Assembly (NCBI GenBank): GCA_027459705.1
Contig: DAIDHM010000201.1
Span: 1-64,000, forward strand
Reading direction: 5' to 3'
DNA length: 64,000 bases
DNA from: Ktedonobacteria bacterium
GTDB lineage: Bacteria; Chloroflexota; Ktedonobacteria; Ktedonobacterales; JACDGC01
The notes beneath the pieces were generated by a model. The model did not search any database, had not been told where the DNA came from, and worked only from the letters and a program-made list of their open reading frames with translations. This document shows, piece by piece, positions 1 through 64,000 of the stretch; position 1 is the stretch's first letter, and each line of letters starts with the position of its first letter. The position numbers and the translations under genes were made by a program.

Positions 1-291
1 GGCGCTGAGCAGTGGGGGAGCGGTGACGGCGAGCCAGCTCTTCGCCCCGTATGGCGCCACGCGCTACAGCAGCGGGGTGATGCCGACCAGCTATGGCTAC
101 ACCGGGCAACGGAGCGATCCCAGCGGGCTGGCGTATTTCCACGCGCGGTACTATGATCCCACGGTGGGGCAGTTCACCAGCGCCGACAGTGCGCAGGGGC
201 TGAACCGCTACAGCTATGTGCAGGGCAACCCGACGACGCTGACGGATCCGAGCGGGAATATGGCCTGCGCGGTGTATGCCGATGGGCTGTG
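1..291 (+). repeat. Direct repeat copy A (RHS core tip)
   Basis: Aligns without gaps to 1466-1756 (offset 1465) with only a handful of substitutions; similarity stops abruptly after GATGGxCTGTG. Confidence 0.9.
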
Positions 292-1018
292 TACCACACA
301 GCGGCGCACATCTCTCATTCCATTATCCTACACGACAACTGTAGCTGGGCAAAATAGCTCCAATGTAACGAACGCTCAAAATGCAAACTCAGCTACATCT
401 CCTGTGAAATCTAAATATTATACGCAAGATGGTCCCCGGATTCGTCTTTCAACAGATCCTAACAATGATTGTAATAAGCGTGGGACTGATTGCTATATTA
501 GCATACAGCGAGCTAGCGATCTCAAATCCTCAAACCAAGAAATTCGCCAACTTAAAAATGCAATTCTCTTTCTTACTGATGCCTATAATTTCGTGGCCGA
601 TCTTGGAGCATTACTTGTGGCATTTTTAACCAATGACGATCCAGCGATAGCGGCAAATGCGACGATGTTAGTTGGCGACATTGCCAATGTGCTAATCGAT
701 TTTGGCGAATCTCGTGGATGGGATCCACCTAAGTGGGTGCAGGATGCGCTCGATGCTTTTAGAATATCGCTTGGCGTACTGAAATGGGCACTTGGATTTG
801 GATTCATCGGAGATCTTCTTCAGCCAGAAGAAGGAGCTGTGCGAGACGTATCAACCATTGTGGCGAAATGGTTTATGAGTTTAATGCTCGGAAGTAGCGG
901 ATCGATAGATTTTCTGCAGTCCAAGTTATCGGCAGATCAAAAGCATGCAGCATGTGTGGCGGATACATCTGTTACGAATGCACAGTATGCAGCGGGAGCC
1001 TGCAACTACTTTCCTTAG
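2..1018 (+). CDS. RHS/YD-repeat protein, C-terminal part (5' truncated by window): conserved RHS core tip followed by a variable C-terminal tail (tail 1)
   Basis: ALSSGGAVTASQLFAPYGATRYSSG...YTGQRSDPSGLAYFHARYYDPTVGQFTSADSAQGLNRYSYVQGNPTTLTDPSGN is the RHS-repeat-associated core; frame is open to the window start (codon at 2). Tail after DPSGNMACAVYADGLC is unrelated and AT-rich. Confidence 0.88.
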   Translation, partial: ALSSGGAVTASQLFAPYGATRYSSGVMPTSYGYTGQRSDPSGLAYFHARYYDPTVGQFTSADSAQGLNRYSYVQGNPTTLTDPSGNMACAVYADGLCTTQRRTSLIPLSYTTTVAGQNSSNVTNAQNANSATSPVKSKYYTQDGPRIRLSTDPNNDCNKRGTDCYISIQRASDLKSSNQEIRQLKNAILFLTDAYNFVADLGALLVAFLTNDDPAIAANATMLVGDIANVLIDFGESRGWDPPKWVQDALDAFRISLGVLKWALGFGFIGDLLQPEEGAVRDVSTIVAKWFMSLMLGSSGSIDFLQSKLSADQKHAACVADTSVTNAQYAAGACNYFP

Positions 1019-1032
1019 AAAGGAAGGATGAG

Positions 1033-1386
1033 ATGTTACCTGATTATGTTATTAATATATTTGTCATATTGACCTCCCTAGGAGCGATTCTAGCAGCAAG
1101 TGCTATCTACCATAGTATCTGGAGAATGTATGAGTCATATGAGGAAGGAGAGCAAAAACATTCATTGTGGATGGGATTATGGGTAATGAGATTTATAGCT
1201 ATTGAATCGGTTGTGATATATGCAATGTTGATACTGTTATTAATAGTTTATCCCGACGGAAAGAATATGATGACTACGATTGTTTTAGCGTTACTTCCCA
1301 TTGTATTTACCATGATTTATGTGAATTCAGTGATATATTGGGCAGTGGTATTACGAGATATGCTGAAGCAGCGGGGACAAAGTTAA
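1033..1386 (+). CDS. Small multi-TM membrane protein; candidate immunity/partner for RHS tail 1
   Basis: ATG at 1033 behind AGGAAGG, 117 aa with about 3 hydrophobic segments; directly follows the RHS stop. Immunity role is inferred from position only. Confidence 0.55.
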   Translation: MLPDYVINIFVILTSLGAILAASAIYHSIWRMYESYEEGEQKHSLWMGLWVMRFIAIESVVIYAMLILLLIVYPDGKNMMTTIVLALLPIVFTMIYVNSVIYWAVVLRDMLKQRGQS

Positions 1387-2480
1387 TGGCATCGGTAAAT
1401 GAACCAGAGAACGTGGGCGGCACGTACAGCTACCTGGTGGCCGACGCGCAGGGCAGCGTGAACGTGGCGCTGAGCAGTGGGGGAGCGGTGACGGCGAGCC
1501 AGCTCTTCGCCCCGTATGGCGCCACGCGCTACAGCAGCGGGGTGATGCCGACCAGCTACGGCTACACCGGGCAACGGAGCGATCCCAGCGGGCTGGCGTA
1601 TTTCCACGCGCGGTACTATGATCCCACGGTGGGGCAGTTCATCAGCGCCGACAGCGCGCAAGGGCTGAACCGCTACGGCTATGTGCAGGGCAACCCGACG
1701 ACGCTGACGGATCCTAGTGGCAATATGGCCTGCGCGGTGTATGCCGATGGACTGTGCCAGCGCGGCCCGAAGGGGGCACCGCATCCGGCCCTGACGACGA
1801 CGGGGCATGAAGGTGCGAGTGGGCAGAGTGGTGCGAAGGGGGATGCGGTTGGGGCGCCTCAGGGAGGAATACCTCCCGCAAGCCCACACTTCTGCGATGC
1901 TTGCAGTGGCGCTACCTCTCAAACATGCGATAACGTATGTCATGCGCGAAATATTGTTGCGAAACTGTATAATGCTACCGTTTTTATTGAGTTAATTTTG
2001 GTATCTCTATTATCCTGGGGTTTTACAGATATTTTGAAGCTGCTAGAAGCTAAATTAAATGCAATTTCATTCTTCTTAAAAGTAATTGAGGCTCCAACTC
2101 TCATTGCAAAAGGCATAGTTGGAAGTTACTTGTTTATCAATGCGGTGCCATTAACAGGCCAAATATTCTTCTCAATGCAGACTCTTGCATATTTATTAAA
2201 TGGTGGTGAGTTTGATGTTGCACAAATTGAAAACGCAAAGACCCATATAGAGGCATCAAGCCTGATTGGAACGCTCGGTGCAACATTTATATGGGTAATC
2301 CAGTCCGTTGGGATACTAGGGGGGGCCTATGCAACTGCAGATGTAGGAGGAGCTGACATAGCAGTGAATGCGGAAGAATTAGTAACGCTAATTGATAGTG
2401 TAGCATTCACAATGAGTGTTGGCTATTTAGCTTATGCGGTGAACCAGCTAAATGAGGCTGAAAATTTATTACAAAAATAA
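1386..2480 (+). CDS. Orphan RHS core tip with a second variable, hydrophobic C-terminal tail (tail 2)
   Basis: GGTYSYLVADAQGSVNVALSSGGAVTASQLFAPYG...GLNRYGYVQGNPTTLTDPSGNMACAVYADGLC then a different hydrophobic tail. ATG at 1386 overlaps the previous TAA (TAATG); the track's start at 1338 (TTG) is an alternative. Confidence 0.75.
   Translation: MASVNEPENVGGTYSYLVADAQGSVNVALSSGGAVTASQLFAPYGATRYSSGVMPTSYGYTGQRSDPSGLAYFHARYYDPTVGQFISADSAQGLNRYGYVQGNPTTLTDPSGNMACAVYADGLCQRGPKGAPHPALTTTGHEGASGQSGAKGDAVGAPQGGIPPASPHFCDACSGATSQTCDNVCHARNIVAKLYNATVFIELILVSLLSWGFTDILKLLEAKLNAISFFLKVIEAPTLIAKGIVGSYLFINAVPLTGQIFFSMQTLAYLLNGGEFDVAQIENAKTHIEASSLIGTLGATFIWVIQSVGILGGAYATADVGGADIAVNAEELVTLIDSVAFTMSVGYLAYAVNQLNEAENLLQK
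1466..1756 (+). repeat. Direct repeat copy B (RHS core tip)
   Basis: Gapless near-identical copy of 1-291. Confidence 0.9.
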
Positions 2481-2542
2481 TCGAGGCAACAGTGCAGCAA
2501 GTATTGAGCAATCAAGAATTAGAATGAAAGGGTTGGTTTGTA

Positions 2543-3025
2543 ATGGCGATAATTGCGTTGCTGCGTCACTCCGATATTTTGGACCTTCAGAATTTTGTGC
2601 ATAAAAATACCCTCAATTTCAGTTTCTCTGCTGATATATTTGATTTCGTCATATTCGAACTGATGATACTGTTCTTAAGTGGCTTTAGTCTTGTGTTGCT
2701 CATCGATAAAATGAAATCACCTGTACCAAGAAAGCGACTAGAACAAATTAATAATATATGGTCTATAATAGACTATATTATCATAATAATAATAGGTTTT
2801 ATAACAATAATACTGCTATTATTTTTCACAAAATATTATGTTAAAGCTTTTGACAATTTTGTTCTGCAAAGCATTATTGGATGGGTCGTATGGATATATT
2901 TTATAGGAATTATCGTGATTAATGTCATCAAATGGTTTATGATAAAAAGGCGAGGGGCAACGGGTGCAGCAGAGCGTGACGAGCAATGGCATGACGACGA
3001 CGACCAGCTACATCGGCAACTATGA
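2543..3025 (+). CDS. Small multi-TM membrane protein; candidate immunity/partner for RHS tail 2
   Basis: Strongly hydrophobic AT-rich ORF after the second RHS tail; its C-terminus (RRGATGAAERDEQWHDDDDQLHRQL) reads out of frame through RHS-derived sequence. Confidence 0.5.
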   Translation: MAIIALLRHSDILDLQNFVHKNTLNFSFSADIFDFVIFELMILFLSGFSLVLLIDKMKSPVPRKRLEQINNIWSIIDYIIIIIIGFITIILLLFFTKYYVKAFDNFVLQSIIGWVVWIYFIGIIVINVIKWFMIKRRGATGAAERDEQWHDDDDQLHRQL

Positions 3026-3149
3026 AGAGGTGAGCGCGACGAGCGGGACGACGGTGGTGACGAAGTATTACCAGGCGGGACCGGCGATAGGGGCGTTATG
3101 CACCCCATATTCTCTGATGAGCATGCTCCCTCAACGGAATATGGTATGA
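2964..3149 (+). pseudogene. RHS-repeat remnant (third RHS fragment)
   Basis: QQSVTSNGMTTTTSYIGNYEEVSATSGTTVVTKYYQAG is typical sequence just upstream of an RHS core; similarity ends around position 3095. Confidence 0.6.
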
Positions 3150-3215
3150 TCTCCTGGAGCGACTGGTATCTGTAGCATACACCTCCCTGATTCCTCACCA
3201 GTCCAAGGATCGATT

Positions 3216-4049
3216 GTGTTTCAGATCGTGATACTTGACGTCGATGGCACCATCCTCGATAGTCAGCATCATCTCCACCCCCACGTGAGCGCCGCCATCC
3301 GCGAAACGTTGTCAGCTGGCGTACGCGTCATTCTGGCAACCGGAAAACTCTACACTTCCATCCAACCATTGATCGCGGAATTTGGCTTGACAGGTCCGCA
3401 GATCACGTGTAATGGCGCGGCGATTGTGGATGCCCTCAGCGGCGAAACCTTGCGCTCCTGGCCTTTGCAGGGTGAGCCGTTGCAGCGTACGCTACGGGTC
3501 CTCGCCGCGGATTCCGTCCCAGTGGCCTGGTATATCAGCGATCGCATCATGACCGATGCTCCGCCCGGACTTTTGGATGAAACCCTGACCGCCTATCTTG
3601 AGCCAACCATGGACCGCGTGCCCAGATTGGACCCCGACCTCCTCCCACCGCCCCTCAAATTGCTGACGACTGGCACAGAGGCAGAACTTGCCGCGCGGCT
3701 GGCCACTACGTCTCCACTGCTTGCCCCGGCGGTGCGCATCGTCCGCACCGCCGTCGAGTTCCTGGAATATATGGATCCGGTAGCGAGCAAAGGGACCGCA
3801 CTGACTGAAGTGCTCGCGATGCTGGGAATCGCGCGTGCGGCGTCACTGGCAATTGGTGACGGTGAGAATGACATCCCTCTCTTCGCCGCCGCCGGATTCG
3901 GCCTGGCGATGGCGAATGCCATGCCAGCGTTGCAATCGGTCGCCCATGGGCAAGTTCCGTCGAATGACGAACAGGGCGTCGTCCATGCGTTGCGTCAGTA
4001 TGTGCTAGACCGAGGGGAAGCGCATAATCAGGAGCGACCCGCACCATGA
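3216..4049 (+). CDS. HAD superfamily Cof-type hydrolase
   Basis: DVDGTILDS motif I, ATGKLYTS, GDGENDIPLFAAAGFGLAMANA motif IV. Confidence 0.9.
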   Translation: MFQIVILDVDGTILDSQHHLHPHVSAAIRETLSAGVRVILATGKLYTSIQPLIAEFGLTGPQITCNGAAIVDALSGETLRSWPLQGEPLQRTLRVLAADSVPVAWYISDRIMTDAPPGLLDETLTAYLEPTMDRVPRLDPDLLPPPLKLLTTGTEAELAARLATTSPLLAPAVRIVRTAVEFLEYMDPVASKGTALTEVLAMLGIARAASLAIGDGENDIPLFAAAGFGLAMANAMPALQSVAHGQVPSNDEQGVVHALRQYVLDRGEAHNQERPAP

Positions 4050-4864
4050 GCTCAACTGTTGCGCCGGGAAATCCGGTCGTACTGGCAGAACCAGCGCGCC
4101 GCGCCACGGTTGCCGTCATCCTCTGCGCGGGTCAGGGAACGCGGGTTGGCGCGGGTATGAACAAGATCCTGCTGCCCATACACGGCCAGCCGCTTTTGCT
4201 CTTTAGTCTGCAGGCACTGGCCGCCGCGCCTGAGATTGATGCAATCCTCCTGGTGGCGCATCCGCGCGAGGTGGCGACCATCCACGCACTGGTGCGCCAG
4301 CATCCCGCTGGCGCATCGGTCTGGGCGGTGATCCCGGGCGGAGATTCGCGCCATGCCTCCGAAGATGCGGCGCTCGCCTTTCTGCGGCCATCCGTGGTGA
4401 CGGGGGAGAACCGGGTCATCCTCATCCATGATGGGGCGCGGCCATTTGTCACGGTGGCCGACATTGCCGCGTTAGTCGCAGTTGCATCCCGGGGTGAAGG
4501 CGCCGTGCTGGCGTCCCCGGTCGCGTTGTCGGCAGGTATCGCCAGGATCACCGCAGATGGGCTGGCGCATGGGGTGGACGGAGTGGACGGTGTGTCGCGC
4601 ATCCTCTGGTGCGCCCAGACTCCCCAGGCGTTTCCGTCCGCGCCGCTGTTATCGGCCTATGACGCGGCGCGGGCAGCGAGGCGTGAAGGGACAGATACGG
4701 CTATGACATTCGCCCAATCTGACTTGCCTATCAGGGTGGTCGCTGCGCAAGGACCAAACTTCAAACTTACCACACCCGAAGATATCCAGCTAGCTGAATA
4801 TCTCGCGGATCACGCGCGTCCTGACGAGACAGGATCAACAGATCACCCGGCAGCGCTTGAGTGA
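4046..4864 (+). CDS. ispD: 2-C-methyl-D-erythritol 4-phosphate cytidylyltransferase
   Basis: VAVILCAGQGTRVGAGMNKILLPIHGQPLL, HDGARPFV, QTPQAF, TTPEDIQLAEYL. Confidence 0.92.
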   Translation: MSSTVAPGNPVVLAEPARRATVAVILCAGQGTRVGAGMNKILLPIHGQPLLLFSLQALAAAPEIDAILLVAHPREVATIHALVRQHPAGASVWAVIPGGDSRHASEDAALAFLRPSVVTGENRVILIHDGARPFVTVADIAALVAVASRGEGAVLASPVALSAGIARITADGLAHGVDGVDGVSRILWCAQTPQAFPSAPLLSAYDAARAARREGTDTAMTFAQSDLPIRVVAAQGPNFKLTTPEDIQLAEYLADHARPDETGSTDHPAALE

Positions 4865-4879
4865 GTTCAGGACGGTTGA

Positions 4880-5962
4880 TCACGGCGCGGAGCGCGCGGT
4901 GAGCGCCAGGCCGGGCATGCGCTTGGCTGGCACAATTCCTCGATCCGCGAACCAGCGTGCGGCATCAGCCAACGAGGTTGCCAGGGATCGATATGTCAGG
5001 TTCCATTCGCGTCGCGCCTTGCTATCATCGTACCACCAAGTATGCGCCAACAGTTCCGCAACCCCTGAATCGAGCAGGGGCTGTGCGGTGACGCGCTCCA
5101 GGACTGAACCTGCCAGGCGCAATGGCCCTAATGGCAAGCGCCAGCGCGGTGGTTGCCGACCTGCGATCTCCGCCAGCTGGCCGAAGACCTCCTGGAAGGT
5201 GACATTGTGGCCCGTCACCAGATAGCGTTCCCCCGTCCTGCCCTGCGCCAACGCGCGTACGTGCGCGATGGCGGCATCGCGCACATCGACCTGACAGAGA
5301 CCACCTGGGAGGTAGCCGGGGATTTGACCGCGCAGGTAAGCGATAATCATCCGCGAGGAGGTGAGATAGTGGTCTCCAGGTCCGACACAGAAGCCGGGAT
5401 AGACCATGACGAGATCCAGTCCGCGGTCCAGGTATTGCGGAATCGTCGCTTCAGCGCGGCGCTTGGATCGCACGTAGGGCGAGCGGAAGTGGTCGAGGAC
5501 AGCGCGTTGCTGGTAGGCCGCCACTTCATCCAGCGGCGGCTTTGTGGGATCCCCGATGCCCAGCGCGAAGATCGACGCGGTATAGACGACCCGGCGCACG
5601 CGGTGCCGGAGCGCCGCCTCGAAGATATTGATCGTCCCACCATAGTTGACGGCATCACAGATGGCCGCGTCCTGAGGTCGCGTGGCGATGCGCCCCGCGA
5701 CATGGATGATCGTGTCGCAATCCGCGACTGCCCGATCGATCGTAGCAGGATCTGTCACATCGCCGGTGACCCAACTCACGGGCAATCGCGCCAGCTCGGG
5801 GTCCGATGGCGTCCCTTCGCCGCGCCAGAGCGCGCGGATTGCACCAGGGTCCTGGTCGGTTTCGCGGTGCGCGACCAGGGCGCGCAATACGGCCGTGCCA
5901 ATGAAGCCAGTTCCCCCCGTCACCAGTGTCACCATCGTCGTCCCCCACATGTTTTTGCTCAT
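4880..5962 (-). CDS. NAD-dependent epimerase/dehydratase (dihydroflavonol reductase / HpnA-like)
   Basis: VTLVTGGTGFIGTAVLRAL Rossmann motif, YVRSKRRAE catalytic Y-x3-K; start may be 5932. Confidence 0.85.
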   Translation of the reverse strand: MSKNMWGTTMVTLVTGGTGFIGTAVLRALVAHRETDQDPGAIRALWRGEGTPSDPELARLPVSWVTGDVTDPATIDRAVADCDTIIHVAGRIATRPQDAAICDAVNYGGTINIFEAALRHRVRRVVYTASIFALGIGDPTKPPLDEVAAYQQRAVLDHFRSPYVRSKRRAEATIPQYLDRGLDLVMVYPGFCVGPGDHYLTSSRMIIAYLRGQIPGYLPGGLCQVDVRDAAIAHVRALAQGRTGERYLVTGHNVTFQEVFGQLAEIAGRQPPRWRLPLGPLRLAGSVLERVTAQPLLDSGVAELLAHTWWYDDSKARREWNLTYRSLATSLADAARWFADRGIVPAKRMPGLALTARSAP

Positions 5963-6028
5963 TCCAACGCCAGTCTATACGAGGTGAGAGGGTGGCGAAC
6001 CAGGGAAATGTTTCATGCTCGGCGCCAA

Positions 6029-9000
6029 TCATGCCACCGCGCCAAGATCATCGTCGCGCTGCGCAGCCAGGACATCCAGTCCCAGTGACGCGATCAAGGC
6101 TTCGACGAGCGTGGAATCAAATCGGCCAGCCACCACTTCGGCACGCAAGAAGCAAACCCCTTCATACAACGAGCGACCGGAGTGATAGGGTCTTTCGGCC
6201 GTATACGCCTCGAAAGCGTCTGCGACACTGAGGATTCGCACGATGAGGGGAATCTGTGTGGCTCTCAGGCCATCGGGATACCCCGAACCATCGAGACGCT
6301 CATGATGCCACCGCGCGATTGGAACGCAATCCGCAAACGCCGTAGCATGGCTGAGCATTTCCGCGCCGATGGTGGTATGCGCGCGGATTTTCTGCCATTC
6401 TTCGGCATCGAGTGGACCGCGTTTATTGAGGATAGTGTCAGGAAGGCCGATCTTGCCAATATCGTGCACCAGTCCCCCTCGATGGGCCAGTTCTGATAGC
6501 TCTTCCAGACCCAGTTGATGCGTCATTGCGACCGCGTATCGGGCGACGCCAGCGGAATGAGCGGCGGTGAAACTGTCGCGGAGATCGATCGCGTTGATGA
6601 TCGCCTGGGCCATCTCCAGATTGGCGTGCATCGGCAACGCCTCGAAAGCTTCCGTCGCGCCGGTGCCCTGGCGGATCAGTTCCAGCGAATACCCCTCCAC
6701 ACGGTTGCGGCCCCGATGTTTGGCGGCATAGAGCGCCAGGTCTGCGGCCTTCAGCAGAGAACCAGGGACGGATGCTTGTGTGGGGAAAGTCGCGAAGCCG
6801 AGAGAGGCGGTCACTGGCACCAGACTACCAGAAGACACGCGCGTGTCATGGTTTTGCGGACTGGCAGATGACTGATCGCTATCGACGATATCGGACCTTC
6901 CCGGTTGGGCGTTCAGGCGGATGCTGGCAATCTGTTGACGGACGCGTTCCGCGATGTGCCCGGCCTCATCATAGCTGGTCTCGGGTAAGACTATCGTAAA
7001 CTCTTCGCCGCCATAGCGCGCCGGGTAATCGCGGCGGCGCACTGCCTGACGAATCGCTTCGGCCACCGCGCTCAGTGCCAGATCTCCGACATCATGGCCA
7101 TAGGTCTCATTGAAGCGGCGAAAATGGTCGACATCCAGCATGATCACCGAGACCGGCAGACCGGCGGCGGCCGCGCTCATAATCTCTTGTCGCAAGGTTT
7201 GTTGCAGGGCACGGTGGTTGAAGAGGCCCGTCAACGGATCGACCTGCGCTAACTGTTGCGCCTCATGATAGAGCGATGCGCGATGGAGCGCCGTGGCGAT
7301 CTCGTCGGCCGCGGCCAATAGCATCTCCTGTTCGGGCAGATCCCACCGCATGGGGCTGTCGGCGCGGAAGGCTGCCATGAGCGCACCAAACACCTTGCCA
7401 TCCACCCGCAATGGCACGCATGCCAGTTGTCCCATGGGGAGAGTAATGGGCATCTGCGTTTCAATGTCGAAGAGATCGATCGCTGATACATTGAAGTGAG
7501 GCACGCCCTGTGCCAAAACCTGCAGCATATGAAAGCGCGCGTCCTCAGCGATCGGTGAGGTGGTCAATGCGTTAGCCAACAGGCTCGCCTGTGCTGCGGA
7601 GATTGCGTCGCATAAATGGAGATGAAGGACCCGTGCATAATCGGGTCGGTCATGGTCGCGCAAGATGAGGCCACAATTTGTCACGCCGATATCCGTCGTC
7701 AAGATATCCAAAGCTTCGCGCGCAATGGTCGTCTCATCCAAGGCCTTCGAGCACTGCTGCGCGAGCAAGCGGAGGATGCGATTTTGACGTGATGCGCGAA
7801 ACTCCGCGGTCATGTCGCGGTTGATGCCCAGCACTCCATGGAAGGTGCCATCAGCCAATCGCAGTGGGACGGCCTGCAAGGTGACATAGCCTGACGACCC
7901 ATCTTCAGAAAGGGTGCGCACGGTGAGCGGCGGTTCGATTTCCCCAGTGCGGAGGAGGCGCACAACGGGAAAATCGTCGAGTTGCAACGGCTGGCCATCC
8001 AGAAGATAGCACCCACTGAGTACCGCCGAGCTGTCCTGTGTACGCATCGTCTGCGTGTGGTGCAGCGCAATCGCGGGCACCGCGAACCCGGCTTGATTTT
8101 TTTCATTGCGGTGGCGTTCCTGTCCCTGCGCGTCATACATCACCAGACCATCTTGCACTGACTCAAAGACGGTCTGAAACTCCAGTCGCAGGCGATCACT
8201 TTCCCGTAGCGCCAGGGCAAGGTCGCGCTCCATCGTGACGCGTTGGCTGACATCGCGACCGATGGCGATGAACAACTGGGTCGCGGGGATCCAGGTGATG
8301 AGTGTTTCCAGGATAATGTTGACCCCATAACGATCAACCAGTTCCGTCTCAAACGCGCTATGACCGTGCACATGAGCCTCGCGGCGCATGCGAAGGATCA
8401 TCCGCAAACCATCGCGTTGCCGCGGAAACAAGAATATAGGGAGCTTGCCAATCAGTTCTTCGCGCGCATAACCAAAGAGCGCTTGCATTGCCGCGTTGCA
8501 ACGAACAATCATTCCTGCTTCATTCAGCACCAGTACGATGTCTGGCCGGATTGATTCCAGCAACGAGTCCAGAAAATCCCGTTCGATGCGGACTTGTTCC
8601 AGTGCATCGTGCTGGGCGCGGTTCGCCGCTTCCAGCGCCTCGCGCTTGGTGAACACTTCATCCAGCAGGTTGTTCATCTCCTGCCCGATTTGGTGAAATT
8701 CAGTTGACCGATCCAGTGTGCTCAAGAACTGCCGGATGGTCATCGCACTGATGGTCACAAACAACGCGATGAGGAAGATCCAGAGCGACTGTGTCAAAGC
8801 CATAACTGGTCGTTGAGTCTGGACGAAATGGGGGATGCCGATGAGGAGATCCCCAGCGGCAAAAAGCCAGACAGCCCGGATCGAAAGCAAGGACGAAGCA
8901 GTTGCCGCAACGATCAGAAAGCGAAGGAGGTCCCCATTCTGCGCACTGCTCGGCCCAGGTTGGAGGACGAGCGCGAGGTGCACCACATTGAGGGAACCGA

Positions 9001-9430
9001 TCGCCACCAACGCCGCGAGCGGCAATGGTCTGTTGTCAGACCCTTCGATGTCCCCAGCAATCCATGTGGCCGGTTGTAATGGCCACCGTAGGCTACCTAT
9101 CAGCGCCACTGCCGTGGTGCACCCCGCGAACCCAATCGTCCACCATGGGGAAGTGAAAGCGCCAATCCGAGCGTAGGGACCGCTACATTCCGCGAAAAAA
9201 ATAAGTGGAAGGAACAAGAGCCTGAGGCGCGTGGCCAGGTGTGGTGTTGCCGAGGCAATGGCAGATCTCTGCCCGTCGTGGCGATAGGCGTATAACATGG
9301 GGAGCATGATCCACTGACCGACCCCTTGGGGCCAGGACGCGATCCGCTGCAATAGCGAGAAAAATTGTTGCCAGCGGGAGAACATCGGCGGAAAAGGTGG
9401 GCGGCGCATCGCGGACCTCCGGGGCCTCAC
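6029..9430 (-). CDS. PAS/GAF sensor protein with GGDEF and HD-GYP domains (c-di-GMP metabolism)
   Basis: N-terminal TM segments; PAS-like repeats; VDHFRRFNETYGHDVGD...YGGEEF (GGDEF); HDIGKIGLPD...HHERLDGSGYPDGL (HD-GYP). Confidence 0.93.
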   Translation of the reverse strand: MRPRRSAMRRPPFPPMFSRWQQFFSLLQRIASWPQGVGQWIMLPMLYAYRHDGQRSAIASATPHLATRLRLLFLPLIFFAECSGPYARIGAFTSPWWTIGFAGCTTAVALIGSLRWPLQPATWIAGDIEGSDNRPLPLAALVAIGSLNVVHLALVLQPGPSSAQNGDLLRFLIVAATASSLLSIRAVWLFAAGDLLIGIPHFVQTQRPVMALTQSLWIFLIALFVTISAMTIRQFLSTLDRSTEFHQIGQEMNNLLDEVFTKREALEAANRAQHDALEQVRIERDFLDSLLESIRPDIVLVLNEAGMIVRCNAAMQALFGYAREELIGKLPIFLFPRQRDGLRMILRMRREAHVHGHSAFETELVDRYGVNIILETLITWIPATQLFIAIGRDVSQRVTMERDLALALRESDRLRLEFQTVFESVQDGLVMYDAQGQERHRNEKNQAGFAVPAIALHHTQTMRTQDSSAVLSGCYLLDGQPLQLDDFPVVRLLRTGEIEPPLTVRTLSEDGSSGYVTLQAVPLRLADGTFHGVLGINRDMTAEFRASRQNRILRLLAQQCSKALDETTIAREALDILTTDIGVTNCGLILRDHDRPDYARVLHLHLCDAISAAQASLLANALTTSPIAEDARFHMLQVLAQGVPHFNVSAIDLFDIETQMPITLPMGQLACVPLRVDGKVFGALMAAFRADSPMRWDLPEQEMLLAAADEIATALHRASLYHEAQQLAQVDPLTGLFNHRALQQTLRQEIMSAAAAGLPVSVIMLDVDHFRRFNETYGHDVGDLALSAVAEAIRQAVRRRDYPARYGGEEFTIVLPETSYDEAGHIAERVRQQIASIRLNAQPGRSDIVDSDQSSASPQNHDTRVSSGSLVPVTASLGFATFPTQASVPGSLLKAADLALYAAKHRGRNRVEGYSLELIRQGTGATEAFEALPMHANLEMAQAIINAIDLRDSFTAAHSAGVARYAVAMTHQLGLEELSELAHRGGLVHDIGKIGLPDTILNKRGPLDAEEWQKIRAHTTIGAEMLSHATAFADCVPIARWHHERLDGSGYPDGLRATQIPLIVRILSVADAFEAYTAERPYHSGRSLYEGVCFLRAEVVAGRFDSTLVEALIASLGLDVLAAQRDDDLGAVA

Positions 9431-9652
9431 TTGAGATCAGAAGACGAAAAGTTGCACAGTGAACCATAACGAGGTTCTCTCCTGTATCATCGTCACTTTG
9501 CGTGTGGCCTTGAAGGAGCGTAAAGGGATCGAGCGCGCGAAGATGGCTGGACATCTTCCCTGTTGTCTGGGTATGATAGGAGAGGATGAGCCGCTTTACA
9601 CCGCCCATCCCAGGCAAAACCTGAAGACAACGTCGCCGGAGGCTGATGCCCT

Positions 9653-10810
9653 GTGAATGATTCTCCCTCGCTCGCGCGCACCCCTCTCTATGATGAACAT
9701 CTCCGCCTTGGAGCGCGCATGGTGCCGTTTAGTGGGTGGGAGATGCCCGTGCACTATTCCAGTATTGTCGAGGAACATCGCGCCGTGCGACAAGCGGCTG
9801 GTCTTTTCGATGTCAGCCATATGGGTGAGTTCATGGTCACCGGACCGGGCGCGCTCGATTACCTCGAGGGGCTGGTGCCCAATGCCGTCGGCCGCCTTGA
9901 GCCTGGTCAGGCCCTCTATTCACAGATCTGCCTCCCTGATGGTGGTACGCTCGATGACTTGTTGATCTATCGACGATCCGCATCCGATGCTGATCCCTCG
10001 TATATGGTCGTCGTCAATGCTGGCACACGTCCCAAAGACTGGGCATGGTTTGAGGATCATCTGCCAACGGATGGGAGCGTCACGCTACGCGATCTCTCGG
10101 CCGCGACGGCGCTGATCGCCATACAGGGACCGCAGGCACTGGCGATCCTTGCCACTTTGACGACGGCGCCCCTGATGGATATTACGTATTACCATGCGGT
10201 CGAAGGCTCGGTCGCGAATATACCCTGTCTCATCTCGCGCACGGGGTATACCGGTGAGGATGGATTCGAACTATACCACGCTGCTGAGGCCGCGCCGCAA
10301 CTTTGGCGCGCGTTCCTGGCGGCGGGCGCCCCGGCAGGGTTATTGCCTGCCGGGCTGGGCGCGCGCGATACGCTCCGTCTGGAGGCGGGGTATTGCCTGT
10401 ATGACCATGAACTGACCGAGGCAATCTCGCCGTTGGAAGCGGACCTTGGCTGGTCTGTGCGTCTCAAGAAAGGACACGACTTCATTGGCCGCGCGGCATT
10501 GTGGCAACAGAAGGACGCGGGCATCGCGCGCCGCCGGATTGGATTGGTGCTGCGCCAACGCGCGGTGCCACGGGCGGGGATGGCGATTCTGGCTCCGGAT
10601 GCTGGCGAGGCACAAGCAACCGATACGATTATCGGAACACTCACCTCCGGTACGCTGAGTATCACTCTCAACCAACCAATTGCTATGGGCTACGTTCCAC
10701 CTCAGTTTGCCGTGCCAGGGACAATGCTGGCGGTGGATGTGCGTGGCCGGAGCGTGCCCGCCGAAGTGGTCACGCTGCCATTTTATAAACGCCCTGCAAC
10801 GAATGCCTAG
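9653..10810 (+). CDS. gcvT: Glycine cleavage system aminomethyltransferase (T protein)
   Basis: TPLYDEHLRLGARMVPFSGWEMPVHYSSIVEEHRAVR, DVSHMGE, RTGYTGEDGFELY. Confidence 0.96.
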   Translation: MNDSPSLARTPLYDEHLRLGARMVPFSGWEMPVHYSSIVEEHRAVRQAAGLFDVSHMGEFMVTGPGALDYLEGLVPNAVGRLEPGQALYSQICLPDGGTLDDLLIYRRSASDADPSYMVVVNAGTRPKDWAWFEDHLPTDGSVTLRDLSAATALIAIQGPQALAILATLTTAPLMDITYYHAVEGSVANIPCLISRTGYTGEDGFELYHAAEAAPQLWRAFLAAGAPAGLLPAGLGARDTLRLEAGYCLYDHELTEAISPLEADLGWSVRLKKGHDFIGRAALWQQKDAGIARRRIGLVLRQRAVPRAGMAILAPDAGEAQATDTIIGTLTSGTLSITLNQPIAMGYVPPQFAVPGTMLAVDVRGRSVPAEVVTLPFYKRPATNA

Positions 10811-10971
10811 CGAGTGATCTGCACATGTCACGCTGATTGTACGGGGGCGCTGTGTCCCAGTAGACGAAGACGCAAAACCCAAGCAGGTACACGAGCGACT
10901 TACCCTGCTGATCTACTCGTCCCTCCGCACACCTGGCGAAAACCGCCCAATATTGAGAGGAGCTGACAACC

Positions 10972-11379
10972 ATGGCTGAACTGCACCACCCCGCGGAGCT
11001 GCGTTATACAAAGACCGATGAATGGGTGCGACGCGAAGGCGACATTGCCTATCTCGGAATCACCGACTATGCCCAGGACCAACTTGGCGATATCGTCAAC
11101 CTTGAGGTTGCCTGGGACGAGGCTGGCACGGGCACCGTGCGCAGGGAGCGGGCATTCGGCAACATCGATTCCGTCAAGGCGAGCTCTGAACTGGTCTCGC
11201 CAATCTCTGGCACAATCATTGCCTTCAATGACGTCCTGCAGACCGCACCGGAGACTATCAACACGGATCCCTATGGGACCGGGTGGATCCTCTCTGTGCG
11301 TCTGACGGATCCTGCGGAGGTGGATGCACTGCTGAGCGGTGAAGAATATCTGGCCTATCTGCGCGAGCGCGATCATTGA
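10972..11379 (+). CDS. gcvH: Glycine cleavage system H protein
   Basis: RYTKTDEWVRREGDIAYLGITDYAQDQLGDIV, lipoyl-lysine region NIDSVKASSELVSPISG. Confidence 0.97.
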   Translation: MAELHHPAELRYTKTDEWVRREGDIAYLGITDYAQDQLGDIVNLEVAWDEAGTGTVRRERAFGNIDSVKASSELVSPISGTIIAFNDVLQTAPETINTDPYGTGWILSVRLTDPAEVDALLSGEEYLAYLRERDH

Positions 11380-11502
11380 GATGCGCGCACTATCTTGTCA
11401 TTCTGCTGGTGCCCCGGCGCGGAGGTTCCCCGGATTGATCATCCCGCCATACCATGATTGCCAGCATTGACCCACCAGACGATTTGTTGTTGAGAGTGAA
11501 GC

Positions 11503-12900
11503 ATGACGTACATACCAAATACCACCGAGGAACAACACGCGATGTTGCGGACCCTCGGCGCCGAGACCATCGAGGACTTGCTGTCGGCGATTCCCGCCGC
11601 AGTGCGACTCCAGCGACCATTGCACATGCCAGAGGCCACTCCAGAACCGAATCTCCGTCGACAATTACAGGCGATGGCCAATCGCAATCTGCACCTTGAT
11701 CAGGCAATCAGTTTCCTTGGTGCGGGCAGCTATGACCGGTATGTGCCGAGTGTCGTGGCCCATCTGGCGAAACGCTCCGAGTTCCTGACCTCCTATACTC
11801 CCTATCAGCCCGAAGTCAGTCAGGGTATGTTGCAGTCAACCTATGAATTCCAGACGATGATCTGTCAGATCACCGGGATGGATATCGCTAATGCCTCGCT
11901 CTATGATGGCTCGACGGCGATGGTTGAGGCTGCTCTATTAGCGATCGGACCAACCGGGCGCGGTGAGGTTTTGGTCTCGCGCGCCGTAGATCCGCAATAT
12001 CGTCAGACCCTGATGACTTATGCGCGCGCGCGCGGCTTCACGGTGCGCGAGATTGCGCTGGCAGACGGGGTAACTTCAGCGCAAGACCTGGAAGCGCACC
12101 TGACGAATGCGACCAAAGCCGTAATTGTGCAGCATCCCAATTTCTTTGGCAATTTGGAAGATATGGCGACCTTCGCCGACCTGACGCATCACCAGAAAGC
12201 GCTCTTTGTCGCGGTGATTACGGATCCCGCTTCGCTGGGTGTGCTGGCGCCCCCAGGCGCGTACGATGCGGATATCGTCGTGGCCGAAGGGCAGAGCCTG
12301 GGCAACCCAATTGGTTTCGGCGCGCCCGCGCTGGGGATCTTCGCCTCCAAGTCTGAACTGATGCGCCGATTGCCGGGCCGTCTCGTGGGCGAGACCGTCG
12401 ATGATCGCGGCCAGCGCGGTTACGTCTTGACCCTGCAGGCGCGCGAACAGCAGATTCGCCGCGAACGCGCCACCAGCAATATTTGTACGAACCAGGCATT
12501 GCTGGCAGTTTTCGCGACGGTGTACCTCGCGGCATTGGGCAAGCAGGGATTCCGCGAGCTCGGTGAACAGTGTGTGCGACGCGCGCATTATGCCTTCGAC
12601 GAGCTGACGAAGATACCAGGTGTGCAGCCAGTCTTTGGCGCGCAAGCGGCTGCGGTTCCACCCTTTTTTCATGAGTTCGCCCTGCGTTTGCCGATGCCGA
12701 TTGCCAAAGTCAATAAAGCGTTACTCAAAGAAGGCATTATTGGTGGGTACGATCTGACCTCGACCTATCCGGAACTCGATGCTACGGGCACAGGATCTTC
12801 CTGCGCGCTCTTCTGTGTGACAGAGACCCGCACGCGTGACGATATCGATCATCTGGTCGCCGCCCTCAGGACAACGTTGAGCAAAGGGAACAAGCGATGA
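11503..12900 (+). CDS. gcvPA: Glycine dehydrogenase (decarboxylating) subunit 1
   Basis: [49 protein letters not shown]. Confidence 0.96.
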
Positions 12901-14402
12901 GCACCGAACCACTGATCTTTACCCTGGGCGCCCCAGGCCGACGGGCCGCGACCATGCCCAGTTGGGACATTCCGGAGCGTCCGCTGAGCGATCTGCTTCC
13001 GGCCGAAGCTCTGCGTCAGGATCTCGCGCCATTGCCCGAAGTCAGCGAGATTGAGATTGTCCGTCACTATACCCATTTGGCGCAGCGCAATTTCAGCGTC
13101 GATAGTGGATTCTATCCGCTCGGGTCGTGCACGATGAAGTATAACCCGAAGCTGAACGAAGATATGGCATCGCTACCGGGCTTCGCGCGCATCCATCCCC
13201 TGCAAGATCCTGCTACCGTGCCGGGAGCAATCCAGCTCATGTATGAGCTGGAAGAGATGCTGGCAGAGATCTCTGGGATGGAACGCGTGACGCTGCAACC
13301 TGCCGCGGGAGCGCATGGCGAAATTACCGGCCTGATGATCATCAAAGCCTATCATGCCCACCGGGGTGAAGGCCATCGCAACATCGTGCTGATCCCCGAT
13401 GGCGCGCACGGCACCAATCCCGCCAGCGCCACACTGGCGGACTTCGAGATCCGCGAGGTGCGGAGCGATGGGCGGGGCGGCGTGGATCTGGATCATCTGC
13501 GCGAGATGCTGGATGACCGGGTGGCGGCCTTGATGATGACGAATCCCAATACGCTTGGGGTCTTTGATGAGCATATCGTCGAGATTGCTCGGATGGTGCA
13601 CGAGCGTGGTGGCCAACTCTATTATGATGGCGCCAATGCCAATGCCATCCTGGGGTTGGCGCGTCCAGGTGATATGGGCTTCGACGTCGTCCACTTCAAC
13701 CTGCACAAAACCTGTTCGACACCGCACGGTGGTGGCGGCCCCGGGGCCGGGCCGATCGGTGTGGCCAGTCACCTGGTCCCTTTCCTGCCAGGTCCCTTAC
13801 CGGCGCTGGAGCAGGGCGAGTATGTGATGCGTGACGCGGGCCCGCACTCGATTGGCCGGGTGCGTGCCAACCATGGCAATTTCCTCGTCCTCGTTCGTGC
13901 GTATACGTACCTGCGCTTCAATGGTCCGGATGGCCTGCGGCAGGTGAGCGAAAACGCCATTCTCAACGCAAATTATGTCATGCACGCGTTGAAGGATCTG
14001 TACTACCTGCCCTTTGACCGCACCTGCATGCATGAATTCGTCCTTTCGGCTTCGCGCTTCAAGGCGGATTATGGGGTCACGGCAACTGATATTGCCAAGC
14101 GTATTCTGGATTTTGGCATACACGCGCCGACCAACTACTTCCCGCTGATTGTGCAGGAAGCCATCATGATAGAGCCGACAGAGACAGAGACGCGCGAGCA
14201 GCTCGATACGTTCATTGCGGTGATGCGGCAGATCGCTGAAGAGGCGCGCACTGATCCCGCGTATTTGAAAGGCGCTCCCTATACCACTCCAGTTGGTCGC
14301 CTGGACCTTACGCTGGCAGCGCGCAAACCACGGTTGCGCTGGGAGCCCAATCAAGAACCGTTGATGCCAGCGAAACCCGTCCCTGTCGGCCACAGTCATT
14401 GA
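12897..14402 (+). CDS. gcvPB: Glycine dehydrogenase (decarboxylating) subunit 2
   Basis: [38 protein letters not shown] (PLP lysine region); ATGA overlap with gcvPA. Confidence 0.96.
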
Positions 14403-14443
14403 TGCGTTTGGCTCGATGATGCATTGCGCAAGGCGTTTGTCAC

Positions 14444-14480
14444 ACTGGGCGCCGTCGCGGGACGGCACCCAGTCATTTTT
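14444..14480 (+). terminator. Rho-independent terminator after gcvPB
   Basis: ACTGGGCGCCGTC-GCGG-GACGGCACCCAGT (one mismatch) followed by CATTTTTG. Confidence 0.75.
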
Positions 14481-14491
14481 GAGGAGGAACC

Positions 14492-14896
14492 ATGTCGGAG
14501 CTTTCCCAGACCATAAACGCGGCGTTTGCTGACCTATTGCAAAGCACTGCCCTGGCGCATATCGCGACGCTCGGTCCGGATGGGGCGCCCCAGAGTTCTC
14601 CAGTCTGGTTTGACTGGGATGGTGAGTTTCTGTTGTTCAGCCAGACCAAAGATCGCCAAAAATATAAAAATGTGCGGCGCGACGCGCGCATCGCGCTCTC
14701 GATTGTGGATCCGCAAAATCCCTATCGCTACCTGGAGATCCGCGGCCGTGTGGCGCGCATTGACGACGATCCCGACAAAGCGTTTATCAATAAGATGTCA
14801 GCCAAGTATACCGGTGAGCCGAACTATGCTTTCGATAAACCTGGCGCCCAACGGGTCGTGATTGTCGTGCAACCTGAACATATTACCCACATGTAG
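14492..14896 (+). CDS. PPOX-class (pyridoxamine 5'-phosphate oxidase-like / F420-dependent) protein
   Basis: AHIATLGPDGAPQSSPVWFDWDGEFLLFSQTKDRQKYKNVRRDARIALSI, YLEIRGRVARI. Confidence 0.88.
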   Translation: MSELSQTINAAFADLLQSTALAHIATLGPDGAPQSSPVWFDWDGEFLLFSQTKDRQKYKNVRRDARIALSIVDPQNPYRYLEIRGRVARIDDDPDKAFINKMSAKYTGEPNYAFDKPGAQRVVIVVQPEHITHM

Positions 14897-15025
14897 CCAC
14901 AGGGGAGTGCGCGACGCCAAGATTGCGGCGATCGGGTGGCCTGATAGTGTCGGGTCAGCCGGTCGTCGCTGTAGGTTGGCTATGTTTGCTCTATCGCTGA
15001 ACGATAGGTTGTCGTCTTCAGTGTT

Positions 15026-16408
15026 TCAAGATCGATCAGGGAGGGCGGCGAGCTGCTCCAGCGCCATGCGGAGGTAATTTGGAATGGACTGCTCGAGTTC
15101 CCACCGCTGCTCCAGCGCTGGCACAATGGTGCGCTGGTAGGTGATCGCGAGGTGTAAAGGCGCGAGGACACTGGCGATTGCCATGGCTCGTTGCAGATCC
15201 TCAGTGGATTTATACAGTGACCAGGGCGTCAGATACGCCGCATGCAGCCGATCCACCGCATCTGTCTCGGCCAGCGATCCGGCGCCTTCCGCCAGAAAAA
15301 TTGCCGGGCTCATGAAAGGATGCGTAAGTGCGGCGTCTGACCAATCACGAAAAAGTGGCACCCCGGCTTCTGTCCATATGATATTCGCGGCCCAAAGTTC
15401 GCCAGCGTCTAGCGAGTCTGGGATTGTATAGGACGCCAACTCGGTGGCCAGCGCGGTAATGCGTGGGATTGCTTTTCGCAAGGATACCATTTCAGATGCG
15501 GTCAAGCCGCCTTTGTCGGCAAACACGTTGGGGGTGACAGAGTCGGTCTCCCCGAAAAGCGCAGCGCAGAGCGTAGGGATATCCTCAATCGGATGCTGCG
15601 GCACCCCCAGATCGCGGAGATCTTGCTGGCGAAGCGCGAGACCGATCTGGATCTCGGCATAACGCCGGAGAGCATCTTCCCAATGCGCGATTTGGGGAGC
15701 GGAATCGAGTGGTGTGCCATTGAATTCGCGCGTAAGGATCCAGCGACGATCTGGTTCGACAGCGATAATTGCGGGAAAATTGCGTGGATACCAGGAAGCT
15801 AGCGCGCGCATGAGTGGCACTTCGGAGCTAGCCCAGGGTGGCAATGCTTTCAGATAAAAATTGCCGTCATTCGTGTGCGCGCATAAGACGCACGAACGCT
15901 CCCATGTATGCACCTGTTCGACAGCGTGGAGGGTAATTCCCTGCATTCGCACCTGATCGCGGATCCAATTGCGCGTCGCGTCGAACCAGCCGCGGCGTGC
16001 CCAGAGGCGGCGTTTTCCCGGAATGCCCTGGGCCTGCTCGGAGAACCAGGCTATGAGCAGGTCGCGTTGCGCGAGGTCGCCCATTGCCAGAGCATCCAGC
16101 GCATCACGCGTCACCCAGCGACCGCGACCAGGCGGAGTCCAGGCGGGCGAACGATTCTCGAATTCGTACGTACGAGTCACGAGCATGTTGGCGGGGTCAG
16201 TGGTGGTCGCGAAGCAGCGTAGCGTCGTCACATCGATACCAAAGTGGTCATGCATGGCAGCATTCACATCTCTGACAGCTTTCCAGGAACGCGGTTCGTG
16301 ATCCTCCCAGCTGGGCAGCCACCATGCGTCGTCCGCAAAGATTAAGCAAACCATTTGCTTGCTCACATGGGGGATAATGCCAATATAGCGATAGACCGAT
16401 TGCCGCAT
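15026..16408 (-). CDS. Phosphotransferase (APH/kinase-fold)-like protein with a divergent catalytic loop
   Basis: FYLKALPPWASSEVPLMRALASWYP, LDAGELWAANIIW...PLFRDWSDAALTHPFMSP resembles the HGDLHxxNI...xxDWxDAxxxHPF kinase-like motif. Confidence 0.6.
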   Translation of the reverse strand: MRQSVYRYIGIIPHVSKQMVCLIFADDAWWLPSWEDHEPRSWKAVRDVNAAMHDHFGIDVTTLRCFATTTDPANMLVTRTYEFENRSPAWTPPGRGRWVTRDALDALAMGDLAQRDLLIAWFSEQAQGIPGKRRLWARRGWFDATRNWIRDQVRMQGITLHAVEQVHTWERSCVLCAHTNDGNFYLKALPPWASSEVPLMRALASWYPRNFPAIIAVEPDRRWILTREFNGTPLDSAPQIAHWEDALRRYAEIQIGLALRQQDLRDLGVPQHPIEDIPTLCAALFGETDSVTPNVFADKGGLTASEMVSLRKAIPRITALATELASYTIPDSLDAGELWAANIIWTEAGVPLFRDWSDAALTHPFMSPAIFLAEGAGSLAETDAVDRLHAAYLTPWSLYKSTEDLQRAMAIASVLAPLHLAITYQRTIVPALEQRWELEQSIPNYLRMALEQLAALPDRS

Positions 16409-16737
16409 TCCTCACTCCACCTCGCGAGATCATTTTTGATCAGGCTCAGCATAGCATAGCGACGCAACTGCGATTGACCCTGACGCCAGGATTGTGCTCG
16501 CTCGTGTGCGCCACTTTGTCAACTGTGTAGCATGCCTGTCTTCTTCTCGGGTTTTGTAGTTTTTCAGGTGTCTGGGGAACCAACCCCGTTGATCCCGCTC
16601 GACATCCGCGGATAGGGGTCCCTGCGGATGGTATAATATATTGAACACGCCGTGAGATGATCGAATGTGTACGATGATCTCGCGAAGGTGAGGATAATTT
16701 TGACGGCGGCAACGCTGAGTGAACATATTGGATCACG

Positions 16738-17292
16738 ATGAACAATAGTAATCGACGGGCCAAGGGACGCAGGGACCATGATCATGTGAAGCGGGTCATT
16801 CAAGGCGCCGCGCCAGCTCCGGAACAGGAGCATGGGGGAGCGATACCCCCTAGTGAAGCCATTGCGCCGCTGGATCCAGAGGCGCTCCTCATCGCTGATA
16901 CCCATGAACCAGAACCGGAGGAACCTGAAGTTTCATTCAGCATGCAGGATGCGAGCGAAGCCTCTCTCCCACAAGAACCCACCGCGGATCCTCAGGATGG
17001 CGCGCGGCCTGTAGCTAATGGGAATCATCCCAATGGAACTCGCCACATTACGCAGCGTGTTGCCACCCCTCCGAACGCTCTGAGCCCGTTGCTAGAGACC
17101 TTACGAGCGCTCTTTAGCGAGGATCGCGCCAATGGTGCGCAAGCTGACGCGATGCGATGTGGTATCTGCTATCTTACGTACCATCGCGAATTTTTGCGCT
17201 ACCATGAGGCGGAAGGATTCTATGCGTGCCAGGCGTGCGAGACAGCGCTGGGGAGTGCTCAGGTGCACATGGTGCATCGACAGCGCAAATAA
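16738..17292 (+). CDS. Hypothetical protein: disordered acidic/proline-rich N-terminus, C-terminal Cys4-type zinc-binding motif
   Basis: Good RBS-free ORF with CGIC...CQAC pairs; intact and isolated on this strand. Confidence 0.55.
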   Translation: MNNSNRRAKGRRDHDHVKRVIQGAAPAPEQEHGGAIPPSEAIAPLDPEALLIADTHEPEPEEPEVSFSMQDASEASLPQEPTADPQDGARPVANGNHPNGTRHITQRVATPPNALSPLLETLRALFSEDRANGAQADAMRCGICYLTYHREFLRYHEAEGFYACQACETALGSAQVHMVHRQRK

Positions 17293-17467
17293 GCGTCATT
17301 GCCCTAGTCGGACGCACGATCCTGCGGTACAATGGCAGTGGGCTTCGATGCGGCGAATGCTTCGTGGTGCATTGAACCTCATCTCAACCGGATGATCCGG
17401 TGCTAGAGCAACAGCCGGCGATGCCTGGGCCGTTGGTGACCCACAGGCAAACTGGCGGGAGCGTCAT

Positions 17468-19015
17468 GTGTCCTTCCCAATACTAACCGCGATCGTCTTT
17501 GTGCCAATCATTGGCGCGGCCATCGCGCTGTTCTTACCGCGTGGTGTCGCCTGGGGTTGGGCGTTCTTCGTGGCGATGGTCGACCTGGTGTTGACCATTG
17601 TGATGGGTTTTAGCTTCCATGTCGGCACCGGGGGATTCCAATTCGCGGAATCCCAGCCGTGGATTCCTGGCTTAGGTCTGAATTATGCCGTTGGCATCGA
17701 TGGCATCAGCCTATTTCTTGCAATTTTAACTGCGTTACTGGCGGTGGTAGCTATCGCTGCCTCCTGGTCAAATCCCCAACGTCCGGGTACCTATTACGCG
17801 TGGATGCTCCTGTTGAGCGGTGGCATTCTGGGGGTTTTCGCTGCGACGAATGTCTTCCTGTTTTATGTGTTTTGGGAGATTATGCTCGTCCCGGCGTACC
17901 TCCTGATTGGGACTTTCGGGGGACCACGGCGAGCCTATGCCGCGATCAAATTCGTCATCTATACGGCGATTGGCAGCCTGCTCATGCTCGCGGGTATTAT
18001 TGGTCTGGGAGCGGTGACACAGGGTAGTCATGGTGTCTCGTTAGATATACCATCGCTGATTGGTCACGTGCCAGTGAGTGCACAGGGTATCCTCTTTCTC
18101 GCTTTCTTTGCGGCATTTGCCGTGAAGGTGCCGCTGGTTCCATTCCATTCATGGTTGCCTGACGCGTACACGGAAGCACCAATACCGGTGACGATCATGC
18201 TGGCAGGCGCCATGTCCAAGACCGGCGCCTATGGATTCCTGCGATTCTGTTTGCCGCTCTTTCCCCAGGCTGCGCACCAGGCCGCCCCAATCATAGAGAC
18301 CCTGGCCGTCATTGGCATTCTGTATTGCGCGGTGCAAGCACTGATTCAGACCGATTTTAAGCGTCTTTTAGCGTATTCCAGTATCAGCCATCTTGGGGTG
18401 GTGATGCTGGGTATCTTTGCACTCAATACACAAGGCATTGATGGGGCGGTGCTCCAGATGGTCAACCACGGTATCACTACGGGAGCCCTGTTTTTGATTG
18501 CCGGGTATATTGAAGCGCGTACGGGAACGCGCTCCATCGCGGCGCTGGGTGGCTTGGCGGCGCGCGTTCCTATGTTGGCGATAACTTTTGGAATTGCCGC
18601 GCTCTCGTCATTGGGTCTGCCCGGATTGAACAGCTTCGCAGGTGAGTTTCTTGCGTTGCTCGGCGCATTCCATGCCAATCCCCTCTTTGGGGTGTTAGGC
18701 ACGTTGGTCGTAATTCCGGCTGCCTGGTATCTTTTGCGCTTCTTCCAGGGAGTCATGCAAGGTCCCGTAGTTGGGCCAACAGCTACTCCGACAGGTGTGG
18801 AACAATCAGCTCATCAAGACAAGCGATCAACGGTTGCGGGTAGCGTGCGTGATCTGCGTCCAGGTGATCTGGCAATCCTCATCCCGTTACTAGCACTGAT
18901 GGTGGGGATTGGGTTTTATCCCGCGCCGTTACCAGACCGCATCGAACCTTCAGTACAGTCCGCATTGTCGGTGGTGGCCACTCCACATCCAACTCTGCTG
19001 GTGCCACACCGCTAG
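17468..19015 (+). CDS. nuoM: NADH-quinone oxidoreductase subunit M (GTG start)
   Basis: NYAVGIDGISLFL, FYVFWEIMLVPAYLLIG, VPLVPFHSWLPDAYTEAP, DFKRLLAYSSISHLG. Confidence 0.95.
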   Translation: MSFPILTAIVFVPIIGAAIALFLPRGVAWGWAFFVAMVDLVLTIVMGFSFHVGTGGFQFAESQPWIPGLGLNYAVGIDGISLFLAILTALLAVVAIAASWSNPQRPGTYYAWMLLLSGGILGVFAATNVFLFYVFWEIMLVPAYLLIGTFGGPRRAYAAIKFVIYTAIGSLLMLAGIIGLGAVTQGSHGVSLDIPSLIGHVPVSAQGILFLAFFAAFAVKVPLVPFHSWLPDAYTEAPIPVTIMLAGAMSKTGAYGFLRFCLPLFPQAAHQAAPIIETLAVIGILYCAVQALIQTDFKRLLAYSSISHLGVVMLGIFALNTQGIDGAVLQMVNHGITTGALFLIAGYIEARTGTRSIAALGGLAARVPMLAITFGIAALSSLGLPGLNSFAGEFLALLGAFHANPLFGVLGTLVVIPAAWYLLRFFQGVMQGPVVGPTATPTGVEQSAHQDKRSTVAGSVRDLRPGDLAILIPLLALMVGIGFYPAPLPDRIEPSVQSALSVVATPHPTLLVPHR

Positions 19016-19042
19016 TGGCTCGGTGGGCGCGGACTATCCGCC

Positions 19043-20659
19043 TTGGTGGCGGCGAAATCAGTTGCGAGGTCTTCGGCTATGGCATTTACCTATACCATCA
19101 CAGCCGGTGATTGGGGGCACATCGCTCCTCAACTCACCTTGCTTGGTGTGGCATTACTGGTCATGGTGATCGACACAATGCTCCCCGCCCGGCTCCGTGG
19201 CGGGCTGGTCATCATTGCCCTGCTGGGCGTGCTCAGCGCTGCGGCCAGTGCGCTGCTTGTTGCGCAACTGGGAGGGGCGCCCTCGGCATTCTTTGGCATG
19301 ATCACCTCCGATGGTCTGGCAATCTTTAGCATGCTGGTCATTCTCGGCGCGACGGCGCTCGCCTTATTGATTGCTCCTGGATACATCGAACGCCAGGGAA
19401 TACACCAACAAGGCGAATATTACGCGCTCGTCTTACTTGCCGCAACCGGGATGCTGCTCATGTCGACGGCGTCGAACTTAATGATGATTTTCCTGGGATT
19501 GGAGCTCCTCTCTCTGCCACTCTATGTGTTATGTGCTTTTGTGCCTGGGCAGCAGATCGCCCAGGAATCAGGTATGAAGTATTTCTTACTTAGCTCCTTT
19601 GCCTCGGGATTCTTACTGTATGGTATGGCGCTGGTCTATGGTGCGACTGGCGCAACGGGGTTGACGCAAATTCATGCTTTTGTCGCGTCGCATATGCCGC
19701 TTGATAGTAGTTTAGCCCCATTATTATTGGTGGGAGTCGTGTTGATAGTGGTAGGGCTGGCGTTTAAAGTCTCGGCAATTCCTTTTCATGCCTGGACTCC
19801 CGATGTCTACCAGGGCGCACCAACGCCGGTGACTGCGTTGATGTCCGTTGGCACAAAGACCGCAGCCCTGGTTGCCCTGGCGCGCATCCTGGTTGTGGCG
19901 CTTGGTCCGATCACCTCGCAGTGGCAGCCACTCCTCATCGCACTGGCCATCCTGACGATGTTGGGCGGCAACCTGTTGGCGGCAACCCAGACCAATGTGA
20001 AACGTATGCTTGCCTATTCGAGTATCGCGCATGCCGGGTATCTGTTGATTGGCATTGCGGTTGGCACAAACTTGGGGTTGGCCGCCATGATCTTCTATCT
20101 GGCGGCGTACGGTATCATGAATATCGGGGCATTTGGGGTGGTCCAAGTCATCGAACGCTCCGTTGGCTTTGGAACTGAGCTTGACCGGTTTCGAGGTCTG
20201 GGCGCTCGTCAACCATGGCTGGCGGGGGCGATGACCGTCTTCCTGCTGGCATTGGCTGGTATTCCCGGAACTGTGGGCTTTGTCGCTAAATACGCAGTCT
20301 TCAGCGCGGCAGTCCTCGCCAGCCACCCCGAACTGACCATCGTCGGAGTGATCGCCAGCATGATCAGTTTCTATTATTATTTACGCATCATCTGGGCGAT
20401 GTATTTTGAATTGAATCCTGAGGGAGATCCGGCCACGCAAGGAGCACGTGCTGCCCTCGGAGCCCAGGGGACACCACCGCTGATGGTGGAGAGCAGTGGC
20501 CAGTCCGCGGTGATCGCCGCGAAATCGGTGAGTATGCGTCAACCCATTGCGCTGGGGGCAATGCTGAGTCTTGGTCTGGCGGTCCTCGCGACCATCATAC
20601 TCGGCATCCTTCCCGGACCGCTCTTTGAACTCGCGCGCCAGGCTGTGGGATTGCCTTGA
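19043..20659 (+). CDS. nuoN: NADH-quinone oxidoreductase subunit N
   Basis: FKVSAIPFHAWTPDVYQGAPTPVTALMSVGTKTAA, NVKRMLAYSSIAHAGYLLIG. Start may be the ATG at 19079. Confidence 0.95.
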   Translation: MVAAKSVARSSAMAFTYTITAGDWGHIAPQLTLLGVALLVMVIDTMLPARLRGGLVIIALLGVLSAAASALLVAQLGGAPSAFFGMITSDGLAIFSMLVILGATALALLIAPGYIERQGIHQQGEYYALVLLAATGMLLMSTASNLMMIFLGLELLSLPLYVLCAFVPGQQIAQESGMKYFLLSSFASGFLLYGMALVYGATGATGLTQIHAFVASHMPLDSSLAPLLLVGVVLIVVGLAFKVSAIPFHAWTPDVYQGAPTPVTALMSVGTKTAALVALARILVVALGPITSQWQPLLIALAILTMLGGNLLAATQTNVKRMLAYSSIAHAGYLLIGIAVGTNLGLAAMIFYLAAYGIMNIGAFGVVQVIERSVGFGTELDRFRGLGARQPWLAGAMTVFLLALAGIPGTVGFVAKYAVFSAAVLASHPELTIVGVIASMISFYYYLRIIWAMYFELNPEGDPATQGARAALGAQGTPPLMVESSGQSAVIAAKSVSMRQPIALGAMLSLGLAVLATIILGILPGPLFELARQAVGLP

Positions 20660-20663
20660 TCGC

Positions 20664-20683
20664 GCACAAGTCTGTGCTTGTGC
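20664..20683 (+). terminator. Short hairpin after nuoN, possible terminator
   Basis: GCACAAG-TCTGTG-CTTGTGC, no U-tract. Confidence 0.3.
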
Positions 20684-20869
20684 CACCGCAACACATCTCT
20701 GTTTGGTTCGATTTGGCTGAGCGATCGTGGCCATCACCACATCGGGGCGCGATGCGCCAGCCTCAGGTGCTGGCAAGGTAACCGATCGACGACGCTTTCC
20801 AACACTTGAGCTCACAGAGTTTCGAGATACCGATCGCTTGAGTACGCACACGACGTAAAGGATTATCAT

Positions 20870-21307
20870 ATGGTTGCTGACCCCTTCGCTTCCTATCGCC
20901 AGATATTAGAGGCGCATCACCTGCGCGTCACTCCTCAACGCTTGATGATCTTGCAGGTGATCGACGAAGGGCAGGGTCATCTGACCGCTGAAGCGATCGG
21001 CGAACGAATCAGCGCGCGGTTCCCTGGTGTGCACCAGGGAACGATCTATCGCACGCTGGACGCTTTACGCGTGGCGGGGATGGTGACCGAGACGCAACTC
21101 GGCGAGCGCTCCGCGGTCTATGAACTGGTGGGAGGGCACCGCCATCACCATCTTGTCTGCGAACGTTGCGGGCAGGTAACCGAGATCGATGATGGCTTAC
21201 TTGCCGGACTGCGCGCCACCATTCTCGAACATTTCGGCTTCCACGCCCGGACGGATCATTTTGCGATCTTCGGTCTCTGCGCGCATTGTGCTGGCCTGCC
21301 CACTTAA
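20870..21307 (+). CDS. Fur family transcriptional regulator
   Basis: LRVTPQRLMILQVIDEGQGHLTAEAIGERISARFPGVHQGTIYRTLDALRVAGMV, HRHHHLVCERCGQVTEI. Confidence 0.93.
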   Translation: MVADPFASYRQILEAHHLRVTPQRLMILQVIDEGQGHLTAEAIGERISARFPGVHQGTIYRTLDALRVAGMVTETQLGERSAVYELVGGHRHHHLVCERCGQVTEIDDGLLAGLRATILEHFGFHARTDHFAIFGLCAHCAGLPT

Positions 21308-21380
21308 CCCATCGTTTCACGCTGCCCGGGATCATATACTGAGAGCGCATGGTGGAGTAGCGTCTCAGGAGGAGGTTCCG

Positions 21381-22325
21381 ATGGCTCACGAGAATGACTC
21401 GATCAGCAAGGCGCTCTTCCAGTGGCGACCGGCCCAGTATGTGCAATGTTTTATGCCCGGCGCTACCTTTTTGCATGTGGTCCCGACGGAGCTCATCCGT
21501 GAACCACTGCGTGCCGATGGGCTATTTCGCGTTCGCTATCCCGAACAAGACAATCGCGAAGCCGTTCTTCATCTGGAAGCACAGACCAGAATGGAGGACG
21601 GGCTTGAAGAACGCTGCTGTCTGTATAATCTTTTAACGCGACAACGCGAGCGGGTCCCCGTGTATACAAAAATTCTCTTCTTGGAAGAGACGAAACTGCC
21701 GAGTACTCCTTGGATATATGCAGGGACGGAAGATACCTGGATCCTCCAGTTTTCTTTCGAAGTTATCGCGCTCTGGACCATCCCTGTGGAAGATTGGTTG
21801 CAGGCTAATTTGGAAGGACTCCTTCCCTTCACCCCATTCCTGCGTGGCGCCAAAGTCGCGGTATTAGACGATGTGTATCAAGCGTTACAACGGATTACAG
21901 ATCCATTTGAACGGGCCAACTCGCTGTTATATACGCTTGTCTTTGCGCGGCGGCGATTTGATGCGCGCGCAGTCAACACGTTCATCAGGAGGCATCCAGT
22001 GTTACAAAAGGTGGTTGAGGAATCCCCCCTCTATCAAGAAATTATTCAGTTGGGAGAAGAACGAGGCTTCAAACTCGGCGAAGAACGAGGTGAAGAACGC
22101 GGCTTGAAGCTCGGCGAAGAACGAGGCGAAGAACGGGGTAAGGTCGAAGGATTGCGGGTCGCAATAGCCGACCTCTGTGGAGCGAAAGCTCCTGAGCTAG
22201 TGGAGCCTCTGAATGCGCATATCAGCCAGATAACTGATCCGGTGCGTTTACGTCAGATTTTGCTTGGGATCAGTCAGGCGCAATCCGCTACGGAAATGCG
22301 CCTTCTGATCGATAGGCTTGATTGA
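21381..22325 (+). CDS. Rpn/PDDEXK-family (transposase/nuclease-like) protein, RpnC/T-related
   Basis: DGLFRV...REAVLHLEAQTRMEDGLEERCCLYNLLTRQRERVPVYTKILFLE is the PD-(D/E)XK-like signature of this family; EERG repeats and C-terminal helical part. Real start 21381, not 21189. Confidence 0.75.
   Translation: MAHENDSISKALFQWRPAQYVQCFMPGATFLHVVPTELIREPLRADGLFRVRYPEQDNREAVLHLEAQTRMEDGLEERCCLYNLLTRQRERVPVYTKILFLEETKLPSTPWIYAGTEDTWILQFSFEVIALWTIPVEDWLQANLEGLLPFTPFLRGAKVAVLDDVYQALQRITDPFERANSLLYTLVFARRRFDARAVNTFIRRHPVLQKVVEESPLYQEIIQLGEERGFKLGEERGEERGLKLGEERGEERGKVEGLRVAIADLCGAKAPELVEPLNAHISQITDPVRLRQILLGISQAQSATEMRLLIDRLD
22054..22140 (+). repeat. Intragenic degenerate tandem repeat encoding (G)EERG(F/L)KLGEERG
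   Basis: gaagaacgaggcttcaaactcggcgaagaacgaggtgaagaacgcggcttgaagctcggcgaagaacgaggcgaagaacgg. Confidence 0.8.
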
Positions 22326-22362
22326 GCACGCTCGTACGGAATGAGACATTGGCTCTTGTGAC

Positions 22363-23106
22363 TCACCATGCGCGTAGCAGCAATGGCAGAATGGCGCCAG
22401 TCTGGACTGCCGTGCTGCTCGCGCTCGTGAAGAAGACATTCTCGATGAGGAGCATGGCGAAGGCGCTGATGCCGCCGATGATCATCGCGACCACGAGTGA
22501 AGAAGGGATCGATTCTGGCTCGGCGACCCCGCGGTAGCGCTGACGCGGGTCCGTGAAAGCGCGCATCGCTACCAAAGTGCCAACCGCGGCACTGCTTCCG
22601 AAATACACCGCGGGCATCCAGTTCGCAACCGAATCGCTCCCCGCGACCCAGCCGTGAATCGTAACCAGGATGAATGTGGCGAAGCTCACGTAGTGGATAG
22701 TACGCCACAATCCATAGGGGATACGGCGTTTAGCCCAAGAACTCAACAGGAGAGCCCCCATACCATAGAATGACAGGACCCCCAGATCGACTGCAAAGGT
22801 GCTATACGGCTGTGACAACGGAATGAAGAAATTCGATATCTGAAACGGTATGAAGGGATCGATCAACAGGGTGGTGAGATGTCCCAGGACGAGGACGCCC
22901 GTCAACACCGAGACGATGATGTGTAACTCTTCGATGAGCCAGGATACCCGTTCGCCATTGGTCCTGGCCAGGCTGCGCGTCAATCCCAGGACTACCGCGA
23001 TGGTCAGGGAGACATAGGAGCCGATCGCGAAGGTGCGGGTCATATACCACCAGAACGGATCGGCGCTTGCCGAGGCGGTTGACGCCATCAATGCCGCAAA
23101 TACCAT
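22363..23106 (-). CDS. Ferric reductase-like transmembrane protein
   Basis: About 6 TM segments, FAIGSYVSLTIAVVLGLTRSL, LHIIVSVLTGVLVLGHLTTLLIDPFIPF, WRTIHYVSFATFILVTIHGWVAGSD. Confidence 0.8.
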   Translation of the reverse strand: MVFAALMASTASASADPFWWYMTRTFAIGSYVSLTIAVVLGLTRSLARTNGERVSWLIEELHIIVSVLTGVLVLGHLTTLLIDPFIPFQISNFFIPLSQPYSTFAVDLGVLSFYGMGALLLSSWAKRRIPYGLWRTIHYVSFATFILVTIHGWVAGSDSVANWMPAVYFGSSAAVGTLVAMRAFTDPRQRYRGVAEPESIPSSLVVAMIIGGISAFAMLLIENVFFTSASSTAVQTGAILPLLLRAW

Positions 23107-24248
23107 ATGTGTTCCTCCACGGAATGTTGTCTTAACCAGGCATCGAGATTGAGAGATGCGTACAGTTCTCCAGAACCGAGGATGAGTAGCAGTGCGGTCA
23201 GATCATCTTGCGCATGGGTGGTGGCTGTATCACCTGCGTCATCTGCTGTGTCCCCATCATTGACCTGCTTGCTCTTATCCCAGGCGTCCTCAACCGTTTG
23301 CAACGCCAGCGGATAGCCAGTGAGCAACGCCACTTTCGCGGCAACTTCTGCGGCGGCAGCGGTCTCGGCAAGCGCCGTCGCTGTCGCAATCAAGATCGAT
23401 GCGTGATGCGCATCACGCTGGATTTCCGGCGGCGTCCACACCTCAGCGGGGCGACCCGTCCGCGGGTCGATCAGGTGATGCTGGGGGTGGCCATCCCGTA
23501 ACCACCAGCGCCGATTAGCGCCAGAGGTTGCCAGTCCTATATCCCCAGGAGTCAGGACCGCAAGGTAATCGTCTGGCATCGCTGCGCCAGAAGCCTCAGC
23601 CACTTCATTGGGGTCGGGGAGAAATGGGTTATCGATCGCGACGGTCCAGCGTGTCCCTGGTTGTGGTCCACCCCGAAGACGCATATCGCCACCGAGATTG
23701 ATAATGGCATTCGGAAAATCCGCAAGTTGATGGTCGATGACATAATCAGCGGCCCAGCCCTTGGCAATACCACCGAGGTCCAGTCCTGTCTGGAGCGGCA
23801 ACCAGATCGCTCGACGTGCCGGATCGAGCTGGATGGCGCGCCAGGCGCCCGTCGGCGGGAGGTCGATCGTCATTGCGCCCAGGTCGCGATGCGCGATGGC
23901 GGGGAAATCTTGATCATAGCCCGCCAGCTCCAGATGGCGCAGGAGCGTAGGATCAAAGATCCCCGCAGTGCGTTCAGCGGCCGCTAATGCCTGGCTTGTG
24001 CAATCGTAGAGGATGGGAGAAGCCTGAAACCATCTCCCCGCGGCGCGCTGCAATTCCCAGAGCTCGCTGGTGGGATCAAAACGCGTTAATCGTGCCGCCA
24101 CTTCGTCCAACCAGACAAACGTAGCGTCAATGGCCGCCTCCGCGCGCCCAATCGCATCAAGCGATACCGCCAGATGGACACTGACGTGGGTCCCCATCAT
24201 ACGCTTGCGGCGCTCGATGGTCTGCCAGGTAGTTGGAGGCTGTTGCAT
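23088..24248 (-). CDS. apbE: FAD:protein FMN transferase (ApbE family)
   Basis: MMGTHVSVHLAV, LDLGGIAKGWAADYV, NAIINLGGDMRLRG, GLATSGANRRWW...HHLIDPRTGRPAE. Confidence 0.92.
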   Translation of the reverse strand: MQQPPTTWQTIERRKRMMGTHVSVHLAVSLDAIGRAEAAIDATFVWLDEVAARLTRFDPTSELWELQRAAGRWFQASPILYDCTSQALAAAERTAGIFDPTLLRHLELAGYDQDFPAIAHRDLGAMTIDLPPTGAWRAIQLDPARRAIWLPLQTGLDLGGIAKGWAADYVIDHQLADFPNAIINLGGDMRLRGGPQPGTRWTVAIDNPFLPDPNEVAEASGAAMPDDYLAVLTPGDIGLATSGANRRWWLRDGHPQHHLIDPRTGRPAEVWTPPEIQRDAHHASILIATATALAETAAAAEVAAKVALLTGYPLALQTVEDAWDKSKQVNDGDTADDAGDTATTHAQDDLTALLLILGSGELYASLNLDAWLRQHSVEEHIWYLRH

Positions 24249-25597
24249 TATGACGATCCTGATCGCACGGGTGGTGAGAAGACCGGCGAAGAACTCGTAT
24301 TAGATCCACCGGAATTGTTGAAACCACCACCGTCGTCGCCACCGCCTGAGCCGGTGTATTGATTCACCGAGGGTGAGACGAAGACAGCGTGTTCACTGAC
24401 AGGCTTATGACTTGTCATCGTCCATAATCCCGCCAGGACAACCCCCGTACTGAGTACCGCACCCAGACGCAGGTGATTTTTGGTTTCAGCACGCTGGCTG
24501 CTCGCACTCCGCACGAGAATTTTTGTCCCACGGGGTGGTTTGCCGCCAGATTCGAGAATGACTTCACCCTGTGGTTGCGCGATACAACTGAGGATCATCC
24601 CCGCCTTGCGTTCCGATGGCGTCAGGATGGCATTGCCAGGGTTGCTGACCCGGCCGCGCAAGACATGCAATTGACAGGTGCCACAGTTTCCCGATCGACA
24701 ACTGAAATCAGGTTGATATCCATTGCGTTCCAACGATTCCAGGAGGCTTTCGCCGTCACGTACATCAATGGTGGCACCGGTCTCGCGGATCGTGACCCGA
24801 CTGGCGCCTGCGCCTGGTTTCGCGGGTTTGCGGCTTTGATCGGTGAAAATTTCAGAGTGAATCTGTGTTGGCGGCACATGCAGTTGGGAGAGTGACGAAG
24901 CGAAGGCCAGACTGAGGTCATCGGGTCCGCACATGTACCAGTGACTGTCACGCGGCACCGGCCGCGCGTTGGCAAAGACCGAAGCAGGGGTCAGGCGCTG
25001 CCCCTGTGAACTCAGATAATGCCACTGGCGCAACCACTGATGCTGCGGATCGATCCGCGCCAGCTCATCGCGGTAGATAATATTCTCATACGCTGAGGAT
25101 GCATAATGCAGTTGTACTCTGGGTCGGCGGGAGGCAGGCAAGGTCGCGATGGCTTGCAACATGCCCCTGATCGAGGTGATTCCACTCCCCACCGCGATGA
25201 AGACGTACGACTGGTCAGCGCGCACTTGCGCGGGAAGCACAAAAGTGCCGCGCGGTGGAGTCACTTTGAGCAAGACCCCGTTGCGTACTTGCTCGAAGAG
25301 ATAGGTGGAAGAGATTCCATTACGCATGCGCTTGATCGTGATCTCCCATGGCGCGCGGGGGTCACCGCTGCCACAGAGCGAGTACGATCGATAGACCAGA
25401 CCATGTTCTTGCGGTATCATCAACGTAATGAACTGGCCAGGCTGGTAGGCGCCAGGCGACTGCATCGTCCCAGGCGTCGCGAGCGATAATGTTACCACAT
25501 CCGGTGCGATAAGCTCATACCGTACCACCTGCACGGTGAGGGTGTTCGCTGGATAGGCAATATAGCGCGGAGGTTGCTGTACAGTCGCGGCGCGCAT
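24248..25597 (-). CDS. Ferredoxin-reductase-type FAD oxidoreductase with C-terminal [2Fe-2S] domain, plus TM segment and Ser/Gly-rich tail
   Basis: YRSYSLCGSG, VAVGSGITSIRGML, MCGPDDL, CRSGNCGTCQLHVLRG; then LRLGAVLSTGVVLAGLWTM and YTGSGGGDDGGGFNNSGGSNTSSS. Confidence 0.9.
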   Translation of the reverse strand: MRAATVQQPPRYIAYPANTLTVQVVRYELIAPDVVTLSLATPGTMQSPGAYQPGQFITLMIPQEHGLVYRSYSLCGSGDPRAPWEITIKRMRNGISSTYLFEQVRNGVLLKVTPPRGTFVLPAQVRADQSYVFIAVGSGITSIRGMLQAIATLPASRRPRVQLHYASSAYENIIYRDELARIDPQHQWLRQWHYLSSQGQRLTPASVFANARPVPRDSHWYMCGPDDLSLAFASSLSQLHVPPTQIHSEIFTDQSRKPAKPGAGASRVTIRETGATIDVRDGESLLESLERNGYQPDFSCRSGNCGTCQLHVLRGRVSNPGNAILTPSERKAGMILSCIAQPQGEVILESGGKPPRGTKILVRSASSQRAETKNHLRLGAVLSTGVVLAGLWTMTSHKPVSEHAVFVSPSVNQYTGSGGGDDGGGFNNSGGSNTSSSPVFSPPVRSGSS

Positions 25598-25885
25598 AGG
25601 TTTTATCCTCTCATAAGCTGGTTTACGCTCGCATCGCTGCAGGAGCTATCTCCCGTAGCATTGGCGTTTTGACGCGGAGCGTTTTGTACACGTTTCTCTT
25701 TTGACACTACTGATTCTGACATGTTCGTATTGGAATACTATTGAAACGTGATGAAGTTTTGCTGCAGTAAAGCTGTAGATTTGCTGAATGGACTTATGGG
25801 CTAGCGCGGGTTTGCGCCATCCAGTGACCAGGTCAGGTGCTATAGTAATAGTATAGTTTTTTCGTTGATACGACAAGGACAGGGC

Positions 25886-26911
25886 ATGCTCATTTTGGGA
25901 ATCGAAAGCTCATGCGATGAGACTGGTGTAGCATTGGTACGCGATGGTCACGAAGTCATCAGCAATGCCTTAGCTTCGCAAGCGGAGGTGCATGCGCGCT
26001 TTGGCGGGGTAGTGCCAGAGGTAGCGGCGCGCCAGCAACTGATGGCATTCATCCCCGTGTTGGAAGTTGCTCTCGCGCAAGCTGGAGTCGACTGGAATGG
26101 GATCGACGCGGTTGCCGCTACCTATGGCCCTGGATTGGCTGGTCCGTTGCTGGTGGGTTTGACGGCGGCGAAGAGCATTGCGTTCGCGCGGGGGTTGACG
26201 TTCCTGGGAGTCAATCATCTGGAGGCTCATCTTTACGCCAACTGGCTGCACCGCCAGGGCGAACCGCATCATGCGCCGCACTTTCCTGTATTGAGTCTGC
26301 TGGTCTCTGGCGCGCACAGTGAACTGATCGTCATCCGTGAACATGGTCGTTACGCGTTGTTGGGACAGACGCGTGATGATGCGGCGGGAGAAGCCTTCGA
26401 TAAGGTCGCGCGAATGTTGGGGTTGAGTTATCCTGGCGGGCCATCGATCCAGCGTTCTGCGGCAACCTGGCCGATCGATCAACCGTTACCGGTGAAGGTG
26501 CCGCGCGCCTGGCTACGCGGTACGAATGACTTCAGTTTCAGTGGTGTCAAGACATATATCGCGAATCTGCTGCGCAATCCCGATCATCCACCGATTGCTG
26601 CGATTGCGGCTGCTTTTCAAGAAGCCATAGTGGATGTGCTGGCCACCAAGACAGTGGCGGCGGCGAAGGCGATTGGTGCTGCCGAAGTGGTGTTGGCGGG
26701 CGGAGTCGCGGCGAATGTCGCTCTGCGCGAGCGTCTTGAAAGCGATTTGCGACGATTGCACATTTCTCTGCGCGCACCGCGTATCGAATGGTGCACCGAT
26801 AACGCCGCGATGATCGCTGGTGCGGCCTACTACCATCTGCGCCGGGGCGAATCATCGGACTTATCGTTGGATGTGTTGCCCAGCCTGGCTCTGCCACTGG
26901 CACAAGCTTAA
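25886..26911 (+). CDS. tsaD: tRNA N6-adenosine threonylcarbamoyltransferase
   Basis: MLILGIESSCDETGVALV, HARFGGVVPEVAARQQL, GVNHLEAHLYANW, VLAGGVAANVALRERL. Confidence 0.96.
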   Translation: MLILGIESSCDETGVALVRDGHEVISNALASQAEVHARFGGVVPEVAARQQLMAFIPVLEVALAQAGVDWNGIDAVAATYGPGLAGPLLVGLTAAKSIAFARGLTFLGVNHLEAHLYANWLHRQGEPHHAPHFPVLSLLVSGAHSELIVIREHGRYALLGQTRDDAAGEAFDKVARMLGLSYPGGPSIQRSAATWPIDQPLPVKVPRAWLRGTNDFSFSGVKTYIANLLRNPDHPPIAAIAAAFQEAIVDVLATKTVAAAKAIGAAEVVLAGGVAANVALRERLESDLRRLHISLRAPRIEWCTDNAAMIAGAAYYHLRRGESSDLSLDVLPSLALPLAQA

Positions 26912-26922
26912 TGTGAGACCTA

Positions 26923-26964
26923 CGAAAGGGTGGGCCACATCGGGAGATGTGGCCCACCCTTTCG
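26923..26964. terminator. Bidirectional hairpin between convergent tsaD and mdh
   Basis: Perfect 19-bp stem CGAAAGGGTGGGCCACATC / GATGTGGCCCACCCTTTCG, loop GGGA; no U-tract. Confidence 0.8.
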
Positions 26965-26981
26965 CTATGGTTGTCAGAGGC

Positions 26982-27908
26982 CTAGATGCCCATGACCTCA
27001 ATCAGTTCTTTCACCGCATCAGCAGAGTGGTGCAATGCGACGCGCTCGCTGTCGCTGAGGTCTAGTTCGATGACTTGTGTTATACCGTTGGCACCCATTT
27101 TGACTGGAACACCAACAAAGAGATTGTGGATGCCATATTCGCCGGTCAGGTAGACCGAGGCGGGCAGGATGCGCTGTTGGTCATACATGATAGCGTCAAT
27201 CATGTCCAGCACCGATGCCGAGGGCGCATAATAGGCGCTGCCAGACTTCAATAAATTCACGATCTCGGCGCCGCCATCCCGAGTGCGTTGAACGATCTCG
27301 CTGAGACGAGGTTCGGCGATAAGTTGTGCGACGGGCACGCCACCGACGGTCGTCATTCGGGTCAGCGGAATCATGGTGTCGCCATGGCCACCCAGGACGT
27401 ATGCTTGCACATCGCGGACCGAGACATTCAATTCTTGCGCGATGAAGGTGCGGAAGCGGGCTGTGTCCAGGACACCGGCCATGCCGAAGACACGTTCGCG
27501 TGGCAGCTTGGAGACTTTGAAGACCAACTGCGCCATTGCATCCAATGGGTTGGTGACGGGGATGAGGATGGCATTCGGAGAGGCACTGATGACCTGTTCT
27601 GTGACCGAGGTGACAATTTTTTGATTGGTGCGGACCAGATCGTCGCGGCTCATGCCTGGCTTGCGCGCGATGCCAGAGGTGATGACGACAATATCGGAGT
27701 CAGAGGTCTCTTCATAGGAATTGGTTCCAACGACATGTGAATCGTAGCCAATGACTGGGCCGGCTTCCAGGATGTCCAGGGCTTTGCCCTGTGGCAAGCC
27801 TTCAATGATATCGACAAGGACGACATCAGCATAGTTGCGTTCCGCGACGCGCTGTGCGAGGGTCGCGCCGACATTGCCGGCACCGACGACGGTAATTTTC
27901 TTACGCAT
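26982..27908 (-). CDS. mdh: Malate dehydrogenase
   Basis: [81 protein letters not shown]. Confidence 0.96.
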
Positions 27909-28512
27909 AAAGGATCAGATCCTTTCTTCACTCCAGTGTGACATCAACCGGTACCGCGCGGGTCGCGAAGTGTCACGCACTGGTACCTGGCTTGTTTGCG
28001 ATGATGTGAACCGCCGATCGTCGCGACGCGCTGATCCGGTTCACGCGTGATGTCGAGATTGTACCACACAGTATTCGCTCGCTGGTGCGTCACACCCGCC
28101 ACGCGCGGACCGCCAGACCGCAAGAGCAGATTATTGCGAAGGGTGTGTTCCGAAAAATCGGAAGGATCGCCGCAATTCGCGCGCTGTGGGGGCAACGCCG
28201 CCCACATGCTTGGCTTCTGGTCTATATTCGGCGGTACGGCGTCCCCACCCATGCGGAGCGAACATGGCAATAAGGAGCGAGACTGGCTAGGTTGTTCGAA
28301 GCATTGTGCTGCTTGGCAACCGCAATAAACCGCTTGATATCAGATAACACGCAAACTAAAATCCGGTAACAGGGAGGATATGTGGCTGAATCTGGCCCAC
28401 CGCCAAGGTCAGACTCAAGATGTTTGCTCCTCGATATTGCCATAGGATCAACTCGCAATGGTGCTCACAAACCTATATGTTACGATCCTCAGTAGAGGAG
28501 GAACAGTGAAGC

Positions 28513-29838
28513 ATGGAATCAACAACGAACAACAATCTACCCGATGAAATTCGTGGGGAGCGCATCCTGTTACGCAGTGTCAGCCACGACCTGGCGACTG
28601 ATCTGGTGCCAGCTTATAATGGCGATGCGCATTTCAATGCACTGAGCGGCATCAGCACGGACTTGACCCCAGCCGCGGTTGAGGCCGATATGATTGAATC
28701 GCTGGGGATGCCAGGTGGTCGGGTGTGGCGTATTACAAGACTGTCGGATGGTGTGCTGCTAGGCGTCGCAACCACCGCGCTGGTCCCTCCCCCCAAAAAT
28801 GCCTGGATTGCCCTACTGATTATTCGGGCAGAGTACCAGCGTCAGGGCTATGGTACCGAAACCGTTCGACTGCTGGAAGGTCAATTTTTCGCCTTGCCAG
28901 AGGTCTCCCGGATTGGCCTAGGTGTCCAGGTAACAAATACCGGTGCGCTTGCTTTTTGGCAATCGCTGGGATACATCCCTGGACTGAAGCGGCGCGATCA
29001 GCACGGCAGCGAAGTCATCACATTGCGCAATGATCGGCCAGATCAGACGTCACTACAATCAGAGATTACGGCCCGTGCTCAGGCACAGTTTGGGAAGACC
29101 GCGGCGGCCTATGCGACTAGTGTCGGACATGCCAGTGGCAGTGAATTGCAGGAGGTCGCCAATATCGCCGCATTGGCTCCCCTGGAGGGGATCGCACTGG
29201 ATGTCGCCACCGGGGCGGGGCATACCGCTTTTGCCATCGCCCCGTATTTGCGCCAGGTTGTCGCCAGCGATCTCACCCCAGCGATGTTAGAGGAAGTGGC
29301 GAGGGGGGCCTCTGCACGCGGCCTGGCGAATGTCGTCACGGTGCAGGCCGATGTCCATACGCTGCCTTTCGAAGATGATTTTTTTGATCTCGTCACTGTG
29401 CGCATTGCGCCGCACCACTTTGCCGCATTGCCACTCGCGTTGCGCGAGATGGTGCGCGTGACACGCCCCGGCGGCATCCTGTTAGTGATCGACAATATCG
29501 TTCCGGAGGATCCTGAAGTGGGCAACTTCCTGAATCATGTCGAGCGCTTGCGCGATCCTTCGCATCTGCGCGCCCTCACGGAAGCGGAATGGCGGCAACT
29601 CTTTGAAGATAATCATCTGGACATTTTCGAAATCGAGCATTATCGCCGACGGCATGATTACGCGGATTGGGTAGCGCGCGCGCAGGTGCCAAGTGAGGAG
29701 CTACCCATCCTGCATGCAGCCTTCCTCGGCGCCAGCGAGGCGGCGCGCGCGCAATATCAGGTAGAGATCGTTGATGGTCGTATGGTCGCATTTACCGATT
29801 TGAAGTTGCTCATCGCCGCTCGCAAGCCGATGCGATGA
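28513..29838 (+). CDS. GNAT acetyltransferase - class I SAM methyltransferase fusion
   Basis: N-terminal RILLRSVSHDLATDL...IIRAEYQRQGYGTETVRLLEG (GNAT); C-terminal ALDVATGAGHTAFAIAPYLRQVVASDLTPAML...PFEDDFFDLVTVRIAPHHF (methyltransferase). Confidence 0.88.
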   Translation: MESTTNNNLPDEIRGERILLRSVSHDLATDLVPAYNGDAHFNALSGISTDLTPAAVEADMIESLGMPGGRVWRITRLSDGVLLGVATTALVPPPKNAWIALLIIRAEYQRQGYGTETVRLLEGQFFALPEVSRIGLGVQVTNTGALAFWQSLGYIPGLKRRDQHGSEVITLRNDRPDQTSLQSEITARAQAQFGKTAAAYATSVGHASGSELQEVANIAALAPLEGIALDVATGAGHTAFAIAPYLRQVVASDLTPAMLEEVARGASARGLANVVTVQADVHTLPFEDDFFDLVTVRIAPHHFAALPLALREMVRVTRPGGILLVIDNIVPEDPEVGNFLNHVERLRDPSHLRALTEAEWRQLFEDNHLDIFEIEHYRRRHDYADWVARAQVPSEELPILHAAFLGASEAARAQYQVEIVDGRMVAFTDLKLLIAARKPMR

Positions 29839-29873
29839 ATAGGCCGAAGCTCGGACGGAGGTATTTGATTTTT

Positions 29874-29914
29874 AATACTTTGTATTGTATAGTTACTATA
29901 TAATACAAAGTATT
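29874..29914. promoter_or_regulatory. 41-bp near-perfect palindrome upstream of VOC dioxygenase, candidate operator/promoter
   Basis: AATACTTTGTATT-G-TATAG-TTA-CTATA-T-AATACAAAGTATT: 20-bp arms, one mismatch, overlapping a TATAAT. Confidence 0.7.
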
Positions 29915-29955
29915 GGGATACCAACGTTGTTCTGGTATCGCCCAGGAGGCACACA

Positions 29956-30849
29956 ATGTCACAAGTCAACCAAGTTTCAACTTCGCAGTCGATAGCGATC
30001 GATCCCGCCACGCAGATAGGGATCGTCACATTGGCGGTTGCCGACCTTGCCCGGTCGGTCGAGTTTTACACAAAAGCTATCGGCTTCGCCATCATTGCCG
30101 CCAGCGCGAATGAAACCGTGCTGGGTGCGGGCGGCGAGCCGCTCTTGCGGCTGAGAGAGGAGCGCGGCGCACGCGCGTGGCCACAAGATCAACAGGGCTA
30201 TACTGGCCTTTATCACTTCGCGATTCTCGTCCCAAATCGCGCGGCCCTTGGGCAATGGTTGCGTCAGTGGGTGGGGCAGGGATATCCGCTCCCTGGTCAG
30301 GGCGATCATCTGGTTAGCGAAGCGCTGTACCTTACAGATCCTGATGGCAATGGCATTGAGGTCTATCGTGACCGTCCTCGTGACCAGTGGACATGGCGCA
30401 ATGGACAGGTGGTCATGGCAACGGACCCGGTCGATATACGCGGTGTATTGGAGGCCGGAGACCATGCGGAGACGCCCTGGGCGGGGATGCCGAAAGGAAC
30501 TCGTGTTGGGCATATCCACCTGCAAGTCGGTGACATCCCGACTGCCTCCGAGTTCTATCATGGTGTACTGGGCTTCGATATCGTTGCGCATATGCCCTCA
30601 GCGCTCTTTATCTCAGCCGGTGGGTATCACCACCACATCGGCATGAATACCTGGCACAGTCGGGGTGCGGGCCACGCGCCAGCCGGGTTTGCCGGACTGC
30701 GCAAGTTCACCATCGATTTCGCCAGTGAGGAAGCGCGCTCCGCTACGGTCGCGCGGATAGCGGCTGCCGGGATTCCCATGCGGACAGAAGGGTCAGATAT
30801 ATTCGTCGAGGATCCCTGGCAAAACACGATACAACTGCGTCTTGTCTGA
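29956..30849 (+). CDS. VOC family protein, two-domain extradiol (catechol 2,3-)dioxygenase-like
   Basis: IGIVTLAVADLARSVEFYTKAIGF, HFAILVPNRAALGQWL, LYLTDPDGNGIEVYRDRP, GHIHLQVGDIPTASEFYHGVLGFD, HHHIGMNTW. Confidence 0.9.
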   Translation: MSQVNQVSTSQSIAIDPATQIGIVTLAVADLARSVEFYTKAIGFAIIAASANETVLGAGGEPLLRLREERGARAWPQDQQGYTGLYHFAILVPNRAALGQWLRQWVGQGYPLPGQGDHLVSEALYLTDPDGNGIEVYRDRPRDQWTWRNGQVVMATDPVDIRGVLEAGDHAETPWAGMPKGTRVGHIHLQVGDIPTASEFYHGVLGFDIVAHMPSALFISAGGYHHHIGMNTWHSRGAGHAPAGFAGLRKFTIDFASEEARSATVARIAAAGIPMRTEGSDIFVEDPWQNTIQLRLV

Positions 30850-30865
30850 GGTCGAACAGCAACTG

Positions 30866-30904
30866 CCCAACAGCGCCGCTTCGTAATGAAGCGGCGCTGT
30901 TGGG
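30866..30904 (+). terminator. Hairpin after VOC gene
   Basis: Perfect 17-bp stem CCCAACAGCGCCGCTTC / GAAGCGGCGCTGTTGGG, loop GTAAT. Confidence 0.75.
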
Positions 30905-31135
30905 TTAAGGTGGGGTTGGCGATCGTCTCAAAGCAATCAGCTTGCCTGACTGATGGAGTGCTCGGTAGTGGGGATGAGCGCTGTGAGTGCGGACTGGAGC
31001 GCGATGGGGTCGAGCGGCAAGCGCAATACGGCGATCTGATATGCAGTAATTCACAGATCTCTCACGATGGTCTTGATCGAGTAGAGTGAGGAGATCAGGA
31101 GAGGCTACTGGAGCGTTTCGGCATGTCCTAGACAT

Positions 31136-31164
31136 TTGACAAAGGGTTGGTGGCGTGGTAGTCT
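31136..31164 (+). promoter_or_regulatory. Candidate sigma70-type promoter for the str operon
   Basis: TTGACA, 17-nt spacer, TAGTCT, about 205 bp upstream of rpsL. Confidence 0.45.
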
Positions 31165-31370
31165 TAATCGATGTATGCGGCGGAGCACAGGCTCAGTGTG
31201 TCCTAATGATAGCCTGCTCGTAACGCCCCACACCGCTTCTCAAACCATCATGCATCACCGCGCGGTGTGTCAAATGCCCACAGATGCACGCCGTGCCTGG
31301 AAGTGCTGACCAGGTGTGGTGCGGACCACAAAGCGAAGAAACTATCGGATAACGAGTTGGAGGCAATTGG

Positions 31371-31814
31371 GTGCCAACTATCAATCAATTGGTGCGCAAG
31401 GGGCGTCAGGATAAGGTCAAGAAATCGAAGGCCCCTGCATTGCGATTCACGTATAATGCGTTGAAGAATCGCGTCGATCGTCTCGATGGCGCTCCGTTCA
31501 AACGCGGGGTCTGCACGCAGGTGCGTACGATAACCCCGAAGAAACCAAACTCCGCGCTACGCAAGATCGCTCGTGTGCGTCTGACGAATCATATGGAAGT
31601 CACGGCGTATATTCCGGGAGAGGGTCATTCTCTGCAGGAGCATTCCGTGGTCTTGATCCGCGGCGGTCGTGTGAAAGATCTGCCGAGTGTGCGATACCAT
31701 ATCGTGCGCGGCCCGCTGGACTGCAAAGGGGTAGAAAAGCGGCAGCAGGGGCGATCAAAGTACGGAGCAAAGCGCCCGAAACCAGGCGCGGCGGCGGCGG
31801 CGAAAAAACGTTGA
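31371..31814 (+). CDS. rpsL: 30S ribosomal protein S12
   Basis: [13 protein letters not shown]...[14 protein letters not shown]...[28 protein letters not shown]. Confidence 0.97.
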
Positions 31815-32195
31815 TCGAATGCTGATTCAGTTCTGAGTGAACCTGGATAGTATTTGCACTGTTTTTCAGGGCCGGGGCGTAAGTTCCGGCGTTCTCGGTA
31901 GGATGCGAGAGTCCGCGAAGCGCGGCGTTGCGCATCAATGGTATCGCGTACAACCCGTATAGCGGCCAGTGCCACCATGAATAGCTCTCCGCTATTCGGC
32001 GCTTGCCACCGTCAAGGAAACCCGTCGCGCGTGCGCGGCCAGGTCCTGGGCGGCATATGCGGCCCGACGCGCCCATCCCGGCGTCGGCAATGTGATCGAA
32101 TCTTCTGTGCGCCCAGCGCGCGTAAGCTTCCTGGCTTGACGCCAACGATATCGTATGGATGGCTGAGTATGCTCAGCCAAGCTGGAGGAATGTTC

Positions 32196-32687
32196 ATGCG
32201 GCGAGGTACGAGTGTTCGGCGCCCAATCCTACCCGATGCTCGATTTGGCAACGTGCATGTCACGCAATTCATTGGTCGGTTGATGCTCGATGGCAAGCGC
32301 AGCTTGGCGGAGCGCATCATGTACCAAGCGTTCGAGATTATTGACGAGCGTACCCAGGTCTCGACAGACGAGCGCCTGAAGCGCCCGGCCCTTGAAGTCT
32401 TCGAGATGGCGTTACGCAACGCTACCCCCACCGTCGAGGTGAAACCGCGACGTGTTGGTGGCGCGACCTACCAGGTCCCGATAGACATTCGCCGCGAGCG
32501 GCGCGATGCCCTGGCGATGCGTTGGCTGTTACAGGCAGCGCGTTCACGCAAGGGAAAACCGATGGCGGATCGGTTGGCCTCCGAATTGTTGGACGCGGCC
32601 CTCATGCAGGGGGCGGCGATCCGAAAACGCGAAGAAACCCATAAGATGGCAGAATCGAACCGGGCCTTCGCCCATTATCGACGGTGA
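32196..32687 (+). CDS. rpsG: 30S ribosomal protein S7
   Basis: [55 protein letters not shown] just upstream of 32196. Confidence 0.96.
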
Positions 32688-32692
32688 GGATC

Positions 32693-34792
32693 ATGCCCAG
32701 AGAGTATCCCCTTGAACGCACCCGGAATATCGGTATTATCGCTCATATCGACGCCGGCAAGACGACCACTACGGAACGAATCCTGTTCTACACCAAAAAA
32801 ATCCATCGTATCGGCGAGGTCCATGAAGGTGCCGCAACGATGGACTGGATGCCCCAAGAACAGGAACGCGGGATCACGATCACTTCGGCGGCGACTACCT
32901 GCTTTTGGAAAGACAACCGGATCAATATCATTGATACTCCAGGCCATGTCGATTTCACCGTCGAGGTGGAACGCTCGTTACGTGTCCTGGATGGTGGCGT
33001 GGTGGTCTTCGATGCCGTGGCTGGCGTGGAACCACAGTCAGAGACAGTGTGGCGCCAGGCCGACAAATATCACGTGCCGCGCATCTGCTTCGTGAATAAG
33101 ATGGACCGCATGGGCGCCGATTTCTGGCGCACGGTCGGTATGATTACTGATCGACTCAATGCGACGCCACTCCCTATCCAGATCCCGATTGGTCGAGAAT
33201 CCAACTTCAAAGGGTTCATCGATCTGATCGAAGAGCAGGCGGTCATCTTCATCGATGACCTGGGCACGAAGTCTGAGGCTGTCGAGATTCCGGCTGAGAT
33301 GGCAACGGAAGTCCGAACCCATCGCGAAACCATGATCGAGAAGATCGCCGAGACCGATGAAGCGTTGACAGAGAAATATCTCCTGGGCGAAACCATCACC
33401 GTCGATGAGATTCGCACGGCCCTCCGCCATGCCTGTATCAGTGGTGCACTGGTGCCAGTGCTCTGCGGCACAGCGCTGAAGAATAAAGGGGTCCAGGCGA
33501 TGCTGGACGCCGTTATTGATTACTTGCCGTCACCGCTGGACATTCCCCCGCCTATCGCGGTCGATCCGCAGACAGGCGAGGATATTCAGTTGCTGGTGAG
33601 TGACAATGGTACGTTCGCAGCCCTGGCATTCAAGATCGTCGCTGATCCATATGGTCGTCTGACGTACATGCGGGTCTACTCCGGTAAGATGGAGAAAGGC
33701 TCATATGTTTATAACGTCACCAAGGGACGCCGCGAACGTATCGGGCGACTCTTGCAGATGCATGCCAACCACCGCGAAGACATCGACGCGGTCTATGCTG
33801 GCGAAATCTGCGCGGCTGTCGGCCTGAAGGATACATTTACTGGCGACTCGCTCAGTGAACCTGACCATCCGGTGCAACTGGAGTCTATCATCTTTCCGCA
33901 GCCGGTCATCTCGATCTCGATCGAGCCCAAGACCAAGGCTGACCAGGATAAGATGGGCGTCGCCCTGCAACGCTTGGCGGAAGAAGATCCCACCTTCAAG
34001 GTGCATGTCGATGAGGAGTCAGGCCAGACCTTGATCTCCGGCATGGGCGAATTGCATCTGGAGGTGATCATCGACCGCATGTTCCGTGAGTTCAAGGTCG
34101 AGGCGAACCAGGGCAAACCTCAGGTGGCGTATCGCGAAACCATCACAATGCCCGCGCAGGCGCAGGGCCGCTTCGTCCGGCAATCTGGTGGTCGTGGCCA
34201 GTATGGCGATGTGTGGATTAAAGTCGAACCAAGCGAACGTGGTAAGGGTGTCGAGTTCGTCAATGGTATCGTTGGCGGCGTTGTTCCTCGTGAGTACATC
34301 AAGCCTGTCGAAGAAGGTGTCCGCGAGGCGCTGGAGGCTGGTGTGGTTGCCGGCTATCCGGTGATCGATGTGAAAGCGACGCTCTATGATGGGTCGTACC
34401 ACGAAGTGGACTCCAACGAAATGGCCTTTAAAACGGCTGGATCGATGGGTGTCCGCAGCGCTGTCAACAAAGCCAAGCCGGTTTTGTTGGAGCCCATCTT
34501 CAAGGTTGAAGTGGTCACCTCCCAGGATTTCTATGGCGACGTGATCGGTGATCTGAATCGTCGCCGTGGTGTTATCCTTGGAATGGACGAGCGTGGTGGT
34601 TCACAGGTCGTGCGGGCGAATGTTCCGCTCTCCGAGATGTTCGGATACATCAGCGATCTTCGTTCAATGACCAGCGGTCGTGCCTCCAGCAGCATGGAAT
34701 TTTCGCATTATGCTGAGGTGCCGACCACGATTGCGCAGGAAATCATCGCGAAATCTGCCGGCCGCCTTTCGGCGCGCATTGGCAGTCAGTAA
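32693..34792 (+). CDS. fusA: Translation elongation factor G
   Basis: [56 protein letters not shown] at 32693 preferred over the GTG at 32684. Confidence 0.97.
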
Positions 34793-34794
34793 TG

Positions 34795-34830
34795 GTGAGG
34801 GGATATCAGTTACGGCTGATATCCCCTCAC
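34795..34830 (+). terminator. Hairpin after fusA
   Basis: Perfect 15-bp stem GTGAGGGGATATCAG / CTGATATCCCCTCAC, loop TTACGG. Confidence 0.75.
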
Positions 34831-35000
34831 TGTTCATCCGGAGGACGTGGGTAACCATCGCCTAATCGGGTGACCTATTTGGCAATCTTGCCACGTATGG
34901 GATATGATCAATCGTTGCCCCCTCACCGATATGATTGGCCTCTCTATTGGTTGCAAGAGCGAGGTCGGGGGGACGGGCGAAATCAGTAAGAGGAAGCGTC

Positions 35001-35318
35001 ATGGCGGGAAATCAAAAGCAGCGAATCCGTATTCGGCTGCGTGCGTACGACCATCACATTCTGGATAAATCGGCGAAACAGATCGTCGAAACGGCGGAAG
35101 CCTCTGGGGCGACGGTATCTGGTCCGATTCCCTTGCCGACAGAGATCAAGAAGTTCACGGTGTTGCGCTCCCCCTTCATCGATAAGGATTCGCGCGAACA
35201 GTTCGAGATTCGGACGCATAAGCGTCTGATCGACATTCTGGAACCCACGGCCAAAACGGTGGAACAACTGACGCGGTTGAATCTGCCAGGTGGCGTGAAC
35301 ATCGAGATCAAACTTTAG
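35001..35318 (+). CDS. rpsJ: 30S ribosomal protein S10
   Basis: [47 protein letters not shown]. Confidence 0.97.
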
Positions 35319-35703
35319 CAGTGACCCATGCAGGCCGAGCGTTGCCCGGGTTGAACCCGGAGGAGGCGCGGCCCATAACGGTAAGCGGACGCGCGAGATT
35401 CGCGCAAGATGGGACTCTGCGGCCTGGTTGGCGTACGCGATGGTACGCCGCGTGTCTCGCCCATAAGTGTTGGAGCTGGACACGTTCTCCTGCGGAGATA
35501 ACAGGTCACAAGCGCCATCTGGTGGGAATCCCCGTATATCGCGTCTGCAAGAATTCCGGGAACCGGCTTTCGAACGATGTTGCGTGCTGGCGCAAGTGGC
35601 ACTGGCAGGTTCTGGCGTACGTGTGTTGCGTGATGCACGCCGGACCAAGCAGGGGCCAACCGGCTTATTGGAATCCAGTACATTTTGAGACGCGAGGCAA
35701 ACG

Positions 35704-36507
35704 ATGCTGAATGCCCTTATAGGTCGCAAGATTGGGATGACCCAAATCTTTGGCGACAACGGTATAGCCATTCCCGTGACGGTCATTGAGGCCGGTCCAT
35801 GTGTCGTGACACAGTTACGAACGCGTGCACGCGATGGGTACGAAGCAGTGCAAATTGGGTTTGGGAAGCGGAAACCCAAAAATATATCACGGGCAGAGTT
35901 GGGACATCTGGGCCACAACTTGCCGCAGACGGAATCACAGCGACGACGCGCGCAGCAGCAAGGGGCCAAGGCCCGTGAAGAAGCGCGAGCGAAGTCGTCG
36001 GAAAAAAATCTGGAGTCTCAGGCTGACGAAGCCGAGAGCCAGTCTGGGGTACGAACCCAGGCGCGAGCGCGGAAGCGTCGCGATGGCGAACCACTCGGCC
36101 CTTTTGAGATTCTGCGCGAAGTGCAATCGTTGGGCGACACGCCGGTGACATTAGGTCAGGCTGTGGACGTGGGCATCTTTAACCAGGGTGAGTATGTTGA
36201 TATCATCGGGACCTCGAAGGGCAAAGGCTTCGCTGGGGTGATGAAGCGGCATGGATTCCGTGGTGGCAAACGGACCCACGGTCAGTCAGACCGTATGCGC
36301 GCTCCCGGTTCGATCGGTGCGGGTACGACGCCAGGCCGTGTGCTCAAGGGGACGCGTATGGCGGGGCGCATGGGTAATGAACGCTGCACGGTGAAAGCAC
36401 TGGAGATTGTCCAGGCGGACTCAGGGCGGAATATGTTGGTCATCAAAGGCTCGATCCCAGGTCCCAATGGCGGCATCGTCATGATCAGGAAACAGGTGGT
36501 GAAATAA
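35704..36507 (+). CDS. rplC: 50S ribosomal protein L3 (with charged insertion)
   Basis: LIGRKIGMTQIFGDNGIAIPVTVIEAGPCVVTQ...GTSKGKGFAGVMKRHGFRGG...APGSIGAGTTPGRVLKGTRMAGRMGNE. Confidence 0.96.
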   Translation: MLNALIGRKIGMTQIFGDNGIAIPVTVIEAGPCVVTQLRTRARDGYEAVQIGFGKRKPKNISRAELGHLGHNLPQTESQRRRAQQQGAKAREEARAKSSEKNLESQADEAESQSGVRTQARARKRRDGEPLGPFEILREVQSLGDTPVTLGQAVDVGIFNQGEYVDIIGTSKGKGFAGVMKRHGFRGGKRTHGQSDRMRAPGSIGAGTTPGRVLKGTRMAGRMGNERCTVKALEIVQADSGRNMLVIKGSIPGPNGGIVMIRKQVVK

Positions 36508-36509
36508 TC

Positions 36510-37196
36510 ATGCCTACGGCAAAAATTTTTGACCTGCAGGGTCAACACGTGGGCGATCAGCCGCTGGCGGATGCCGTCTTTGGTGTGCCAGTGCATGCTG
36601 CGGTGCTGCACCAGGTGGTATTGGCGCAGTTGGAGAATCGTCGGCAAGGCAACGCCTCTACTCTGACGCGTGCCCAGGTGAGCGGGGGTAACCACAAGCC
36701 ATATCGCCAAAAGGGAACTGGTAATGCCCGGCAGGGTTCAACCCGTGCCCCTCACTTCCGCCATGGTGGCAACGTCTTTGGACCGCGTCCCCATCCCTAT
36801 GGGCAGAAGGTGAATCGCCAGATGAAGCGCATCGCGCTACGTTCGGCATTGGCGGACAAAGCGGCGAACGAGCGTATTTATATCCTGCAAGATCTGCATT
36901 CGCTGGAAGCGCCCAAGACGAAGCCAATGGTGGATCTGCTGGCAACGTTGGCATTGACGGATGAAGTGCATGCGCATCCTTCCGTACTGGTATTGCTGGA
37001 TCATCGCGATGAAAACGTCATCTACTCCTTCCGCAATATTCGCTATGTGAAGGTGGGGCACATCGCGTCCATCAATGTGGTCGAGTTGCTGAAACATGAC
37101 TACGTGTTCTTTACGCCGGAAGCGCTGGCGCAGGTCGAAGAAACCTATGATGATGGCTACGTTGTGGCCGAGGCGTCAGAGGAAGTGGAGGCGTAA
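36510..37196 (+). CDS. rplD: 50S ribosomal protein L4
   Basis: VSGGNHKPYRQKGTGNARQGSTRAPHFRHGGNVFGPRPHPYGQKVNRQMKRIALRSAL. Confidence 0.97.
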   Translation: MPTAKIFDLQGQHVGDQPLADAVFGVPVHAAVLHQVVLAQLENRRQGNASTLTRAQVSGGNHKPYRQKGTGNARQGSTRAPHFRHGGNVFGPRPHPYGQKVNRQMKRIALRSALADKAANERIYILQDLHSLEAPKTKPMVDLLATLALTDEVHAHPSVLVLLDHRDENVIYSFRNIRYVKVGHIASINVVELLKHDYVFFTPEALAQVEETYDDGYVVAEASEEVEA

Positions 37197-37198
37197 CG

Positions 37199-37540
37199 AT
37201 GGATGTGACAGAGGTTATTCGTAAAGGCATCGTGACCGAGAAGTCCATGTATTTGCAGAAGGTCCCGGTGAACCAGCAGTTCAAAAAACCCTCCGAGGCG
37301 GACCAGACACACAAATTTGTCTTTCAAGTGCATATCGATGCCAACAAAATTCAGATTCGTCAGGCAGTGGAAGAGCTCTTCCCTGATGTGACGGTGTTGT
37401 CGGTCAATACCATGCGCATGCCAGGCAAGTCCCGAACATTCCGGACGCAACGCGGGGCGAAGCAGTCGGTGCCACGCGAGTGGAAAAAGGCGATTGTGAC
37501 CGTGCGCGCGAACGAGACGATCACGCAGTTGCAGGCGTAA
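37199..37540 (+). CDS. rplW: 50S ribosomal protein L23
   Basis: [13 protein letters not shown]...[42 protein letters not shown]. Confidence 0.95.
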
Positions 37541-37599
37541 ACGTCGGGCGCCAGTCGGGTATCTACCCGCCTTGCACAGTCAAAGAGAGGATGAAGTCC

Positions 37600-38436
37600 A
37601 TGCCAATTCGTCAATATCGGCCGACATCGCCAGGTCGTCGCGGAATGTCGGTGAATACGTTTGAAGAGGTGACTCGCTCCCGGCCAGAGCGGTCCCTCGT
37701 CATCAACTTGCAGAAACACGCGGGCCGCAATAACCAGGGACGCATCACCACGCGTCACCGCGGCGGTGGCTCGAAGCGCATGTATCGTATCATCGATTTT
37801 AAACGCAGCAAAGATGGGGTTCCGGCGAAGGTAGCCACGATCGAATACGATCCGAATCGCTCGGCGCGCATTGCCTTGCTGCATTATCTGGATGGCGAAA
37901 AGCGCTATATGCTGGCTCCATTGGGTCTGAAGGTTGGAGATATTGTGGTCTCTGGCCCAGACGCTGAGCCACGGGTGGGCAATGCCTTGCCCTTGCGCAA
38001 TATTCCGACAGGTCTCGTCATCCATAACATTGAACTGACGTTGGGACGTGGCGGGCAACTTTGCCGAGCCGCGGGAACGAGCGCACAGTTGATGGCCAAA
38101 GAAGGTGACTATGTGACGATCCGCTTGCCTTCAGGCGAGCAGCGGTTGGTGCATGGGCACTGTCGCGCGACAATCGGACAGGTTGGAAATCTTGACCATG
38201 CGAATGTGAGCATCGGCAAAGCCGGTCGCGCGCGACGCATGGGTCTGCGTCCCGAAGTACGTGGTTCAGTGATGAATCCTGTGGATCATCCGCATGGTGG
38301 TGGCGAAGGTCGCGCGCCACGTGGTGGACCACCACGGACGCCGTGGGGCAAGCCGGCTCTGGGCTATAAAACGCGCCGTAATAAACGGACGGATAAGTTT
38401 ATCGTGCGGCGCCGCAATGCTGGCCGCAGCAAATAG
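37600..38436 (+). CDS. rplB: 50S ribosomal protein L2
   Basis: [25 protein letters not shown]...[26 protein letters not shown]...[19 protein letters not shown]. Confidence 0.97.
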
Positions 38437-38498
38437 AGGCGCGGAGGCCTGAACAGCTGTGCGCTGGTTCAGCCGCCAGCGCCCGGAGAGGAAAAACG

Positions 38499-38786
38499 AT
38501 GTCACGTTCAACGAAAAAAGGGCCATATATTCACCCATCGCTCCAAAAAAAAGTGGCGATGATGTATCGCAGTAAAGACTTCCGATTGGTCAAGACGTGG
38601 TCGCGGGCTTCGACCATCCTGCCTCAGATGGTGGGAATGAGTTTTGGCGTGCACAATGGCAAGACGCATGTGACCGTGTTCATCACCGAGAATATGGTTG
38701 GCCATAAACTCGGCGAATTTTCGCCCACACGAACATTCCGCGGGCACGCAGGCAGTAAGAACGACAAGACGGCGACCAACCGCTGA
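38499..38786 (+). CDS. rpsS: 30S ribosomal protein S19
   Basis: [19 protein letters not shown]...[51 protein letters not shown]. Confidence 0.97.
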
Positions 38787-38818
38787 TTGCGGATGGGGCA
38801 CTGTCAGGGGAGAAGACG

Positions 38819-39190
38819 ATGGAAGTTCGCGCCATTGCCCGTAAGATCGGAATCCCACCACGCAAGGTGCGCCTCGTGACGGAAGCCGTCAAGGGACGCA
38901 AGGTCAATGAGGCGATGGCGATGCTGCGCTTCATTCCGAATGCGGCGGCCAAGCCAGTTCGTGCGGTGTTGGCATCGGCGATTGCGAATGCCGAAAACAA
39001 TTACGCGCTCGACTCGAATGACCTGTACGTGGTCCATATTGTCGCGGATCCCGCGCCGACCATGCGCCGATTTCGCGTGCAGTCACGGCGTGGGATGTCG
39101 CGCATCAACAAGCGCGCATCGCACATTACCGTGGTAGTCTCGGATGAGTATGATCTCATCCCCAAGGCATTGCGTGGAAAATTCGCCTAG
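38819..39190 (+). CDS. rplV: 50S ribosomal protein L22
   Basis: MEVRAIARKIGIPPRKVRLVTEAVKGRKVNEAMAMLRFIPNAAAKPVRAVLASAIANAENN. Confidence 0.96.
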   Translation: MEVRAIARKIGIPPRKVRLVTEAVKGRKVNEAMAMLRFIPNAAAKPVRAVLASAIANAENNYALDSNDLYVVHIVADPAPTMRRFRVQSRRGMSRINKRASHITVVVSDEYDLIPKALRGKFA

Positions 39191-39229
39191 GTTTGGTGAC
39201 AAACCTCCGATCGATGAGGAGTACACATT

Positions 39230-40393
39230 TTGGGACAGAAAGTACATCCGATCGGCTTCCGGCTGGGGATCATCAAAGACTGGCAATCCCGCTGGTACGC
39301 TGATAAGAACTACAAAGATGTCCTGGCTGAGGATTTCGCGATTCGCGGAACGATCAATCGGGAACTGGCAAATGCGAGCGTGGCGCGCATTGAAATTGAA
39401 CGCGTCGCCGACTCGCAGATTACGGTGACGATCTTTACTGCGAAGCCAGGGGTAGTCATTGGCCCGAAAGGCGAGAAAGTGGACCGCTTGCGCGCATCGA
39501 TCGAGAAGATGATGAGCGTAAAGGTCGCCAAGAAGGTGCACCTGAAGATTCAGGAGATCCGCCAGCCTGAGTTGGATGCCTGCCTGGTTGGGCGGAGCAT
39601 CGCGGAACAACTGGAGAAGCGTGTTTCCTTCCGCCGGGCCATGAAACAGGCGGTCCAGAAGGCCATGCGATCAGGTGCGAAGGGCGTCAAGATCATTTGT
39701 TCTGGCCGGTTAGGCGGGGCGGAGATTGCGCGGACCGAGAAAGAGATCGAAGGGAGTGTACCGTTACATACGTTACGCGCCGATATCGATTTCGCTATCG
39801 TCGAGGCGCACACTACCTTCGGGACGATCGGGATCAAGGTCTATATTTATAAGGGTTTGGTGCTGTCGGATCGGCGCCGTGCGACTTCGCTGGCTGGCAT
39901 CACCGATGCCGCGCCCGATCGGTCGCGGGGTGGCGAACGGAGCGCTGGACGTGGCGGCGATCGTGGTGGTGACCGTGGCGGCGATCGCGGTGGTGACCGT
40001 GGCGGACGCGGCGGTGACCGTGGTGGATTTCGCGGCGGCGATCGCGGTGGTGACCGGACCCGCAGCGGTCCTCCAGGCGATCGCGGTGGGTTTCGCGGCC
40101 CACGTCCCCAAGGGGATCGCCCACCCCGTCCCATGGGGGATCGCCCACCCCGCCCAGCTGGCCCGATAAATCCAGCGGGTGGTCCGGTGCCGCCGATGGG
40201 GGATCGGCCTTCACGTCCCCAGCCAGTTAGTAGTTCTGAAGCTGATGGCAACCTGGCACAGCGGACAGGGCCAGTGGAGAGTGCTCCGCAGACCCCTACG
40301 GCACAGGTCGCGCCACCCCAGGTACGGGAACCTGAGACAACGCAAGCTCCACCACCACCGCGGGCAGTGGAACCAGAGACGACTCAAGAATAA
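39230..40393 (+). CDS. rpsC: 30S ribosomal protein S3 with long RGG/Pro-rich C-terminal extension
   Basis: [42 protein letters not shown] domain [16 protein letters not shown]; tail [30 protein letters not shown]. Confidence 0.95.
39950..40058 (+). repeat. Intragenic tandem repeat encoding (G)DRGG in rpsC
   Basis: Repeated GGCGATCGTGGTGGTGACCGTGGC units. Confidence 0.85.
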
Positions 40394-40492
40394 CCAACTA
40401 AGACCAAGAGGAATTCACCGGGGATAAGTGCCATTCGCGCAGACTATCCCCGGGGCGGCCCGGGGCCACCCGGAAGCCAGACGGAGAAAGAT

Positions 40493-40924
40493 ATGTTACT
40501 GTCACCTTCGCGAACGAAGTTTCGCAAACAACATCGCGGTCGCATGCGTGGCGAAGCGCACCGCGGCAATGAGATAGCATTCGGTGAATATGCATTACAG
40601 GCATTGGAACCGTGCTGGATGAGTTCGGCGCAAATTGAAGCCGCACGTAAAGCACTGAATCGATATATCAAACGTGGTGGCAAAGTATGGATTCGCGTCT
40701 TTCCGGATAAGCCGGTGACGGCGAAGCCCGCGGAGACGCGCATGGGTAGCGGTAAGGGCGCGCCAGACCACTGGGTGGCCGTGATTAAGCCCGGTCGTGT
40801 GCTGATGGAACTGGGGGGTGTGGCGCCTGAAATCGCTGAAGAAGCGATGCGGCTCGCCGCGCACAAGTTGCCCATCAGGACGAAATATATCGTCAAGACG
40901 GAGGCGGAGAGCGTTGAAGGGTAA
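40493..40924 (+). CDS. rplP: 50S ribosomal protein L16
   Basis: [89 protein letters not shown]. Confidence 0.97.
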
Positions 40925-40957
40925 AAACCTTCCGCTGACCGAAGAGGAGCACACGAG

Positions 40958-41290
40958 ATGGGTGAACTGAATTCTCAAAAACGCCGGGAACGTCGCCGGA
41001 TCATTCGAGATATGACAATCGAACAAGCGCAGAAAGAACTCGCCGAGTTACGGCTGAATCTCTTCAACCTGCGCATGCAGGCGTCGCGCGGTGAAGTCAA
41101 GAATGTGCGCGAATTCGCGCGGACTCGCAAAGATATCGCGGCCATCCTGCACAAAATGCGCATGGCACAACTTGAAGCGCTCTATGGTGATGCCTTCGGC
41201 GAAGATGGAGATGAGATTGCCGAAGAAGCCGATGTCGCCGAACAGGACGATACCCCAGAGGCGCTCAACGAAGAAGAGGTTGAAAAATGA
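40958..41290 (+). CDS. rpmC: 50S ribosomal protein L29 with acidic C-terminal extension
   Basis: [50 protein letters not shown] then [29 protein letters not shown]. Confidence 0.92.
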
Positions 41291-41655
41291 CGAACACGAC
41301 TGGGTCCGCACCGGAAGCCTCCGGACCAGCAACGGCCTCGGCGCCCGGGCGACGGCAGACCAAGGTCGGTCGCGTGGTGAGCGATAAGATGCAGAAGACC
41401 ATTGTGGTGGCGGTGGAATCTCTTAAACGCCATCCGGTGTACAAGAAAAATTATCGGTGGACGAAACGCTTCAAGGCGCATGACGAAGAGAACATGGCGC
41501 ACATTGGCGATGTGGTGATGATTGAGGAGACGCGACCGCTCAGCAAAGAGAAGCGGTGGCAGTTGATCGAGATTATCTCGCGGGGCGATGGCGCGCCAGC
41601 TGTGGCGGAAGTTGCCGTAGCCGACGTGACCCGAGATGAAGGAAAGAAGCGATGA
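41287..41655 (+). CDS. rpsQ: 30S ribosomal protein S17 with N- and C-terminal extensions
   Basis: [72 protein letters not shown]. Confidence 0.95.
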
Positions 41656-42020
41656 TTCAGCCACAATCGCGGCTGGTGGTGGCCGATAACACCGGCGCTC
41701 GCGAGATCATGTGCATCCGCATCCTAGGCGGTTCGGCAAAGCGTTGGGGTGAGGTCGGCGACATTATCAAGGCCTCCGTAAAGCATGCGATGCCGAATAG
41801 CGGCGTGAAGAAGGGCGAAGTCGTGAACGCGGTTATCGTCCGCATCACGAAAGAATATCGCCGCCCAGATGGTTCCTATATTCGCTTTGACGACAATGCT
41901 GCGGTCCTGTTGGGGGCGGGCAATAACCCACGGGGAACGCGTATCTTTGGGCCGGTCGCGCGCGAACTGCGCGATGGCGGCTTTATGAAGATCGTGTCGC
42001 TGGCGCCGGAGGTGTTATGA
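41652..42020 (+). CDS. rplN: 50S ribosomal protein L14
   Basis: [28 protein letters not shown]...FDDNAAVLL...[13 protein letters not shown]. Confidence 0.97.
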
Positions 42021-42412
42021 TGGCGACGAAGCAAACATTGACGCCGCATCATTTGGCAAAATTGCATGTACACACCGGGGATGAGGTCCTAATCCTTACC
42101 GGCAAAGATCGCAAGCAACGCGGTAAAGTCGTTCGGACCTTTCCGCGCAGCAATCGTGTCCTGGTGGAAGGTCGCAACATGGTAAAGCGGCACATGAAAC
42201 CAGACCAATCGACACGCCAGGGCGGTATTATCGAGAAACCGATGCCGATCCATGCGTCGAATGTCATGGTGATCTGTACGGAATGTGGTGAACCGACGCG
42301 TATAGGACATGATCGGGTGCCGCAGGGACAAGATCAAAAACTGCGTGTGCGACGCATCTGCAAACATTGCGGCAAAGCGATCCAGGAACAATCCAGGATT
42401 GTGAGGAGCTAA
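42017..42412 (+). CDS. rplX: 50S ribosomal protein L24
   Basis: [47 protein letters not shown]...[16 protein letters not shown]. Confidence 0.95.
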
Positions 42413-42416
42413 TCCG

Positions 42417-42974
42417 ATGGCGACGACTACGACGATGTCGCGGCTGCAAGAGCGATATGTGAACGAAGTCATTCCGGCCTTGCAGAAACAATTTGGATAT
42501 TCCAGCGCGATGCGGATCCCACGCCTGCACAAGGTTGTCATCAATATCGGGATGGGCGAAGCACGCGAAAACCAGAAAGCCCTCGAAAACGCGGTGCGTG
42601 ATCTGGGTGAGATTACCGGTCAGAAAGCCGTCATCACCAAGGCCAAGCGTTCGGTGGCGTCCTTCAAATTACGCGAAGGAATGCCGATCGGCTGCATGGT
42701 CACCCTGCGTGGCATTCGCATGTATACGTTCCTGGATAAGCTCTTCAATGTGGCGTTGCCGCGGGTACGAGACTTCCAGGGAGTCTCGGCGGATGCGTTT
42801 GATGGCCGTGGTAACTATTCGCTCGGTCTGCGGGAACAGATCATTTTCCCTGAGATCGAATATGAGAAGATTGATCGGGTGCGTGGGATGGAGATCACGA
42901 TTGTGACGACCGCGCGGACCGACGACGAGGGGCGCCAGTTGCTTCGACATCTGGGTATGCCGTTCAAGAAGTGA
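42417..42974 (+). CDS. rplE: 50S ribosomal protein L5
   Basis: [41 protein letters not shown]...[29 protein letters not shown]. Confidence 0.97.
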
Positions 42975-42987
42975 TGGGAGGATCGCG

Positions 42988-43173
42988 ATGGCCAAGATCT
43001 CGATGATCGCGAAGTCCAAGATGAAGCCAAAATATGCGGTCCGACAGCATAATCGTTGTCAGCTATGCGGCCGCCCACGTGGATATATTCGACAGTTCGG
43101 TCTCTGCCGCATCTGCTTCCGGGAACGGGCGCTGCGCGGCGAGTTGCCGGGCGTCACGAAATCGAGTTGGTAG
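42988..43173 (+). CDS. rpsZ: 30S ribosomal protein S14 type Z (zinc form)
   Basis: [61 protein letters not shown]. Confidence 0.97.
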
Positions 43174-43194
43174 GACGCGGAGGAGTCAAACACG

Positions 43195-43590
43195 ATGAAT
43201 ATGACCGATCCCGTCGCGGATATGTTGACGCGCATCCGCAATGCGGTGTTGGCCCGCCACACACGGGTAGCGATCCCTGCCTCGAATATGAAGCTCGCTT
43301 TGGCGCGCATTCTCAAAGAGGAAGGGTATATCAAGGATTATGAGGTCGTCAAAGATAATCCGCAGGGGACAATTCGCTTGACCCTGCGCTATGTCGACCG
43401 CAAGCCAGTGCTGACGCAATTGAAACGGGTCAGCAAGCCGGGATTACGGGTCTACACGGGTCGGGACGAAATCCCGCGTGTCCGTGGCGGACTGGGAATC
43501 TCGGTCATCTCGACGCCGCGCGGGTTGATGACGGGGCGTAAAGCATACCAGCTTGGCATGGGCGGCGAAGTGGTCTGCTACATCTGGTAA
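43195..43590 (+). CDS. rpsH: 30S ribosomal protein S8
   Basis: [44 protein letters not shown]...[33 protein letters not shown]. Confidence 0.97.
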
Positions 43591-43756
43591 AGGCCCAAGA
43601 CACCATGTAGCGCGCTATGGGACCGTAGCGAACATTCGGTGACGCGGCTACCTTTGTCGCGTCATTGAGTGGAGAAGCAGAAGGCGCCTTACCCACACAG
43701 GGAAAGCGCGTCCAGATCGCGGGAGTGTCGATGCGACACTTCAAAGGAGTGGAAGT

Positions 43757-44314
43757 ATGTCTCGGATTGGGAAGCGCCCAATCGAACTCCCCAAGGGAGT
43801 GCAGGTTGAGATCACACCGGAGAATTTTGTCACGGTGAAAGGTCCCAAGGGGACGCTACAGCGTCAACTTACCCCAGAATTGACGATTGTCCAGGATGCC
43901 GGCAAGTTGGAAGTCACGCGCCCGACAGATTCGCAGAAACATAAAGCGATGCACGGTTTGACGCGTACGTTGGTGGCGAACATGGTCACAGGCGTCACGA
44001 CGGGTTTCACCAAAGGGTTGGAGATCAGCGGGACGGGCTATAGGGTCGTCAAAGTGGGTGACAGCCTCATCTTCCAGGTAGGTTATTCGCATCCGGTTGA
44101 ATTTCCCCCGCCGGAAGGTATCACCTTTGCCATTGACGGCGCGACAAAATGTTCGGTTACGGGCATCGATAAAGAGCTAGTTGGTCAGGTCGCCGCACAG
44201 ATCCGCGGCATTCGCAAGCCCGAGCCGTACAAGGGCAAAGGCATTAAGTATGCCGGTGAGGTCATCCGCCGCAAAGCTGGTAAGGCCGGTAAGGTCGGCG
44301 GAAAGAAGAAGTAG
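43757..44314 (+). CDS. rplF: 50S ribosomal protein L6
   Basis: [34 protein letters not shown]...[20 protein letters not shown]. Confidence 0.97.
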
Positions 44315-44318
44315 GGCT

Positions 44319-44741
44319 ATGATAAAAGAGTTTAACGCGAACAAGGCGCGCCAGCGGCGTCATCTACGCGTGCGCAAAAAGGTCTCGGGGACGACGAACC
44401 GCCCTCGCCTCTCGGTCTATCGCAGCGGCCGCCATATCTATGCACAGATCATCGATGATACGCTGGGGAGCACGCTGGTGGCAGCCTCATCGGTCGAGAG
44501 CGAATTGCGGAACGTGCTGGCAACGGCCCCAGCCGCGAGCGAAGGTGAGACACCCAAGGGCCTGGCCGGTCTCGAAACCAATCATAAGGTAGCTCAGGCG
44601 CGAGCCATTGGGCGGGTTATTGCTGAGCGCGCCCTGGCGCACGGCATCAAGCAAGTGGTCTTTGACCGCAGCGGTTATCTGTACCATGGCCGGATCGCCG
44701 CGTTGGCCACGGGCGCACGTGAAGGGGGGCTAGACTTCTAG
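44319..44741 (+). CDS. rplR: 50S ribosomal protein L18
   Basis: [44 protein letters not shown]...[34 protein letters not shown]. Confidence 0.96.
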
Positions 44742-45512
44742 ATGCCGCGTATTGATGCAAAGACTCTGAACCTGGAAGAGACCGTCATTAAGGTCTCACG
44801 CGTTGCCAAAGTGGTGAAAGGTGGCAAACGATTCAACTTCCGAGCGTTGGTCGTCGTTGGCGATAAGAACGGCCATGTGGGTATGGGCCTCGGGAAAGCC
44901 GCCGAGGTGCCCGATGCGATCCGTAAGGCGACGGAAGATGCGAAGAAACATCTGATCGCCGTGCCCATGGTTGGGATGACCATACCTTTTATGGTGATTC
45001 ACTCGTTCTCTGCTTCCGAAGTCATGCTCAAACCCGCCGCACCTGGTACTGGCATTATCGCGGGTGGCGCGGTCCGAGCGGTGGTCGAAGCTGCCGGCAT
45101 CCACGATGTCCTCTCGAAGTCGATCGGTCATAGCGAACTGAATACGGTCCAGGCAACGATTGGCGCACTGCGCGAATTGCGTTTGCCAGAGACCGAGGCC
45201 AGCCGACGCAATCGCTCGCTGGCCGAGCTGGTGGGTCCGAAGATGGCCGCGCGATACGCGGAAGCTTCGGCGCAACAACAACAGGCTATGCCGGAACTCG
45301 AGCGCTCCGAGCGTTCTGAACGTGGTGGAGATCGCCGCGGAGGGCGCAGTGATCGCAGTGGCGACCGACGTGGTGGGCGTGGTGGTGACCGCGGCGGCAA
45401 CCGCGGGGCTGGTCCTGTTGGTGCGCAAGGTGGTGGACCCCGTCCGCCAGCCGCCAGACCCGTCGGTGAGGCCAGCGCCACGAACGGCGCGACGCCTGCA
45501 CCCGAAGTCTGA
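44742..45512 (+). CDS. rpsE: 30S ribosomal protein S5 with RGG-rich C-terminal extension
   Basis: [59 protein letters not shown]; tail [31 protein letters not shown]. Confidence 0.96.
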
Positions 45513-45524
45513 GAAGATGCGGTG

Positions 45525-45561
45525 GTGGGGGATACGGCACAGTTATTGCCGTATCCCCCAC
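45525..45561 (+). terminator. Terminator-like hairpin between rpsE and rpmD
   Basis: Perfect 15-bp stem GTGGGGGATACGGCA / TGCCGTATCCCCCAC, loop CAGTTAT; no U-tract. Confidence 0.6.
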
Positions 45562-45676
45562 GGTACCGCGCATATTCACGCAAGCCCTATAGCCGACAGT
45601 GGCAACACATGGTACAATAGCGGAAAGTCCGACATCTTTGAGAACGTCCGGCTTGTCCGTAGAGGAGATACCTACG

Positions 45677-45874
45677 ATGGCGAAGCTTCGCATTACCTGG
45701 GTGCGTAGCGCGATCGGTCATGCTCAAGATCAGAAAGACACGATCCGCGCGCTCGGTCTGCGTCGACTCCATCATACTGTGGATCAACCGGACAATCCGA
45801 GTATCCGCGGTATGGTCTTTAAGGTAAAACATTTGCTTAAGGTCGAAGAGGTCGCGGAAGAGGTAGCGAAATGA
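45677..45874 (+). CDS. rpmD: 50S ribosomal protein L30
   Basis: [58 protein letters not shown]. Confidence 0.96.
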
Positions 45875-46377
45875 GATTATCTGACCTGAAAGCTCCGCCA
45901 GGGTCGCGTCATACCCATCGTCGGGTAGGTCGTGGCCATGGTTCTGGACGCGTCAAGACATCGGGTCGTGGCCAGAAAGGCCAGAAAGCTCGCACGGGCA
46001 GTTCCATCCCCGCCTATTTCGAAGGCGGTCAGATGCGTCTGTCTCGCCGCTTGCCTATTTTGCGTGGCTTTGTGAACTCATTCCGCAAAGAGTTCGCGAT
46101 TGTCAATCTTGGTGATCTCGAGGAAAACTGGGAAGGTGAGGGCGAGGTCAACGCAATCTCGTTGGCGGAGCAGGGGTTTATCACCATCCCCGAAGCGCGC
46201 GGATATCTCAAGATCCTGGGTGAAGGGGAACTGACCCGGCCCTTGACCATTCAAGCGCACAAATTTTCAGCCAGCGCGCGCGCCAAGATTACGGCTGCTG
46301 GTGGGACCATCATCGAGGTTCCCATGCCAACCACTGAGAAGACGAAACGCGGCAAACCATCACCATCTACTCCATAA
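45871..46377 (+). CDS. rplO: 50S ribosomal protein L15
   Basis: [41 protein letters not shown]...[18 protein letters not shown]. Confidence 0.97.
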
Positions 46378-46462
46378 TTGAAGTTGTGGCGCGAACATTA
46401 TCACCTTTGTTGCGCCTGGTTTCGCCACCAGGCGCGGACTGAAGCAAGGTAGGTCTCTGGTT

Positions 46463-47833
46463 ATGATGGACCGTCTGCGGAGCATCTGGACTACCCAGGA
46501 TCTCCGGAACAAAGTGCTGTATACGTTGGGCCTCTTGCTCATCGTGCGGCTCATCGCCCATGTCCCGGTACCGGGGATTGATCCGACCACGGTGCAGAAT
46601 GCACTGGGAAAGAATAATTCCCTCTCGCAGATCTTCGGACTGCTCTCCGTCTTCTCAGGCGGCTCCATCCAGAACTTCTCGATTGTGGCGTTGGGCGTCT
46701 ATCCTTATATCACCGCGTCGATCGTCATTCAATTGTTGCAACCCATCATTCCCGCGCTGAACAAGATGGCGCAAGAAGGAGAAGCGGGACGCAATCGTTT
46801 GGCGCAGATTACCCGATATATCACACTGCCACTCGCTTTCTTGCAAGGCCTGGGGCAGCTAGTGCTCTTCGCGAATATCGGGGCCGTCTCTTCGACGCAG
46901 TTCAATCTGTTGAATGGCGCCACCTTCGCGCCGACGCTGGCGACGTTGATGGTGTTGACGACCGGGGTACTGTTGCTGGTCTGGATCGGTGAATTGATTA
47001 CGGAGAATGGGGTCGGCAATGGCATTTCGCTGATCATCTTCGTCAACATCGTCGCCGCCATCCCCCAGAAGATTTCGCAATACCTGGTCAGCACTGGCTC
47101 AGGAACGACCGGTGGGGCAAGCTCATCGAACGGTGGGTTTTTAAGTCTGGTGATCGTTGGGGTCATTCTGGTTATCATGATGGTCCTGATCGTCTTTGTC
47201 ACACTCGCGCAGCGGCGCATTCCGGTGCAATATCCGACGAAATCCTTAATGGGCGGTCGGCGTGCCATGATGCAGACGCAGCAAGCGACGTACATTCCGA
47301 TCTCGGTCAACCAGGGCGGTATGATCCCGCTGATCTTCGCGCAGTCGTTGTTACTCTTCCCGGTTATTCTGGCGTCATACCTGGCGATCAGTTCCAATCC
47401 GGTCGTCTGGCTGCGTAATTTGTTCTCGTGGTTGCAGGTGCAATTGGATCCAACGAACTGGGTCTATCCGCTCTTGTTCGCGGGATTAGTCTTTGCCTTC
47501 ACCTATTTTTACGCCACCGTGCTGTGGGAACAGATGAATATGGCGGAGAACCTGCGGAAGCAAGGCGCCTTCATCGCGGGGGTGCGGCCCGGCAACGATA
47601 CCGCAAATTATATGGAAAAGGTGTTGTTGCGCGTCACCCTGGGTGGAGCGATTTTCCTGGCATTGGTGGCGGTTGTGCCCTTCATTCCCGGGTTGCCAAA
47701 AATTAGCGGCAATACCTCGGGAAACCTCATCAGCGCGGCCTCGCTCATCATCGTGGTGCAGGTGGCTTTGGACACGGTGAAGCAGGTGCAGGCGCAGATG
47801 GTGATGCGCAACTACTCGGGATTCTTGCGCTGA
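46463..47833 (+). CDS. secY: Preprotein translocase subunit SecY
   Basis: RNKVLYTLGLLLIVRLIAHVPVPGID, LGVYPYITASIVIQLL, RIPVQYPTKSLMGGR, FIAGVRPGNDTANYMEKVLLRVTLGGAIFLALVAVVPFI. Confidence 0.97.
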   Translation: MMDRLRSIWTTQDLRNKVLYTLGLLLIVRLIAHVPVPGIDPTTVQNALGKNNSLSQIFGLLSVFSGGSIQNFSIVALGVYPYITASIVIQLLQPIIPALNKMAQEGEAGRNRLAQITRYITLPLAFLQGLGQLVLFANIGAVSSTQFNLLNGATFAPTLATLMVLTTGVLLLVWIGELITENGVGNGISLIIFVNIVAAIPQKISQYLVSTGSGTTGGASSSNGGFLSLVIVGVILVIMMVLIVFVTLAQRRIPVQYPTKSLMGGRRAMMQTQQATYIPISVNQGGMIPLIFAQSLLLFPVILASYLAISSNPVVWLRNLFSWLQVQLDPTNWVYPLLFAGLVFAFTYFYATVLWEQMNMAENLRKQGAFIAGVRPGNDTANYMEKVLLRVTLGGAIFLALVAVVPFIPGLPKISGNTSGNLISAASLIIVVQVALDTVKQVQAQMVMRNYSGFLR

Positions 47834-47856
47834 ATTCCGAGCGTGTGGCGCGGAAC

Positions 47857-47881
47857 GGGCGAGGTCGACCAGACCTCGCCC
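47857..47881 (+). terminator. Terminator-like hairpin after secY
   Basis: Perfect 10-bp stem GGGCGAGGTC / GACCTCGCCC, loop GACCA. Confidence 0.55.
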
Positions 47882-48122
47882 TCTCGTGGTTATTCCCCCC
47901 AAGCGTGAGCTTGTGGGGAAGGTATGATCCTTCAGGGGTTGAGGGACGTACGTTCAGGGCGAGCTCGCACACCTGGCATTGCCATCGCGGCACCTCATCT
48001 TTCATTCAGAGCGACGCCTCACCAGAGTGGACTGGTGCGGTTGGCAGAGCGGCTGCCCACAGTGTCGTGGTCAGTCCAGAGAGCGCCTCAGGCTGTTTCG
48101 GGGCGCGGAGAGGAATCGCACG

Positions 48123-48785
48123 ATGAATCTGCTGCTCATCGGAGCACAGGGCTCCGGTAAGGGGACGCAGGCCAGCGTCCTGGTCAAACGGTTAGGCATT
48201 CAACATCTCTCGAGTGGGGACCTCTTTCGATCAGCGATCGATCAGGGGACACCTACCGGACTGGCGGTCAAGGATTTTATCGACCGTGGTGAACTCGTGC
48301 CGGACGCACTGACCATTCAATTGGTGGTAGATCAACTCAAGCTGCCAGAGTTCCAGCCAGGGGTGATCCTGGATGGGTTTCCGCGAACGCGCGACCAGGC
48401 GCGGGCATTAGATAAAGCTCTGGCAGAATTGGGACGCGGCATCGACCGTGCGATCTATCTGCATGTGCCCCGTGAGCAGTTGATGGACCGCCTGATGGGC
48501 CGCTACGTCTGTGTTGCTCATCAGCATGTCTATAACCTGAAGTCTAACCCGCCACAGGTAGCAGGGGTCTGTGACCTCGACGGCAGCGAACTCGTGCAAC
48601 GCAGCGATGATAAGCCGGAGAAGATCGAACGGCGTCTCCAGATTTTCTTCGAACAAACGATTCAAGTTGTGCACTACTATCGCGCGCAACATAAAGTTAT
48701 CGAGATAGATGGCAATCAGCCGATTGCCTCGGTCAGCACCGAGCTGTTACGTGGGCTGGGGGTGGCCGCCGAGGGGGCGGCCTGA
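48123..48785 (+). CDS. adk: Adenylate kinase
   Basis: MNLLLIGAQGSGKGTQASVLVKRLGIQHLSSGDLFRSAI, GVILDGFPRTRDQARALD. Confidence 0.95.
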   Translation: MNLLLIGAQGSGKGTQASVLVKRLGIQHLSSGDLFRSAIDQGTPTGLAVKDFIDRGELVPDALTIQLVVDQLKLPEFQPGVILDGFPRTRDQARALDKALAELGRGIDRAIYLHVPREQLMDRLMGRYVCVAHQHVYNLKSNPPQVAGVCDLDGSELVQRSDDKPEKIERRLQIFFEQTIQVVHYYRAQHKVIEIDGNQPIASVSTELLRGLGVAAEGAA

Positions 48786-48845
48786 GGCGCATGCGTACGG
48801 GCGGACAGGGGCCAGGCAATATCCTGGCCCTGGAGAAATGAAAAC

Positions 48846-49616
48846 ATGGCAATTCAATATAAATCACGGCGTGAGATTGGGAAGATGCATATTGCTGGCG
48901 CGCATGTCGCTGAAATTCTCCTCATCTTACGCGACGCGGTCAGGCCAGGGATAACGACCGGTGAACTGAATGCGATCGCGGAGGCGGAACTGGCGCGCCG
49001 GGGTGGCATTTCGTGCTTCAAGAACTATGTCATCAAGCGTAGCGATCCACCCTTTCCAGCGGTGATCTGCACCTCGGTCAATGATGAAGTGGTGCATGGA
49101 ATTCCAGGCAAGCGCGCCTTGAAGGAAGGAGATATTGTTTCGCTCGACTTCGGGGCAACTTTTGATGGTTGGGTCGGCGATAGTGGATTGACGGTACCAG
49201 TCGGCGAAATTTCCGCTTCGGCACGCCATCTGCTTGCAGTGACCGAGAAAGCACGTGAGCTCGGCATCGCGCAGGCGGTCGTGGGGAACCGCGTCCAGGA
49301 TATTGGTGCGGCGGTGCAGGCCTATGTGGAAGCGCAAGGGTGCAGCATCGTGCGGCACTACACCGGCCATGGGGTTGGCAAGCAGATGCACGAGGATCCC
49401 TTAATTCCCAATTATGTCGATCCTCAGATGGATAATCCGCGCTTACAACCTGGGATGGTCTTCGCAATTGAACCGATGGTCAATGCGGGACGTGCCGACA
49501 CGCGGGTATTGAAAGATAAATGGACGGTCGTGACGGCCGACCATAGCCTCTCGGCTTATTTCGAACACACGGTGGCGGTGACTGAACAAGGGCCGGAGAT
49601 CATGACGTTACCATGA
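48846..49616 (+). CDS. map: Type I methionine aminopeptidase
   Basis: CTSVNDEVVHGIPGKRALKEGDIVSLDFGATFDGWVGDSGLTVPVG, HYTGHGVGKQMHEDPLIPNY, FAIEPMVNAG. Confidence 0.96.
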   Translation: MAIQYKSRREIGKMHIAGAHVAEILLILRDAVRPGITTGELNAIAEAELARRGGISCFKNYVIKRSDPPFPAVICTSVNDEVVHGIPGKRALKEGDIVSLDFGATFDGWVGDSGLTVPVGEISASARHLLAVTEKARELGIAQAVVGNRVQDIGAAVQAYVEAQGCSIVRHYTGHGVGKQMHEDPLIPNYVDPQMDNPRLQPGMVFAIEPMVNAGRADTRVLKDKWTVVTADHSLSAYFEHTVAVTEQGPEIMTLP

Positions 49617-49706
49617 CCCGCGCGTGGGGTAGGCCTACCGCCGTCTGCTGTGGAGGTCATGTGGAATGCCCGCCACAGTGGGTTGTTGGCCATAATGTCG
49701 TACGGC

Positions 49707-49735
49707 TTGCGATTTGTCCAAAAATTGGATATACT
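49707..49735 (+). promoter_or_regulatory. Candidate internal promoter upstream of infA
   Basis: TTGCGA, 17-nt spacer, TATACT in an AT-rich stretch. Confidence 0.5.
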
Positions 49736-49909
49736 TTATAGTCAGCCCATCCCGCATGTCCACAACCACTTTTGCTCGCCTACGGGTCGCACGGAGCACT
49801 CAAGGCCAAGTGGCGCGAAGGGTAAGGGCGCCAAATATGACTTAGTCGGTCGCGGGGGTACGCTGGCAGTTCAACCACGGCGACCGCAAGAACACAAAGA
49901 AAGGACCCT

Positions 49910-50140
49910 ATGCCAAAGCGCGACGTCATTGAGGTTGAGGGCACGGTGATCGAAGCATTACCGAATGCCATGTTTCGGGTAGAGCTCTCCGGACAGAGCG
50001 GACATTTCGTGATGGCAACACTCGCCGGTAAGATTCGCATGAATTTTGTGCGTATCGTCCCTGGAGACAAAGTCAAACTGGAGCTCTCCCCCTATGACCT
50101 GTCGCGTGGACGTATTGTCTGGCGCAATCGCACCAGTTAA
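49910..50140 (+). CDS. infA: Translation initiation factor IF-1
   Basis: [73 protein letters not shown]. Confidence 0.97.
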
Positions 50141-50161
50141 GGGTCAAAAGGAGAGAGCGCC

Positions 50162-50278
50162 GTGAAGGTTCGAGCATCAGTGAAGCCCCGTTGCGAAAAA
50201 TGTAAAGTCATTCGTCGCCAGCGGGTGGTTATGGTCATCTGCAGCAAAAATCCAAAGCATAAACAACGCCAGGGCTAG
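50162..50278 (+). CDS. rpmJ: 50S ribosomal protein L36 (GTG start, zinc-type)
   Basis: Read manually (below ORF-track size cut-off): [38 protein letters not shown]. Confidence 0.95.
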
Positions 50279-50321
50279 GCGATGCGCCTAACTGGAATTC
50301 GACAGGTGAGGGGACAGGTGT

Positions 50322-50702
50322 ATGGCCCGTATCGCTGGCATCGAACTCCCCCGCGATAAGCGGGTTGAGATCGGCCTGACGTATATCTTTGGTATCGGAT
50401 TGACAACTAGCCGTCAGATTCTGGCAGCGACCTCTGTCAGCCCCGATATTCGCGTGAAAGATCTCAGCGAAGAACAGGTCAATCGCTTACGTGAGTATGT
50501 CGATCGCACGGTAAAAGTCGAAGGCGATCTGCGGCGCGAAGTGGATATGAACATCAAGCGCCTGATTGAGATCAACTGTTATCGCGGAATCCGTCATCGG
50601 CGGAATCTGCCAGTTCATGGCCAGCGAACGCGCACCAATGCGCGCACGCGGCGTGGCGTGAAGAAGACGGTGGCTGGCAAGAAGAAAGCCACGAAGAAAT
50701 AG
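50322..50702 (+). CDS. rpsM: 30S ribosomal protein S13
   Basis: [39 protein letters not shown]...[25 protein letters not shown]. Confidence 0.97.
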
Positions 50703-50711
50703 TGGAGGTTC

Positions 50712-51119
50712 GTGCCAGTCATGGCCGAGAAGACAAAAAAAGGACCACGCCCTCGGCGGCGTGAGCGCAAGTCTGTGCCGCAAGGCCAGGCCCATATTCA
50801 GGCGACCTTTAACAATACTATCGTAACCCTCACCGACCCCAATGGCAATGTCCTCGCGTGGGGTTCGGCGGGTTCCTCTGGTTTTAAAGGGTCGCGTAAA
50901 AGTACGCCATATGCCGCGCAGATTGCGGCAGAGAACGCTGCGCGTCGGGCTATGGATCATGGCCTCAGACGCATCGAGGTCTATGTGCGCGGACCTGGAT
51001 CGGGCCGCGAAGCAGCGATTCGCGCGCTGGCTTCCGCGGGTCTGTTGGTGACGACGATTGTCGATGTCACGCCGATTCCGCACAATGGTTGTCGTCCCCC
51101 GAAGCGCCGCCGCGTCTGA
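50712..51119 (+). CDS. rpsK: 30S ribosomal protein S11
   Basis: [53 protein letters not shown]...[18 protein letters not shown]. Confidence 0.97.
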
Positions 51120-51234
51120 TGGACCGCGCGGCGCGTGCCTGTCAGTTCCCCCTGTTGGGAAGCAGGCAGGTATGTTCCATCGCGCCCCACCGGGCGCCAG
51201 ACATCGTATCAATCAGGGAGGTCCTGGGTTCAAT

Positions 51235-51864
51235 ATGGCCCGTTACACCGGTCCCGTCTGCCGATTATGTCGGCGCGAAAAGGTGAAGTTGTTCCTCAAA
51301 GGCGATCGCTGCATGAGTCGCAAATGCGCGATTGATCGCAACAACACACCTCCTGGCCAGCATGGTCAAGCGCGCCAGCGCAAAATCTCTGGCTATGGTC
51401 AGCAGTTGCGCGAGAAACAAAAAGTCCGTCGTACGTATGGTATCCTGGAGCGCCAGTTCCGGCGCACCTTCACCACCGCTGCCAAACGCGCCGGCAAGAC
51501 CAGCGATAACTTTTTGCAACTCCTGGAAAGCCGCCTGGACAATGTCATCTATCGCCTGGGATTCGCCGATTCACGCTCACAGGCACGCCAGCTCGTAACC
51601 CATGGCCATTTCAATATCAATGGCCGCAAGACGGATATCCCGTCCTACATTGTCAAGCCGGGCGACCAGATCGTGGTACGCGATCATAGCAAAAACAACG
51701 AGTACTTCAAGACACGGGCACTCCTGCTCACGCAGAAGGCAGTTCCCGGTTGGTTGCGGCTGGACATCGCCGGATTGGCTGGCCAGGTCCTTACACCGCC
51801 CTCTCGCCAGGATTTCGAGGCGCCGTTCAACGAGGCGCTCGTGGTCGAGTATTATCAGCGCTAG
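51235..51864 (+). CDS. rpsD: 30S ribosomal protein S4 (zinc-type)
   Basis: [45 protein letters not shown]...[36 protein letters not shown]. Confidence 0.97.
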
Positions 51865-51883
51865 CCTGAAGGAGCGTATCTCC

Positions 51884-52885
51884 GTGTTGCAACTTGAGAT
51901 CACTCAACCGCATGTGTCGGCATCGAATGTGGAAAACAATTACGGCCGCTTTGTGATCGAGCCGCTGGAGACAGGGTATGGGCATACTCTGGGAAACTCC
52001 TTGCGGCGCGTGCTGTTGTCGTCATTGCCAGGAGCTGCGGTGACGTCCATCAAGATCGATGGCGTGAGTCACGAGTTCCAAGCTATTCCGCACGTGAAAG
52101 AAGACGTCACGGAGATCGTCCTCAACATCAAGCGGCTACGCCTGACCTCGTTATCCGATGGCCCAGTCGAAATGCGACTGGACATCCAAGGTGAGACGAT
52201 TGTGACCGCGGCTGATATTCAGGCGCCCAGCCCCGTCACGATTATCACCCCAGAGCTCCAGATCGCGACCCTGGATTCCCCTGATGCGCGGCTGAGCATG
52301 GTGTTGGTTGTCGAGCAAGGACGTGGCTATCGCCAGGTGGATACGAAGGACGATCAGCCAATCGGACAGATACCCGTCGATGCGATTTTTACCCCAATCA
52401 CGCGGGTCAACTATATTGTCGAAAACACGCGCGTCGGCCAGATGACCAACTATGACCGGGTTGTGATGGAGATCTGGACGGATGGTTCAATCACGCCGGA
52501 AGATGCGCTGCATCAGTCGGCGCAGATTCTGGTGCGACACTTTGCTTTTATCGGCAACCAGCCGCAAGAAGAAGCCGTGCCCACGGAGTCAGGTAAGCCA
52601 TCGCCGTCGCTCTCGACGATTCCCATCCCGGCGCATGTCTATGATATGTCGATTGAATCGCTTGAGCTTTCGGTGCGCGCCTACAATTGTTTGAAGCGCA
52701 GTAACATCACCAAAATCGGACAGGTCCTCTCGATGACCCAGGATGACCTGATGGCAGTGCGCAATTTTGGCGAGAAGAGTCTCGTTGAGCTGCGCGAGAA
52801 ACTACTGGAACGAAATCTCTTGCCAACCCCTGCCCAGATCGCTCAGGCGAATGGGTCAGGTCGTGGCAATCATTCGGAGGACTGA
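51884..52885 (+). CDS. rpoA: DNA-directed RNA polymerase subunit alpha (GTG start)
   Basis: YGRFVIEPLETGYGHTLGNSLRRVLLSSLPGAAVTSIKIDGVSHEF; alpha-CTD ELSVRAYNCLKRSNITKIGQVLSMTQDDLMAVRNFGEKSLVELREKL. Confidence 0.97.
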   Translation: MLQLEITQPHVSASNVENNYGRFVIEPLETGYGHTLGNSLRRVLLSSLPGAAVTSIKIDGVSHEFQAIPHVKEDVTEIVLNIKRLRLTSLSDGPVEMRLDIQGETIVTAADIQAPSPVTIITPELQIATLDSPDARLSMVLVVEQGRGYRQVDTKDDQPIGQIPVDAIFTPITRVNYIVENTRVGQMTNYDRVVMEIWTDGSITPEDALHQSAQILVRHFAFIGNQPQEEAVPTESGKPSPSLSTIPIPAHVYDMSIESLELSVRAYNCLKRSNITKIGQVLSMTQDDLMAVRNFGEKSLVELREKLLERNLLPTPAQIAQANGSGRGNHSED

Positions 52886-52886
52886 C

Positions 52887-53525
52887 GTGCGGCACCGGAA
52901 GGCGGGCAACCGTATCAATATGCCAGAACCACGTCGCCGAGCGGCATTCCGTAGTCTGATCGAAGGGCTCATTCGCTATGAGCACGTGACGACGACGGAA
53001 GCGCGCGCCAAGGCGATTAAGGCCGAGGCAGAGCGACTCATCACCATTGCGCTCAATGGTCACAAACGCGCGCTGGCGCATATCCGCGAGGTCGTGGAAG
53101 ACGACGCGCTGGTATTGCCATTGTGGGAACTGGCTGGCGAGGCAAATTTCTCATTGACGACCGAGATTCCCACCAATGAGGAGCGTGCGGCAGCCAATCG
53201 TTACCCTGTGCGTGAAGAGGTGTTACAGCAGAAACGCGCGGATCTGGAAGATCGCAAAAAGCGGCTGCGCCAGCTCATTCGCGACGATGAGAAGGCCAGT
53301 GCTGGTTTGCAGGCCGCGCGCGAGGGTCGTGTGATTGAACTGCATGCGCGCCGGACGATCTTGAAACATCTTCCGAGCAAGATTGCTGTCAGCAAATTGT
53401 TCGATCCCGCTTTTTTTGAACGATTCGAACACCGCGCGGGTGGTTATACGCGTTTGACACGCGTCGGTCGCCGCGTCGGCGATGGCTCGGAGATGGTCCG
53501 CTGGGAATTGATCCAGGAATCCTAA
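52887..53525 (+). CDS. rplQ: 50S ribosomal protein L17 with a long internal insertion
   Basis: VRHRKAGNRINMPEPRRRAAFRSLIEGLIRYEHVTTTEARAKAIKAEAERLITIALNG ... HARRTILKHLPSKIAVSKLFD...RFEHRAGGYTRLTRVGRRVGDGSEMVRWELI. Confidence 0.94.
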   Translation: MRHRKAGNRINMPEPRRRAAFRSLIEGLIRYEHVTTTEARAKAIKAEAERLITIALNGHKRALAHIREVVEDDALVLPLWELAGEANFSLTTEIPTNEERAAANRYPVREEVLQQKRADLEDRKKRLRQLIRDDEKASAGLQAAREGRVIELHARRTILKHLPSKIAVSKLFDPAFFERFEHRAGGYTRLTRVGRRVGDGSEMVRWELIQES

Positions 53526-53556
53526 GCTTCCTGGAATCAATGCTGGTGAGGACGAA

Positions 53557-54372
53557 GTGATGGCGATTGCGCTGTTGGTGGCCTACGATGGCACAGACTA
53601 TCATGGCTATCAGCGGCAACCCATCGATCATGGTCCTACGATTCAGGGGACATTAGAGGCGGCACTGGCACGGGTACACAGCGCGCCAGTCGCGACGATG
53701 GCGGCGGGCAGGACGGACGCGGGTGTACATGCGTCTGGCCAGGTAGTAATATTTCAGGCTCAACGTCCCGCGCGATTCACGCCAGCAGATTGGCAACGCG
53801 CCTTGAACGCTCTGTTACCGGCAAGCATCGCCGTGCGGGCGGCGACCGAAGTCGCAGACACCGTACACGCGCGATTCACCGCTACCGAGCGAATCTATCG
53901 CTACCAGGTCTTGCAGGACGTGTCGCGTGATCCTTTGCGAGAGCGCTATGCCTGGCGCGTGCCGAAGGTGTTGAACCTCACCATCCTGAGGGCGGCTTGT
54001 GAGGCCCTGCGTGGGGTGCATGATTTCGCGGCCTTTGGCCAGAACCCAGATGACCAACCGGGTCAGCCACGTGGCAGTACGGTCCGCGACCTGCGGGTAG
54101 CCCACGCCTGGCGCGAGGGCGATGTGGTCTGGTTTGAAGTCGCGGCGAACGCATTCTTAACTGGCATGGTCCGGCGGTTGGTCAGCACCTGGGTGTTGGC
54201 TGGCCTCGGCAAATTATCCGTGGAGGATGTCACGGCGATTCTCGCCGCACGACAGCTCAACCATAAAGGAACACTGGCACCCGCATGCGGCTTGTGCCTG
54301 ACGCGGGTCAGATATCCATCTGGCACGATCACGTGGCCAGCACACCACACAGAGAACGAGGATCCGTTATGA
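53557..54372 (+). CDS. truA: tRNA pseudouridine(38-40) synthase
   Basis: [64 protein letters not shown]. Confidence 0.95.
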
Positions 54373-54842
54373 CCACCTATAGCGCGCGACAGGCGGAGCT
54401 TGATCCCCGCTGGTACATTTTCGACGCGCAAGGGCAGGTGTTGGGTCGGCTGGCCTCGCGCATCGCGGCGGTTTTGCGCGGGAAACATAAGCCAACCTTC
54501 ACGCCCAATCTGATGACGGGCGATTTTGTCATCGTCATCAATGCCGAGAAAATTGAAGTCACGGGCAATCGCCTGGATAGCAAAATGTACTATCGCCACT
54601 CCGGATATCCGGGTGGTTTGAAGTCGCAGACCCTGCGTGAGGTGATGGCTCGCCATCCCGACCGGGCGATTGAGGAAGCCGTCAAAGGGATGTTGCCACA
54701 GAATCGCACCCGCGACTTTTTATTGAAGCGCTTGAAGGTGTATGCTGGGCCAGACCATCCCCATGCCGCGCAGAAACCCGTCCTCTGGACGGAACCCACA
54801 CCGGGTACGTTCCAGGATATTGTGCGCGAGGGAGAGGCGTAA
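54369..54842 (+). CDS. rplM: 50S ribosomal protein L13
   Basis: [70 protein letters not shown]. Confidence 0.97.
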
Positions 54843-54845
54843 ATC

Positions 54846-55268
54846 ATGGCTCGAGCAACAACCACGAACACGACCGCGAACTACATTCCAGCCGTCGGGC
54901 GCCGCAAGACTGCCGTAGCCCGTGTCCGGCTCTTCCCAGAAGGCGAAGGTAACTTCACGATCAACGGTAAAGATGCCAAAACGTATTTCGGTGGTCGTGA
55001 TACACTCCTGGCGACGATCCGCCAGCCACTCCAGGTTCTGGAGATGGATAACCGTTATACCATCACCGTGAAGGTGGTCGGTGGCGGGGTGAGCGGCCAG
55101 GCGGGTGCGATTCGCCACGCTGTGGCTCGCGCGCTCCTCAAGGTGGACGAAGAGGTTCGTCAGACGCTCCGTAAGAATGGCTTCTTGACGCGCGACCCGC
55201 GCGTCAAAGAGCGCAAGAAGTATGGCTTGAAGCGCGCTCGCAAGGCGCCGCAGTATACGAAGCGCTAA
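54846..55268 (+). CDS. rpsI: 30S ribosomal protein S9
   Basis: AVGRRKTAVARVRLFPEGEGNFTINGKDAKTYF...GGVSGQAGAIRHAVARALLKVD...DPRVKERKKYGLKRARKAPQYTKR. Confidence 0.97.
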   Translation: MARATTTNTTANYIPAVGRRKTAVARVRLFPEGEGNFTINGKDAKTYFGGRDTLLATIRQPLQVLEMDNRYTITVKVVGGGVSGQAGAIRHAVARALLKVDEEVRQTLRKNGFLTRDPRVKERKKYGLKRARKAPQYTKR

Positions 55269-55289
55269 TCCGCTTTATCGAGGACTGCG

Positions 55290-55344
55290 TCCACATAGCA
55301 AAGGGGAGATGCTCCAGTCGAGCATCTCCCCTTTGCTATGTGGA
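55290..55344. terminator. Hairpin between convergent rpsI and SDR gene
   Basis: Perfect 25-bp stem TCCACATAGCAAAGGGGAGATGCTC / GAGCATCTCCCCTTTGCTATGTGGA, loop CAGTC. Confidence 0.85.
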
Positions 55345-55414
55345 TTCTTGAGAGGCAGCGTGGCGCGCTGTCGCGAGCGCGAGTTGCTCTGCGCTTCCCC
55401 TCTCCAACGCAGCG

Positions 55415-56182
55415 CTAGGCCGCGCCCCAGCCGTGGTCCACCGGCAGGATCGCTCCATTGATATTGCTGGCGGCGTCTGACGCCAGGAACGTGATGACCG
55501 ATGCGATCTCGTCCGGGGTCGCCGTGTAGCCCGCGGCCTTGATGCCATGGAGACTCGTCATCACGCGCTCTAATCCAGCCTGGTTCGGCGTGTTGCCGCC
55601 GATGCCGATCGCGGTCTGGACACCGCCGGGGCAGACCGCGTTGCAGCGAATGCCCTGGTCGCCATAGTGAAAGGCGATGCTGCGGGTCAGTCCAATCAAT
55701 CCATGCTTCGAGACGGTATACGCCGTACCAGCGGCGCTACCGCGCAGACCTGCTTCGGAGTCGGTGTTGACAATGCTGCCTCCGCCTTGCGCAATCATCC
55801 GGGGGATGGCGGCGCGACAGGCCAGAAATGGTCCGGTCAGATTCACGCCGAGGACGCGATCCCAGAGTTCCAACGGAACGTCTGCCGCTGGCGTCATGAG
55901 GTCCATGATCCCTGCGTTGTTGCAGAGGATGTCCAATCGTCCATACGTCGAGAAGGCGGTGTCGATCATGCGTTCGGCGTCGGCTGCTACCGCGACATTG
56001 ACGACCACCGCAGTGGCATCGCCACCCTGGTCGCGGATCTCCGCGACCAGAGCGTGCAGTGGGCCTTCGACGATATCGGTCGCGATGACTCGCGCGCCAT
56101 CTGCGATGCACTGCTGAACAATCGATTTGCCAATACCAGAACCAGCCCCCGTCACCAGGGCCACTTTTCCCGAAAATCGCAT
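55415..56182 (-). CDS. SDR family oxidoreductase
   Basis: KVALVTGAGSGIGKSIVQQC, LCNNAGIMDL, YTVSKHGLIGLTRS; start set at 56182 rather than 56275. Confidence 0.9.
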   Translation of the reverse strand: MRFSGKVALVTGAGSGIGKSIVQQCIADGARVIATDIVEGPLHALVAEIRDQGGDATAVVVNVAVAADAERMIDTAFSTYGRLDILCNNAGIMDLMTPAADVPLELWDRVLGVNLTGPFLACRAAIPRMIAQGGGSIVNTDSEAGLRGSAAGTAYTVSKHGLIGLTRSIAFHYGDQGIRCNAVCPGGVQTAIGIGGNTPNQAGLERVMTSLHGIKAAGYTATPDEIASVITFLASDAASNINGAILPVDHGWGAA

Positions 56183-56307
56183 ATGTTTCTCCCTCAAACG
56201 AGCAATGTCACTCCACGACTTGCTGCTGATAAGATTGTATGCCCCGGGCAGTGGCTGGAGGTTCACAATCTGCACACACCTACTGGCAGATAGTCAGTGA
56301 AAGCTCT

Positions 56308-56502
56308 TCAGAAACAGCAACTATCCTTAAACCCGCAACGCGGGCAGATGGTCGTGCTGCCGCCGCGGAGGTCAGGCATCAGGTAACCACAGGCAGGGCA
56401 ATCCATCATCCCTCCCAGCGGAGGCTCAGGGTGCGGATCAATATCTGGGGCTGGCTCGATGGCTGGCGGATCTGGTGAGCGAGGTGGATGGTTCGGATTC
56501 AT
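56308..56502 (-). CDS. Small proline-rich zinc-ribbon protein
   Basis: CPACGYLMPDLRGGSTTICPRCGFKDSCC; directly follows xseB on the same strand with overlap at 56502. Confidence 0.6.
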   Translation of the reverse strand: MNPNHPPRSPDPPAIEPAPDIDPHPEPPLGGMMDCPACGYLMPDLRGGSTTICPRCGFKDSCCF

Positions 56503-56783
56503 CAGGATTCGACCTCGACATCACGCAGCATGAGACTCTCCCCATCTTCACTTTCCAGGACTTGCACGCGGAGCTGGGCGGCATCGAGCAGCGCGTTGCA
56601 GCGCCTGGCGAGCTGCATACCGCGCTCGAAAGCCGCGATGGTTTGATCGAGGGGCAGTTCCCCATGTTCCAATTGGGTAATGACGACTTGCATCTGATTG
56701 AAAGCATCTTCAAATGGCAAGGTATCGATCGGCGAAGGCGTGTTGGCGGCAGCGGAGCGCTTTGTCGCGCGCGGATGTGTCAT
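56502..56783 (-). CDS. xseB: Exodeoxyribonuclease VII small subunit
   Basis: LPFEDAFNQMQVVITQLEHGELPLDQTIAAFERGMQLARRCNALLDAAQLRVQVL; start at 56783 preferred. Confidence 0.88.
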   Translation of the reverse strand: MTHPRATKRSAAANTPSPIDTLPFEDAFNQMQVVITQLEHGELPLDQTIAAFERGMQLARRCNALLDAAQLRVQVLESEDGESLMLRDVEVES

Positions 56784-56977
56784 GGTCGTCACCTCACATA
56801 TCCTTATGGGGCACCATCGGGCGCCAGCCGGATCGCGTCTGGCGGGTTGAGCGCCGTGCAAACTGTGTGCATCACACAGGTATAGAGGTAGTGTACAAAG
56901 ATTGCATAGCGAGCGTCAAACGGTCAGGGATCATGGAGAGGGCAAGAATAGGCGGTAATTGGTCCTCGCATAGACGA

Positions 56978-57010
56978 GGTGGGCCTCTTCCTCAAAGGAA
57001 AAGGCCCACC
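56978..57010 (-). terminator. Hairpin downstream of GNAT gene
   Basis: GGTGGGCCTCTTCC-TCAAA-GGAAAAGGCCCACC, one mismatch. Confidence 0.65.
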
Positions 57011-57022
57011 GCAGTGACAGAT

Positions 57023-57586
57023 TTATTCCTGGACGGTAGTCAGGGTAAGTGGTGTGGTGGCCTCATCATGCAGCAACGGATTCTCAATGCTGCCGACCAC
57101 CCACTCTGGTTCGAAAGGATCACTGACCAGGTGCATACCGAGGCGGCGCATCAGATTGATCGAACGGCGATTCTCGATGGCCGCGGTCGAGACGATGCGC
57201 CGTAGGCGCAGATCCTCGAAGCCATAGCGGATAATCTCGTGGCCAGCCTCGCTGATGTAGCCCTGGCCCCACTCAGCGCGGTCCAGCGCGAAGAACATCT
57301 CGACCTCGGGCGACTTAAAGATTCCGTGGTCCAGCAATAATAATTGCAAGCCACAGTAGCCAATGATAGCCTCATCGCTCTTGCGGACCACGGCCATCTG
57401 GCCAAAGCGGGCATTATGATAGGCCCCATCTTTGAAGATCAAAAATGACCGGGTCTCCTCGAAGGTGCGTGGACGGCCGGGGTCATGGACCCAGATGTCG
57501 GGGTGGCTGAGGATGGCATAGATACGATCCAGGTCGTTGTCCTGAAACGGACGTAGAATAAGACGTTCCGTCTCCAGCTGTTTCAT
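57023..57586 (-). CDS. GNAT family N-acetyltransferase (RimJ/RimL-like)
   Basis: METERLILRPFQDNDLDRIYAILSHPDIW...EVEMFFALDRAEWGQGYISEAGHEIIRYGFEDLRLRRIVSTAAIENRRSINLMRRLGM. Confidence 0.92.
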   Translation of the reverse strand: MKQLETERLILRPFQDNDLDRIYAILSHPDIWVHDPGRPRTFEETRSFLIFKDGAYHNARFGQMAVVRKSDEAIIGYCGLQLLLLDHGIFKSPEVEMFFALDRAEWGQGYISEAGHEIIRYGFEDLRLRRIVSTAAIENRRSINLMRRLGMHLVSDPFEPEWVVGSIENPLLHDEATTPLTLTTVQE

Positions 57587-57889
57587 GTTCTGCCTCTTTG
57601 TGACGATAATGCCGCGGTCGCTACGATCTTTGCGCGCATCACGTCAAAAGCACACACCACCATGGTGCGGACCGTGAACGATGACGTGTCAGACGATCCC
57701 CTGTCGCGTGCCAAGACAATTCGAAGTGCCAGGCCTGGCAAGTCGGAAAGAGAGGACGAACTGCATGCGATCCACCCTTCCCTAGCGCACGCGCGCACCG
57801 GATAAACTTTCGGATATTTCGGCATTTGCCGCGTGTGAGTGTATTGTGACGCAGGTTGACGCTGCTGTCAAGTGGTATGGGCGACGCGA

Positions 57890-58324
57890 TCACTGCTCAT
57901 CTTCAATTTCTCGCGCAATGGACGGGTGGCGCGCCATCGTTTGGCGCACCTGACCGACCACATCGGCGGTGAACTTGGAGTTTGCAAGGATACGGGTCGC
58001 ACCGGCGTCCCGCGCCCGCTGTTGCCCAGCCAGATCGACATGCGACCCATAGGCCAGCACGGCGATGTCGGCGGCATGCGCGGCGCGGATCACCGCCTCC
58101 CAATCGACAGCGGGGAGACCGAACCTGACGACGAGACAGACCACCGCGGGTGTCGCCGTCGCGCGGATGCGCAATGCCGTCGCGTCGGGGAGCGGGGAGC
58201 GCGTTTTGATCAGCTCCACGGTGTAGCCCGCCGCCTGGAGCGGCTCGCGCACTTTTACCACAAAGAAGAGGTCGGGTTCCAGGAGCAGGATCGTGCCTCG
58301 CGAATCAATCATCTGAGCGCTCAT
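57890..58324 (-). CDS. Hypothetical protein, possible response-regulator receiver-like fold
   Basis: ILLLEPDLFFVVKVREPLQAAGYTVELIK...VAIRAAHAADIAVLAYGSHVDLAGQQRARDAGATRILANSKF pattern; divergent. Confidence 0.5.
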   Translation of the reverse strand: MSAQMIDSRGTILLLEPDLFFVVKVREPLQAAGYTVELIKTRSPLPDATALRIRATATPAVVCLVVRFGLPAVDWEAVIRAAHAADIAVLAYGSHVDLAGQQRARDAGATRILANSKFTADVVGQVRQTMARHPSIAREIEDEQ

Positions 58325-58818
58325 AGACTGGTCGTTTGAATTGTTCGGCGAGTTCCGCGTTCATGAGCGTAATCTGTCGCCAGAGGTCCGGGGGATAGCT
58401 GTGCTTACTTTCCGCGCAGTAGGGTTTATCGCAAGGCCGATCGTGGCTTACTTCGAAGACCAGATTCTCCCCTTCGACCGTGATCCAGATATGTTTGCGC
58501 GAATAGCCATCGCCCCATTTCAGGAGCAAGCCGCGATCATACTCATCAAAACGCCCCAGTCCATAGAGGAAATCGCGATTGAAGAACTGGAGTAGCGAGC
58601 GGATACGGCTGGCATCCACGATCCGCGCGACATCGGGCGCCATGGTCGTAGTCGCATCATGATGGAGATCTTGCTGCGGGATGCGCAACTGCCGCGAGGA
58701 TCCCTGGGCGTCGACGATCATCTCGTGAATTGCGGCGGCCTCATCATCCTTCAGACTGCGTCCCTGCCCGACGATCGGATCTTTCTTGCCCCGTGGTCCC
58801 TGGTGGTTCGGTCGTTGC
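58305..58818 (-). CDS. Hypothetical protein
   Basis: Intact ORF, ATG at 58818 (MQRPNHQGPRGKKD), 3' end overlaps the start of 57890-58324. Confidence 0.55.
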
Positions 58819-58836
58819 ATGGTGTGCTCCTCTCTC

Positions 58837-59244
58837 TCAAACGCGAGGCGTCTCCGCGACGAGCGCATCGGCCTCGATCTCGACTAGCATCGCCGGATCG
58901 ATCAAACGTGCGACTTCCACCATGGTGGTCACCGGGCGGATGCCGCGGAATGCCTCGCCATGTGCGCGCCCGACCGCTTCCCATTGGCTGATATCGGTCA
59001 CATAGATCCGGGTGCGGATGACGTCCGCTAGACTGGCGCCAGCGGCATGCAGGGCGCGGTCAATGTTGCGGATCGCCTGGACGGCCTGGGCATAAGCATC
59101 CCCGACGCCAACCACCTGCCCTTGATCATCGGTCGCGGTGGTGCCAGCGACGGCGATCACATTGCCCAGCCGGACCGCGCGGGCATAGCCGACAATCGGT
59201 TCATAGGGACTCGAGCCACTGATCACTCGCCGTGTTGTCGCCAT
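58837..59244 (-). CDS. RidA family protein
   Basis: [77 protein letters not shown]. Confidence 0.92.
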
Positions 59245-59538
59245 CTGCTTCCCTTTCTGATACCGCCAACAGATTGTCCTATCCCCTTATACGATAGTGT
59301 ATCATCCCGCAATCCGCCAGATCGCGATCCGCGCACATTTCGCGGACCAGATGTCGTTTGAGAACGCTGCACTGATAGCTGGCAACGGCGCAATATGTTC
59401 GCTGGTGACGTATACTTATAAATATCCTGGCAACAGATATCCTCGTTTTTCCGACCAGGTGAGAATTGTCCGCGGTTTCGTCGGATGCAGGCGCAATGCC
59501 GCGCCAGTAGTCCTTGCTCCACTGAGAGGGGTAGCGCT

Positions 59539-61302
59539 GTGGCTGACCAATCCTTGACTCCCGAACCTCTCGCGGTACCCTACCCCTGGATCGCCCATTA
59601 TGATCAGGGCGTTACCGCGACGGTGAACATCCCCCCCGTGCCTCTGCCCACGTTACTCTCCGAGGCGGCCAGCCGTTGTGGTCAGCGCGACGCGCTCATT
59701 TTTTATGGCAACCGTATCAATTTTTTGCAATTGGAACTGGCTGCTGATCGCTTTGCGCGCGCATTGATGCGCCTGGGCATCAATGCTGGAGACCGCGTGG
59801 CAATCTGTTTGCCCAATGTGCCGCAATTCCCCATCGCCTTCTATGGCGTCCTGAAGGCCGGGGCGATCGCGGTGCCAACCAACCCGCTGTATACTCCACA
59901 TGAGATGCGCCACCAACTCAACGATTCGGGGGCGCGAGCCATCGTGATCCTGGATTCGCTGTATCCAACTCTGGAGGCGATCCGCGGCGAAACCGTCATC
60001 GAACATATCATCCTGACGGATATCGCCAGTTATCTCCCGTTTCCGCTGGCGACCCTCTATCCTATCAAGGAAGCGCGAGAGCGCCATGGCAAACCAGGGT
60101 TCGAGAAGCGCCAGGTCAAGGATGATCCCCAGGTGAAGTTTCTCAGCGATTTGCTGGGGAAACATGCGGGGAAGCACGGTGGCTACGAGCTCATTGATCT
60201 CCCGCCGCCGGCTGACCCCGACGATATTGCCATCTTGCAATATACCGGTGGGACGACCGGCCTCGCCAAGGGCGCCATGTTGACCCATCGCAACCTGGTG
60301 TCCAACGCCATCCAGAGCGCGGTCTGGACCGGGATGGAACGCTTTTCGTCCCACATCACCCTGGCGGCCGCGCCATTCTTCCATGTCTATGGGCTGACGA
60401 TTGGGCTGAATCTCTCGATCTATAACGGCTCAACTATGGTGCTCATGCCGCGCTTTATCCCACGCGATGTCCTCAAGGCCATCGAGACCTATCACCCCGA
60501 TGTTTTCCCGGGCATCCCGACGATGTATATGGCGATTGCGCGGGAGATCGAGAAGCGGGGGCGTGGGGATATACGTTCGGTGCGTGTCTGTCTCAGCGGC
60601 GCGGCCCCCCTGTTGCATGAGGTGCAGGAACGCTTCGAGAAACTCTCTGGCGCGCGGCTCGTCGAAGGCTATGGGCTGACGGAGTCCAGTCCGGTGACGC
60701 ATTGCAATCCTCTCTGGGGTGACCGGCGGATCGGTACGATTGGCGTCCCTTTCCCCAGCACCGAGGCGCGCATTCTCGATCCCCAGAGCTGGGAGCCGCT
60801 ACCTGCAGGTGAGCGCGGTGAGATTGCCGTGCGCGGCCCACAGGTGATGCGCGGGTACTGGAAGCGGCCCGACGAGACAGCCAAGGTGTTGCATGAGGGC
60901 TGGTTGCGGACCGGTGATATCGGGTATATGGATGCCGATGGCTACTTTACCATCGTCGATCGCGCCAAGGACCTCATTATTGCTGGGGGCTACAATATCT
61001 ATCCGCGTGAAGTGGAAGAGGTGTTGGTGCGCCACCCCGCCATTCAAGAAGCGGTGGTCGTCGGCATCCCCGATGCCTATCGCGGCGAGACCGTTCGCGC
61101 GTATATTGTGCTCAAGGATGGGATGCACGCGACATCTGACGAGATCATCCAGTTCGCCAAGCAAGAACTGGCGATCTACAAGGTGCCCAAACAAGTCGTC
61201 TTCCGGACGGAACTGCCCAAGACGTTGGTAGGCAAGGTCTTGCGGCGTGCTTTACGCGAGGAGGCTCTCGCGGAGAGTGGTCACGCCATCAAAACCGCCT
61301 GA
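59539..61302 (+). CDS. Long-chain acyl-CoA synthetase (AMP-binding, GTG start)
   Basis: ILQYTGGTTGLAKGAMLTHRNLVSNA, VEGYGLTESSPVTHCNP, GWLRTGDIGYMDADGYFTIVDRAKDLIIAGGYNIYPREVEEVL. Confidence 0.95.
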   Translation: MADQSLTPEPLAVPYPWIAHYDQGVTATVNIPPVPLPTLLSEAASRCGQRDALIFYGNRINFLQLELAADRFARALMRLGINAGDRVAICLPNVPQFPIAFYGVLKAGAIAVPTNPLYTPHEMRHQLNDSGARAIVILDSLYPTLEAIRGETVIEHIILTDIASYLPFPLATLYPIKEARERHGKPGFEKRQVKDDPQVKFLSDLLGKHAGKHGGYELIDLPPPADPDDIAILQYTGGTTGLAKGAMLTHRNLVSNAIQSAVWTGMERFSSHITLAAAPFFHVYGLTIGLNLSIYNGSTMVLMPRFIPRDVLKAIETYHPDVFPGIPTMYMAIAREIEKRGRGDIRSVRVCLSGAAPLLHEVQERFEKLSGARLVEGYGLTESSPVTHCNPLWGDRRIGTIGVPFPSTEARILDPQSWEPLPAGERGEIAVRGPQVMRGYWKRPDETAKVLHEGWLRTGDIGYMDADGYFTIVDRAKDLIIAGGYNIYPREVEEVLVRHPAIQEAVVVGIPDAYRGETVRAYIVLKDGMHATSDEIIQFAKQELAIYKVPKQVVFRTELPKTLVGKVLRRALREEALAESGHAIKTA

Positions 61303-61430
61303 GACGACTCGAGGGAGTATCTGACGTATCCATCACCGCCAGGAACTGGCGGCCCTGACCATGGCAAGGACCTCCACGGGCGAGGTACTTTGAAAAGTTT
61401 GCGTGATAGCGACAAAGGAGCATGTTCAAC

Positions 61431-63212
61431 ATGGCGACCGAAGTGCGCCCCATCGTTGGTGGCGGTTTCCTTGTGACCCCAGTGACGGAGACCCAGTTCT
61501 TCACAGTCGATCAATTTGATGCGGAGCAGCGTGAAGTGCGCCGCACAGCGCGACAGTTTGTCGAGACCGAAGTGCTCCCCAAGGCTGATGCCATCGATCA
61601 TCAGGAGCCAGGGCTTTTGCGGACGTTGCTGCGCCGCGCGGGCGAGCTGGGCTTGCTGGGTGTCGACGTCCCCGATGCCCACGGCGGCCTGGATCTCGGC
61701 CTGGTGTATAGCGGCATTGTCGGTTCTGAGCTGGCGGCAGAGGGATCGTTCGCGGTCTGCTTTGGTACTCAGACTTCCATTGGCCTGCTCCCTATCGTCT
61801 ATTACGGCAACGCGGATCAACAGGCGCGGTTCTTGCCGAAGATGGTCACCGGTGAGATGGTCAGTTGCTACATGTTGACCGAGCCAGGTGTTGGCTCGGA
61901 CGCGATGGGCATCAAGACGCGCGCTGAGCTTGCCCCAGATGGCACACACTACATTCTCAATGGCGCGAAACAGTGGATCTCGAATGGCGGCATCGCGGAT
62001 ATCGGCATTGCTTTCGCCAAGATTGACGATGTCAAATTCACGGCCTTCATCGTCGATATGCATGCTCCGGGAGTGCGCCTCAGCCCCGAAGAGAAGAAGA
62101 TGGGCATCAAAGGCTCCTCGACGCGCGCCGTCTTCTTCGAGAATGTGCAGGTGCCGGTGGAGAATGTCCTGGGAGAGATTGGCAAGGGCCATAAGATCGC
62201 CTTCAACATCCTCAATATTGGTCGCCTCAAGTTGAGCATGGGCGTCAGTGGTCCGCGCGCGGCCTTGAAGGGCGCGACGGAGTTTGCCAAGACGCGCAAA
62301 GCTTTTGGCAAATCGATCGGCCAATTCGGCATGATCCAGATGAAGCTGGCTGGCATGGCCGCGGAAACCTACGCCGTTGAGTCGATGGGATTCCGCATCG
62401 CGGGCTATATCGAAGATGCGCGCGCTGCGGCGGGGTCGGACCACCAGGCGCAGATGGCGGCGATTGAAGAGTTCGCGATCGAAGCCTCGCTGGGCAAGGT
62501 CTTTGGCACCGAGGCGACCGGGCGTGTCGTCGATGACGGTGTGCAGATCTTTGGCGGCAATGGATTCATGCAGGAATATCCCATTGAGAAGGCCTATCGC
62601 GACGCGCGCATCACGCGTATCTTCGAGGGCACCAACGAGATCAACCGTATGCTGGCGGCCGGGAAACTCTTCGAGCGCGTCATGGCCAACAAGATCGATC
62701 TCTTTGGCGCTTTTAATGCCGCTGATCCCGAGATTCAGCAGGGCGCCGCGCCGGACTTCACGGTGGGGTCCAGTGTTCCTTCCGCGCTCCGTTCGGCTGT
62801 CAATGTCGTCGAGAGCCTGAAACGCGCTGCGATCTATACGGCCATGAAGGCTTCGATGAAGTACGTCGCCAATATTCGCGATGAGCAAGAGTATCTCTCC
62901 AACACCGCGGACATGATGCTCGGGATCTTCGCAATGGATAGTGCCGTTGGGCGCGCCTTGATGGCAGCGCGCGCCAATAATCCCCAGGCAGGCACACAGG
63001 CATTGCTCGCCAATGAGGTGGTCTATCGCCAGTTGCCCGGCGTACGCGCGGCGATGGAACATATCGTCGAAGCGGCGTTCACCGGCGCAGATCGCGCCAA
63101 CGAATTAAAGGTGTTACGCGCCTATGTCGCTGACCTGGATGTGAGCGGGACAGAGCTTTCGCGCGCACTCGCCGCGCTCGTCCTGGAGCAGGGTGGCTAT
63201 CCGTTAGACTGA
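61431..63212 (+). CDS. Acyl-CoA dehydrogenase
   Basis: SCYMLTEPGVGSDAMGIKTRAEL, NGAKQWISNGGIADIGIAFAK, QIFGGNGFMQEYPIEKAYRDARITRIFEGTNEINRMLAA. Confidence 0.95.
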   Translation: MATEVRPIVGGGFLVTPVTETQFFTVDQFDAEQREVRRTARQFVETEVLPKADAIDHQEPGLLRTLLRRAGELGLLGVDVPDAHGGLDLGLVYSGIVGSELAAEGSFAVCFGTQTSIGLLPIVYYGNADQQARFLPKMVTGEMVSCYMLTEPGVGSDAMGIKTRAELAPDGTHYILNGAKQWISNGGIADIGIAFAKIDDVKFTAFIVDMHAPGVRLSPEEKKMGIKGSSTRAVFFENVQVPVENVLGEIGKGHKIAFNILNIGRLKLSMGVSGPRAALKGATEFAKTRKAFGKSIGQFGMIQMKLAGMAAETYAVESMGFRIAGYIEDARAAAGSDHQAQMAAIEEFAIEASLGKVFGTEATGRVVDDGVQIFGGNGFMQEYPIEKAYRDARITRIFEGTNEINRMLAAGKLFERVMANKIDLFGAFNAADPEIQQGAAPDFTVGSSVPSALRSAVNVVESLKRAAIYTAMKASMKYVANIRDEQEYLSNTADMMLGIFAMDSAVGRALMAARANNPQAGTQALLANEVVYRQLPGVRAAMEHIVEAAFTGADRANELKVLRAYVADLDVSGTELSRALAALVLEQGGYPLD

Positions 63213-63327
63213 GAAACCGGTCGCCGTCGGCCATCCCCTATCACGCGGATGGCTGGCGGCGTGGTGTGTCACTGAGGTCCGGGGAACTGAGCCACCCGGA
63301 GTTGAGACAAGAGGAGAACGCTATTCC

Positions 63328-64000
63328 ATGCCAGAAGCAGTGATTGTGAGCGCCGTGCGCACGCCGATTGGCCGTGCCGCGAAGGGCTCGTTGCGCGAGG
63401 TACGCGCCGATGATCTGGCCGCGATCGCGGTCCGCGCCGCCGTGGAGCGCGCGAAGGTTGATCCGGCGCTGATCGAAGATCTCATTCTGGGGTGCGCCTT
63501 CCCCGAAGGCGAGCAGGGCATGAATGTGGCGCGGCTGGTGGTCGGCCTGGCGGGCCTGCCGATCTCTGTGCCAGCGGTGACGGTCAACCGCTTCTGTGCC
63601 TCCAGCTTGACCGCCTTCAATATGGCGGCGCAGGCCATCATGGTGGGCCAGGGTGAGGTGATGGTCGCGGGCGGCGTCGAGGCGATGTCGCGCGTGCCGA
63701 TGGGGGGATTCAACCCCAGCTTCAATCCGAAACTCTACGAGAATCCCGTTGGTGTCGAATTATGTGGCCTTCCGGGGCAGAAGACGACCGAGTTCGAGCA
63801 GTCGTACATCCCCATGGGTATGACGGCCGAGAATCTGGCACAGCGCTACTCTATCTCACGCGAGGAGCAAGACCGGTACGCCCTGCGCAGCCATCGCAAT
63901 GCGATTGCCGCCATTGATAATGGCGTCTTTGCCAAAGAAATTGTGCCGGTGACACTGCCGAATGGCGAGACGGTCACTCTTGACGATGGCCCGCGCCGCG
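63328..64000 (+). CDS. Acetyl-CoA C-acyltransferase (thiolase), 3' truncated by window
   Basis: MPEAVIVSAVRTPIGRAAKGSL, TVNRFCASSLTAFNMAAQAIMVGQGEVMVAGGVEAMSRVPMGG; read manually because the frame runs off the window. Confidence 0.95.
   Translation, partial: MPEAVIVSAVRTPIGRAAKGSLREVRADDLAAIAVRAAVERAKVDPALIEDLILGCAFPEGEQGMNVARLVVGLAGLPISVPAVTVNRFCASSLTAFNMAAQAIMVGQGEVMVAGGVEAMSRVPMGGFNPSFNPKLYENPVGVELCGLPGQKTTEFEQSYIPMGMTAENLAQRYSISREEQDRYALRSHRNAIAAIDNGVFAKEIVPVTLPNGETVTLDDGPRR

Follow-up and report, generated by a model that had tools for sequence, protein, structure and literature searches.

Rhs proteins, among them Tse5, cleave off their C-terminal tails at an aspartate pair in the core, and Tse5 makes pores (PMC10684867). 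In Salmonella, an orphan tail becomes active once it has recombined with the main gene (PMC3967940). CDI ionophores are helical toxins paired with small hydrophobic immunity proteins (PMC11630599), and the general combination of a hydrophobic helical ionophore or pore toxin with a small membrane immunity protein has been described for both CDI and Rhs systems (PMC11630599, PMC10684867).

The locus described here opens a 64,000-nucleotide stretch of DNA (the window), bases 1-64000 of contig C96. The genome (4.6 Mb, 245 contigs, 95% complete) has its class-level relatives in the Ktedonobacteria, namely Dictyobacter and Ktedonobacterales MAGs. The contig opens with part of a polymorphic Rhs toxin array, namely its 3′ end, in Ktedonobacteria (Chloroflexota). 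It resembles the orphan rhs-CT/rhsI modules of enterobacteria such as Salmonella LT2 (PMC3967940, PMC3150448) in its displaced tip-and-tail fragments, their linkage to immunity genes, putative here, and a shared core that would allow recombination. It differs from the LT2 locus in its ktedonobacterial host, its membrane-type tails, the far longer arrays of its relatives and a main gene that was not found. The layout of an orphan-cassette array is already known, and it is the toxin families that are without description in the libraries searched.

Repeated core tips and their linker

All features of the array lie on the forward strand. Rhs-associated core tip 1 (2-259) matches TIGR03696 (Rhs_assc_core) with 71.3 bits against a cut-off of 32.5, and copies of its protein elsewhere in the genome are 94-98% identical. 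Its 5′ side is cut by the contig end; because the window begins at contig base 1, this is an assembly break in repeated DNA and not biology. Tip 2 (1407-1724) is supported by alignment and scores 71 bits on the same model. A core remnant with neither tip nor tail after it closes the array and is 94-97% identical to copies on contigs C47 and C245. A preliminary description of this DNA had placed the remnant at 2964-3095; core DNA is indeed present there, but it begins at 2945, matches other copies in the genome as far as 3087 and extends to 3093, and is slightly longer. The same description reported near-identical core tips at 1-291 and 1466-1756 leading into unrelated AT-rich tails, and both points hold: 282 of 291 bases are identical, the two copies end in the same peptide, DPSGNMACAVYADGLC, and beyond this shared end no similarity is left, the frames diverge completely and GC content drops below that of the core.

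Both tips run into a short post-core linker, MACAVYADGLC, with a Cys pair around DG (260-292 after tip 1, and opening the segment 1725-1803 after tip 2). The linker is identical in the two and near identical in CT3 and CT4, tails found elsewhere in the genome. After tip 2 it continues into an extension that recurs unchanged in CT4 on C245; CT2 and CT4 have 27 identical residues after the core, counted from N of DPSGN. The aspartate pair of the core motif (D82, D102) is invariant in seven copies; relative to a DPxGx18DPxG-like motif, the first DPxG reads DSAQG and the spacing is 20, and autoproteolysis is predicted only. Between the cassettes, an ATG (1386-1406) overlaps the stop codon of the preceding membrane ORF as TAATG and is in frame with tip 2, making a translational restart into this tip possible. 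Core sequence restarts just after a membrane ORF at the same motif, GGCGAxGGGCAxCGGGTGCAG, at 2945 in the window, 1343 on C245 and 6896 on C47.

The near-identical tip recurs four more times in the genome, three times on C245 and once on C47 (core DNA 94-97% identical), and all six tips score 68-74 bits on TIGR03696 (cut-off 32.5). The six tips lead into six different, intact tails, each with a membrane-protein ORF behind it. The four tails outside the window (CT3, CT4, CT5 and CT6) are all hydrophobic or glycine-rich, and the tails are mostly unrelated to one another; CT5 and CT6 have a glycine-rich stretch in common. CT3 is followed by an ORF with two TM segments, CT4 by a 63-residue ORF with two TM segments that overlaps the CT4 stop, CT5 by a protein with two TM segments and a C-terminal domain weakly like STM3941, and CT6 by an ORF with three. 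Membrane ORFs also occur as orphans that have no tail, on C47 (kin to IM2, the second membrane ORF of the window, E=3e-21) and on C232 (kin to IM5, E=1e-29). At 112-2117 of C232, a 49-base rhs remnant is accompanied by three membrane ORFs and no tail; one of these ORFs is 43% identical to the CT5 partner, and the stretch resembles a reservoir of orphan immunity genes.

Other rhs-related loci are of different make. Contig C169 (38000-47444) carries at about 4300-8332 a second cassette type, in which successive partial PT-HINT domains (MAAQTLRVGEQVVRGDG...) are joined to different toxins; one of these matches a Tse2-like ADP-ribosyltransferase family (E=4e-9), and the array continues until it meets rhs core where the contig ends. 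C146 (1-3315) and C231 (4658-5164) bear another rhs tip family (GMTLYTPYGASQYQAPG), with related soluble tails and soluble neighbours; these tails (DIILW...WDVKPISY) are nuclease-like by eye and match nothing in Pfam. On C171 (1-1068) the reading frame of a core fragment leads on into a protein with TPR-like repeats, which may reflect a rearrangement that fused the two or an assembly error. The arrays of this genome break off at contig ends, and C47 and C169, which both terminate in rhs core, could join onto C96 or C245.

Variable tails and adjoining membrane ORFs

The first tail, CT1, is an open frame at 293-1018 with a helical hydrophobic domain at 497-1015, and the second, CT2, is an open frame at 1804-2480 with such a domain at 1905-2477. 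Their stop codons lie at 1018 and 2480, and none of 20,000 base shuffles kept the frame open, for CT1 and CT2 alike. GC content of tail and adjoining ORF is 0.45 and 0.36 in the first pair and 0.39 and 0.31 in the second, against 0.67 in the cores and 0.58 in the rest of the window. The hydropathy of CT1 is moderate, with two segments near 1.55. AlphaFold models of CT1 (from a five-sequence alignment) and CT2 (from a single sequence) are helical and of low confidence, with pLDDT values of 48 and 43, too uncertain for comparison with the five-helix bundle that CDI ionophores form.

Behind each tail lies a small multi-TM ORF, as first described; each of the two (1033-1386 and 2543-3025) has three TM-like segments. 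IM1 (117 residues), identified as a putative immunity protein by its hydropathy, begins 14 bases past the CT1 stop and has AGGAAGG upstream of its ATG. IM2 (160 residues), likewise putative, is 35% identical (E=3e-21) to the orphan ORF on C47. Only about 2543-2944 of IM2 is native, the remainder being out-of-frame core: its C-terminal ~27 residues show an 81% match to the out-of-frame core of another ORF, and since these last residues are core DNA read out of frame, the native stop of IM2 was lost at the junction. A Pfam match of IM2 to TMEM70 (19.5 bits, below the 22-bit cut-off) was set aside as driven by composition. The partners in these cassettes are small and very hydrophobic, with three TM segments in IM1 and IM2 and two in the partner of CT4 (IM4), and they probably protect the producer as immunity proteins.

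The tails score above cut-off against no family in Pfam, NCBIfam or PADLOC, a PDB sequence search gave no match for CT1 and CT2, and no known ionophore or pore family was matched by the tails in the Pfam, NCBIfam and PDB searches. The suggestion that the tails are undescribed effector types is borne out to this extent; it must be narrowed in that CT1 belongs to a wider Ktedonobacteria Rhs-CT family and that the general kind is known for CDI and Rhs. Since databases assign no designation to the CDI ionophore itself (PMC11630599), a family search that comes up empty argues only weakly for a new type of effector. Searches of the class with single sequences returned no relatives of CT1 and, for CT2, solely the linker shared with CT4, and across 400 Chloroflexota genomes no credible relative of CT2 turned up. 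A phylum-wide match of CT2 in one genome (G031, E=0.006) is to a multi-TM protein that has no Rhs core and adjoins a cytochrome P450-like frame, and was rejected. Searching plasmids by tblastn gave no match for CT1 and, for CT2, one match to a haloarchaeal plasmid (24%, E=0.01) that was not taken as real.

The CT1 family and the arrays of Dictyobacter

Judged by sequence profiles, CT1 falls into an Rhs-CT family whose other members were seen in Dictyobacter alone. Built from four Dictyobacter tails, a profile selects CT1 among 8,728 ORFs (E about 4e-5); the profile-to-sequence score is 38.7, and the best of 100 shuffled versions reaches 19.7. With a five-member profile built from Dictyobacter only, CT1 is the sole match in the whole genome (E=2e-6), and a profile that includes CT1 finds strong matches among 400 Chloroflexota genomes in this genome and two Dictyobacter species only. 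The first iterative search, seeded with CT1, missed the Dictyobacter family, and the kinship was recovered by the reverse search from Dictyobacter. CT3 has Dictyobacter relatives too. Members of the CT1 family sit behind Rhs tips or tip linkers, and all six have an ORF with two to four TM segments within 400 bases downstream. These membrane ORFs show no detectable kinship among themselves, and IM1 has no significant kin there; because the partners are not detectably related, cognate pairing in the family rests on position. CT1 represents at least one new family of putative toxins, whose members are accompanied by unrelated membrane proteins.

The tip is present in 33 of 47 genomes of the class. 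Dictyobacter kobayashii (G024) has one full-length rhs frame of 2,316 codons with a signal-peptide-like N-terminus; behind it, in the same orientation, about 75 kb carry at least 13 more tips, and the genome has 24 core matches. Frameshifts or stop codons interrupt the tails of several cassettes in this array, whereas their core and linker are still near identical, so that intact tails stand beside decaying ones. The earlier proposal of a polymorphic-toxin cassette array in a Chloroflexota genome is supported by the additional cassettes on C245 and C47 and by such long arrays behind the full-length rhs genes of relatives. That proposal also included a main gene beside the orphan modules. The orphan cassettes are present, but queries with the N-terminal regions of two relatives' genes found no full-length rhs gene in this genome, whose arrays are interrupted by contig ends, and on that account the main-gene part of the model is unproven here.

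Many tips carry a Cys pair around D(G) just after the core, in forms such as MACAVYADGLC, HGRCNTDGDC and FGMCNGMATDDGIC. Among 49 tips, the next ORF has at least two TM segments in 11 of 21 linker-bearing cases and in 3 of 28 others (Fisher p=0.003), and the tail is hydrophobic in 17 of 21 and 9 of 28, respectively (p=0.001), though the rule had been derived from these very tips, many of them paralogues, and both values are therefore optimistic. Some linker-bearing tails are of HINT or soluble types. The association of the Cys linker with membrane-type tails is a lead.

Proposed mode of action and its alternatives

The tails of this polymorphic Rhs array are probably toxins of the ionophore or pore type, countered by immunity proteins in the membrane, and would act in the manner of CDI ionophores or Tse5. 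This is the best reading of the locus given the core domain with its aspartate pair, the likeness of the cassettes to CDI ionophores, the pores made by Tse5 and the recombination known from Salmonella. CDI ionophores of the CdiA-CT EC93 type, with their hydrophobic CdiI (PMC11630599), are likewise helical and very diverse C-terminal toxins beside small hydrophobic immunity proteins, and the immunity candidate IM4, with 63 residues and two TM segments, is near the reported size of two-helix CdiI proteins (72-100 residues; PMC11630599). In contrast to these, the tails described here are carried by Rhs and not by CdiA, and both IM1 and IM2 exceed that size and have three TM segments. Tse5, an Rhs pore-forming T6SS effector (PMC9637101, PMC10684867), shares the Rhs shell, a C-terminal tail, putatively of pore type here, and an aspartate-pair motif, here a predicted site of release. 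It differs in that the full-length proteins of the relatives open with a signal-peptide-like segment, the spacing of the aspartate pair is slightly different and the tail sequences do not match. Likeness to CDI ionophores and Tse5 is meant as similar working and not as membership, as CT1 and CT2 were compared by PDB sequence search with no match. A further parallel is EsxX, a glycine-zipper, membrane-depolarising T7SS toxin (PMC12744356) whose hydrophobic, glycine-rich C-terminus recalls CT5 and CT6 and which also has immunity proteins; EsxX, however, is an LXG/T7SS substrate, and the match of CT6 to a Gly-zipper lies below the curated cut-off.

The hydrophobic tails of a polymorphic Rhs array might instead serve mainly for entry, or be toxins against something else, such as lipids or a membrane enzyme, and not ionophores or pores. 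Soluble-type toxins do occur in the same genome, as in the PT-HINT/Tse2-like ADP-ribosyltransferase cassette on C169, and the tails match no ionophore or pore family. Yet all six tails are hydrophobic or glycine-rich with membrane-protein neighbours, and almost wholly transmembrane immunity proteins would not be needed against soluble toxins, and this account is considered unlikely. The locus could also have arisen by decay of an rhs gene, in which case the tails would be random or without function and the small ORFs unrelated genes. Remnants such as 2945-3093 and C245 4710-4822 would fit decay, as would the truncation of tip 1 by the contig end, the failure to find a full-length rhs and the broken tails in several Dictyobacter cassettes. 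Decay is nonetheless highly improbable: CT1 and CT2 keep frames that survived in no shuffle, CT1 retains family residues in common with Dictyobacter tails, and every one of the six tails in the genome is intact and paired with a membrane ORF. Least probable of all is that the tails anchor Rhs/YD proteins at the surface or in the membrane and are not toxins. Hydrophobic C-termini are able to anchor proteins, and the toxicity of these tails is inferred, but neither complete variation behind a near-identical core nor an unrelated small membrane protein for every tail would be expected of anchors.

For an array of ionophore- or pore-type toxins, the near-identical core tips would act as recombination handles ahead of interchangeable tail and immunity pairs. 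Export of a full-length Rhs protein would be followed by cleavage through its own core at the conserved aspartate pair and DPSG, after which the freed tail would enter a neighbouring cell, where its helical hydrophobic domain may insert in the target membrane. The multi-TM protein encoded downstream would be the cognate immunity protein in the membrane of the producer, and the orphan and truncated cassettes of the window would come into use in this strain by recombining into a main rhs gene. A more tentative proposal, in itself rather doubtful, is that Ktedonobacteria possess a lineage-specific repertoire of Rhs-delivered ionophore families, in which the Cys-x(n)-D(G)-x-Cys linker right past the cleavage site is an entry or receptor module for tails that act on membranes and the full-length Rhs protein is exported by a Sec-type signal.

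These cassettes extend orphan-cassette Rhs competition systems to soil-type Chloroflexota, whose members related to this organism keep very large libraries of tails. The CT1 family, in turn, allows one to test how a single toxin scaffold gains new immunity partners.
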